Of a DNA stretch of 40,541 nucleotides, positions 1 to 40,541 are shown one piece after another. The position numbers and the translations under genes were made by a program. This DNA comes from Defluviitaleaceae bacterium (GTDB lineage: Bacteria; Bacillota; Clostridia; Lachnospirales; WRAX01). Under the pieces are notes generated by a model. It had not been told where the DNA came from and searched no databases. It saw only the letters and a list, made by a program, of their open reading frames with translations. The DNA lies in assembly GCA_009780485.1 (NCBI GenBank), contig WQZZ01000007.1:1-40541 (forward strand). The letters run 5' to 3'. Numbering within the stretch: the stretch's first letter is position 1; the number at the start of each line of letters is the position of its first letter.

Positions 1-1
1 A

Positions 2-1498
2 AACAGCCAGCCTGGGGATTCGTTTAACGAAGCTTATTCTGAATGGTCTAATGTCGCAACCACACGCACAGATGTTGACCAAGATTATATGGACAGAGAA
101 CGTGACAGAGAAAATCTTCGTAGGTATTTGCGTGACTTGTTAAGAGATTTCCTTCGTAGACCTTATTGGACCGCCATGAACCAAAATGGACATTTTATTG
201 CCATGTATCGTCCCACAATGGTTGACTATTTGCTACAAAACAACGGGCAACTTATCCGCCTTGCGGACAGTAACCATCCAACCAGCACCTTCTATCTGCC
301 CCAAGCCCTGTTTTTGCAGATTTGGGATGGAGGTCAAGGTTTTGTAATCCAGCGTAATGACATGACGATTACAATTCCCAACCAAGCCATTAACAGCATT
401 AACAGCGACCCTGTGGTTGACACAGTTCGCCGTATACGTGATGTGCGTGGGGTGGAAGATTATTATGTCCGTTTGGTTCTTGATGTGCGGGCCCATTCTG
501 CCACCCAAATCCAAGGGGAGCAAGTGGCAGGTCAACAGGTCACTTTGAATGTTGACTTGGTGGAAAGTAATGCAACCATTCGCCAAATTGACGAAAACCT
601 AATGCACAGCCTGCTGTATGCCATTGAAACTGACTTCTTTATTGATAGATTTGTTGCCGAGCGTTCCTTTACCTTCGGTCAGGAAATTGAGCATATGGTG
701 GCAGAGGGCATCGCCCATTTGTACCAAGTACGCCGTATGTACGAAATTGCAGAAATTATTAACCATGAGATGAGTGCATATGTAAACACCCGTCTACGTG
801 CCAGCTATGGGCGTGCTGTCGGCTTTAACTTTATTAGCCAACCCATTTCCATAACCCTTGGTGGCTCTGCAAATGGCGACCTTGTAGGTGGTTTCCAGTT
901 TGCCACTAACAATTGGGTGCGTCAAAGCGTAGAACAGCAAGGTACTAACAGAGTAATTCGCACACAAACCCCAGGTTCATTTGCCTTTACCCGCCAAGCT
1001 ATTGTAATGCCAGGGTTAAATACCATTCAAGGGCATGATAGGTTAACGGCTATAATAGCCAGCCATGGCTTAACTGAACTGCTTGGGGCAGGGGAGAACT
1101 TTAACCTCAACGCCAATGTTTCCCTAAACACGGTGCAGGGGGTCGCTGCCCGCTTAGCAGGCGCACCTGCTGGCGTAAACAACCAAACATGGTTACGCAA
1201 CCAAGGGTATATTGTGCCTGTGAGGGGTGCAAATGCCCCAGCCCAAACCCAAGAGGTTGTCTATACGCTGATGGCATTGTATGAAATGCGCACAAACACC
1301 AATGTGTCCTCTTTGCGGATTAGCAACTTTAACAATCTTAACAACATAGGTGGTATTGACAACCGCTTCCGTCCATATGTACAGGCGGCGTTTGAGCTAA
1401 ATATTTTTACTGACAGAAATATGCAGCCAACAGCACCTATGACAAACGACCAATTCCTTCGCCTGTTGTTGGTGCTTGACCAACGAATAGGATTATAA
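2..1498 (+). CDS. Surface protein with Fn3 end and SLH-like C-terminus (5' truncated by window)
   Basis: The reading frame is open from the first complete codon at the left edge, so the first internal ATG (89) is probably not the real start and the gene begins outside the window. The edge residues (SFNEAYSEWSNVATTRTD) read like the last strand of a fibronectin type III domain. An Arg/Asp-rich helix follows (around 89-170), then a long region I cannot assign to a family. The last ~120 residues (VVYTLMALYEMRTN, then FRPYVQAAFELNIFTD, MTNDQFLRLLLVL) have the spacing of degenerate SLH repeats, which usually bind secondary cell-wall polymer. It is probably an exported envelope protein, although its signal peptide is not visible. 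The next gene follows after 12 nt and has the same kind of C-terminus, so the two probably form one operon. Confidence 0.75.
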   Translation, partial: NSQPGDSFNEAYSEWSNVATTRTDVDQDYMDRERDRENLRRYLRDLLRDFLRRPYWTAMNQNGHFIAMYRPTMVDYLLQNNGQLIRLADSNHPTSTFYLPQALFLQIWDGGQGFVIQRNDMTITIPNQAINSINSDPVVDTVRRIRDVRGVEDYYVRLVLDVRAHSATQIQGEQVAGQQVTLNVDLVESNATIRQIDENLMHSLLYAIETDFFIDRFVAERSFTFGQEIEHMVAEGIAHLYQVRRMYEIAEIINHEMSAYVNTRLRASYGRAVGFNFISQPISITLGGSANGDLVGGFQFATNNWVRQSVEQQGTNRVIRTQTPGSFAFTRQAIVMPGLNTIQGHDRLTAIIASHGLTELLGAGENFNLNANVSLNTVQGVAARLAGAPAGVNNQTWLRNQGYIVPVRGANAPAQTQEVVYTLMALYEMRTNTNVSSLRISNFNNLNNIGGIDNRFRPYVQAAFELNIFTDRNMQPTAPMTNDQFLRLLLVLDQRIGL

Positions 1499-1510
1499 TG
1501 AGGTGTTACC

Positions 1511-4500
1511 ATGACAAAACGTAATTTATTAAAACGCATAGGAGCAGGGCTTTTGGCGATGCTGTTTGTGGTGGGGCTTATCCCGCCACTTATGGCTTAT
1601 GCTAATGTGCAAAACCCTGTTACAGAATTTGAAATTTTATCATCAACAGGTGTCGGACGTAATTATAGTTTGTCTATGTTTTGGACAAGACCATCTTTGC
1701 CGTCCCCGACCAACCCTCCAGCCAACTACAACGGCACAATGACATCTTGGAATGCCCACCAGGCCTCCAACTATGAAATTATGCGCTTCCATGCTGGCAA
1801 TGCACTTGCACCAACAGGTTGGGGTGGATGGGAAATGATAGCCCCTGTAAACTCCACCTCGAATATTGTGTCACACACCTTATCGCAGAGCCTTTTGCCT
1901 GGGCGTTTTTATGCCTACCAAATCCGTGCTTTCCACTGGCATCAGATGACCACTGCCATTCCTCCATATCTAGTTAATAATAGGGTAGAATCCGTGGCAG
2001 ACCCTGATAATACGGTTTATTTCATGTCAGATTTAGAAGTGCAAGCAGAAGGGCGGGGGCGTGACCTTACTGTTTCTTTCAACCGCCCACAATTTGCTGG
2101 TGATGACCCATTTACTGGTTATCGTATTCATTGGCAGTTGCGTGCAGGTGGTACACCGCATAATTCTGGTGTTTTGCCCATTTCCGCTTTCACTCGCCAA
2201 GGTGACACTTACACCATAACCATCGAAAATGCTGACGGGCTTATACCCAGCCGTGTTTTTAATGTGTGGATAGAGCCTGTTTTGGATGGTGCAGACCGCC
2301 ACGCCGCAGGTCTTGGCTTGCCAAACAGACCTTCAGCACTTTCAGACAATTTCTATGATGCGTTTTCTGTATCTTTGATGCACACAACAAACCTGTTTAT
2401 GGCAGAAAATGTATTTGTAAGCCCTGTTTTGGATGGTCAGCCAATTGGCATGAACTATCTTTTGTTATACTGGGGACCGCCAGAGGCTGGTCGTGTTATT
2501 TTACAGCAACAAGGTACTGGTGGTGCTTGGTTTAACATTGCGGTTTACGACCCGCCAGCAGCACAAAGTATCGGTCATTTGCTTATAGACCGACCAGGTG
2601 TTGAAACAAATTTCCGCATCATTTTCCACGATGCCACAGGCGAAGCCATTTATCCGCCAGAACATTGGACATTTAACCCTACCCTTGCACAATTTATGCC
2701 AACCCGCCCAAATATTGTGGAAGTGGATGATGTGGCAGGTCCGCCCCTTGGTCTGGTTGTAACATGGGAAGCATTTATGCGTACCCCCTTTAATAACGAG
2801 GAGCGTAATGACACCGCCAATATGCACGGCAATTTGTTCCGTGACCCAGATGTGGTTTATGACATTTGGATAACTGATAATGCTGCTGCCTTCCAAGGCG
2901 TAACGCCATCAATACCGCCTGTTATCGAAGGGCTTACCCAAGAGCAAATAGGCACCTTTCAAGGGTCACCAAATTTTACCTATACCCATACTTTTACTGA
3001 ATTTATCAACATAAACGGCAATCGTATGCCGATTGTGACAAACCGTGTGTATTATATAAGGATTGTGGCACGTCGCACGGTTCCGTTAGAACAACAGTCT
3101 GTTGCAGCATACGCATCTCACTTTATTTTTGGTGACATTGTGCTACCGCCACCCGTAATGCCCCGCCCGCCCCTGCGTATCGAAAATTCTGGGCTGGATT
3201 ATTTAGAACTTGGCTGGGAAAACCGCTGGGTAGAGGCTTTTGAAGTTATTACCAATACCAACGACCCAAGATGGCCTGGTGTTTGGCATTCCGCTTTTGG
3301 CTTACGCAATGGCGTGCTGGTATTTGACTATGATGTGGTTGCACCGAACCGAACCACTATCAACTCTGGTGTAACGGCTCTACACTTGCTTGGTGATGAA
3401 ACCGCCGTGCGTGCCGCTCTTGGTTCTACTCAAGTACCTTTGCGTACCCAGCATTTACCTCACCCTCAAACCAGATACGAGGTGCATGTCCGTGTGCTGT
3501 CAGATATTATCGACCAAATTCAGACACCTGCTGGCTTGGAAGCCTTTACACATGCGTTGCATAATGGTGGTGGTCCATGGGTAACATTAACCCTTGATAT
3601 AGATGATATAACTGCCAACCCACTAACTATTTTATCTACGTTGGAGGGTCTTGAGTCTGACACCACTTATGCCGTCTTCTTCCGTCCTGCAAATCCAGCA
3701 GGGCAGGCTTGGTGGCCCACCCTAATAATGGGTACAACGACCAGCGAGCGTCCAGGCATGGATATTACACCACCCGCACCCTTCCTCAGCCCACATCAAG
3801 AGGGGGATAGATGGTTGGAGTTTGTGCTACGCCCTTTCCCTGGTGACGCTGTAAATTATGAATTTTGGATTTCGGAATTTGCGGACCGCTCCACCGCTTG
3901 GGAATTTGAACCCAATGAGGATTTTGGTAGAATGTTTACCTATCCAGGAGGTGCTGTTAGCGGACAACGCCGAATTTTCCATGCGGATGGACTTTTCCCA
4001 GAAACAACCTACTATATCTGGGTGCGAGCCATTTCTACAACTAACACGAACAATTATTCATGGTCGGCATCCATCAGTATGACCACACTGCCCTTGATGA
4101 CCCCGCCACCGCCAAGTGGTTTGGGTCTGGCAGGTCCATCAGAGGTTAATATTATAAACCTAGAAAATGACCTAGAATTAGAACGTGTAGCTTCAGACCA
4201 TATGGTAATTAGCTGGTTGCCCATTCGTGGTTATCCTGGTATGCCAGACGATGTGCATTTGCCCATGGAAGGTAATGAGGACGGTGCAATGGGTACTACA
4301 ATCCTTGGTAGCCCGTTGATTAGCTTTAGCTATATGGTGCTTTTCCCTGACCTAACGCCAAATACCGCCTACTGGGTGCGTGCAAGAACTATTTTAAGCG
4401 TGCATCGTGACGGCATTGGTGGCGAAATTACAGAACGTGTAGACTTTATCGTCCAAATGGCAACAAATCCAGATTTTTTGGATGCCACAACCGTTTTTGT

Positions 4501-5806
4501 GATGCCAGACGCTGACGAGATACAACATGGATTGCACACCCGCATGACCATGTCCGACTGGGCTGGCCCTATGATGTTCTGGACGACACGTGACGATGGG
4601 GAATTTGACGGTGATGTAATTCCAGAACTTTTCCCGTTACCAGACCGTGACTTTGAAATTAACTTTAACCCCTATACCCGCACGCTTACTTGGCGTTTCC
4701 GCTCCACTGATGTGGATGAGAGCGGGCATCGTGACAATTTGGCAGACCAGCGTTTTATTAGCCGTCTAATCCAACTTCGTACTTTTGAATACACAATTGA
4801 TATGACTCATTACAACAATCAGCCAGTGGAAAATAGGGTTATTGAAATACCTTATACTATCCTAGCCGCCTTTGAGCAAAGAGGTATTGACTTTAGCATT
4901 ATTGCGGGTGCTACCACCTATACATTTAGTCCAGGTTTTGCTAACACACCGCAAAATACAGGCTTTGGAGTAAATAGTCGCCTGCGTATGTATATCAGCA
5001 ATGAAGTAGAGCCAACCAGCCTTGCTCCTAACAGGCACTATTTAACCACGCCCCAATCCTTGGATATAAATGTGGTTAACAGGGTCGCTCATACCAATGT
5101 GGCGCTTACGGCTTTGGCAGCACCTGTCACTGCCATCCACAGCATCAGCCGTGCCTTTGCTATGGATTATCATATCGGTGCATATGTGCAATCGGCAGGG
5201 GATGTGGGCTGGCGCCGTGGTGGCGGTGGTTTTGATGAATTTGCGTCAACCGTGTCCACCTCAACAACCCGCCCGACCACCTTTGCGGCAATTGCGACAG
5301 GTATACCCCAACTGTATCAAGCAACCCCACAAACAAGGGATGCGTTGTACTTTGTAAACACACAAATTAACTTTACGGACATGGAATGGTTTGCACCGAC
5401 CTTTGCTGTGGATGTTTGGCAAATTAACCGTATTATCCACGCTGTTGCCCGTGGGGTAAGTTATGCCCCGATTAATATGCTTGATAATCTAACGGAAGAT
5501 GAGATGTCCTCGCTGTCAAATGCTCGTATGTTGGTGCCAGGGCATTACACGGTGTCGAGGGAGGATGCACTGGCTGCCCTTGTGCGTTTATTCGAGGTGC
5601 GTACAGGTCGCCGTATAACGGGTGCGCCTACCCTTCAGACCACTAGCTTCCCTGACATTGCAAATGCCAGCTCTCATCTACAACAAGCGTTGCTAAATGC
5701 TGAATTTCTTGGGTTTATTGACTTTAATTCGTCGGGTGCAGACCCTCATGGTGAAATGCTGTGGGGAGATGTTATGATAATTCTTGAGATAATACTTCGT
5801 AACTAA
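1511..5806 (+). CDS. Large exported fibronectin-III-like surface protein with SLH-like C-terminus
   Basis: The 1431-residue product starts with a clear signal peptide: basic MTKRNLLKR, then a hydrophobic core ending near PPLMAYA (~residue 32). An AGGTG ribosome site lies 6 nt before the ATG. The body is a series of beta-rich segments with Fn3 signatures such as YRIHWQLRAGG, TTYAVFFRPANPAG, ETTYYIWVRAIS and NTAYWVRARTI; I estimate at least six repeats. The last ~110 residues (SREDALAALVRLFEVRTGRR, then SSHLQQALLNAEFLGFID) resemble degenerate SLH repeats and match the layout of the upstream gene's C-terminus. It is likely a wall-associated structural or adhesive protein. No enzymatic domain was recognised. 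A bidirectional terminator follows. Confidence 0.8.
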   Translation: MTKRNLLKRIGAGLLAMLFVVGLIPPLMAYANVQNPVTEFEILSSTGVGRNYSLSMFWTRPSLPSPTNPPANYNGTMTSWNAHQASNYEIMRFHAGNALAPTGWGGWEMIAPVNSTSNIVSHTLSQSLLPGRFYAYQIRAFHWHQMTTAIPPYLVNNRVESVADPDNTVYFMSDLEVQAEGRGRDLTVSFNRPQFAGDDPFTGYRIHWQLRAGGTPHNSGVLPISAFTRQGDTYTITIENADGLIPSRVFNVWIEPVLDGADRHAAGLGLPNRPSALSDNFYDAFSVSLMHTTNLFMAENVFVSPVLDGQPIGMNYLLLYWGPPEAGRVILQQQGTGGAWFNIAVYDPPAAQSIGHLLIDRPGVETNFRIIFHDATGEAIYPPEHWTFNPTLAQFMPTRPNIVEVDDVAGPPLGLVVTWEAFMRTPFNNEERNDTANMHGNLFRDPDVVYDIWITDNAAAFQGVTPSIPPVIEGLTQEQIGTFQGSPNFTYTHTFTEFININGNRMPIVTNRVYYIRIVARRTVPLEQQSVAAYASHFIFGDIVLPPPVMPRPPLRIENSGLDYLELGWENRWVEAFEVITNTNDPRWPGVWHSAFGLRNGVLVFDYDVVAPNRTTINSGVTALHLLGDETAVRAALGSTQVPLRTQHLPHPQTRYEVHVRVLSDIIDQIQTPAGLEAFTHALHNGGGPWVTLTLDIDDITANPLTILSTLEGLESDTTYAVFFRPANPAGQAWWPTLIMGTTTSERPGMDITPPAPFLSPHQEGDRWLEFVLRPFPGDAVNYEFWISEFADRSTAWEFEPNEDFGRMFTYPGGAVSGQRRIFHADGLFPETTYYIWVRAISTTNTNNYSWSASISMTTLPLMTPPPPSGLGLAGPSEVNIINLENDLELERVASDHMVISWLPIRGYPGMPDDVHLPMEGNEDGAMGTTILGSPLISFSYMVLFPDLTPNTAYWVRARTILSVHRDGIGGEITERVDFIVQMATNPDFLDATTVFVMPDADEIQHGLHTRMTMSDWAGPMMFWTTRDDGEFDGDVIPELFPLPDRDFEINFNPYTRTLTWRFRSTDVDESGHRDNLADQRFISRLIQLRTFEYTIDMTHYNNQPVENRVIEIPYTILAAFEQRGIDFSIIAGATTYTFSPGFANTPQNTGFGVNSRLRMYISNEVEPTSLAPNRHYLTTPQSLDINVVNRVAHTNVALTALAAPVTAIHSISRAFAMDYHIGAYVQSAGDVGWRRGGGGFDEFASTVSTSTTRPTTFAAIATGIPQLYQATPQTRDALYFVNTQINFTDMEWFAPTFAVDVWQINRIIHAVARGVSYAPINMLDNLTEDEMSSLSNARMLVPGHYTVSREDALAALVRLFEVRTGRRITGAPTLQTTSFPDIANASSHLQQALLNAEFLGFIDFNSSGADPHGEMLWGDVMIILEIILRN

Positions 5807-5812
5807 CGACAT

Positions 5813-5853
5813 AAAGCAACCCTATTCTGCGAATGAATAGGGTTGTTTGCTTT
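5813..5853. terminator. Bidirectional intrinsic terminator
   Basis: The inverted repeat AAAGCAACCCTATTC / GAATAGGGTTGTTTGCTTT surrounds a 7-nt loop. It is A-rich on the left and T-rich on the right. It lies between the convergent ends of the Fn3 gene (5806) and the minus-strand gene ending at 5871, so it can serve both. Confidence 0.8.
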
Positions 5854-5870
5854 AGGGCGTGGAATATTAG

Positions 5871-6758
5871 TCAACTTGTGCTTTTGGCTAGTTTTTGTGC
5901 CTTTTTAAGTGCGGACTGAGGTAGCTTGTTGCTGGGGTCTTGGGCGGCAGATTTTTCAAAAAACTTTATAGACTTGCTATAGGCTTGTTTGTTAAAATTC
6001 TGTACTCCCAAATTATAGTTTATGGCGGACATAGTGGGTTTTTTTGTCATTTGGAAAACTATATGCCCAAGACCCAGAAGCGCTGCCCCCATGCCTCCTA
6101 AAATTATACCAACGGATTGGGTGGCAAGGCTTCCCAACATCAAAATAAGCCCAATTAATGCGGTGTGCAACTTTACACCAATTGGACCATATGGCACGGA
6201 TGGTGGGGCTGGCTTTTTAGGCTTATCCTTCTTGGTCGGTTTTGTGGCTTCTTCTTCCGCTTGTTGGGCTTGTTGCAATTCCGCAAGTTCTGCTCGCTTC
6301 ATGCTTTTGGGCTTTTCCATGGGCTTCGGCACGGAATTTTCTTTAAGCATGTGAAATTCCGAAATCATGTCCCCAACAAGCTTAAACATGATATACACAT
6401 TCCTAGGTAAGGGTCGCCCCTTAGCGGAACGCACCTTTTTTGATATATGCAAAATATAATATTCGTTTTGTCGGTACAAATCCATTGGATTTAGAACTAT
6501 AAGATTACGGCTGGCATCGTAAGTTATTAGGGTATGCAAAATATACCCTGTGGTGTCAGTCACGTTCATTGTTTTTCGTGATACGGTTTCCTCATCCAAG
6601 GGGGTGTTGAAGCGTATGTACCAATAAACCGTGCCGTTTGGGTCGGTTATGTTGGTGGCGACCTTGGTCTTCATGTTGGGGTCAGTGGACTTCATTACAA
6701 AGTTGTCCGTCTTCATCTTACCCTGTTGAATGGTTTCTTGTCTTTGGTTTTCGTCCAT
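5871..6758 (-). CDS. Ig-like/transmembrane/TPR hypothetical protein
   Basis: The 295-residue product has three visible parts. Residues ~40-125 (GTVYWYIRFNTPLDEETVS ... LNPMDLYRQNEYYILHISK) resemble the SbsA/Big_5 Ig-like fold common in Firmicute surface proteins. A Lys/Pro/Glu-rich linker follows (~145-195), then two adjacent hydrophobic helices (~198-240) rich in Gly and Leu. The last ~50 residues (AINYNLGVQNFNKQAYSKSIKFFEKSAAQDP) look like a single TPR. It has no N-terminal signal peptide, so its topology is uncertain. AGAGGTG precedes the ATG, and 16 nt separate it from the upstream TPR gene. It is the last gene of the ftsY operon. Function unknown. Confidence 0.75.
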   Translation of the reverse strand: MDENQRQETIQQGKMKTDNFVMKSTDPNMKTKVATNITDPNGTVYWYIRFNTPLDEETVSRKTMNVTDTTGYILHTLITYDASRNLIVLNPMDLYRQNEYYILHISKKVRSAKGRPLPRNVYIMFKLVGDMISEFHMLKENSVPKPMEKPKSMKRAELAELQQAQQAEEEATKPTKKDKPKKPAPPSVPYGPIGVKLHTALIGLILMLGSLATQSVGIILGGMGAALLGLGHIVFQMTKKPTMSAINYNLGVQNFNKQAYSKSIKFFEKSAAQDPSNKLPQSALKKAQKLAKSTS

Positions 6759-6774
6759 GGGGTTTTACACCTCT

Positions 6775-7614
6775 TTATTTACGATGCTCCTCATATTTAG
6801 CGTCGGCTTGCTCCTGTGTTATTGTGTTGAAGAAGCCAATGGGGCTGATTGCAGCCTTGCGGAAGTATTCTGTGGCGGTGTCGGTGTCTCCGTCCGCCTC
6901 GTGGATAAGACCAAGAAAGTAGTTGCTGTCCGCCATTGTTTCCCTTAGAGAAAGGGCGTGGATGAAAGCCTCACGCGCTTCCTCTGTTTTGCCTTGATGG
7001 TAGCGTATTTGCCCTAAATTATCCCATAGTGCGGCGTGTTCTGGTTCGTCGTCAATTGCTTGGTTAGTTATATTTAGTGCTTTATCCAAATCACCTTCCA
7101 CCATATATAAAAATGCCAAATTTGCTAGGGTTGCCGCATTGGTGTACTCTTGGTTAGCCCTCATATCTTCTAGTGTTTTTATGGCGGTTTTTGCGTCCTT
7201 GTTCATCCAGTGGCAGGTTGCTTTGGATATTATGGCGGAACGCTCATCTATCGGGTTTTTGGACAATTCAACAGCTTTATCTAAATACTTAAAGGCATCT
7301 GTTGTATTACCGTCTGCCTGCATTAAAATTAATGCCAAATAAATGTGGCTGGCAGGGCTTTTAACGCCACCATCCACCGCTTTTTGAAGCATCAAGCGTG
7401 CTTTATCCATACGCCCTGCCAAATAAAAATAATTTCCCCGCAAGGACATTATTGCCTTGCGGTTGATAAAATAAGCCGTGGCAATTATAACTGCATAAGC
7501 GAGAAGCAAAACCCACAGCTCTAGCCCAAGCACCATCATAAGCAACACATAAAGCCCATAAAGCCCCAGTGCCACACCAATTACGATGAAATGACGTTTC
7601 ATTCCAGTTTGCAT
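6775..7614 (-). CDS. Membrane-anchored TPR protein
   Basis: The 279-residue product has two hydrophobic helices at the N-terminus (~8-30 and ~32-50), followed by about six TPR-like helical pairs. Examples are AFKYLDKAVELSKNP, AATLANLAFLYMVEGDLDKALNITNQAIDDEP, ALWDNLGQIRYHQGKTEEAREAFIHAL and SNYFLGLIHEADGDTDTATEYFRKA. TPRs are protein-interaction scaffolds; no catalytic motif is seen. AAGGAG lies 6 nt before the ATG. The gene sits 13 nt after the response-regulator gene and 16 nt before the Ig/TM/TPR gene, in the ftsY operon. It may assemble a membrane complex with its neighbours; that is inference. Confidence 0.8.
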   Translation of the reverse strand: MQTGMKRHFIVIGVALGLYGLYVLLMMVLGLELWVLLLAYAVIIATAYFINRKAIMSLRGNYFYLAGRMDKARLMLQKAVDGGVKSPASHIYLALILMQADGNTTDAFKYLDKAVELSKNPIDERSAIISKATCHWMNKDAKTAIKTLEDMRANQEYTNAATLANLAFLYMVEGDLDKALNITNQAIDDEPEHAALWDNLGQIRYHQGKTEEAREAFIHALSLRETMADSNYFLGLIHEADGDTDTATEYFRKAAISPIGFFNTITQEQADAKYEEHRK

Positions 7615-7627
7615 AATTTTCTCCTTC

Positions 7628-8872
7628 TTAGGATAGGTATTTGGCGATTTTTTCTAAAACCTTGGCGGTTATAATTGGCTTGATAACAAAATCTGTATAG
7701 CCAGCCGACAAAGCTTTTGCCATATATCCCTTATCAATGTCACTGGTTAGCATTATTAAAGTTGTTTCGTATCCCCAGCCACGGACTTTTCTCGCAAAAT
7801 CAATGGCATTAAAATTGGGTATTTGGTCATCAACCATTAAAATATCTGGCTTGTTGCCTTTCATAAAACTTAGGGCAGCATCACCGTCAACGGCACCTAT
7901 CAAACCATACCCCGTACCACCTAAAGAAACCCTAAACTTTTCCAAGAAAATTCGGGTATCGTTTATCAGCAAGATATTTTTTTCGCACTCTTCTTCGCTA
8001 AAATAGACAATACCCTCTATGTCGCCGTTATATTCCTCAGCAACGGGTTTTTTAGGCAACTTTAGCCCAATTATGTCTCCCGCTAAAATATCCAAATTGT
8101 TCAAAAGGAAGTCCACGAAAGTCTCAATTTTCTCACCATCTGCTTCGGTGCTTTCTTCGTAAATTTCTACTTGTTTGGTGCAGTTTTGTGCCAAATCGTC
8201 AGCGTGTATTTGGGATAGGCTTTCACCCACAACCGCAATCCATTTCAAGGCCGAATCGTAATTTCTAGTAGAAACGGAAGTTTTTAGCCCGCTTTCTTGT
8301 TGATACAGCCCATCAACAAAGTCATTCAAAAGCCCACAATAATCTTCCAATTGTTCCATTTCCATGGGCAGTATTTTGGAAGAATCTAAGTATTGAACCC
8401 CCATAAGACTTTGCTTGTGGCGGTTAAACATTTCTTCCTTTTCTACTTGGCTTAGGTGGTGTGCTTCCATTTTTTCCAATTTGTTTTGAAGTCCTGTGTA
8501 AAACAGTGTAGCTGTTTTTAGAAGGTAGTTGATGGTGTTTCCAACCCTGTCGTGATGAAGATTTTCCCTGTCGTCAAATTCTTCAAAACACTTTGTCCAT
8601 TCTGCCGCCATGTCGTCAGCAAAAATTTTAACTAAATTATTACGGGTGGCTGACACCCATTTCATGGCTTGCAAATAGTCCTTTTCGCCAAAGGACAATT
8701 CTAGTTTGTTTTTTTGGATAGGAAAAAGGTTAATTGCAGCTTCCATATACTCGGCATATTCTCGAAACGCATCTTCTGGCAAGGCGGAGATTTTTTCGCT
8801 GTTAAGCTCTTTGACACCCATCAAGGTTTCCTTGTTCTCTATAATAACGGATATGTCTATGGTTGATTTCAT
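7628..8872 (-). CDS. Response-regulator protein with duplicated helical module
   Basis: The 414-residue product ends with a CheY-like receiver domain (~295-412): NILLINDTRIF, phosphoacceptor Asp348 in ILMVDDQIP, the LTS switch Thr and the IKP lysine. The usual acidic pair near the start is partly changed (ND instead of DD/ED). There is no DNA-binding or other known output domain. Instead the first ~270 residues contain two diverged copies of a ~120-residue helical module: ETLMGVKELNSEKI ... AMKWVSATRNNLVKIFADDMA and QSLMGVQYLDSSKI ... ALKWIAVVGESLSQIHADDLA. I do not recognise this module. No HPt-type phosphorylatable histidine motif is evident. Its ATG overlaps the ftsY stop by 4 nt, and its AGGAGG ribosome site lies in the acidic-tail codons of ftsY, so the two are likely coupled in translation. 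Confidence 0.8.
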   Translation of the reverse strand: MKSTIDISVIIENKETLMGVKELNSEKISALPEDAFREYAEYMEAAINLFPIQKNKLELSFGEKDYLQAMKWVSATRNNLVKIFADDMAAEWTKCFEEFDDRENLHHDRVGNTINYLLKTATLFYTGLQNKLEKMEAHHLSQVEKEEMFNRHKQSLMGVQYLDSSKILPMEMEQLEDYCGLLNDFVDGLYQQESGLKTSVSTRNYDSALKWIAVVGESLSQIHADDLAQNCTKQVEIYEESTEADGEKIETFVDFLLNNLDILAGDIIGLKLPKKPVAEEYNGDIEGIVYFSEEECEKNILLINDTRIFLEKFRVSLGGTGYGLIGAVDGDAALSFMKGNKPDILMVDDQIPNFNAIDFARKVRGWGYETTLIMLTSDIDKGYMAKALSAGYTDFVIKPIITAKVLEKIAKYLS

Positions 8873-9813
8873 TGGGTTTCTTCCTCCTCTTCAAAAAACA
8901 TACCTCGTGCAAATGATACTGCGTCAAAGGTTTGCAAATCCTCTACTTGCTCGCCCACACCAATATAACGCACGGGTATTTTTAATTCGCTGGCAATGGA
9001 CAGTACAATACCACCTTTTGCCGTGCCATCTAATTTTGTTAGAATAATACCTGTTATGTCTGCGATTTCCATAAATGTTTTTGCTTGGGAAAGGGCGTTT
9101 TGACCCGTGGTTGCATCAAGTACCAAAAATGTTTCACGGTGGGCATTGGGCATTTCTCTGTCCACAACACGGGATATTTTTTTAAGTTCTTCCATCAGGT
9201 TTTTCTTATTATGCAAGCGACCTGCCGTATCAACAATCAAAACATTAGCGTTTCGTGCCTTGGCGGATGCACAGGCATCAAACACCACGGCGGCGGGGTC
9301 GGAATTTTCTTGATGTTTGATAAGCCCACAGTTTGCACGATTTGCCCAGACTTCCAACTGGTCAATTGCGGCTGCCCTAAAGGTGTCTGCCGCTGCCAAA
9401 ACCACCTGTTTTCCATCTTCTGCAAAATTGCTGGCAAGCTTTCCGATGCTGGTTGTTTTACCCACCCCATTAACACCGATAACTAATATGACGACGGGGC
9501 TTGGTATTTCATCCGCTGGTGGTGCGGCTTCTTCCATGGTTTCTGCAATTATATCAACCAAAGCCTTTTTAACTTCGTCAGCGTCTTGTAATTTCTCTTT
9601 TTTAACCCTTTGTCGTAACCGCTCTACAATATCTAAGGAAGCTGTTGCCCCACAGTCTGCTAAAATCAAGGCTTCTTCTAGCTCCTCAAAAAGTTCCTCG
9701 TCAACCTTTCGGAATGACTTGAACACATTTTCCACACTCTGGGCAATATTTTCACGGGTCTTTGTTAGTCCGCCTACAATCTTCTTAAAAAATCCTTTTT
9801 TCTCTTTTTCCAA
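8869..9813 (-). CDS. ftsY: Signal recognition particle receptor FtsY
   Basis: FtsY is the SRP receptor GTPase that docks ribosome-nascent-chain/SRP complexes at the membrane. Visible features are an N-domain four-helix region, the P-loop VNGVGKTTSIGKLA, the DTFRAAAIDQLEVWA segment, the DTAGRLHNKKNLMEELKKI switch, TKLDGTAKGG and the C-terminal GVGEQVEDLQTFD. The frame extends to a TTG at 9840 and an ATG at 9834, but the perfect promoter puts transcription start near 9842, leaving those starts almost leaderless. The TTG at 9813 has GGAGG 8 nt upstream (9822-9826) and yields the typical N-terminus M-EKEKKGFFKKIVGGLTKTREN, so I prefer it (314 residues). A short acidic A-domain is normal in Firmicutes. 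It heads a four-gene operon. Confidence 0.95.
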   Translation of the reverse strand: MEKEKKGFFKKIVGGLTKTRENIAQSVENVFKSFRKVDEELFEELEEALILADCGATASLDIVERLRQRVKKEKLQDADEVKKALVDIIAETMEEAAPPADEIPSPVVILVIGVNGVGKTTSIGKLASNFAEDGKQVVLAAADTFRAAAIDQLEVWANRANCGLIKHQENSDPAAVVFDACASAKARNANVLIVDTAGRLHNKKNLMEELKKISRVVDREMPNAHRETFLVLDATTGQNALSQAKTFMEIADITGIILTKLDGTAKGGIVLSIASELKIPVRYIGVGEQVEDLQTFDAVSFARGMFFEEEEETQ

Positions 9814-9848
9814 GTCAGCTTCCTCCGATTTCATAGTCAAACTAATCT

Positions 9849-9877
9849 ATTATAACAAAACTTATCCACTCTGTCAA
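9849..9877 (-). promoter_or_regulatory. Sigma-A promoter of the ftsY operon
   Basis: Read on the minus strand, TTGACA (9877-9872), a 17-nt spacer and TATAAT (9854-9849) match the housekeeping consensus perfectly. Expected transcription start is about 9842. Confidence 0.85.
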
Positions 9878-9885
9878 CGCAATCC

Positions 9886-9914
9886 TTGACAATTTAGCGA
9901 CTTAAATGTATGAT
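9886..9914 (+). promoter_or_regulatory. Sigma-A promoter of glgB
   Basis: TTGACA (9886-9891), a 17-nt spacer and TATGAT (9909-9914) form a near-perfect promoter. Transcription should start near 9921, just before the AGAGGTG ribosome site. This rules out the in-frame ATG at 9906, which lies inside the promoter. Its -35 box is only 8 bp from the divergent ftsY -35 box. Confidence 0.85.
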
Positions 9915-9932
9915 ATTAACAGAGGTGATGAG

Positions 9933-12077
9933 ATGGGTTTTACAACAGCTTTGTCAGAAATTGCGAGGATTGTTAATGTGCGACATAAAGACCCTCATAG
10001 TGTGCTTGGTATGCACAATGTGGGGGGCGGGCTTGTGGTTCGGGCTTTTGTTGCTGGGGCTGTGGGTGTTGACGTGGTTTGTGTTGCTAAAGGTATGCGT
10101 TGGCAGATGAATCGTGTCCATGAAGATGGTTTTTTTGAAGTTAAAGTACCTAGACGCAAAAAAATGTTTGTATATGAACTGGAAATTGATTTTGGTGATG
10201 GTAATGTTTATACAGGGCGTGACCCTTATAGCTTTATCTCCATTCTAACTGAATATGATTTATATTTGTTTGCCAATGGAACGCATTACGATTTGCCCAA
10301 CAAGTTAGGTGCAAATTTCAATACCATTGACGGTGTGGACGGTGTACATTTTGCCGTTTGGTCGCCTAATGCCGTAGCTTGCTCTGTAATTGGTGATTTT
10401 AACAATTATGACGGAAGGCGACACCCAATGCGTCTTTTGGGTGACAGTGGTGTGTGGGAGCTTTTTATACCAAACCTTGCAAGGTACGATGCCTATAAAT
10501 TTGAAATTAAGACGACAGACGGAACTTTGTTGCAAAAATCTGACCCTTTTGCTAAGTTTGCCCAGCTTCGACCCTCTACTAATTCATTAATTTACGACTT
10601 GGGCGGTTTTGCATGGGATGACGAGGACTGGTTGACGAACCGCACAAAAGGCGATGGTGCTTTGAATATTTACGAAGTAAACCTTGCCAGTTGGCGTAAA
10701 GATGAGAATGGCGACTTTCTTACATACAAAGAGTTGGCACACCAATTGGTGGACTATGCTAAAAACATGGGTTATACACATTTGGAGCTTATGCCCATTG
10801 CCGAACATCCCTATGACCCCAGTTGGGGCTATCAAGTAACTGGGTTTTACGCTGTTACCAGCCGTTTTGGCAACCCCCACGATTTCAAGTATTTCGTTAA
10901 CCACTGCCACAAAAATGGTATTGGGGTTATTTTGGACTGGGTTCCAGCACATTTTCCAAAGGATGCCCACGGTCTTGAAAATTTTGATGGTGGAAGGCTT
11001 TACGAACACCCCGACCCACAGCAAGCCAACCACCCAGACTGGGGTACGCTGACTTTTGATTATGGTCGCAAAGAAGTCGCTAACTTTCTAATCGCAAACG
11101 CCCTGTTTTGGTTAGAGGAATATCATATCGACGGCCTGAGAGTGGATGCCGTTGCTTCAATGCTTCACCTCAACTATTCCCGAAAGGATGGGGAATGGAC
11201 GCCGAATATTCATGGTGGCGAGGTTAATTTGGAAGCGGAGGAATTTATTAAGCATCTAAATTCTATTGTTGCACAAAAACACCCAAATGTTATGATGATT
11301 GCAGAAGAATCCACCTCATATCCTAATGTTACCGCACCTGTAGAGCAGGGAGGACTTGGTTTTACCCATAAATGGAATATGGGCTGGATGAATGACTTTT
11401 TGAAATATATGTCCCTTGACCCTATCCATCGCAAATTCCACCACAACCTGCTAACCTTCGCCATGATGTACAACCACAGCGAAAATTTTGTGCTGGTATT
11501 GTCCCATGACGAGGTTGTGCATGGCAAAAAATCCCTGCTTAACAAAATGCCTGGGGATTTGTGGCAAAAATGTGCGGGTTTACGTGTTGCACTTGGTTTT
11601 ATGTACGGGCATCCAGGTAAAAAACTTCTGTTTATGGGTGGCGAGTTTGGGCAGTTTATTGAATGGGACAACAACCGTGAGCTTGACTGGTTTTTGCTGG
11701 ATTTTGACCATCACAAGCAAATACAGGACTTTGTGCGGGATTTGAACCATCTGTACAAGTACGAGCCAGCATTGTGGGGCGATAATTTTGAATGGATTGA
11801 TGCCGACAACGCAGACCATTCCATCACATCATTTATTCGCCGTACTGATGACCCTGCAGATGAATTGATTGTTATTTGTAATTTTACGCCAGTTGTCCAC
11901 GAAGCCCACCAAATTCCTGCGAACCATACATACACAGAAATCCTTAATTCTGACAACGAAAAATATGGCGGTAGTGGCGTTGTTAACCAAGCACCACTAA
12001 CGCCAAAAAGCGGACAAATCACGTTGAGATTACCTCCATTAGGCATTACAATTATTAAATTGCAACCGCAACCTTAA
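9933..12077 (+). CDS. glgB: 1,4-alpha-glucan branching enzyme
   Basis: GlgB cuts alpha-1,4-glucan chains and re-attaches them by alpha-1,6 bonds in glycogen synthesis. The 714-residue product has two N-terminal CBM48-type beta domains (start DPHSVLGMH; then HFAVWSPNAVACSVIGDFNNYDG), a GH13 barrel (HLELMPIAEHPYDPSWGYQ, GLRVDAVASM, MIAEEST, VLSHDEVVHGK) and a C-terminal beta domain. With the start at 9933 the catalytic residues fall at Asp405, Glu458 and Asp526, the same numbers as in Escherichia coli GlgB, which supports this start; AGAGGTG lies just upstream. It is a lone glg gene here, with no glgC, glgA or glgP beside it. Confidence 0.97.
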   Translation: MGFTTALSEIARIVNVRHKDPHSVLGMHNVGGGLVVRAFVAGAVGVDVVCVAKGMRWQMNRVHEDGFFEVKVPRRKKMFVYELEIDFGDGNVYTGRDPYSFISILTEYDLYLFANGTHYDLPNKLGANFNTIDGVDGVHFAVWSPNAVACSVIGDFNNYDGRRHPMRLLGDSGVWELFIPNLARYDAYKFEIKTTDGTLLQKSDPFAKFAQLRPSTNSLIYDLGGFAWDDEDWLTNRTKGDGALNIYEVNLASWRKDENGDFLTYKELAHQLVDYAKNMGYTHLELMPIAEHPYDPSWGYQVTGFYAVTSRFGNPHDFKYFVNHCHKNGIGVILDWVPAHFPKDAHGLENFDGGRLYEHPDPQQANHPDWGTLTFDYGRKEVANFLIANALFWLEEYHIDGLRVDAVASMLHLNYSRKDGEWTPNIHGGEVNLEAEEFIKHLNSIVAQKHPNVMMIAEESTSYPNVTAPVEQGGLGFTHKWNMGWMNDFLKYMSLDPIHRKFHHNLLTFAMMYNHSENFVLVLSHDEVVHGKKSLLNKMPGDLWQKCAGLRVALGFMYGHPGKKLLFMGGEFGQFIEWDNNRELDWFLLDFDHHKQIQDFVRDLNHLYKYEPALWGDNFEWIDADNADHSITSFIRRTDDPADELIVICNFTPVVHEAHQIPANHTYTEILNSDNEKYGGSGVVNQAPLTPKSGQITLRLPPLGITIIKLQPQP

Positions 12078-13096
12078 TGGGGTCGGTTTTCGTACAAGAA
12101 ATTGCAAGTGTCCAATCGTGCCATGTACATTTCTTTTTTGTATGGGCAACTGCCAACCGTTCCGCTTATATCGAACAGCTTTAAGTTGTTGTTTTTCCTG
12201 TCTATGCCCACACTGACTTCTAGAGTGTTTAGGGTTTTGTTGTAATGCTTCTGCATTACGGTGGGCAACTGCTCCACCAAATCATCCAATTGACTTTTGA
12301 TGGACTTCCAATCTTCTCCAAACTCCCATTCTAAAAACTTGTTTAGAAAGTGATAGCCGTTCCCGCCAGTTACCGTGCTAGAAACCACCCCAAGGCTAGA
12401 CCCAATCCGTGGAAAATAAGGTAAAGTCACCCACGAGCCACCTTCTCCACTTCTTACCAAATAAATTTTTATGTCAAATGGGTTTTTGGCATTTGTTCGG
12501 GAATATACAAAATCTTGGATGATGTATTCATTTTCCCTAAAAGTCTGCTCTAGTTCCAAAAGTTCTGTTAGGGTTAGGGCTTTAATCTCGTGTTTGGTGT
12601 GCATAAGATAACCGTCGCCTTGAAAATACAACTTGTAAATCCCGCTACCTTCGTTGGAAATATTCGGCTTAGCTATTAGCACACCCTGATTTTCTAGCAC
12701 ATCTACAAGAGAAATGTCTTTGACGTTGTGGGTTTCAATCGCATATTCACTTAAAGGGCTGTTTTTCAAAATATTATATACCTTGGTTTTTCTACCTAAG
12801 TTAACCCAACTAAGAACCACCCCAGCCTTCTGTAAAGCAAGTCGTTTTTGGCGTGACGGGGCAGTTTGCCAGTTAAGTTTGTGGTCTAAAATAACATGAG
12901 GATAAGGTGCAGTCTTTTCGATAAAGTCCTGTTTTTCCACGTCCCAAAAGTTTCCTAAAATAGTTCTGTTGTCTAAATCAATATCGGTAGAGCTAAAATG
13001 AAAAAACTCCAAACCCCGAAACAAAGCAAAGGCGTGCAAGAGTCGCACGTCCTCCATTTTAATATTTTTTCGCATCATAAGTCCAACTCTAATCAA
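12074..13096 (-). CDS. YheC/YheD-like ATP-grasp protein
   Basis: The product resembles the YheC/YheD family, which is spore-coat-associated in Bacillus and has an ATP-grasp fold: start IRVGLMMRKN, central VLIAKPNISNEGSGIYKLYF, FRENEYIIQDFVYS, PFDIKIYLVRS, and the C-terminal LFDISGTVGSCPYKKEMY. The frame runs up to an apparent start at 13156, but a sigma-A-like promoter lies inside that extension. A TTG at 13096 has AGGGGG 8 nt upstream and gives the family-like N-terminus, so I use it (340 residues). The substrate is unknown. Its stop codon and that of glgB overlap in the same TTAA. Family call is fairly sure; the spore role is inferred. Confidence 0.8.
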   Translation of the reverse strand: MIRVGLMMRKNIKMEDVRLLHAFALFRGLEFFHFSSTDIDLDNRTILGNFWDVEKQDFIEKTAPYPHVILDHKLNWQTAPSRQKRLALQKAGVVLSWVNLGRKTKVYNILKNSPLSEYAIETHNVKDISLVDVLENQGVLIAKPNISNEGSGIYKLYFQGDGYLMHTKHEIKALTLTELLELEQTFRENEYIIQDFVYSRTNAKNPFDIKIYLVRSGEGGSWVTLPYFPRIGSSLGVVSSTVTGGNGYHFLNKFLEWEFGEDWKSIKSQLDDLVEQLPTVMQKHYNKTLNTLEVSVGIDRKNNNLKLFDISGTVGSCPYKKEMYMARLDTCNFLYENRPH

Positions 13097-13118
13097 GTTC
13101 AAAGCCCCCTTAGGTTCT

Positions 13119-13148
13119 ATTTTACGCCACAACCCAACAAAAGTCAAC
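13119..13148 (-). promoter_or_regulatory. Sigma-A promoter of the YheC/D-like gene
   Basis: Minus strand TTGACT (13148-13143), an 18-nt spacer and TAAAAT (13124-13119). It places the transcription start just upstream of the AGGGGG ribosome site and the TTG start at 13096. Confidence 0.55.
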
Positions 13149-13205
13149 AATTGCAATGGATATTTTTTTGTGGCAGATGCAAAATATCTAAAAGGATGTG
13201 ATTTG

Positions 13206-13925
13206 ATGAAATTAAAAGGCTTACTTGTTGTGGCGTTTATGGTGCTATTGCCCTCCCTGCACCCTGCAATTATAGAAACGCCAATCTATGCCCAAATTGT
13301 GACTGATGGAGATTTTTACAAAGACAAAACCTTGCGACAAGCAGTGGGTCAAGTTTTTGTAGGGGATATTGTTGAAGTGCTGGAGGATTATTCTGGCGTG
13401 GTTTACCGCATTTCTACTGAAAGCAGTAGTGGGTGGATTGGGGCAAAATTTCTGCTAATTGAAGATGAGTTGCCCACCGATACCACCATCTTAACTCCGC
13501 AACAACTGGAGGGATTTGTAAATGATGGTGCATACGAAAGTCGCACCAAATATTTAATTTTGGTGGACATTAATCGCCAAAAGACCCATGTTTTCCAAGG
13601 TGAGGTAGGTGGATGGTCGCTTGAAAAATCCTTTGACTGCTCTACTGGACTAAACACTTCCCCGACAACCCGTGGAGAATTTAAGCTGACCGAACGTGGC
13701 GAATGGTTCTACAGCCACAGGTTGTCCAGTGGTGCTAAATATTGGATACGGTTCAATGGGCATTTCCTTTTTCACTCCACCCCTATGGACGAAGGAAGGA
13801 ATTTGATTGCAGAGGAAAATGTGGTAGGTGAAAAACGCTCCAGCGGTTGTGTTCGCTTACTTTTGCCAGATATTAAATGGATTTATGAAAATGTAACGGA
13901 CGGGACGACGGTGGTTATCATATGA
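13206..13925 (+). CDS. Secreted L,D-transpeptidase (YkuD family) with SH3-like domain
   Basis: L,D-transpeptidases make 3-3 peptidoglycan cross-links or attach proteins to the wall using a catalytic cysteine. The 239-residue product has a signal peptide (MKLKGLLVVAFMVLLPSL), a short SH3-like region (~30-85: VGQVFVGDIVEVLEDYSGVVYRI ... GWIGAKFL), and a YkuD domain starting YLILVDINRQKTHVF. The motif is FHSTPMDEG ... KRSSGCVRL: the catalytic Cys and Arg are present, but the common SHGC reads SSGC. The open frame begins at 13170, but AAAGGA lies 9 nt before the ATG at 13206. The next gene follows 27 nt downstream and is probably co-transcribed. Confidence 0.85.
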   Translation: MKLKGLLVVAFMVLLPSLHPAIIETPIYAQIVTDGDFYKDKTLRQAVGQVFVGDIVEVLEDYSGVVYRISTESSSGWIGAKFLLIEDELPTDTTILTPQQLEGFVNDGAYESRTKYLILVDINRQKTHVFQGEVGGWSLEKSFDCSTGLNTSPTTRGEFKLTERGEWFYSHRLSSGAKYWIRFNGHFLFHSTPMDEGRNLIAEENVVGEKRSSGCVRLLLPDIKWIYENVTDGTTVVII

Positions 13926-13952
13926 TGGAATAAAAAACATTTGGAGGTCGCC

Positions 13953-14600
13953 ATGTTCTTTTCTCGTTCACAAGGTGTGGGATGTCAATGCCAACAATGC
14001 CAGCCACGCCAGCAGGGTTGGGGTCGTCCGCCTGTCATGCAACCATCACCACAAAGACAACAAATGCAAAACCGACAACAAATGCCAGCATATCAGCCCC
14101 AAAGACAGCAACCACCACAACAAATGCACCCCATGATGCCAATGCAACCACCACAACAACAAGGCAAAGCCCCATATAGTGACCCATCTGTTCGTTTTGA
14201 ACCCATACCCGAAGGAATGTTACCCCCAGGCATGACCATCCCGACAACTGCTGAAGCACCTGCAAAACCCAGCACAGACACTATAAAAAACTTTCTTCAA
14301 GGCGAGGTTAATAGCTTGGCTTTTTATGAAAAGTTGTCAAAAGTAAGCGAAACTTACAAAGAGCGAGTTTTGGAGCTTATAAGCCACAAGAAAAGCGGAA
14401 ACCCACTTTTGCTACAGGCTAATGTAACCGAAGAAACCAAAGTGGATGAAGTGGACGATTTTGCCAGCGGAATTTCCCACGCCCTTTTGCAAGAAAGCAG
14501 GCAACTACGGGAAATGACAAAAATAAAAGACGGAAGCATTACCCCCGTCCTGCTGGCTAATAAAATTGCAGACATTGCCCATTTAATGTCATTACAATAA
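13953..14600 (+). CDS. Gln/Pro-rich protein with helical (ferritin-like?) C-terminus
   Basis: GGAGG lies 5 nt before the ATG at 13953, so the upstream in-frame TTG at 13941 is rejected. The 215-residue product begins with MFFSRSQGVGCQCQQCQ, a Cys-x-Cys-x-x-Cys cluster. A low-complexity Gln/Pro/Met region follows (to ~residue 80). The C-terminal ~110 residues (IKNFLQGEVNSLAFYEKLSKV ... YKERVLELISHKK ... ISHALLQESRQLREMTKI) are helical and recall the ferritin-like bundles of Clostridia proteins, although I see no full EExxH di-iron set. There is no signal peptide. Spore-coat proteins often combine Gln-rich stretches with such helices, so a coat role is possible but unproven. It ends inside the end of the convergent gene (9-nt overlap). 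Confidence 0.65.
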   Translation: MFFSRSQGVGCQCQQCQPRQQGWGRPPVMQPSPQRQQMQNRQQMPAYQPQRQQPPQQMHPMMPMQPPQQQGKAPYSDPSVRFEPIPEGMLPPGMTIPTTAEAPAKPSTDTIKNFLQGEVNSLAFYEKLSKVSETYKERVLELISHKKSGNPLLLQANVTEETKVDEVDDFASGISHALLQESRQLREMTKIKDGSITPVLLANKIADIAHLMSLQ

Positions 14601-15278
14601 TTTTTCTATATGGCTAAGAACGATTGCTTTACCTGGCAGACTTCTACTTTCCGCTAGGTCTTTTAGTGCTGTCAATTTCTCGCTGTCGTTTGCTTCTGCG
14701 TAAATATCCGCCAAAAGAGTATAAGTCTGGGACACCTCCGAGCCAGCTTCCACGGCGATTTCCAACACTTGCTGGGCATCGTCTTTTTTGTCTTCTGTCA
14801 GCAATGCCTCTGCCCAGTGTCGCATAGCATGGATGAAATTGACGAAATTTTCTTCATATCTTGCAACAAACTCTAAATTTGCCCTGCCGAACATTTTTTT
14901 TAACTCTACATTTGTTTTGGGACTATCGAAGTGTAACATTTTTTTGCTTGCTGCCTGAATTACCTTGTTTTGCCACATACAAACAGGGCGGGGCTTCTCC
15001 TGCTCCTCCGCTGTGTATTCTCTTAGTGGCAAGTCTTCCATAATAACGTGGAAAAGCAACTCGTCCTCAACATCTCTTGCCCTTGCGTTGTTGGCTTCGT
15101 CATTTTCCTCTAACATATCTGCCGTGCGTTGTAATTTTTCATGGCTTTTACGCTTTGCCAGGCGTATCATTATGGTTACAAGTAAAGCCAAAAGCAAAAT
15201 AGGCGTAAGACCTATGGCGACATTCCGCACCAACACATCTGCGAAATCCCCTCCTAGTATTAATGGCATCATTCCCAT
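14592..15278 (-). CDS. Membrane-anchored helical-repeat protein
   Basis: The 228-residue product has one N-terminal transmembrane helix (~18-38, LTPILLLALLVTIMI) followed by basic RLAKRKS, which predicts a cytoplasmic body. A charged linker and a helical domain follow. The last ~90 residues (FIHAMRHWAEALLTEDKKDDAQQVLEIAVEAGSE, YTLLADIYAEANDSEKLTALKDLAE) are TPR-like. AGAGGTG lies 7 nt before the ATG. It stands alone, convergent with the Q/P-rich gene and divergent from the SpoIID-domain gene. Function unknown; the layout recalls the TPR membrane protein of the ftsY operon. Confidence 0.7.
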   Translation of the reverse strand: MGMMPLILGGDFADVLVRNVAIGLTPILLLALLVTIMIRLAKRKSHEKLQRTADMLEENDEANNARARDVEDELLFHVIMEDLPLREYTAEEQEKPRPVCMWQNKVIQAASKKMLHFDSPKTNVELKKMFGRANLEFVARYEENFVNFIHAMRHWAEALLTEDKKDDAQQVLEIAVEAGSEVSQTYTLLADIYAEANDSEKLTALKDLAESRSLPGKAIVLSHIEKLL

Positions 15279-15308
15279 AAGTTATCACCTCTAAAAATTA
15301 GTGCTTTC

Positions 15309-15347
15309 ATTATATCATAAGTTATGGCAAAATAAAAGGGGTATAAT
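15309..15347. promoter_or_regulatory. Divergent -10 elements between 15278 and 15412
   Basis: Two TATAAT boxes face away from each other: one on the minus strand (15314-15309) for the TPR-like gene, one on the plus strand (15342-15347) for the SpoIID-domain gene. Neither has a good -35 at 17 nt, so they may need an activator or another sigma factor. Confidence 0.35.
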
Positions 15348-15411
15348 TTTTCGGACAAGTGCATAAATAATTACCAGTTGGGAAATACAAGTTACGAATG
15401 AGGTGCTTACA

Positions 15412-17853
15412 ATGGACAAGCGTGTTTTTGGAGGGATTTTAACTGTGTTATTGTTTATTTTGGTTGGCTGTGGCTCTGCCCTTACGCAGTATTATGAGGG
15501 TTATGGGTCTGCTTTTGTGCGGGATGGAGAAGGGGAAAGACCAGCTTCCCAGCCCGCTGGGGATGATGTGACCGTCAGTCGTGGGCTTGCTGCCATGATG
15601 ATTGCCTTGTCTTTCGCTGACCCAGCAGAAATCGACCGAACCCAGAGGATTATCACTTTTAGCGACACCGAACCAGATGATTGGTTTGACAAATACATAA
15701 ACAAATCATATTATTTGGGGTATTTAAGTGGCTTCGGTGACGAATTTCGTCCACATGACCCCCTTACATTGCAACAAGCCCAGTTTATTCTGGATGGACT
15801 TGACCCATACAACCCGATTCGCATACAGTTGACCGACGAAAATCGTAATATGGCAATCTCTTATGCCCTTTGGGTAAACCTTTACATACAAATGCTGGAA
15901 AATATCAGTGGCAGTGCAGGTGTCACCGCTTTGGGTTTGCGTCAAACGGATGCAGTGGTGCTTTTAACATCGGATTTTAACCAGAATTTACCTACAGGTA
16001 ACATTGTTACAAGTGGGGGGCGTTTCGCCGTTCAAGGTTTGGATTTCACACCATATTTGGATAAGGAAGTAGCCTTACTTTTGCGTGGCAGTTATGTTAT
16101 TGCGGTTGCGGGCATCTCTAACCCTGTACCCACCCTGCGAAACGCCTTTTTAGCAGAGCGTGGTAGGGACACTATCACCATTTTTGCTGGCGGTGCAGGG
16201 CGTACATTTGACATCGACCCACGTTTGCTGACAACCCTGCCAGCGGGGCGGATTGTTGATGTAACCATCGAAAATGGCAGGGCTGTGGCTGTGCAGGTTT
16301 TTGATGATAATATCTCTGGTGTTGTTAAAGAAATCGGCAATGGTTTTATTGAAATTGACGGAATGGGGCGTGTGTCAACCCGACAAGATTTTGCTATCTA
16401 CTCAATGCTGTCAACTCCCGTTGCCCTTGGGCGAACCAGCCAAATTACTATTGGCTATGATGTGGCGGATTTTACATTGCGTGATGGAGAAATCTCCGCC
16501 GCAGTAATCCTACGCAGACCAGTACCCACCCACATCCGTGTCGTGCTATCCACCACAGGCTTTGGTTCTCGCATACACAGTACTGTGGAGTTAAGAAGTG
16601 CGGGCGGACTAGCTGTTCACACCTACGACGGCATTACAAATTTTGGGGCTGGTGAAGTATTTCGTCTCGGCTATCAAAACGCCCATTTATTAGGTGGAGG
16701 ACGCATTTCAATCCATCCTCTAGGGGACGATAAAATCGAAATTATGACAATCAGCCGAAATTGGTCTGGTGGGGCAAATCCTCAATATCGTGGATTTTTA
16801 GAAATAAGTGGGCGTGATGGTGGTTTTGTGATTGTCAACCAACTACCATTCGAGCAGTATTTATACGCAGTTATCCCCAGCGAAATGCCCACGTCTTTTG
16901 GTCTTGAACCCGCCAAGGTGCAGGCTGTCACCGCAAGAAGTTATGCTTATAACCAATTTTTCGCAAATCGCTTCTATCGTTATGGGGCAAATATCTGTGA
17001 CAGTGTAATGACCCAAGTTTATAACAATATCCCAGAAACCGAGCTGGCACGCCAAGCCACAAGAGCCACAGCGGGGATGTTTTTGACCCACAATGGACAG
17101 GTTGTCAGCACCAACTATTTTTCCACATCATCAGGACATACTGCTGACCGTGGAGATGTTTGGGTAAACTTTGCTACGGGGGATTTAGATGCAGAAACCC
17201 CTGTATATCTGTCGGGTAGACCCCAAAACTTAGCCCTTGACCCAGGGGATTTGTCACAAGAGCATATTGCGAGGGCATTTTTCATGGACACCACCATAAC
17301 GGCTTACGACGACCAGTCCCCTTGGTTTCGTTGGAATTTTCACCTGACTAATGACCAACTAACTCGCATCATCAACCAAAACCTGCCAGCCCTGTCCCAG
17401 CGTAGCCCGCAGCATTTTGCTATTTTAGGGCAACAACCAACCTTTCCGCCCCAAACCGTATATACAATAGGGGATTTTGTTGATATGGAAGTGTTAAGTC
17501 GTGGACGTGGTGGCAATATCGGTCTTTTGCAGATAAACGGCACGACAAATAGCATCACCGTGAGGACAGAATACCTAATTCGTCGTTTATTAACTCCATC
17601 TTTACCAGAAGGTATAGCCCTAAACCGTCATAATAACTCCGCCCCCGTCAACAACCACTTTATTTTGCCATCTACCTTCGTAACATTTGAAGCTACAAAT
17701 GGTGGCATGACCTTTCACGGTGGCGGCTTTGGGCATGGGGTTGGTATGTCCCAACACGGTGCATATGGTATGGCACGTAGGGGTTATGACTTTGCTCAGA
17801 TACTTGTGCATTTTTATCCAGGAACGCAGCTCCTAAACCTGACGAACAACTAA
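15412..17853 (+). CDS. Lipoprotein with SLH and SpoIID/LytB domains
   Basis: SpoIID is a lytic transglycosylase that degrades peptidoglycan during engulfment; related domains occur in other wall proteins. AGGTG lies 6 nt before the ATG at 15412. The 813-residue product starts with a lipoprotein signal (lipobox LVGC, Cys20). Residues ~55-135 resemble an SLH repeat pair (TFSDTEPDDWFDKYINKSYYLGYLSGFGDEFRPHDPLT). A long beta-rich region follows. The SpoIID domain fills the C-terminal half: PFEQYLYAVIPSEMP with the expected catalytic Glu, KVQAVTARSYAYNQ, YFSTSSGHTADRGDVW, and the terminal GGGFGHGVGMSQHGAYGMA. It is over twice as long as classical SpoIID and is lipid-anchored, so it may act in wall remodelling rather than be the sporulation enzyme. 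Confidence 0.88.
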   Translation: MDKRVFGGILTVLLFILVGCGSALTQYYEGYGSAFVRDGEGERPASQPAGDDVTVSRGLAAMMIALSFADPAEIDRTQRIITFSDTEPDDWFDKYINKSYYLGYLSGFGDEFRPHDPLTLQQAQFILDGLDPYNPIRIQLTDENRNMAISYALWVNLYIQMLENISGSAGVTALGLRQTDAVVLLTSDFNQNLPTGNIVTSGGRFAVQGLDFTPYLDKEVALLLRGSYVIAVAGISNPVPTLRNAFLAERGRDTITIFAGGAGRTFDIDPRLLTTLPAGRIVDVTIENGRAVAVQVFDDNISGVVKEIGNGFIEIDGMGRVSTRQDFAIYSMLSTPVALGRTSQITIGYDVADFTLRDGEISAAVILRRPVPTHIRVVLSTTGFGSRIHSTVELRSAGGLAVHTYDGITNFGAGEVFRLGYQNAHLLGGGRISIHPLGDDKIEIMTISRNWSGGANPQYRGFLEISGRDGGFVIVNQLPFEQYLYAVIPSEMPTSFGLEPAKVQAVTARSYAYNQFFANRFYRYGANICDSVMTQVYNNIPETELARQATRATAGMFLTHNGQVVSTNYFSTSSGHTADRGDVWVNFATGDLDAETPVYLSGRPQNLALDPGDLSQEHIARAFFMDTTITAYDDQSPWFRWNFHLTNDQLTRIINQNLPALSQRSPQHFAILGQQPTFPPQTVYTIGDFVDMEVLSRGRGGNIGLLQINGTTNSITVRTEYLIRRLLTPSLPEGIALNRHNNSAPVNNHFILPSTFVTFEATNGGMTFHGGGFGHGVGMSQHGAYGMARRGYDFAQILVHFYPGTQLLNLTNN

Positions 17854-17864
17854 CCACAACGCAT

Positions 17865-17893
17865 AACGCCTCAGGTTGCATGGGGGCGTTTTT
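17865..17893 (+). terminator. Intrinsic terminator of the SpoIID-domain gene
   Basis: AACGCCTC pairs with GGGGCGTT across a short loop, followed by a run of T. It begins 11 nt after the stop codon. Confidence 0.7.
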
Positions 17894-17930
17894 CGTTCGT
17901 AAAGCCATAGGGTTTGAAATATTTTTGAAA

Positions 17931-17943
17931 TTTGTGTCACAAA
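17931..17943. promoter_or_regulatory. Small palindrome upstream of the sigma-factor gene
   Basis: TTTGTG-T-CACAAA is a perfect 6-bp inverted repeat about 25 nt upstream of a possible -10 (TATACT, 17969-17974). It may be a regulator site for the ECF sigma operon. No good -35 was found. Confidence 0.3.
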
Positions 17944-18006
17944 CAAACTTGCTTATTCGTTATATAGTTATACTTTGCAAAGTACACCAAACACAAGGAG
18001 GGGGAA

Positions 18007-18537
18007 ATGAATATTTCAGCAAATGCAAATATGGATGCTGGTGTGGATTTAGAGCAGATGATTAACGCCCACGGACAAGCCATCCTGCGATATTGCCACC
18101 TGTTGCTACGGGATTACCACGAAGCGCAGGACGTGGTGCAAACTACATTTATAAAAGCTTTTTACAGCAAGGCGGCCGCCAAATATACTTTGGACAACCT
18201 TTCCCCGCTGTTGTATAAAATCGCATATAACCAATGTATGGACATTTTGCGTAAACGCAAACGGCTTTTCGGCTTTTTAGAGCGGGAGAAGCGGGAGGTT
18301 AAGGAGTTTTATCAGATGGACGAAGGCATTAGCGAGGAGGTTAATGCCGCACTTGGCACACTTGACCCCGACGACCGTGCTTTAGTAATAAGTCGTATTA
18401 TTAATGGTTTTGAGTATGAAGAATTAAGTCAAATTTATGGTTTGCCGTCGCCCACCCTGCGCAAAAGATACGAAAGGGCGAAAAAACGACTGGCAGACTC
18501 TTTAAGAGAACAAGGGTTTGGAGGTGCGTATGAATAA
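18007..18537 (+). CDS. ECF-type RNA polymerase sigma factor
   Basis: Extracytoplasmic-function sigma factors direct RNA polymerase to envelope or stress regulons. The 176-residue product has region 2 (AILRYCHLLLRDYHEAQDVVQTTFIKAFYS, then LYKIAYNQCMDILRKRKR) and region 4 with a helix-turn-helix (LDPDDRALVISRIINGFEYEELSQIYGLPSPTLRKRYERAKKRL). Length and layout are typical of the family. A strong AAGGAGGGG site precedes the ATG. The gene overlaps the next by 8 nt, the usual arrangement with an anti-sigma gene. The cognate promoter sequence could not be recognised. Confidence 0.92.
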   Translation: MNISANANMDAGVDLEQMINAHGQAILRYCHLLLRDYHEAQDVVQTTFIKAFYSKAAAKYTLDNLSPLLYKIAYNQCMDILRKRKRLFGFLEREKREVKEFYQMDEGISEEVNAALGTLDPDDRALVISRIINGFEYEELSQIYGLPSPTLRKRYERAKKRLADSLREQGFGGAYE

Positions 18538-19858
18538 AGAAAAATTCGACCAAGATGAAATGCTGATTTCAAACGCCCTAGAGGGTGTGGACACGCCCCA
18601 ATTTAACATTTTGAAAGGGATTGAGGAGAAGATGAAACCGAAAAGAAAAATGAAACGTACAGCAATACTTGCCATTGCCGCAACTTTAGCATTGGGAACA
18701 ACGGCATTTGCCGCCCAGCAAATGGGGGCTTTTGACCGCCTGCGGGGCATTGTGGGCTACGAACACGCCCAAGACTTGACACCCATAGAAATTGTAGCGG
18801 GGCGTGACGAAGTGATGTATGACGGCGTCCGTGTGGAGCTTGTGGCAATTAACATTTCTGACGATGCTGGGCAGACGGTTGATGTGTATTTTACACTAGA
18901 GGATACCAGAGCCAACCGCCTAAATGGCGACTTTAGGGTTTATTCTAGCGTGCGACCCACGAATTTGGAAATTAGCAGGGAGCTTTTCTCCTATGGGTTT
19001 TCCTTACCTGAATTGATTGACCGTTACGAAAGTGGAGTTGTCACCATGCGTTCCCAACACAATTTTAATACGCCTGTGTCTGGTTTAGAGTTTACATTCT
19101 TCCTTGACGAAATAATTTTTGACAATGTGGAAGAACAATTTGTGCCAATTCCCTTAAACTTAGCGGACTTCCTAGGGGAGACTGATACCATCACTTATCA
19201 ATATCCCAACCCAAATCCATGGGGTACGGCTTTGCAATTCGGTAATTTAGACGACTTTAGCCTTTGGCAGGGTCTGCACGACTATCATATGGAATTAATC
19301 CAAGGGGATGGCTTGTCGTTGCTTGCTCTAGGTAACCTCAACCGCCAGTTGTCGCCGTATTTTGACTTTGCAGACACAAGGGCTTCCATTTCAAGTATCG
19401 GTTTGATTGATGGTCGCCTTCATGTGCAAATCGCCCATCCAGAGCGTCGCATTTTAGACGAGGCGGGCTGGGAAGGTTTTACCCATGTAAGTCTGTTTAG
19501 GGGTTCGCTAGACTATCTTAACACCTTGCGAGCCGAAAGGCAAGCATCGCTAGATGCTGGCTATATGCCTTGGGAAATTAACTCCGAAAGTCTGTGGGAT
19601 GGCACAGTAGCGTCAGATGTTTGGGTATCATTTTTTGCTGATGCGGATGGAAATACCTTTATGTTAAACACAATGGGCGTTGACGCACAGGGTGTTGCAT
19701 ACACACCATATGACCCACGTGCAGCTGGTAGCCTCGGAATGGATGAGCATATTTTTGACATCGACTTAGACAATATTGACCAGTATGTGCTAATGGCACG
19801 TACATTTAGTTACCAAACCCTGCCCGTAGGCTGGACGGTGACATTTAACGCAGAATAA
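18530..19858 (+). CDS. Anti-sigma-like transmembrane protein (DUF4179-like)
   Basis: GGAGGTG lies just before the ATG at 18530, within the end of the sigma gene; the in-frame start at 18518 lacks this. The 442-residue product has an N-terminal cytoplasmic segment (~45 residues, charged), one transmembrane helix (RTAILAIAATLALGTTAFAA) and a large extracytoplasmic beta-rich domain (VELVAINISDDAGQTVDVYFTLED; SGLEFTFFLDEIIFD). This matches the DUF4179-type proteins encoded beside ECF sigma factors in Firmicutes. It has no zinc-binding anti-sigma motif. I infer that it holds the sigma factor at the membrane until an envelope signal is sensed. Confidence 0.78.
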   Translation: MNKEKFDQDEMLISNALEGVDTPQFNILKGIEEKMKPKRKMKRTAILAIAATLALGTTAFAAQQMGAFDRLRGIVGYEHAQDLTPIEIVAGRDEVMYDGVRVELVAINISDDAGQTVDVYFTLEDTRANRLNGDFRVYSSVRPTNLEISRELFSYGFSLPELIDRYESGVVTMRSQHNFNTPVSGLEFTFFLDEIIFDNVEEQFVPIPLNLADFLGETDTITYQYPNPNPWGTALQFGNLDDFSLWQGLHDYHMELIQGDGLSLLALGNLNRQLSPYFDFADTRASISSIGLIDGRLHVQIAHPERRILDEAGWEGFTHVSLFRGSLDYLNTLRAERQASLDAGYMPWEINSESLWDGTVASDVWVSFFADADGNTFMLNTMGVDAQGVAYTPYDPRAAGSLGMDEHIFDIDLDNIDQYVLMARTFSYQTLPVGWTVTFNAE

Positions 19859-20040
19859 AACCAAAAAGACCAAGCTAAAAGGCATGGTCTCAGACTGATG
19901 ACGAACCCTCATGCTCGTCATTGCGAGCGTAGCGAAGCAATCTCTGATAACGTAAACATGAGATTGCTTCGTCGCTTTGCTCCTCGCAATGACGAGCATG
20001 AGGGTCTGAGACCAAGCTAAAAGCTTGGTCTTTTTTGGTT
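19859..20040. repeat. Nested inverted repeat filling a convergent intergenic region
   Basis: The whole gap between two convergent stop codons is one long inverted repeat. The outer arms form a terminator: AAACCAAAAAGACCAAGC at the left, and CTTGGTCTTTTTTGGTTT at the right. Next inward, TGGTCTCAGAC (19885-19895) pairs with GTCTGAGACCA (20004-20014). Inside lies the palindromic element at 19906-20004. The right end alone (GACCAAGC-TAAAA-GCTTGGTC-TTTTTT) is a complete intrinsic terminator. Confidence 0.85.
19906..20004. mobile_element. REP/MITE-like palindromic element
   Basis: The left arm starts CCCTCATGCTCGTCATTGCG and reaches about 19944; the right arm (19960-20004) ends with the reverse complement of that sequence. 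The arms differ by a short insertion near the middle. It carries no coding sequence. The core CGTCATTGCGAGCG...AAGCAATCTC resembles dispersed palindromic repeats I know from many bacterial genomes; its family here is not established. Confidence 0.6.
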
Positions 20041-21285
20041 TTACACCCTCTTAAAATACTTACCTACAAGCAATGCGACCACTAAGATAATGGCTGATGA
20101 TACAAAAACTATAAGCCACGAAACATTATAAAACCTTTCAAAAAGTAGTCCAAAAACAAGATAACCTATACCAAAGGCAAAAAATGGTATAGCAGAGAAA
20201 AGCGACATTACTTTCCCCACAAGGTCTGGCGGTGTTATCTTCTGTACATAAGCCCACATGGGTATCATCCAAGGTAGCATGATGATACTGAAAGCAAAGT
20301 CTGATGCCACCATAATTCCAAAAGCCACAAGATGGTGCATATCAAATATTAAAGCTATGCCAACTGGTATAAGGGCTAAGGCAAGTAGTACAGAAGTCAA
20401 AGGCACGCTTTTGATGGTCAATCTTTCGCCCAAGGTGCTTGTTATGGCAGTGCCAACAAGTGCGCCCGTCCAACTAATCCCTCTCCCAATCCCGACGTGT
20501 TCTAAACTCAAGCCCAAATCTTGAAGTGCAAATACAGGTATACCAACCATCAGCACCCCGCCTGCAATCATCGCTGATACGCACATTATTGCGGCGATTT
20601 TCATTAAAATAGGGTGCTTTTTCACAAAGTGGTATGCTTGAGCCGTGTCGTTCTTTACTATCTGGATGATATTACCGCCTGATTGCTGTTTTTCGTAGGG
20701 AAAACGGATAAGCAAATCCATAACCGCTGTAATTGCAAAGCATATTGCACTAACCAGCAAAATTGAAAACAAGCCGAACATACCAAGAAGAAATGCCGCA
20801 ACGGCAGGCGCAGCCACGTTTGATAATGTGTTTACGGCAGATGTGGCAGAATTAGCCCTAACCAATTTATCTGCTGGCACAAGCAAGGGTGTGCCACCCT
20901 GCACACACGGCATATACATACCTTGGATAATATTTAACATTAAAAGCTTAATAATTACAATTGGTACAATTGCCACCGAAAACATACCGCTGACTATCAT
21001 AAACAACACTATCATAATTGTTATGGTTACGTCCAACCAAAACATTATCCGCTGTTTTTTAAGCCTGTCCGCCATAATGCCACCTATGGGGGAAGCGATA
21101 ATAAGCGGGAGGAATGACAGCCCTAAAACCGTGCCGAACAATGCGGGAGATTCCTGGGTTTGTAGTATGTAGAGGGGCAAAGCAAATGTAAGCACTTGAT
21201 TTCCAAAGATAGAAACAAGCTGACCTATCACCAATAATGAAAAATTCTTATTCCATAATTTTTTTTGGTGCCACCCCCACACCAT
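20041..21285 (-). CDS. MFS efflux transporter (MFS_3/Mef-like), probable N-terminal frameshift
   Basis: The 414-residue product has about 12 transmembrane helices and the family pattern NFSLLVIGQLVSIFGNQVLTFALPLYIL, SPIGGIMADRLKKQRIM and a large middle loop. Such proteins export drugs or metabolites by proton antiport; the substrate is unknown. The first ATG of this frame (21285, MVWGWHQKK) has no ribosome site. A perfect AGGAGG with an ATG at 21316 lies just upstream in another frame, and that frame runs into an A8 tract (21266-21259). With seven A the two frames join to give VAPKKLWNKNFSLLVIG, the usual family start. So the gene probably starts at 21316 and carries a +1 A, natural or from sequencing. 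Confidence 0.88.
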   Translation of the reverse strand: MVWGWHQKKLWNKNFSLLVIGQLVSIFGNQVLTFALPLYILQTQESPALFGTVLGLSFLPLIIASPIGGIMADRLKKQRIMFWLDVTITIMIVLFMIVSGMFSVAIVPIVIIKLLMLNIIQGMYMPCVQGGTPLLVPADKLVRANSATSAVNTLSNVAAPAVAAFLLGMFGLFSILLVSAICFAITAVMDLLIRFPYEKQQSGGNIIQIVKNDTAQAYHFVKKHPILMKIAAIMCVSAMIAGGVLMVGIPVFALQDLGLSLEHVGIGRGISWTGALVGTAITSTLGERLTIKSVPLTSVLLALALIPVGIALIFDMHHLVAFGIMVASDFAFSIIMLPWMIPMWAYVQKITPPDLVGKVMSLFSAIPFFAFGIGYLVFGLLFERFYNVSWLIVFVSSAIILVVALLVGKYFKRV

Positions 21286-21316
21286 CTACAACGTTTTCAC
21301 TTTCTTCTGTTACCAT
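21248..21316 (-). other. Out-of-frame N-terminus of the MFS gene
   Basis: AGGAGG (21329-21324), 7 nt, then ATG opens a 22-codon frame (MVTEESENVVDGVGVAPKKIME, of which the first 19 residues would join the MFS protein) that stops at 21248. It overlaps the MFS frame and would join it if the A8 tract lost one A. Alternatively it is a short coupled leader peptide. Confidence 0.6.
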
Positions 21317-21349
21317 GATGTTACCTCCTAATATTTCGTTATCTTCGAC

Positions 21350-21398
21350 ATTATATCATGGGTAACGTGACATCAGTATGTCCTGTTCATAGGGAACA
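21350..21398 (-). promoter_or_regulatory. Promoter region of the MFS gene with two inverted repeats
   Basis: A TATAAT -10 lies on the minus strand at 21355-21350; the -35 (TACTGA) is weak. It falls in the inverted repeat GACAT-CAGT-ATGTC (21369-21382). A second repeat, TGTTC-N5-GAACA, is at 21384-21398. A repeat over the -35 suggests an operator, but no regulator gene is adjacent. Confidence 0.35.
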
Positions 21399-21458
21399 AG
21401 TAAAATCATTTTTGGGTGATAAAATAACACTGGTAATGCAACTTATTTGAATTTTTTA

Positions 21459-21487
21459 TTGCTTTTTTAGAATGAATAAAGTATAAT
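21459..21487 (+). promoter_or_regulatory. Promoter of the SLH surface-protein gene
   Basis: TTGCTT (21459-21464), a 17-nt spacer and TATAAT (21482-21487). Transcription would start near 21494, giving a leader of about 225 nt before the ATG at 21719. Confidence 0.6.
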
Positions 21488-21493
21488 AAATTG

Positions 21494-21718
21494 GGTATAT
21501 ACAAAACTCTTAAGTCTTGGTTTTATATGGTTTTTGGGTTTTGTAAGATGCTTAATATACTTAGGAAAGGGGGCTTGATTTTAGTTATAGTAAATCGTCA
21601 TTATCCTCTCCAACGTTATTTTACCATTAAAATTAACTAGGAGATAATTTGGGAGAAATTTTTGGAATTGACGAAGCAGGAAACAAAAAATCAAGAATGA
21701 AAGGAAGTGCGAACAAAG
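21494..21718 (+). promoter_or_regulatory. Long 5' leader of the SLH surface-protein gene
   Basis: The non-genic stretch 21317-21718 holds the MFS promoter, the SLH promoter and this leader. The leader contains a hairpin (GTTATTTTA-CCAT-TAAAATTAAC, 21615-21637) just before AGGAG (21639-21643). Five nt later a TTG opens a 26-codon frame (21649-21729) that overlaps the start of the surface protein by 11 nt. I recognise no riboswitch class. Confidence 0.4.
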
Positions 21719-24541
21719 ATGAATTTTAAGAACATCAAAAAGCGGATTATTACACTTTTTGTGGCTGTTGCAATGGCTACAAGCGGTATCGTGTTTAATC
21801 CACAAACATTGATGGCTGACGATAATCATCAGATAAATCAACTAATCCTTGCTCTTGCCGAGATTTTAGGCGATGGTGTTTTAACTGAAGATTTAGGTGA
21901 TTATGATGAGGTTTATGCCGACCCCGATAAAGACCTTGAGGTTAAAGAGAGGGATGAGGTTGGTGCAGATACAGAAGGTTTTATAAACTTTGAGTGGGAT
22001 GCACCTATTTCTATAGAGCCTTTTAATGCCACTACCATCCCTGGGTTTGTGCCTGGTCCGCCATCCGCCCAGACACCAGAGGTGCAAGAAGCACTTTTTA
22101 ACCAACTGTTAGGTCATGTCCAAGGAAATACCGCTTTAATGTCAGGTTTGGCAGGCTTGCTTTCTGGTCTTCTCGAAGGTTTTATCATTGATATGATAAT
22201 GGAACTTGTTGACCCTGAGATGATTGGCGATATGTTATCCCCCGTTCTTGCTGATTTTATAAGGGATGCTTTTGAAGATTTTCTAGGTGTTCCTTTGCCA
22301 GAGGAAATCGACATCGAAGGAATCATCATGGATATTTTTGGGAGTGAAATTGTTAATTCAGTGCTTACCCATGACATAACCAGAAGAATCCTTGAAAGTG
22401 CTGTACATAATATATTTGAACTTGTTGATGTAAATGTTTTGATTAATCAGTTGCTTCAAGGTGCTGTGCCAAATATTGCAAACCACCTTTGGAATGATGG
22501 CAACCCAGCATCTTCAATATGGCGAAACAATACAGTTGCAGGTATATTTGGTGGCCCTCCTGGTTGGATAGGCGGAGGAATAACTCTTGCGATTACCTTG
22601 CAAGTTATGCCTAATTTGGATAGTTTCCTAGATTTTGATAACATTGACATCATGGACATCCTTCCACCTATGGACTTACTTCTCCAAGCTGTAATTGACG
22701 CAGTCGTTGAAGTAGCCACAGAAGAAATCGAAGCCGTTAGAGAAAGATTGGAAGAATTATTCCAACAATGGCGTGACGAGATAGCAACAAGAATTCAAGA
22801 TGCCATAGAGGACTTACTAAACTACATAAACTCCTTGCCAATCGAAGAAATCTTTGCTAGAGCCGAAGAAATCCTTGCCCAACTTCAAGACATCAGAAAC
22901 TTTATCAACAACTTCGACTTTGGTTTGTTGCGTGAGGAGATAAGGGAAGAATTAAATGCAAAAATTGATATGGTACGCAATGCAGTAATCCAAGTGATTA
23001 GAGATGCCATTGACGATTTGATGGATTATGTAATGAATTACATAGACTCCCTACCAATCGAAGAAGCCATTGCAAAGGCACAGGAAATCATTGCTAGGCT
23101 TGAAGCAATCAAAAACTTTGTTGACGACATTGATTTTGGCTTGTTACAAGCAGAAATCAAAGCAGAACTAAATGCAAAAATTAATTTTATAATTGAAAAA
23201 ATTAAAAATTGGATTGAGGGCAAACGACCACCTGCTGAGGAACTTTGCTTTGAGGAACTTAAAAAAGCCATTGCAGATGCCAATGACCTTTTGGATGACA
23301 CGCTTGTTTCTGTAAACGGCACGGATGTTGCCACCAATCTTTATTGGGCGGTGCAAGCGGCACATGACGCATTACAGGTAGCGATTGATGTGGCAGAGGA
23401 TTTGCTGGATACCATTAAGAGAAGCAGTCTTACGCAAGCCGAAGTTGATGCGGCTGTAGAAGTGTTGCGTGATGCCATTGAAGCTTTTGATTACATCAGG
23501 GCATTGGGAACTTTCACTCCAACCACACCACCGCCAACTCCAGTAATCACTGGTGTTAGCGTAAGCTTCGCATCTTCAACAATCCATCAAGGTGGTTCGT
23601 TGCAACTGACCTCTGTTGTATCTGGCATAAACTTTGCTGGCGCTGTACCTCAAGGCGTTGTTTGGACGACTAATGTGGGTACAATAAGCAGTACGGGTCT
23701 TTTAACCATACCTTCAACCGTCACCTTAGGTACTGTCATAACTGTTAGAGCTACTTCTACGTTTAACAGTGCGGTTTTTGGTGAAGCTACCATTACAGTT
23801 ATGGCGACACCACCTGGGGACGATGATAACTATTATTACAGTGGAAGTGATGATGCTGGTATAACTCAACCCCCTGCTTCGACCCCTCCACAACAAACTA
23901 CAACCGCTCCAACAAACGAACCACAGCAAGCCACAGATGCACCGCAACAAGCCCCAAATGCACCACAACAAGCTGTTGGACAACGTCTTTTTGATGACGT
24001 GTTCCCAAGCGACTGGTTCTATGATTTTGTAAATCAGGTGGCTATGGCTGGTCTTATGAATGGTACAGCCCACAGGATTTTTGCACCTCAAACTAATATG
24101 AGCCGTGCCATGTTTGTGCAGGTTTTTGCTAACCTTGAAGGTATTGACTTGAGTTCGTATGCAAATAGCCCTTCGGTATTTACGGATGTGGCTGCTGATG
24201 CTTGGTATTTTAACGCTGTACAATGGGGAGCTGGCCTTGGTGTTATTTCGGGCATGGGTGATGGAACTTTTGCCCCCAATGCACCTGTTACCCGTGAGCA
24301 AATGGCGACAATTTTAAGCCTATACGTGGAGTTAAGAGGGATACAATTGCCTGTAAATGGCGATGTAACACCTTTTGTTGATGCTGTATACATTTCTTAT
24401 TGGGCGAGAGAGGGTGTGGAGGCTATCCAATCCTTTGGTATCATCCAAGGTCACCCAGGTGGCATTTTTGCACCACAAGATACCGCAACACGTGCAGAAG
24501 TGGCTACGATTTTTTCTATATTTTTGGATTTGATACAATAG
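21719..24541 (+). CDS. SLH-anchored surface protein with helical repeats and Big2-like domain
   Basis: The 940-residue product has a signal peptide (MNFKNIKKRIITLFVAVAMATSG). A mostly helical N-terminal half includes two ~75-residue copies starting SLPIEEIFARAEEILAQLQ and SLPIEEAIAKAQEIIARLE (~365-505), each with FDFGLL/IDFGLL and ELNAKI. A FIVAR-like helical unit (~507-596), a Big2-like Ig domain (~607-696; GVSVSFASSTIHQGGSLQLT ... VVWTTNVGTISSTGLLTIP), a Pro/Gln/Thr linker and three SLH repeats (~755-940; FTDVAADAWYFNAVQWGAGLG, TREQMATILSLYVELRG) follow. SLH repeats bind pyruvylated wall polymer. I prefer the ATG at 21719; the in-frame GTG at 21707 overlaps its own AAGGA site. A terminator follows. 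Confidence 0.88.
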   Translation: MNFKNIKKRIITLFVAVAMATSGIVFNPQTLMADDNHQINQLILALAEILGDGVLTEDLGDYDEVYADPDKDLEVKERDEVGADTEGFINFEWDAPISIEPFNATTIPGFVPGPPSAQTPEVQEALFNQLLGHVQGNTALMSGLAGLLSGLLEGFIIDMIMELVDPEMIGDMLSPVLADFIRDAFEDFLGVPLPEEIDIEGIIMDIFGSEIVNSVLTHDITRRILESAVHNIFELVDVNVLINQLLQGAVPNIANHLWNDGNPASSIWRNNTVAGIFGGPPGWIGGGITLAITLQVMPNLDSFLDFDNIDIMDILPPMDLLLQAVIDAVVEVATEEIEAVRERLEELFQQWRDEIATRIQDAIEDLLNYINSLPIEEIFARAEEILAQLQDIRNFINNFDFGLLREEIREELNAKIDMVRNAVIQVIRDAIDDLMDYVMNYIDSLPIEEAIAKAQEIIARLEAIKNFVDDIDFGLLQAEIKAELNAKINFIIEKIKNWIEGKRPPAEELCFEELKKAIADANDLLDDTLVSVNGTDVATNLYWAVQAAHDALQVAIDVAEDLLDTIKRSSLTQAEVDAAVEVLRDAIEAFDYIRALGTFTPTTPPPTPVITGVSVSFASSTIHQGGSLQLTSVVSGINFAGAVPQGVVWTTNVGTISSTGLLTIPSTVTLGTVITVRATSTFNSAVFGEATITVMATPPGDDDNYYYSGSDDAGITQPPASTPPQQTTTAPTNEPQQATDAPQQAPNAPQQAVGQRLFDDVFPSDWFYDFVNQVAMAGLMNGTAHRIFAPQTNMSRAMFVQVFANLEGIDLSSYANSPSVFTDVAADAWYFNAVQWGAGLGVISGMGDGTFAPNAPVTREQMATILSLYVELRGIQLPVNGDVTPFVDAVYISYWAREGVEAIQSFGIIQGHPGGIFAPQDTATRAEVATIFSIFLDLIQ

Positions 24542-24580
24542 TCTACATCCTAAAAAACACTTTTTAGATGTTATCCAAAC

Positions 24581-24625
24581 CAAAGACAACCCCCCATCCA
24601 CTAGTTGGATGGGGGGTTGTCTTTG
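24581..24625 (+). terminator. Strong intrinsic terminator (perfect 20-bp stem)
   Basis: CAAAGACAACCCCCCATCCA (24581-24600) is perfectly repeated in inverse at 24606-24625 with a 5-nt loop. It lies 39 nt after the SLH gene. The right arm ends in CTTTG rather than a long T run. A small AT-rich hairpin precedes it at 24546-24570. Confidence 0.8.
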
Positions 24626-24727
24626 TGATGGGGTTTGCGGGTAAATGTCAAACCACTTGTATCTGTCCTCACCTAGCCTTGGTCTGGGCGTATTATATAG
24701 ATGACGATTTCCTTGCCAGAGTATACC

Positions 24728-25501
24728 CTATATGCTAAATTCTACAAGTCCTAGAAGCAGGGATACAATACCAATCACCGCAAAATGTAGAGGATAAATG
24801 ACATAAAATGTCCATTTCATGGGCTTGCCACGTTCGCCGTTATATCCAAGTAACAGCACCACAGCTACAGCCATGCCAAGCACCATAAAGATAGACGAAA
24901 CAAGAAAATCCATGTTGCCCCATGTTGCTTCAAAGTTTGCAAGGGCGGCATAATTCCCTGTCACCTGCATCCTCATATGCGAAAAAATTCCGAAGCCAAT
25001 AAATAAGAACCAGCACACGCCCCCAAAAACTGATGGGGCGATACGTCGTATTTTTTCGTTTTTAATTATGTAGTACATAATAATCATACTAATGCTCATT
25101 AGATACCAGTCGAATACAAGTGTTATTGGAATTAAGACAACCACGAACAAAACCCAAAACAGTGTACGATTTTTTATTTTATCGTATAGCACCATCGTTA
25201 AAATACCCAGCATAATTGAAAACATGATATTGAACTGAAATAGCCCGAATGTGAGCATATAAAACGGAATAGAAACTACACCAAACAGGAAAAGTCTAAG
25301 CAAATATTTCTTTAAGTTGGATGTGTGCTTGTATCCTTCTACCACAAAATATGCCATGATGGGATATGTCAACCCGCCAGCACCCATCATGGGAATCATC
25401 AGCCATAAAGGAATAACCTCTGCCCATGCCCACGCCATATGACTTGTAATCATCCCAATGATGGCCACCCATTTTAACCGAAAAGCGTTTAAGCGTAACA
25501 T
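24728..25501 (-). CDS. TraX-like integral membrane protein
   Basis: The TraX family is named after the F-plasmid protein that acetylates pilin, but chromosomal Firmicute members are of unknown role and probably acyltransferase-like. The 257-residue product has about eight transmembrane helices and the family start LKWVAIIGMITSHMAW, followed by LTYPIMAYFVVEGYKHTSNLKKYLLRLFLFGVVSIPFYMLTFG. The end (KWTFYVIYPLHFAVIGIVSLLL) also fits. GAGGTG lies just before the ATG at 25501; the in-frame GTG at 25513 overlaps that site. The gene is divergent from a methyltransferase gene and shares a palindrome with it. Confidence 0.85.
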   Translation of the reverse strand: MLRLNAFRLKWVAIIGMITSHMAWAWAEVIPLWLMIPMMGAGGLTYPIMAYFVVEGYKHTSNLKKYLLRLFLFGVVSIPFYMLTFGLFQFNIMFSIMLGILTMVLYDKIKNRTLFWVLFVVVLIPITLVFDWYLMSISMIIMYYIIKNEKIRRIAPSVFGGVCWFLFIGFGIFSHMRMQVTGNYAALANFEATWGNMDFLVSSIFMVLGMAVAVVLLLGYNGERGKPMKWTFYVIYPLHFAVIGIVSLLLGLVEFSI

Positions 25502-25531
25502 AATGCACCTCACTTGGAATTAATATAATTT

Positions 25532-25558
25532 AGTATAACACCAGAAATAAAAACACAA
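25532..25558 (-). promoter_or_regulatory. Possible promoter of the TraX-like gene
   Basis: Minus strand TTGTGT (25558-25553), a short 15-nt spacer and TATACT (25537-25532). The weak -35 overlaps the edge of the palindrome at 25555-25580. Confidence 0.35.
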
Positions 25559-25580
25559 TAGTGACATTTGTCACTATTGT
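25555..25580. promoter_or_regulatory. Perfect 26-bp palindrome, probable operator
   Basis: ACAATAGTGACA-TT-TGTCACTATTGT is perfect over both 12-nt arms. It lies between two divergent genes and touches the -35 box of each. The position and perfect dyad symmetry suggest a binding site for a dimeric regulator acting on both. The regulator is not encoded next to it. Confidence 0.65.
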
Positions 25581-25608
25581 TGCATATGTTCTATTGTTGT
25601 GATATAAT
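25580..25608 (+). promoter_or_regulatory. Promoter of the methyltransferase gene
   Basis: TTGCAT (25580-25585), a 17-nt spacer and TATAAT (25603-25608). The -35 abuts the 26-bp palindrome. Confidence 0.65.
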
Positions 25609-25631
25609 CATCAGAAAAAATGGGAGATTAT

Positions 25632-26429
25632 ATGGAAAAATTAACTAAACCTGTGCTTTATGAACGCACAAAGGAGAAATTTTGGACAGACCCGTATATT
25701 GCGGAACAAATGTTGGAAGCCCACCTTAACCCAAGCCACGATGCCGCCAGTCGTAAACCTCAATTTATAAGTGATTGTGCTGATTGGTTGGTATCTATTT
25801 TGCCGAAAGGTTCTAATTTGTTAGACATTGGTTGCGGTCCAGGGCTTTATACTAAAGAGTTTGCAAAAAGAGGATTAAAAGTTACAGGGCTGGACTTTTC
25901 TGAAAATTCTATCGCCTACGCACGTAAGCATGACCCCGACAGCAAATATTTGGTGTCGGATTACTTGGAGCTTGCTTTTGAAAATCAATTTGATGCGATA
26001 ACCCTGATTTATTGTGATTATGGTGCGTTGATACCAGAAGAACGCCAAAACTTGTTGGGACGTATTAATAAAGCGTTAAAGCCTGGCGGGTTGTTTGTTT
26101 TAGACGTGTTTACGCCCAAAAGTGGGACGGACAGCCAAACCACCACAGAATATCCAGATGGTGGATTTTTCAGTCCAAATCCGCACACTTGCCACGCCGC
26201 TACATTCTTTTATGACGACTTGGCAAAAGCGACCAAATACACCATTGTTGAGGGTCATAACATTCGTACATTCAACTTGTGGGATTGTTTCTTCACCCCC
26301 CAGACCCTATCTGATGAGGTAGCAACCCACGGTTTTACAATAAAAAATGTTTACGCTGATTTTACAGGCAATCCATTTACAAAAGAAAGCGAAACCATCT
26401 GTGCGGTTCTTGTCAAAAATTTCATATAA
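25632..26429 (+). CDS. Class I SAM-dependent methyltransferase
   Basis: The 265-residue product contains the SAM-binding motif I LLDIGCGPGLYTKEFAKRG, followed by VTGLDFSENSIAYARKH (acidic motif II region), FDAITLIYCDYGAL and the post-motif INKALKPGGLFVLDVFTP. This is a Methyltransf_25/11-type small-molecule methyltransferase; the substrate cannot be told. GGGAG lies 5 nt before the ATG at 25632, which is preferred to the in-frame ATG at 25620. It is probably controlled through the adjacent palindrome. Confidence 0.9.
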   Translation: MEKLTKPVLYERTKEKFWTDPYIAEQMLEAHLNPSHDAASRKPQFISDCADWLVSILPKGSNLLDIGCGPGLYTKEFAKRGLKVTGLDFSENSIAYARKHDPDSKYLVSDYLELAFENQFDAITLIYCDYGALIPEERQNLLGRINKALKPGGLFVLDVFTPKSGTDSQTTTEYPDGGFFSPNPHTCHAATFFYDDLAKATKYTIVEGHNIRTFNLWDCFFTPQTLSDEVATHGFTIKNVYADFTGNPFTKESETICAVLVKNFI

Positions 26430-26436
26430 AATAAGG

Positions 26437-26465
26437 TTGACATAATTTTATTTGTATGTTATGAT
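26437..26465 (+). promoter_or_regulatory. Sigma-A promoter of the MutS2-paralogue leader
   Basis: TTGACA (26437-26442), a 17-nt spacer and TATGAT (26460-26465), close to full consensus. Transcription should start near 26472, about 310 nt before the MutS2 start codon. Confidence 0.85.
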
Positions 26466-26505
26466 GGTAAACGTATTTAATTTATTTCGAAAGAAGGAAT
26501 GTTTT

Positions 26506-26541
26506 GTGAGTGCTAATTTGGTATCGGTGTTTGTAATCTAA
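26506..26541 (+). CDS. Candidate regulatory leader peptide (11 residues)
   Basis: AAGAAGGA (26491-26498), 7 nt, then GTG opens a frame encoding MSANLVSVFVI followed by TAA. It is the first translatable frame after the promoter. The second half of the frame is part of a hairpin: TTGGTATCGGT (26518-26528) can pair with ACCGAATACTAA (26543-26554), one bulge. A ribosome stalled here by an inhibitor would disrupt this pairing. Such short hydrophobic leaders are typical of attenuated antibiotic-resistance genes. The overlapping ATG at 26499 gives only five codons and is too close to the ribosome site. Confidence 0.6.
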   Translation: MSANLVSVFVI

Positions 26542-26542
26542 A

Positions 26543-26730
26543 AACCGAATACTAAGGTGCAAAAGTAAAATAATGGGCTGTTTGCCTGTTCTTTGTGCCG
26601 TCAAATTAGTAGCCTTTTTAATACTACCATCTGCATGGGGTGCGATAAGGTCGTATCCTTTTTGTGTTGCGACGCTTTTTACCGCAGATAAGTAGCCTTT
26701 CCTAAGGGTCTACTTGTCTGCGGTATTTTT
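26543..26730 (+). promoter_or_regulatory. Attenuator with antiterminator and intrinsic terminator
   Basis: After the leader peptide come a second hairpin (GGTGCAAAAG 26556-26565 with CTTTGTGCC 26591-26599), a candidate antiterminator arm (CTACCATCTGC, 26624-26634), and a strong terminator: ACCGCAGATAAGTAG (arm 26680-26695) with CTACTTGTCTGCGGT (arm 26710-26725), followed by TTTTT. The 26624-26634 segment closely mimics the terminator's 3' arm and could pair with its 5' arm (GCAGATAAGTAG, 26684-26695), blocking termination. TTAGTAG (26606-26612) could in turn hold part of the antiterminator arm. No known riboswitch or T-box signature is seen. Confidence 0.7.
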
Positions 26731-26782
26731 GTGCCTAAAAATGCGAAAAATAAAAAACACATTTGTGAAGGAGTTAAAAACC

Positions 26783-28702
26783 ATGAACCATTTTGAAACC
26801 CTTGAATTTTACACTATTCTAAGTAAATTATCAGACTGTGCTGTTTCGGCTGTTGCAAAAGAGCGTTGTTTGTCAATTGAGCCAGCCACAACCATCGAGG
26901 AAGCCACACGACTTTTAAGCCAGACAACCGAGGCACGGAAGATTATGGAGCAGGCAGGAAGCCCACCCATTGCGGTAATGTCTGACCTAGAGAAGATAAT
27001 AACCCTGCTAAAGGCAGACGCAATGCTGACGCCAGACAATATTGGCAATGTTGTGCAATTTCTTGCGTCATGCACCCGCTTAAAATCTTATTTGAAAAGG
27101 GCAGAAGCCACAGGGGCTGACATTGCTTTTTACGGCAATTCCATGATAGATTTGTCTGATTTGGAAGATGAAATTAATCGTTGCCTGCATAACGGACGCA
27201 TTGACGACAGGGCAACATCCAATCTACACGACATACGCCGTGGAATTGAGCGTAAAGGCGAGCAAATTAAAACCAAAATAGAAGCCTTGGTAAAAACCAA
27301 CAGGGAATACTGTGCGGAAGGTTTTGCGGCAAAGCGTAACGGCAGATACACAATGCCTGTTTTGAAAAAATACAAAAACAAAGTGTCTGGCACATTGGTA
27401 GAAATGTCCAACACTGGCGAAACCTATTATATCGAGCCTTCTGCGGTGTCCAAATTGCAAAACGAGCTGGATATGTTGCTTATCGAAGAAGATAACGAGG
27501 TACGCACCATACTATACACCCTGACCGCCATGATTGACGATAACCTAACTTCCATAAAAATAAACATGGAAGCCATGGAGGTTTTGGACTTTGTTTTTGC
27601 CAAGGCGAAGTTAAGCATATCCATGAAAGCCACCGAAATAAGACTGACAGAGGAGAGAGATATTAGGCTATTGTCTGCAAAACACCCACTTTTGGGACAG
27701 TCTAGTATGCCACCTGTACCTTTGGATTTTGCACTGGGAAATTCCACTAGAGGTATAGTCATAACGGGTCCAAACACAGGCGGTAAAACCGTTGCAATTA
27801 AAACCGTTGGGCTGTTGTCCCTGATGACACAAAGCGGACTGCACATTCCCGCTGATAAATCCAGCAGTATGTGTGTGTTCGACAATGTTTGGTGCGATAT
27901 TGGGGACGGGCAAAGCATATCCCAAAACCTATCAACCTTTTCATCACACATGACCAACATTATTGATGTTTTAGGGCGTGTAACCCCTAATTCCTTGGTT
28001 TTGTTTGACGAGCTAGGTTCAGGCACAGACCCTGCCGAGGGCATGGGCATCGCAACCGCCATTTTAGAGGAACTGCTGGCGAGCGACTGCCTATTTACCG
28101 TAACGACCCACTATCCAGAAATTAAGGAATTTGCCACACGCACAGAGGGCGTTATTAACGCACGCATGGCTTTTGACCGTGAAAGCCTAATGCCTCTTTA
28201 CAAACTGGAAATAGGGGAGGCGGGGGAAAGTTGTGCTTTACACATAGCACAAAGGCTAGGTATGCCCGAACATTTGTTAGAAAGGGCGAGGAAAATAACT
28301 TATTCTGGGATTGACACCCCTTCCATTTCTGCGAAACCTATAGAAAACACCATAGTTACAGTCACGCCTTTGGAATTGAAAGCAGAGCCTGAAAAAGACA
28401 CAACCCCATCCCGAAGTCAAAGCTTCAACATTGGTGACAGCGTAACGGTATACCCTCAAAAAGAAATTGGGATTGTTTATCAGCGTGCCAATAGCGTAGG
28501 GGAGATAGGCGTGCAAGTGAAGGGCAAGAAGAAGCTGGTAAACCACAAACGCATCAAACTGAAGGTTGCTGCCTCTGAACTTTACCCAGACGATTATGAT
28601 ATGTCTATCGTGTTTGACACCGTGGAAAACCGCAAGGCAAGTCACTTGATGGGCAAAAGGCACGTGGAAGGCAACACGGTTATCATAAAAGAAGGCAAAT
28701 AA
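26783..28702 (+). CDS. MutS2-type ATPase lacking the Smr domain
   Basis: MutS2 proteins have MutS-like clamp and ABC-type ATPase domains; in Bacillus, MutS2 is reported to act on stalled or collided ribosomes, and it is not a classical mismatch-repair enzyme. This 639-residue product has an N-terminal core/lever region, Walker A GPNTGGKT (329-336), Walker B LVLFDELGSGTDP (Asp409, Glu410), the VTTHYPEIKEFA segment, then a short KOW-like beta domain (FNIGDSVTVYPQKEIGIVYQRA). The C-terminal tail is LYPDDYDMSIVFDTVENRKASH. Standard MutS2 is ~780 residues with a C-terminal Smr nuclease-like domain; that domain and the long coiled coil are absent, without signs of decay. AAGGAG precedes the ATG at 26783. 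Expression is probably attenuator-controlled. Confidence 0.9.
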   Translation: MNHFETLEFYTILSKLSDCAVSAVAKERCLSIEPATTIEEATRLLSQTTEARKIMEQAGSPPIAVMSDLEKIITLLKADAMLTPDNIGNVVQFLASCTRLKSYLKRAEATGADIAFYGNSMIDLSDLEDEINRCLHNGRIDDRATSNLHDIRRGIERKGEQIKTKIEALVKTNREYCAEGFAAKRNGRYTMPVLKKYKNKVSGTLVEMSNTGETYYIEPSAVSKLQNELDMLLIEEDNEVRTILYTLTAMIDDNLTSIKINMEAMEVLDFVFAKAKLSISMKATEIRLTEERDIRLLSAKHPLLGQSSMPPVPLDFALGNSTRGIVITGPNTGGKTVAIKTVGLLSLMTQSGLHIPADKSSSMCVFDNVWCDIGDGQSISQNLSTFSSHMTNIIDVLGRVTPNSLVLFDELGSGTDPAEGMGIATAILEELLASDCLFTVTTHYPEIKEFATRTEGVINARMAFDRESLMPLYKLEIGEAGESCALHIAQRLGMPEHLLERARKITYSGIDTPSISAKPIENTIVTVTPLELKAEPEKDTTPSRSQSFNIGDSVTVYPQKEIGIVYQRANSVGEIGVQVKGKKKLVNHKRIKLKVAASELYPDDYDMSIVFDTVENRKASHLMGKRHVEGNTVIIKEGK

Positions 28703-28704
28703 CC

Positions 28705-28741
28705 TGTACGGTGGGGGGCTTCCCCTGCCGTACATTTTTTT
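28705..28741 (+). terminator. Intrinsic terminator of the MutS2-type gene
   Basis: TGTACGG...GGGG pairs with CCCC...CCGTACA across a short loop, followed by seven T. It begins 2 nt after the stop codon. Confidence 0.9.
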
Positions 28742-28752
28742 GTCAAAATAAC

Positions 28753-28781
28753 TTGACAAACTTCGCTGGCGGTGTTACAAT
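28753..28781 (+). promoter_or_regulatory. Sigma-A promoter of a noncoding transcript
   Basis: TTGACA (28753-28758), a 17-nt spacer and TACAAT (28776-28781). It points toward a long hairpin and a terminator, with no credible coding frame in between. Confidence 0.75.
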
Positions 28782-28822
28782 ACCCACAGTGTCCATCTCG
28801 AAAAGCATGGGTGGCTTGGTAT

Positions 28823-28897
28823 AAAAAAACACGTTGGGTGGTCTATGACTTGAAACCTCAAACCACCCAACGTGCCACCAAGCCGTAAAAACGACCT
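28823..28897 (-). ncRNA. Putative ~75-nt antisense RNA
   Basis: On the minus strand a promoter TTGACT-N17-TAAAAT (-35 28932-28927, -10 28909-28904) starts transcription near 28897. About 25 nt later the perfect 13-bp stem of the same long hairpin is followed by seven T (plus-strand A7, 28823-28829), a textbook terminator in this direction only. The transcript would be fully complementary to the plus-strand RNA. Confidence 0.45.
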
Positions 28898-28903
28898 AGT
28901 GAT

Positions 28904-28932
28904 ATTTTACCTCACCTAGGCTTATTAGTCAA
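28904..28932 (-). promoter_or_regulatory. Convergent sigma-A promoter in the ncRNA locus
   Basis: Minus strand TTGACT (28932-28927), a 17-nt spacer, TAAAAT (28909-28904). It faces the plus-strand promoter at 28753-28781. Confidence 0.6.
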
Positions 28933-28967
28933 CCACTAAAATTTCCAAATTCGCCTTTACTGACTTT

Positions 28968-29001
28968 AACCGCATTGCTTCCAAAGCTTTGGCGGTTTTT
29001 T
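28968..29001 (+). terminator. Intrinsic terminator before the aspS promoter
   Basis: AACCGC (28968-28973) pairs with GCGGTT (28992-28997), with an inner palindrome CCAAAGCTTTGG, followed by a T run. It would end the plus-strand ncRNA. Confidence 0.6.
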
Positions 29002-29002
29002 G

Positions 29003-29031
29003 TTGCGTTTGTCCTTGTGGCGTGGTATAAT
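29003..29031 (+). promoter_or_regulatory. Promoter of aspS
   Basis: TTGCGT (29003-29008), a 17-nt spacer and TATAAT (29026-29031), about 35 nt before the aspS start. The open frame from 28975 includes this promoter, so its N-terminus is not translated. Confidence 0.7.
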
Positions 29032-29073
29032 TGCCAAAGGAAAATAACAATAAAACTTAGGAGGAAATGCGAA

Positions 29074-30846
29074 ATGGAGAATTTAGGACAACATAGAAGA
29101 ACTTGTATGTGTGGCGAATTTGGCGGGGTTTCTGCTGGTGAAAGCGTCACTGCGATGGGCTGGGTAAACCGTGTGCGTAAGCTTGGGCAATTGGTTTTTA
29201 TTACTTTGCGTGACCACACAGGGCTTGTGCAGATTGCCCTTGACGAAAATGTGGATGGGGGGCTTTTTGCCAAAGCCGAAAGCCTTAAAAGTGAGTATGT
29301 GATTGCGGTGGAGGGTAAGGTTGCACTGCGTCGTGAAAAGGACATTAACCCCGATATGGCAACGGGTAAAATTGAGATTATTGCTGAAAATTTGGTGGTT
29401 TTGTCTGCCGCTGCTTTGACCCCTTTTCAGGTGGGGGATGAAAATGTTTCAGAAGCCTTGCGGATGAAGCATCGTTATTTGGATTTGCGTAGGGATGGCT
29501 TGCAAAACAACCTGCGTTTGCGTCATAAAATCGCCCAGTCTGTGCGTAACTTTTTGTCAAACCAAGGTTTTGTGGAGGTGGAAACGCCAATTCTTACTAA
29601 TTCTGCCCCAGAAGGTGCAAGGGATTATCTTGTGCCAAGCCGTGTGCAACCTGGCAAATTTTATGCTCTGCCCCAGTCCCCACAGGTGTTGAAGCAGATT
29701 TTGATGGCTTCCAGCGTTGATAAATACTTCCAAATTGCAAAATGTTTGCGGGATGAGGACTTGCGTGCAGACCGCCAGCCAGAATTTACACAAATTGACA
29801 TAGAGCAGTCCTTTATCGACCAAGAAGATGTTTTGACATTGACGGAGGGGCTTGTTTCCACAGCTTTCAAGGAAGCGGCAGGGATTGATTTGCCAACTCC
29901 ATTCCCACGTATGCGTTATGAAGAAGCAATGTCAAGATTTGGAAGTGACAAGCCTGACACACGCTTTGGACTGGAGCTTGTGGACATTTCCCGTGTGGTT
30001 GCTGGGTCAGAATTTGCCGTGTTTCAAGGGGCTTTGGACGCTGGCGGTTCTGTCCGTGGCATAAACGCCAAAAACTGCGGACACCTCTCCCGCAAGCAGA
30101 TTGACGCACTTATCGAATATGTGAAAACCTACAAAGCCAAGGGTTTGGCGTGGATACAGCTAAATAACGGTGAAATGAAAACCACTATCAGTAAATTTTT
30201 TACCGAGGATAAACTGACAGAAATTATAAACGCTTTTGACGGCAAGGATGGCGACTTAATTCTAATTTGTGCCGACCAAGATAATATTGTTTTTGATGCC
30301 CTAGGTGCTTTACGACAGGAAATTGCCCGCCGTGAAAACCTCATTCCCGAAAACACTTACAATCCCCTATGGATTGTGGAATTTCCCCTGCTTACTTGGG
30401 ACGAGGACGATAAGCGTTATTACGCCGTCCATCACCCATTCACAGCCCCAATGGACGAGGATTTGCACCTGTTGGAAACCGACCCTAAAAAAGCAAGAAG
30501 CAAACAACATGACCTAGTGATGAATGGCTATGAAGCGGGCGGTGGCTCAATCCGTATTCACAGCGAAGCTATACAACAAAAAATGTTTGAGGTTCTGAGC
30601 TATTCACAAGAGGAAGCTTATGCCAACTTCTCCCATCTGCTGGAAGCCTTCAAATACGGAACGCCCCCACATGGTGGCATTGCACTTGGTCTTGACCGCT
30701 TAACGATGCTAATGGCAAACACGGATAATATCAGAAATGTGGTCGCCTTCCCCAAACAACAGGACGGCTCTTGCCCCATGACAGGCGCACCAAATGCCGT
30801 TTTCCCTGCCCAACTAGAAGAACTTAAAATCATAATCAAGGAATAA
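29074..30846 (+). CDS. aspS: Aspartyl-tRNA synthetase
   Basis: AspRS charges tRNA-Asp (or Asp and Asn tRNAs in non-discriminating forms). AGGAGG lies 9 nt before the ATG at 29074, giving 590 residues, the usual bacterial length. The N-terminal OB-fold anticodon-binding domain (VTAMGWVNRVRKLGQLVFITLRDHTGLVQIAL) is followed by class II motif 1 (FVEVETPILTNSAPEGARDYLVPSR), motif 2 (KCLRDEDLRADRQPEFTQIDIE), the bacterial GAD insertion (~290-420) and motif 3 (GTPPHGGIALGLDRLTMLM). No T-box is present upstream. It is followed after 14 nt by the M28 peptidase gene, so the two may share a transcript. Confidence 0.97.
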   Translation: MENLGQHRRTCMCGEFGGVSAGESVTAMGWVNRVRKLGQLVFITLRDHTGLVQIALDENVDGGLFAKAESLKSEYVIAVEGKVALRREKDINPDMATGKIEIIAENLVVLSAAALTPFQVGDENVSEALRMKHRYLDLRRDGLQNNLRLRHKIAQSVRNFLSNQGFVEVETPILTNSAPEGARDYLVPSRVQPGKFYALPQSPQVLKQILMASSVDKYFQIAKCLRDEDLRADRQPEFTQIDIEQSFIDQEDVLTLTEGLVSTAFKEAAGIDLPTPFPRMRYEEAMSRFGSDKPDTRFGLELVDISRVVAGSEFAVFQGALDAGGSVRGINAKNCGHLSRKQIDALIEYVKTYKAKGLAWIQLNNGEMKTTISKFFTEDKLTEIINAFDGKDGDLILICADQDNIVFDALGALRQEIARRENLIPENTYNPLWIVEFPLLTWDEDDKRYYAVHHPFTAPMDEDLHLLETDPKKARSKQHDLVMNGYEAGGGSIRIHSEAIQQKMFEVLSYSQEEAYANFSHLLEAFKYGTPPHGGIALGLDRLTMLMANTDNIRNVVAFPKQQDGSCPMTGAPNAVFPAQLEELKIIIKE

Positions 30847-30860
30847 AGCGAGGAAAAGAA

Positions 30861-32600
30861 ATGGACCGCAAAATCAAAGCCTTAGTTTTAAGCCTAGCCG
30901 TTGTGCTGGGCGTTTTGCTTGGTTTGCATACCATGGCAACGCCCAGCGTCGTCCCTGCCACTTCCGACCAGTTTTCAGCAGAGCGGATGGTGCATCACCT
31001 AAACACAATTGCAGCCGAACAGCGCTCAGAGCTACAATTTGAACGGCGAATGTATGTGCGTGACTATATAATAGATGTTATGGAAGGCTTTGGCTTAATG
31101 GCAGAGGTTGATGGTTTTTATGTGGAGATTGTAACCTATGCCGACCATGTTCAGCGTATTGGGCAAATAATGGGTTGGTCTGGCAACTGGTCAGTTGGCT
31201 GGCAAAGTTGGCATGATGACTTGGAAGGTATGAAATTCCACGGTAGCAACATATTGTTTCGACAACAAGGGCGAAGCGATACGGCAATTATGCTTATTGC
31301 CCACTTAGATTCCGCTGGGCTAAACACATTTTTAGAGCCAGGTAGCAATACATATTCCCCAGGTGCGGCTGACGCTGGTTATGGCATAGTCACAATGCTT
31401 GAAATTGCCCGCTATTTTTCTGGCGAGGACTTGGAAAATAGCATATACTTTCTGTTTACAGACCTGCATGAAATGGGTTTACTTGGGGCTGCCCAAGCAC
31501 TGGAAAACATGGACTTTTCCAATGTCAGCATGATTTTGAACCTTGAAGCAAGGGGAATTCGTGGACCCGTCCATATGTTTGAAGCACAGGTAGGAACTGG
31601 GGATTTGGAAGCCATGAGGTTTTTTAGAAGGGCGTTAAACGCAACCAACGCACAGCCCATGTCCTATTCTCTTGCAACCGCTGTTTACAACACGATGCCA
31701 AATAATACAGACCTAACCCTATTTTTTAGAAGTGGTTTTTATGGGATGAATTTTGCACCAATCGACAATTTACACCATTACCACACCCCAGACGATAGTT
31801 TGGAATACATATCACCAACAACAATGCAACATTATGTAAATACAATAGGTGCATTGGTTAATGAATTTGTAACAAACCCTAGATATAGCGACCCCAATGC
31901 TTTGCGTTCCGACAGTGCAGGGGTGTATTTTCCTTTGCCGTTTCAAATTTTGGTGCTGTATTCAGAAACAACAGCTCTAATTTTAGGTATTGCGATGTTT
32001 GTTGCCGTGGTGGCTGTAACCTTCTTTTTGAGGACTAAGGGCAAGTTGGAACTTCGTAAAGTGGCTTGCTGGATGGCTGTTTTGGTTGGGGCTGTGGTGC
32101 TTTCTGGGGCTTTGGGGTATGTGGTATCATTGATTTCTGGTATACCGTTTTTATTTGCCTTTATGCCCCGTGTCCACGAAATGCCCATTGCGTTTGCAAG
32201 TGTTGTGGTTTCAATTGCGGGCTTTTGGTTGGCTCATCGCCTGTTTGTCAAAAAGTTTAATTCTAAAGAAATGGTGGTGGGCGGTTTAGTTTTGCTGGCT
32301 TTGTGTAACTTGGTTTTGCAATTTGTGTTGGTGGAAGCCACCTTCGTAACCCTTGTTCCTTTGGTAGTAACTTTTGCTGGCTTTGCCTTGTCCTATTTGG
32401 GAGAAGTGAAGGGTAAGCCGTGGTTGATTGCCACAGGGTTAGCCGTTCCTGTTATGTTAGTTACAATGCTTCTTGTGCCAATTGTCGTAACCGTAACCTT
32501 TGCCATCACCCTTGGCGGTCTGGCGGTTGTCACGGTCTTTGGTGTTCTGGTTTTTGTGGCTTTGCCAGCACTATGTTTTGAAAATGAAAGACACCGATAA
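30861..32600 (+). CDS. M28-family peptidase with C-terminal membrane helices
   Basis: The M28 family comprises di-zinc aminopeptidases and carboxypeptidases. The 579-residue product has an N-terminal signal or anchor helix (KALVLSLAVVLGVLLGLHTM), an extracytoplasmic M28 domain (~35-340), and about six or seven transmembrane helices (~365-575). Zinc-site elements are visible: AHLDSAG, PGAADAGYG, HEMGLLGA, NLEARG and YHTPDDS. At the EE pair that normally carries the catalytic base and a zinc ligand, the sequence is His-Glu (DLHEMGLLGA), so the base Glu is replaced by His. GAGG precedes the ATG, 14 nt after aspS. Confidence 0.85.
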   Translation: MDRKIKALVLSLAVVLGVLLGLHTMATPSVVPATSDQFSAERMVHHLNTIAAEQRSELQFERRMYVRDYIIDVMEGFGLMAEVDGFYVEIVTYADHVQRIGQIMGWSGNWSVGWQSWHDDLEGMKFHGSNILFRQQGRSDTAIMLIAHLDSAGLNTFLEPGSNTYSPGAADAGYGIVTMLEIARYFSGEDLENSIYFLFTDLHEMGLLGAAQALENMDFSNVSMILNLEARGIRGPVHMFEAQVGTGDLEAMRFFRRALNATNAQPMSYSLATAVYNTMPNNTDLTLFFRSGFYGMNFAPIDNLHHYHTPDDSLEYISPTTMQHYVNTIGALVNEFVTNPRYSDPNALRSDSAGVYFPLPFQILVLYSETTALILGIAMFVAVVAVTFFLRTKGKLELRKVACWMAVLVGAVVLSGALGYVVSLISGIPFLFAFMPRVHEMPIAFASVVVSIAGFWLAHRLFVKKFNSKEMVVGGLVLLALCNLVLQFVLVEATFVTLVPLVVTFAGFALSYLGEVKGKPWLIATGLAVPVMLVTMLLVPIVVTVTFAITLGGLAVVTVFGVLVFVALPALCFENERHR

Positions 32601-32604
32601 CGAT

Positions 32605-32661
32605 ACCAACTAAAAAACAAGCGGTTGCCCAATGCGGGCAACCGCTTGTTTTTTAGTTGGT
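32605..32661. terminator. Bidirectional terminator (perfect 26-bp stem)
   Basis: The arms 32605-32630 and 32636-32661 are perfectly complementary (ACCAACTAAAAAACAAGCGG ... with a GGGC/GCCC top) around a 5-nt loop. A and T runs flank the GC core on both sides, so it can stop transcription of both convergent genes. The stop codon of the minus-strand LytM gene lies inside the right arm. Confidence 0.9.
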
Positions 32662-33771
32662 AACAGACAAAATCGCATGGGGGTTTATAACATTGTCGTC
32701 ATGCCTTACGTTAAATGTCATGTGATAGCCAAGCCCGCCCGCAAAAATACTGGGACTGCCCACATTGCCGATAATTTGCCCACGGTTAACCACATCCCCA
32801 GCTGCCACATTAATATCTTCGGCAAGCTGACGGTATGTAGTTGTCCAACCATTGCCATGGTCAATTACCACAACTTTTCCAAATTGGGGGGTCATATCTA
32901 CTTGACGCACACGACCGTCAGCGGCGGCACGTACCACATCGCCTTGGTTTGCACCAATAGAGATGCCGTCATTGACACGCCATTGGTCTAGCGTGGGGTC
33001 AAATACATGAGAGTCCATGGAGAAGTCCATTACAATGTCGCCAACCACAGGCCAGTGCATATCGTCATTGTCGGTGAATGCTGTGAAGTTTTGTCCAGCG
33101 TGGTCAAAAACCTGTTGGATATTAAAGTCGTCGAAGCCTTGACCAATTACATTCAACGCTTCTAGGTCCTGCTCGTCCCAGTTTTCAAAAACCACATCCA
33201 ACAATTCTTGAAGGGTAATTGGCTGTTGACCTTCACTTGGGGGCTGACCCTGCTCTGTCGGTACATTTTGTGCTGGCGGGGTCGCCTGTGCCTCTTGGTT
33301 GGGTTGCTGCTGACCAGGTTGACCAGTCGGCTGATTTTGTTGCGGTTGCCCCTGTTGGTTTTGCTGGTTAGTAGCAGGTTGTTGCTGCTGTGCTGGGGCT
33401 GGTTGTCCTTCTACAGCATCTGGCAAAGGCACAGCTTCCACAGGTGGTCGCTGTTCTTGACCAGGCTGTGTGTGTGGTTGCGTTGGGGTTTGATGCCCGT
33501 TTTGGTAGGGTTGGACAGGCTCTGCCGCTTGGCGTTGGTCTGGACGTGGAATGTTGACCACGGGTCGTTCGCCAGCTCCGCTTACGGTTAAGCTTTCTTC
33601 CTCATAACGGGCAGAAACAGGCACTGTGTCGTAATTACCTGTTAAATCTGGGCTAAGTAGGCTGTTGTATCCAATTGCAACTGCCAGCACCAAAATCCCC
33701 GCAAGGCCGCTATACATGGCAATATAGAAGCCCTTTCCTCTTACTTTTGTGTTGTTTGGTTTGTTTGCCAT
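32653..33771 (-). CDS. SpoIIQ-like membrane protein with degenerate M23/LytM domain
   Basis: SpoIIQ is a forespore membrane protein with a LytM domain that binds SpoIIIAH across the intermembrane space. The 372-residue product has one N-terminal transmembrane helix (GFYIAMYSGLAGILVLAVAIGY), a long Pro/Gln-rich linker (~85-185) and a C-terminal M23 fold (~235-370; GDIVMDFSMDSHVFDPTLDQWRVNDGISIGA, GKVVVIDHGNGWTTTYRQL, GDVVNRGQIIGNVG). The zinc ligands are altered: the first His motif reads VNDGI instead of HxGID, YAHL reads YRQL and HLHF reads HMTF. It is therefore probably not a peptidase, as in SpoIIQ, although its linker is longer. GGAGGTG precedes the ATG. Confidence 0.8.
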   Translation of the reverse strand: MANKPNNTKVRGKGFYIAMYSGLAGILVLAVAIGYNSLLSPDLTGNYDTVPVSARYEEESLTVSGAGERPVVNIPRPDQRQAAEPVQPYQNGHQTPTQPHTQPGQEQRPPVEAVPLPDAVEGQPAPAQQQQPATNQQNQQGQPQQNQPTGQPGQQQPNQEAQATPPAQNVPTEQGQPPSEGQQPITLQELLDVVFENWDEQDLEALNVIGQGFDDFNIQQVFDHAGQNFTAFTDNDDMHWPVVGDIVMDFSMDSHVFDPTLDQWRVNDGISIGANQGDVVRAAADGRVRQVDMTPQFGKVVVIDHGNGWTTTYRQLAEDINVAAGDVVNRGQIIGNVGSPSIFAGGLGYHMTFNVRHDDNVINPHAILSVTN

Positions 33772-33816
33772 ATCTTGTAAACACCTCCGTGACTTATTAT
33801 TGCCCTGCCGTGGATT

Positions 33817-33826
33817 TTATTATTCC
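33817..33826 (-). promoter_or_regulatory. Possible sigma-F -10 element of the SpoIIQ-like gene
   Basis: On the minus strand GGGAATAATA fits the forespore sigma-F -10 consensus GGnRAnAHTW at every defined position. No GTATA-like -35 is found at the right distance, and a TATAAT lies nearby, so the assignment is weak. Confidence 0.25.
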
Positions 33827-33884
33827 CAAATTATAAAATTTTTTCCAATAATTTTTATTTGCCCGAAACATATTAACTTTGTTA

Positions 33885-33913
33885 TTGTTACTTTTTGCTA
33901 AATGTGATAAAAT
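33885..33913 (+). promoter_or_regulatory. Promoter of the glycosyltransferase gene
   Basis: TTGTTA (33885-33890), a 17-nt spacer and TAAAAT (33908-33913), with transcription start near 33920. Confidence 0.55.
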
Positions 33914-33946
33914 ATACTCATCATACTTAGATTTAAGGAGAAAAAT

Positions 33947-35503
33947 ATGCTTTTGTCCATTGGCATGATTGTAAAAAACGAAGAAAAATATCTACGTAAA
34001 TGTTTAGAGGGTCTAAAGCCCATTCTGGATAATGTTAGCAGTGAGTTAATTATTTTCGACACAGGTTCAACTGACAAAACCATTGAAATTGCAAAGGGTT
34101 TTACAGACAAGGTTTTTGAAGTGGAATGGCGTAACGACTTTGCCCACGCAAGAAACCAAACCCTAGCAAAGTCAACGGGTAAGTGGTATATGTTTTTGGA
34201 TGCAGATGAAATTTTTGTTGACACGGATGAAATTATCCACTTCTTTAATAGTGGGGAGTTTCGTGAATATAAGTCGGCATCATTTGTGTTAAAAAACCTT
34301 GTAGCCGATGGTAAAAGTCCGAGTACATCTGAAGCAACTAGGCTGGTTCAAAAAAGCGAGGAAACGATTTTTGTTGGCAAAATACATGAAATGTTACAAC
34401 CGCTTTTGTCACCAGTCAAACGCACCAAAAGCATAGCCAACCATTATGGTTACTTTTTTGAAACAGAAGAGGAACGAAACCGAAAAACCAACAGAAACTT
34501 ACCCCTTTTGCTGGAGGTTTATGCAAGTCAGGATGAGAAACATCCCTTGACTATCATTCAAATCGCAAACGAATATCGCAACATATCTAATCTTGATGAA
34601 ATGGATAAATTTGTGGATGAAGGACTTGAGCTTGTAGGGAGAAAACCAAGTGATATTTTCTACCACGCTTTTGTTGCTTATAAAGCAGAAATTCTTTTTA
34701 GGCAGGAAAATTGGGATGGGGTCATAAATTGTGTCCGTGATTACTTTGACGGATTATCAGAGTTTTATCGAAGTTCTATTGCGATGTGGTTTTTTCAAGC
34801 AAATGCTTTTGCAAGGCTTGGAAATTACAAAGAAGCAGGCGATGCGAGTGTTAAGTCATTCAAACTTTTTGAAAAAAATAAAAGGGATGGACTTAGAGCC
34901 ACGCATAGCATCAGCGTTTCATTATCAGACCAATACCTTACAGACGAACACTTGCATAGGAAGGGCATAGTTGGAAATTACCTACTTGCAAAAGAATTTG
35001 ACACAGCATTTGAATGGATGAACGCAGAAATAGGAAATATCCGAGAATACTTCCTTATTTTTATTGAGTATGCTTTCAAAAACGAAGGCGATGGTCTTAC
35101 TGACTTGTACGCCTATATCATAAAACGAACAGATGGAGAAAAATATTCCAAAATCCTCATTGACATTATTGAAGAAATAAGCACCAACAAAGATATTGAA
35201 ATTGCAATAGCAAAGATTTTTGTAGAAAGCAAAGAACTAGCCGATTGCCAAAGTGAATTTATGCAGTTGCAAAGATTGCGTGCTGGAGAGATGGTTGACA
35301 CACCATCGCCTAATCAAACCGAAGCCCAGAACATTCAGATGCAAATTGAACAACAAATTGCAGGTTTTAAGTCTGCTATTTATGAGATGATTAACACAGG
35401 GCTTTTAAGCCAAGCCACAGACATGTTGAATGTGCTTGAGGGACTTGTGCCAGATGACTCAGACATAAAAATTATTCGCAAGGCTATCAACGATACCCAT
35501 TAA
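33947..35503 (+). CDS. SunS-like family 2 glycosyltransferase with TPR-like C-terminus
   Basis: Family 2 glycosyltransferases use nucleotide sugars; SunS-like members can glycosylate peptides. The 518-residue product starts with a GT-A domain (LLSIGMIVKNEEKYLRKCLEGL, ELIIFDTGSTDKTIEIAKGF, WRNDFAHARNQTLAKSTGKW, and the metal-binding FLDADE). The remaining ~300 residues are helical and TPR-like (YHAFVAYKAEILFRQENWDGVIN, FFQANAFARLGNYKEAGDASVKSF). The acceptor is unknown. AAGGAG lies 6 nt before the ATG. No partner peptide or radical SAM gene is beside it, so a bacteriocin role is not supported. Confidence 0.88.
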   Translation: MLLSIGMIVKNEEKYLRKCLEGLKPILDNVSSELIIFDTGSTDKTIEIAKGFTDKVFEVEWRNDFAHARNQTLAKSTGKWYMFLDADEIFVDTDEIIHFFNSGEFREYKSASFVLKNLVADGKSPSTSEATRLVQKSEETIFVGKIHEMLQPLLSPVKRTKSIANHYGYFFETEEERNRKTNRNLPLLLEVYASQDEKHPLTIIQIANEYRNISNLDEMDKFVDEGLELVGRKPSDIFYHAFVAYKAEILFRQENWDGVINCVRDYFDGLSEFYRSSIAMWFFQANAFARLGNYKEAGDASVKSFKLFEKNKRDGLRATHSISVSLSDQYLTDEHLHRKGIVGNYLLAKEFDTAFEWMNAEIGNIREYFLIFIEYAFKNEGDGLTDLYAYIIKRTDGEKYSKILIDIIEEISTNKDIEIAIAKIFVESKELADCQSEFMQLQRLRAGEMVDTPSPNQTEAQNIQMQIEQQIAGFKSAIYEMINTGLLSQATDMLNVLEGLVPDDSDIKIIRKAINDTH

Positions 35504-35507
35504 GTTT

Positions 35508-35535
35508 GAGGGGATTTGAAAAAATCCTCTTTTTT
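35508..35535 (+). terminator. Weak intrinsic terminator after the glycosyltransferase gene
   Basis: GAGGGGATT and AATCCTC can pair across a short A-rich loop, followed by six T. The promoter of the M32 gene begins immediately after it. Confidence 0.5.
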
Positions 35536-35536
35536 C

Positions 35537-35565
35537 TTGCGTTATTTTTGCGAAAGAGTTATAAT
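35537..35565 (+). promoter_or_regulatory. Promoter of the M32 carboxypeptidase gene
   Basis: TTGCGT (35537-35542), a 17-nt spacer and TATAAT (35560-35565). It lies inside the longer open frame that starts at 35506, which shows that the true start is downstream. Confidence 0.7.
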
Positions 35566-35601
35566 AGAATTATAAAATTTCGGAACAGGGAGGTAACACA
35601 A

Positions 35602-37107
35602 ATGGAACAAATTGTAAAAGACTTTAATGCCCACATGGACAAAATTCGTATGTATGGGCAACTTATGGGCGTTTCTGGTTTTGATGCCAACACAATCGCC
35701 CCTAAGGCAGGGGTTGCTGTTCGTGCTAAGCGGGATGGCTTTTTTTCGGAAAAGATATTCCTTATGACTACATCTGATGAGATGAAGGGGTATTTGGAAG
35801 GGCTTGCAACAATGGTTGACAAACTTGACCCAATCACTGTTGCTCGCTACAAAAAAGCTAAGAAAAATTTTGACAAAAACACGAAAATTCCTAGCCAGTT
35901 GGTGAAGGAGTTTAGCGAACTGCGTGCAAAGGCTCATGTTGTGTGGCAGGATGCTCGCAAAAACGATGATTTTGCGTCCTTTGCCCCTGTATTGGAGCAG
36001 ATTGTTGCGAAAAGCAAGGAAGTGGCTGGTTATCGTTTAGAGGAAGGTCAGTCGGTTTACGATATGATGCTGGATGATTATGAAGAAGGTATGAACATGG
36101 AGATTTACGACAAGTTTTTCGCACAGGTGCGGGAGGTTGTTGTACCTTTGCTAAAGGCTGTTGTTGGTTCTAATAAGCAGATTGATGCAAACTTTATGAA
36201 AGCCCCAGTTGAAAAGGCAATGCAGGAGAAAATCTCTGACTTTGCTGCTGAAAAGATTGGTTACGACATGGAGAGAGGTTATATCACAGAGTCTACCCAT
36301 CCGTTCTGCTCTGGCACGCATAAAACCGACATCCGTATCACAACCAGATATGACGAGCGTGATTTTGTGTCAAGCTTTTACAGCATTTTGCATGAGTGTG
36401 GTCATGCCATTTATGAGCAAAGTACTTGCGATAGCATTGCAGAAACGGAGCTGTCCCGTGGGGCATCTATGGGCATACATGAGTCTCAAAGCCGTTTCTA
36501 CGAAAATGTAATTGGCAGAAGCCGTGGTTTTTGGAATTATATCACAGAAGAATTAAAGGGCTATCTGCCAAAGAGTTTTGGGGCAATTACTCCAGAACAG
36601 TTTTATGAGGCGGTGAACCAAGCTGGCCCATCTCTTATACGTGTGGAAGCGGACGAACTTACATATTCACTACACATTATGATTCGTTATGAAATTGAGC
36701 GGATGCTGTTTGTGGACAATTTACCTGTTAGTGAGCTTCCAAGGGTTTGGAATGAGAAGTATCAAGAGTACTTAGGCATCACCCCGCCAAATAACACCCT
36801 TGGCGTGTTGCAAGACATCCATTGGTCCATGGGTGCTTTTGGATACTTCCCAACATACGCCCTTGGCACGGCATATGCCAGCCAGTTCGTTGCAGAAATG
36901 AAAAAAGACCTTGACTTTGATGGTTTGATTGTCAAAGGTGACTTTGCCAAGATAACCGCTTGGATGACGGATAAAATCCACCGCCATGGCTCTATGTACG
37001 CCCCAGCGGAGATTTTGCAACAGGTTTGTGGTGGCGGTCTGGATGCCAGCCATTACACAACATACCTAAAGGATAAATTTGAAGCACTATACGAAGTTAA
37101 AATATAA
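35602..37107 (+). CDS. Metallocarboxypeptidase of family M32
   Basis: M32 enzymes (Taq carboxypeptidase type) remove C-terminal residues from peptides in the cytoplasm. GGGAGG lies 8 nt before the ATG at 35602, giving 501 residues, the normal family length. The zinc motif is His264-Glu-Cys-Gly-His268 (ILHECGHAIYEQ). Other family landmarks are FCSGTHKTDIRITTRYDERDF, GIHESQSRFYENVIGRSRGFW, ADELTYSLHIMIRYEIE and LGVLQDIHWSMGAFGYFPTYALGT. No signal peptide is present. The GNAT gene follows after 31 nt, probably on the same transcript. Confidence 0.95.
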   Translation: MEQIVKDFNAHMDKIRMYGQLMGVSGFDANTIAPKAGVAVRAKRDGFFSEKIFLMTTSDEMKGYLEGLATMVDKLDPITVARYKKAKKNFDKNTKIPSQLVKEFSELRAKAHVVWQDARKNDDFASFAPVLEQIVAKSKEVAGYRLEEGQSVYDMMLDDYEEGMNMEIYDKFFAQVREVVVPLLKAVVGSNKQIDANFMKAPVEKAMQEKISDFAAEKIGYDMERGYITESTHPFCSGTHKTDIRITTRYDERDFVSSFYSILHECGHAIYEQSTCDSIAETELSRGASMGIHESQSRFYENVIGRSRGFWNYITEELKGYLPKSFGAITPEQFYEAVNQAGPSLIRVEADELTYSLHIMIRYEIERMLFVDNLPVSELPRVWNEKYQEYLGITPPNNTLGVLQDIHWSMGAFGYFPTYALGTAYASQFVAEMKKDLDFDGLIVKGDFAKITAWMTDKIHRHGSMYAPAEILQQVCGGGLDASHYTTYLKDKFEALYEVKI

Positions 37108-37138
37108 AACTAATGGCAGCATTTTGGAGGAAGACTTA

Positions 37139-37597
37139 ATGCAAGAAGTTATCCTTGTCGCCATCACCCCTGACTTATGGCACAAGTTCCACAAAAGCTA
37201 TATTGTCGACCCTGCAATGTCTGACATACCCTACACCTATAACTATGAAAAATGTCATAAGCATTATATCTCACGAATATCCGACCCCAAAAGGCGGGAG
37301 TTTGCCATTATGTCAGACAGTGAGTTGGTTGGGTTAATTGGGCTTAAACGTATTAACGAAGAAAGTGGTCAAGCCGAATTTGGTATAGCCCTAGTGGATG
37401 ATTCGGTAAAGGGTAGGGGTTTTGGCACTCGGGCTATAGGGCTTCTTATAAGTTATGCCAAGGATGAACTAAATCTGAACACCATTCTTGCTGATTCCGT
37501 TCACCGCAACACACGCAGTCAGCACGTTCTAGAAAAAAATGGTTTCGCCTATACCCACGAAGATACTAATTTTAAGTTTTACAAGCTAATCCTGTAA
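37139..37597 (+). CDS. GNAT-family N-acetyltransferase
   Basis: The 152-residue product has the RimJ/RimL-like GNAT pattern: FAIMSDSELVGLIGLKRIN, AEFGIALVDDSVKGRGFGTRAIGLLISYAKDEL (acetyl-CoA-binding GRGFGT) and VHRNTRSQHVLEKNGF. It transfers an acetyl group to an amine or protein N-terminus; the substrate is unknown. GGAGG lies 8 nt before the ATG at 37139; the open frame from 37079 overlaps the preceding gene and has no ribosome site. A 10-bp hairpin (GTAAAATTGT / ACAATTTTAC, 37594-37633) contains its stop codon. Confidence 0.9.
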   Translation: MQEVILVAITPDLWHKFHKSYIVDPAMSDIPYTYNYEKCHKHYISRISDPKRREFAIMSDSELVGLIGLKRINEESGQAEFGIALVDDSVKGRGFGTRAIGLLISYAKDELNLNTILADSVHRNTRSQHVLEKNGFAYTHEDTNFKFYKLIL

Positions 37598-37641
37598 AAT
37601 TGTTTTTGTTTAGGCGACTATATACAATTTTACACAAAGAT

Positions 37642-37743
37642 TGGTAGGGGCGGGCATTGCCCGTCCCATTTATGTATACGATACCGTTCAGCTCTAAACG
37701 ATAGTGCTAACAGAAATAGGACGGGCAATGCCCGCCCCTACCA
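37642..37743. mobile_element. Palindromic MITE-like element with 25-bp perfect arms
   Basis: The left arm (37642-37666, starting TGGTAGGGGCGGGCATTGCC) is perfectly repeated in inverse at 37719-37743. A 52-nt unique centre separates them. Each arm contains its own small palindrome (GGGCATTGCCC or GGGCAATGCCC). There is no coding sequence. The GC-rich arm GTAGGGGCGGGC...GCCCGCCCCTAC resembles dispersed intergenic repeats known from many bacterial genomes. Confidence 0.65.
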
Positions 37744-37749
37744 CGAAAC

Positions 37750-37795
37750 AAACAAAAACACCGCAGAGAGTTAAACTTCTGCGGTGTTTTTGTTT
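37750..37795. terminator. Terminator of gyrA (bidirectional)
   Basis: AAACAAAAACACCGCAGA (37750-37767) and TCTGCGGTGTTTTTGTTT (37778-37795) are perfect inverted repeats with a 10-nt loop. The minus-strand T run ends gyrA transcription, and the gyrA stop codon lies at the stem edge. Confidence 0.9.
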
Positions 37796-40280
37796 ATTCT
37801 TGCTCTTGCTCGGTTTCTTCGTCGGCTGTGATAATATGCTCCTCGCCTATCTTGGCAAGACCAACAACCCCAACCCCTTCTTCGAGGTTAATAAGCTTTA
37901 CACCAATGCCAGAACGGCTAACAGTGCGTATGTCACTAACACGGATGCGGATTATAACACCATTGGAATTAATCAGCATCAATTCTTCGTTATCGGTTAC
38001 ACGGGTAACGCCCACCAGCTTACCTGTTTTTTCGTTGCACTTATAAGCAGTCAGACCTTTTCCTCGGCGACCTTGCACCCTAAATTCGTCAGGGTCAGTA
38101 CATTTGCCGAAGCCTTTTTCCGATACAAACAGAAGCTTCATGCCATCACAGGTGCTTTCCGCCCCTATGATAAAGTCATCCTCATCAAGCACCATGGATA
38201 GGCGACCCGTGGCTGTCCGCTTGCCTTCTCGCACACTTTCTTCAGGGAAGCGCAAACCTTTACCCTTGCTACTAGCCATGAAAATGTCGGCATCGCCTGC
38301 GGTTTGGATAACCGACACAATAGAGTCGTCCTCTTTTAAGTTAAAGGCAATTACACCATTTTTATTTATTTTTTGGAACACCGATAGAGGTGTACGTTTA
38401 ATAACAGCGGAGCGTGTAACCATCGTCAAATAACCTTCATCATAATTGCTGACAGGCATGGCGGCGGCGATGTTCTCGCCCTCGTTAAGTTTTAGTAGGT
38501 TTACAATCGCTGTACCCTTAGCAGAACGCCCAGTTTCAGCAATTTGGTAGGCACGCAGCTTGTATGCACGCCCCAAGGTGGTGATGAACAAAATATCGTC
38601 ATGGGTGCTGGCAATGAACATTTTCTTAATCAAATCCTCATCACGGGTGGTAAGACCTAGCACGCCTTTTCCGCCACGGCTTTGGGTTTTGTAGGTGTCA
38701 AGGGTTGTGCGTTTTACATAATCCAGATGGGTTAGGGTGATAACGCACATTTCTTCGTCAATCAAATCCTCGATGTCGATGTCGCCCTCGTCCTGCAAAA
38801 TTTGGGTGCGTCGCCCGTCGCCAAATTTATCACGGATAACTAAAATTTCGTCTTTTATAACGCCAAGCAATTTCAACTCGTCCGCTAGTATGGATTTTAG
38901 ATATTCGATAAGTGCGGTTAGTTTGTCAAATTCATCTTGTAAACGCTCTCGTTCCATGCCAGACAAGGCACGTAGACGCATTTCCACAATTGCGTCGGCT
39001 TGGGCTTGGGTAAAACCAAAACGCTCCATAATTTCGGGCTTAGAACCGTCGTTGACACTTCTATGCTTGCGTATGATGGCGATAATTTCGTCAATAAAAT
39101 CCAATGCTTTTAGGAAGCCCTCAACGATATGGATACGCTTTTCGGCTTTGTCCAAATCAAACTGGGTGCGGCGTGTTACCACTTCTTTTTGGTGGTCAAG
39201 ATAATAAACCAGCATTTGCTTTAGGTTTAACACCTTTGGCTCGCCATTTACCAACGACAGCATATTAACGCCAAAACTTTCTTGCAACTGAGTGTATTTG
39301 TAAAGGGAATTTAGCACAACATGGGCGTTAGCATCCTTTTTAAGCTCTATAACAACACGAACACCGTTACGGTCACTTTCATCCCGAATGTCGCTGATAC
39401 CTTCAATTTTCTTGTCTTTAACCAGCTCTGCAACCTTTTCCTGCATTTTGCCCTTGTTGACTTGATACGGCATTTGGGTGACAACAATCATCTCCCGCCC
39501 GCCAGGCATCTGTTCTACATCGCAAGTGGCACGCATTACAACACGCCCACGCCCTGTCATGTATGCGGATTTAATGCCGCTCATACCAAGGATGTTTGCA
39601 CCCGTGGGAAAGTCAGGCCCTGTCACAATCCGCAACAGCTCCTCGATTTCTGTTTCCCTGCCTTCTTCAACATGGTTGTCAATAATTTTTATTACAGCGT
39701 CAACAACTTCCGTTAAATTGTGGGGCGGGATATTGGTTGCCATACCCACCGCAATCCCCGATGAGCCATTTACCAACAAATTGGGATAACGTGCAGGCAA
39801 AACACTAGGTTCCTTAAATTCTTCCGTATAGTTAGGAACAAAATCCACGGTGTTTTTGTCAATATCACTTATCATTTCCATGGAAATAGGCATTAGGCGG
39901 GCTTCCGTATAACGCTCCGCTGCCGCTTCGTCCCCGTCCATAGAACCAAAGTTACCATGCCCATCAACCAACATATAACGCAAAGAAAAATCCTGCGCCA
40001 TACGCACCAAAGCATCGTAAATACTGGAGTTGCCGTGGGGATGGTATTTACCCATAACGTCACCCACAATACGGGCGCACTTTTTATATGGTTTGTTAGG
40101 CTCTAAACTCAACTCGTTCATAGAATACAAAATACGCCTATGTACAGGCTTTAGTCCATCCCGTACATCTGGCAACGCCCTTGCCACAATAACCGACATG
40201 GCATAGTCTATGTAAGACTTTTTCATCTCGTCTGCTATGTTGGTGGTTATTATTTTATCTGTTTTTTGGTTTTCGTCCAT
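37794..40280 (-). CDS. gyrA: DNA gyrase subunit A
   Basis: GyrA is the breakage-reunion subunit of gyrase. The 828-residue product has the winged-helix/tower region with [31 protein letters not shown], the catalytic Tyr in [10 protein letters not shown], and a coiled coil (~360-490). The C-terminal beta-pinwheel has the GyrA box variant QSRGGKG (usual QRRGGKG). This box supports GyrA rather than ParC. In the quinolone region Ser83 and Asp87 (Escherichia coli numbering) are kept, but Asp82 reads Asn. AGAGGT precedes the ATG. gyrB is not nearby in the window. The HicB-like gene lies 16 nt upstream on the same strand. Confidence 0.97.
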
Positions 40281-40296
40281 TTTTTACCTCTCGTCA

Positions 40297-40515
40297 TTAT
40301 ATGGTTTGGTAGATTGCAGGTTTGTATCTAGGCTCGGGGATTTCGTCGCCCTCTGCTTCCGCTGTTTCAATCCAAATTTCAATAGCAATCATTACTTCAC
40401 GCATCGCTTCCTCTTGGGTTTTACCAAAGGCGGAACAAGATTCTAAATCTGGAACATCTGCGATGTATCCACCATCGGCTTCGCTATAAAACACATTAAT
40501 GTGGTATTTACGCAT
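40297..40515 (-). CDS. HicB-like antitoxin-family protein
   Basis: The 72-residue product has the HicB-type partial RNase H fold pattern: YHINVFYSEADGGYIADVPDLESCSAFGKTQEEAMREVMIAIEIWIETAEAEGDEIPEP. HicB proteins neutralise HicA mRNA-interferase toxins and may repress their operon, but solitary HicB-like genes of unknown role are common. GAGGGA precedes the ATG. It is short and lacks a separate DNA-binding domain. A stop codon on the same strand lies 1 nt upstream of its start, so another gene precedes it. gyrA follows 16 nt downstream. Confidence 0.8.
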   Translation of the reverse strand: MRKYHINVFYSEADGGYIADVPDLESCSAFGKTQEEAMREVMIAIEIWIETAEAEGDEIPEPRYKPAIYQTI

Positions 40516-40516
40516 A

Positions 40517-40541
40517 TTAATCCCTCGCTTCCAGTTGGTAT
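40517..40541 (-). CDS. C-terminal end of an unidentified gene (truncated by window)
   Basis: Seven codons (YQLEARD) and TAA remain on the minus strand, ending 1 nt before the HicB-like start. The tight spacing suggests a co-transcribed partner. It could be a HicA-type toxin, but seven residues cannot show that. Confidence 0.3.

Follow-up and report, generated by a model that had tools for sequence, protein, structure and literature searches.

The window analysed here, a 40,541-nt stretch of DNA from a Defluviitaleaceae bacterium (contig WQZZ01000007.1), carries two promoters that face each other across a long hairpin. We assign a probability of about 0.6 to this locus belonging to a dispersed set of cis-antisense leader modules whose hairpin loops set copy-specific recognition. 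The forward promoter would drive a structured RNA, which would lead into a small gene as its 5′ leader in most copies and terminate as a ~214-nt non-coding RNA in the window copy. The facing promoter would drive a ~75-nt antisense RNA terminating at the U-tract of the hairpin. The anatomy, the number of copies, the covariation, the strand bias of wobble pairs and the hypervariability of the loops are seen in the sequences themselves; we infer that these RNAs are transcribed and pair, that pairing represses the gene, and that divergence of the loops insulates the copies. The two RNAs would share a long stem, and an antisense RNA would find mainly its own leader because the loops differ between copies. 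A second dyad, HP2, is proposed to be opened when pairing extends into its first bases. In many copies the freed 3′ arm of HP2, or neighbouring sequence, could then mask the Shine-Dalgarno site and lower translation, and collisions between polymerases from the two facing promoters may contribute.

Facing promoters and hairpin of the window copy

The element sits between a gene that we take, from its translation, to be mutS2-like and a downstream gene whose identity as aspS is backed by an AspRS comparison. The promoter of the leader or mRNA (28753–28781, plus strand; TTGACA-17-TACAAT, 11/12, with an extended −10) predicts a plus RNA start near 28788. It is faced by the antisense promoter (28932–28904, minus strand; TTGACT-17-TAAAAT, 10/12). 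Both were found where an earlier note on this DNA had placed them, with the same 17-nt spacers, and they are the top two sites of the promoter scan between 27500 and 30500. The inverted repeat that the note had reported between them was located as a perfect 13-bp inner stem (28830–28842 and 28862–28874) and an 8-bp outer stem (28813–28820 and 28877–28884), both recovered by inverted-repeat search; the 5′ arm of the outer stem also pairs in the plus RNA fold, and the inner stem is borne out by the covariation and wobble counts given below. The inner stem encloses a 19-nt loop (28843–28861), hypervariable and copy-specific in loop comparisons. The 5′ arms are separated by an A-rich internal loop (28821–28829), the minus strand of which reads as the U-tract that would terminate the antisense RNA. 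The predicted antisense RNA, its ends placed from promoter and U-tract, would span 28823–28897 on the minus strand (~75 nt), a hairpin with a U7 end. The run of seven T after the hairpin is present on that strand only, as had been claimed.

HP2 (28895–28920), recognised by comparison of copies and covarying among them, has arms at 28895–28902 and 28912–28920 that flank the antisense −10. The location of the minus −10 inside this conserved dyad had been overlooked in the earlier note. A terminator-like repeat read from the sequence (28968–29001, plus strand) would end the plus RNA of the window copy, matching the idea that this RNA has a terminator of its own. It was missed by the terminator scan because its loop exceeds the loop limit of the scan. 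The repeat stands at the position where most copies have a small gene; no gene or ORF follows the window copy, which agrees with the reported absence of a toxin frame. The terminator of the mutS2-like gene (28705–28734, plus strand; terminator scan) is predicted to isolate the element from upstream transcription, and aspS has its own promoter, identified by eye (29003–29031, TTGCGT-17-TATAAT).

Against shuffled sequences the minus RNA of the window copy folds at z = −7.2 and the plus RNA at z = −3.9. The window has a single instance of facing promoters of at least 10/12 over an inverted repeat of at least 11 bp, and 100 first-order Markov sequences of the same length have none. A covariance search against Rfam gave no match at gathering score in the window, where the note had allowed for a known cis element of aspS, and in 20 other loci the matches were limited to a tRNA and an L10 leader. 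Identity with 6S RNA or an aspS leader was rejected, there being no gathering-score match, and microRNA-like matches in the window lay far under gathering and were ascribed to chance. Conserved association with aspS was also rejected: in the five relatives with enough upstream sequence (L009, L010, L011, L013 and L015) the element is missing upstream of aspS.

Distribution, anatomy and spread of the repeat family

A DNA search with the window element identified eight more places in its own genome (2.04 Mb, 169 contigs, 86% complete), and the eight copies that were compared (the window copy and seven others) had identical anatomy throughout. Covariance model R1 was built from those eight copies and R2 from 47 copies. 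R2 matched 79 places in the own genome at E ≤ 0.001; 75–80 is a fair range for the number of copies, because some matches are contig-edge fragments and likely assembly duplicates (e.g. L110/L144, which have one common loop). Searching the genome and its relatives, as the earlier note had suggested, thus disclosed a large repeat family where a single locus had been described. Eight of fifteen relatives from the same family gave 67 R2 matches (12, 9, 1, 1, 23, 11, 9 and 1), one of which (G002:C27, minus strand, 6.7e-4) is an opposite-strand echo. With the own genome counted, 9/16 genomes in the family had matches, and the copies span five genera. Across the order, 9/295 genomes matched at 1e-5, eight being from the same family and one doubtful; across the class, 1/391 genomes matched, namely the own genome, under the stricter filters that large searches use. 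No convincing match outside the family was found among these 295 and 391 genomes. The L203 match, from another family of the order (E 8.6e-6), is located where a short gene ends and probably arose by chance. No match was found in known phages or plasmids, and IMG/VR pattern matches except L213 and L215 lacked the anatomy of the element.

The nearest named genomes in the AspRS comparison are Defluviitaleaceae MAGs, which judging by PMC7024585 and isolate names probably come from termite guts. PMC7024585 reports 67 Defluviitaleaceae MAGs from termite guts; the terms "repeat" and "small RNA" are absent from its main text as available.

Scripted analysis covered 111 copies: 79 own-genome loci and 32 from relatives (36 fetched, with four duplicates removed). 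The common order was forward promoter, long hairpin and facing promoter inside HP2, usually followed by a ribosome site ahead of a small gene, with the antisense −10 located in the HP2 loop. A plus promoter of at least 10/12 was present in 106/110 copies (one copy begins at a contig end), against 2.3% of 150-nt background stretches. The corresponding values for the antisense promoter were 103/111 copies and 1.7% of 109-nt stretches, and both promoters reached this score in 101/111 copies (73 own, 28 from relatives). At least four T among the first six nucleotides after the hairpin were seen on the minus side in 92/111 copies and on the plus side in 2/111. Loop length was 18–23 nt in 99/111 copies. 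Recurrence of these parts in most of the 111 copies strongly supports, at the level of sequence, the sense/antisense RNA pair proposed in the earlier note, and its minus member has the look of a short, terminated antisense transcript.

With automatic calling, 81/111 copies were followed by an ORF that either had at least 40 codons or ran off a contig end, a count that contains some dubious TTG starts. Recurring products were small AbrB/MazE-like proteins (one type matching Pfam PF04014 at 4.9e-7, another matching PHROG 4681 "antitoxin" at 2e-13), a ~65-aa protein family with no Pfam matches, and secreted proteins that carry copper-amine-oxidase-N and NPCBM domains. AbrB/MazE-like paralogs are numerous in one genome (L147, L156, L160, L164, L170, L171, L177, L184 and others); some are apparently two-domain, many have a CPSCGR end, and a toxin partner is not evident. 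In a subfamily comprising L173, L174, L179, L180, L181, L187, L188 and L190, all RNA features are retained and no convincing gene follows; some members (e.g. L181) have a second forward promoter-like site with a spacer resembling that of the antisense promoter.

Dispersal on this scale could also mark a MITE- or cassette-like repeat, mobile or selfish and present in many copies, whose promoters and hairpin either promote its own spread or are carried along without any regulatory role. Two copies (L218 and L219; G000 contig C14) lie inside the structural gene block of a prophage whose genes include terminase, portal, head, tail, tape-measure and holin families, and IMG/VR lists matching sequence as viral. 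Homologous units of ~240–840 bp often start just 5′ of the plus −35 and extend beyond the gene, although some pairs start further upstream, and copies are found at synteny breaks relative to genus relatives. Terminal repeats or target duplications, by contrast, were not evident by eye at the unit ends of 19 pairs. Constraint at the RNA level (the minus-RNA stem and near-consensus promoters) extends over five genera, and a ribosome site and gene follow most copies; these also speak against spread as the sole role of the element, a reading we consider unlikely. It is compatible with the cis-antisense leader module, as the element may be both mobile and regulatory. Synteny with two same-genus genomes breaks at the element at L222:7850–8672 and 13104–14117 and at the mutS2–aspS junction of the window. 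A same-genus comparison yielded no empty site, synteny being broken at the copies.

Stem structure, loop divergence and predicted masking of the ribosome site

In the alignment of 47 copies, 97.6% of inner-stem cells were paired and 9/9 pairs had two-sided changes; for the outer six pairs of HP2 the values were 94% and 5/6, and the inner part of HP2, scored as a third helix, had only 62% of cells paired. These counts lean towards the structure, since the alignment was fitted to a related one. The covariation score for the 47 copies was 0.677, compared with 0.230 for shuffled (0/500) and at most 0.116 for slid alignments. Wobble pairs add strand information, in that an A–C mismatch in the plus RNA is a G–U pair in the minus RNA. 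Across inner-stem pairs 6–11 there were 31 minus-RNA wobbles and 4 plus-RNA wobbles in 107 copies (L191 and L113 were omitted, and two others failed the 5-bp anchor). Extending the count to pairs 6–13 in 96 distinct arm pairs gave 54 minus versus 9 plus wobbles (p = 6e-9), though pairs 12–13 are confounded by often falling within the A/C-rich loop. Covariation and the minus-strand wobble bias together indicate that the antisense hairpin structure is under selection. As deviations in the inner stem are mostly minus-RNA wobbles, we conclude that the stem is kept chiefly for the minus RNA, as one would expect if an antisense RNA terminated there. The outer six pairs of HP2 had no strand bias (11 plus wobbles versus eight A–C and one C–A cells), for which reason HP2 may be a DNA operator instead of an RNA hairpin.

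The loop diverges faster than its surroundings. Among own-genome pairs, 25 are at least 90% identical in HP2 and at least 85% identical over the 80 nt that follow; their mean identity was 90% in the stems, 83% in the linker, 77% in the upstream leader and 62% in the loop (54.5% for shuffled loops), and the loop was the least similar segment in 20/25 pairs. Comparison of 26 paralog pairs gave 84.7% identity at fourfold sites in the ORF downstream (596 sites) and 62.5% in the loops; in L162/L168 the fourfold sites were 21/21 identical and the loops 50%. Loop identity is lowest at the ends (0.32–0.38) and highest mid-loop (0.65–0.73), with boundaries set by a scorer permitting plus wobbles. Such divergence suggests selection for private recognition. 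Relaxed constraint with local mutation could partly account for it, because the leader upstream of the stem varies too.

The window loop is unique in the genome within three mismatches, and a trans target for it was rejected, the sole genome match being the loop itself. Four loops have another at most two edits away, and one such pair (L151/L164) is within a single genome; any insulation would therefore be incomplete. A mini-hairpin within the loop was no better than shuffles. YUNR U-turns were rejected as proof of kissing, their excess being too small (plus 72 versus 64 shuffled, minus 94 versus 88, of 102).

The effect of antisense binding on the Shine-Dalgarno site was modelled by folding 67 gene-bearing leaders under constraint; all had a called start, a promoter of at least 10/12 and a consistent layout, and five loci were omitted by name. 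The antisense RNA was modelled from 7 nt after its −10 and covers the first bases of the HP2 5′ arm. Mean predicted accessibility dropped from 0.35 to 0.27 upon binding, with shifts of more than 0.1 downwards in 29 and upwards in 8 of the 67 non-independent copies; the effect was absent or reversed in 38/67. The strongest falls were predicted where the HP2 3′ arm continues into CCUCUUUU facing AGGAGG (L095, L100, L119, L125, L126, L131, L136 type), with L095 going from 0.22 to 0.01, and also for the METIPRRLD type (L147, 0.84 to 0.11). The remaining leader types showed a small change or the opposite direction (L148, L142). Shortening the antisense 5′ end by 6–12 nt abolished the effect (8–9 down, 8–10 up); lengthening it by 3 nt gave 32 down and 7 up. 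These models make lowered translation the preferred, though putative, outcome of antisense pairing.

Control at the level of transcription only, with HP2 as an operator at the antisense promoter or as a leader attenuator and with an irrelevant, drifting loop, appears improbable. It would fit an HP2 that flanks the antisense −10, covaries and wobbles without strand bias, and a leader that varies 5′ of the stem as well. Drift is harder to reconcile with loops that outpace fourfold sites yet hold their length in nearly all copies, and the predicted Shine-Dalgarno effect requires an antisense 5′ end that reaches HP2.

Relation to known antisense systems

Hairpin-loop antisense control is known mainly from plasmids and from few chromosomal loci. 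The proposed cis-antisense leader module would resemble ColE1 RNAI/RNAII, R1 CopA/CopT, pIP501 and pMV158 RNAII in setting a short hairpin antisense RNA against a leader or pre-primer. The likeness to plasmid control raised in the earlier note holds in working principle, as the one-sided terminator, retention of the minus-RNA stem and hypervariable loops suggest. Unlike plasmid copy-control systems, the element is present in tens of chromosomal copies in one genome, each with its own loop, and mostly precedes AbrB-like or other small genes instead of replication genes. In plasmid counter-transcript RNAs, loop changes give rise to new incompatibility groups, according to the available text of PMC4485353 and PMC9458437. 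By analogy we propose, tentatively and at somewhat less than even odds, that the own genome holds a natural library of 75–80 mutually insulated antisense riboregulators: a dispersing cassette whose loop would diversify after duplication, giving each small, often AbrB-like regulator gene a private switch. If so, the family would offer a natural experiment in how RNA–RNA specificity diverges and in how many antisense pairs can coexist per cell, as well as a ready set of candidate orthogonal regulators. Coexistence of antisense pairs has so far been addressed by engineering, through ColE1 loop libraries (PMC9458437) and chimeric attenuators (PMC3753616).

The second likeness drawn in the earlier note, to type I toxin–antitoxin loci in which the minus RNA would be the antitoxin against a small toxic peptide of the plus RNA, did not survive and is very improbable: small ORFs lie downstream (that of L169 is a 54-aa hydrophobic ORF) and facing promoters with overlapping RNAs recur in par/Fst (PMC7472228, as available), but the main ORFs are AbrB/MazE-like, soluble and helical-looking, or secreted stalk-domain proteins, many copies including that of the window lack an ORF, and the U-tail is one-sided (92 minus versus 2 plus of 111). 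The RNAs of par/Fst overlap at a terminator hairpin between convergent promoters; here there is no Fst-like toxin, the terminator is one-sided and the mRNA would run through the hairpin to the gene. With two defining features failing, the toxin and the bidirectional terminator, the element is not of par/Fst type.

ArrA, in the dnaA 5′ UTR of Bacillus subtilis, stems, as the predicted antisense RNA would, from a facing promoter in a chromosomal 5′ UTR, and it lowers gene expression (PMC12112137). It is a single locus, and the available text of PMC12112137 mentions neither a repeat family nor a hypervariable loop. A literature search, most subscription journals being outside its coverage, found no description of a family such as this one, and for that reason is weak evidence of novelty.

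REP/REPIN palindromes are also present as many dispersed hairpins per genome (PMC3116915, as available), whereas the present copies amount to entire transcription units that combine two promoters, covarying stems and genes. A separate ~101-bp palindromic repeat family of the own genome (GGTAGGGGCGGGCATTGCCCGCCCCTACC type, e.g. L222:791–891), scattered over many G000 contigs, looks more REP-like than the antisense element does, and its palindromes often flank antisense elements.
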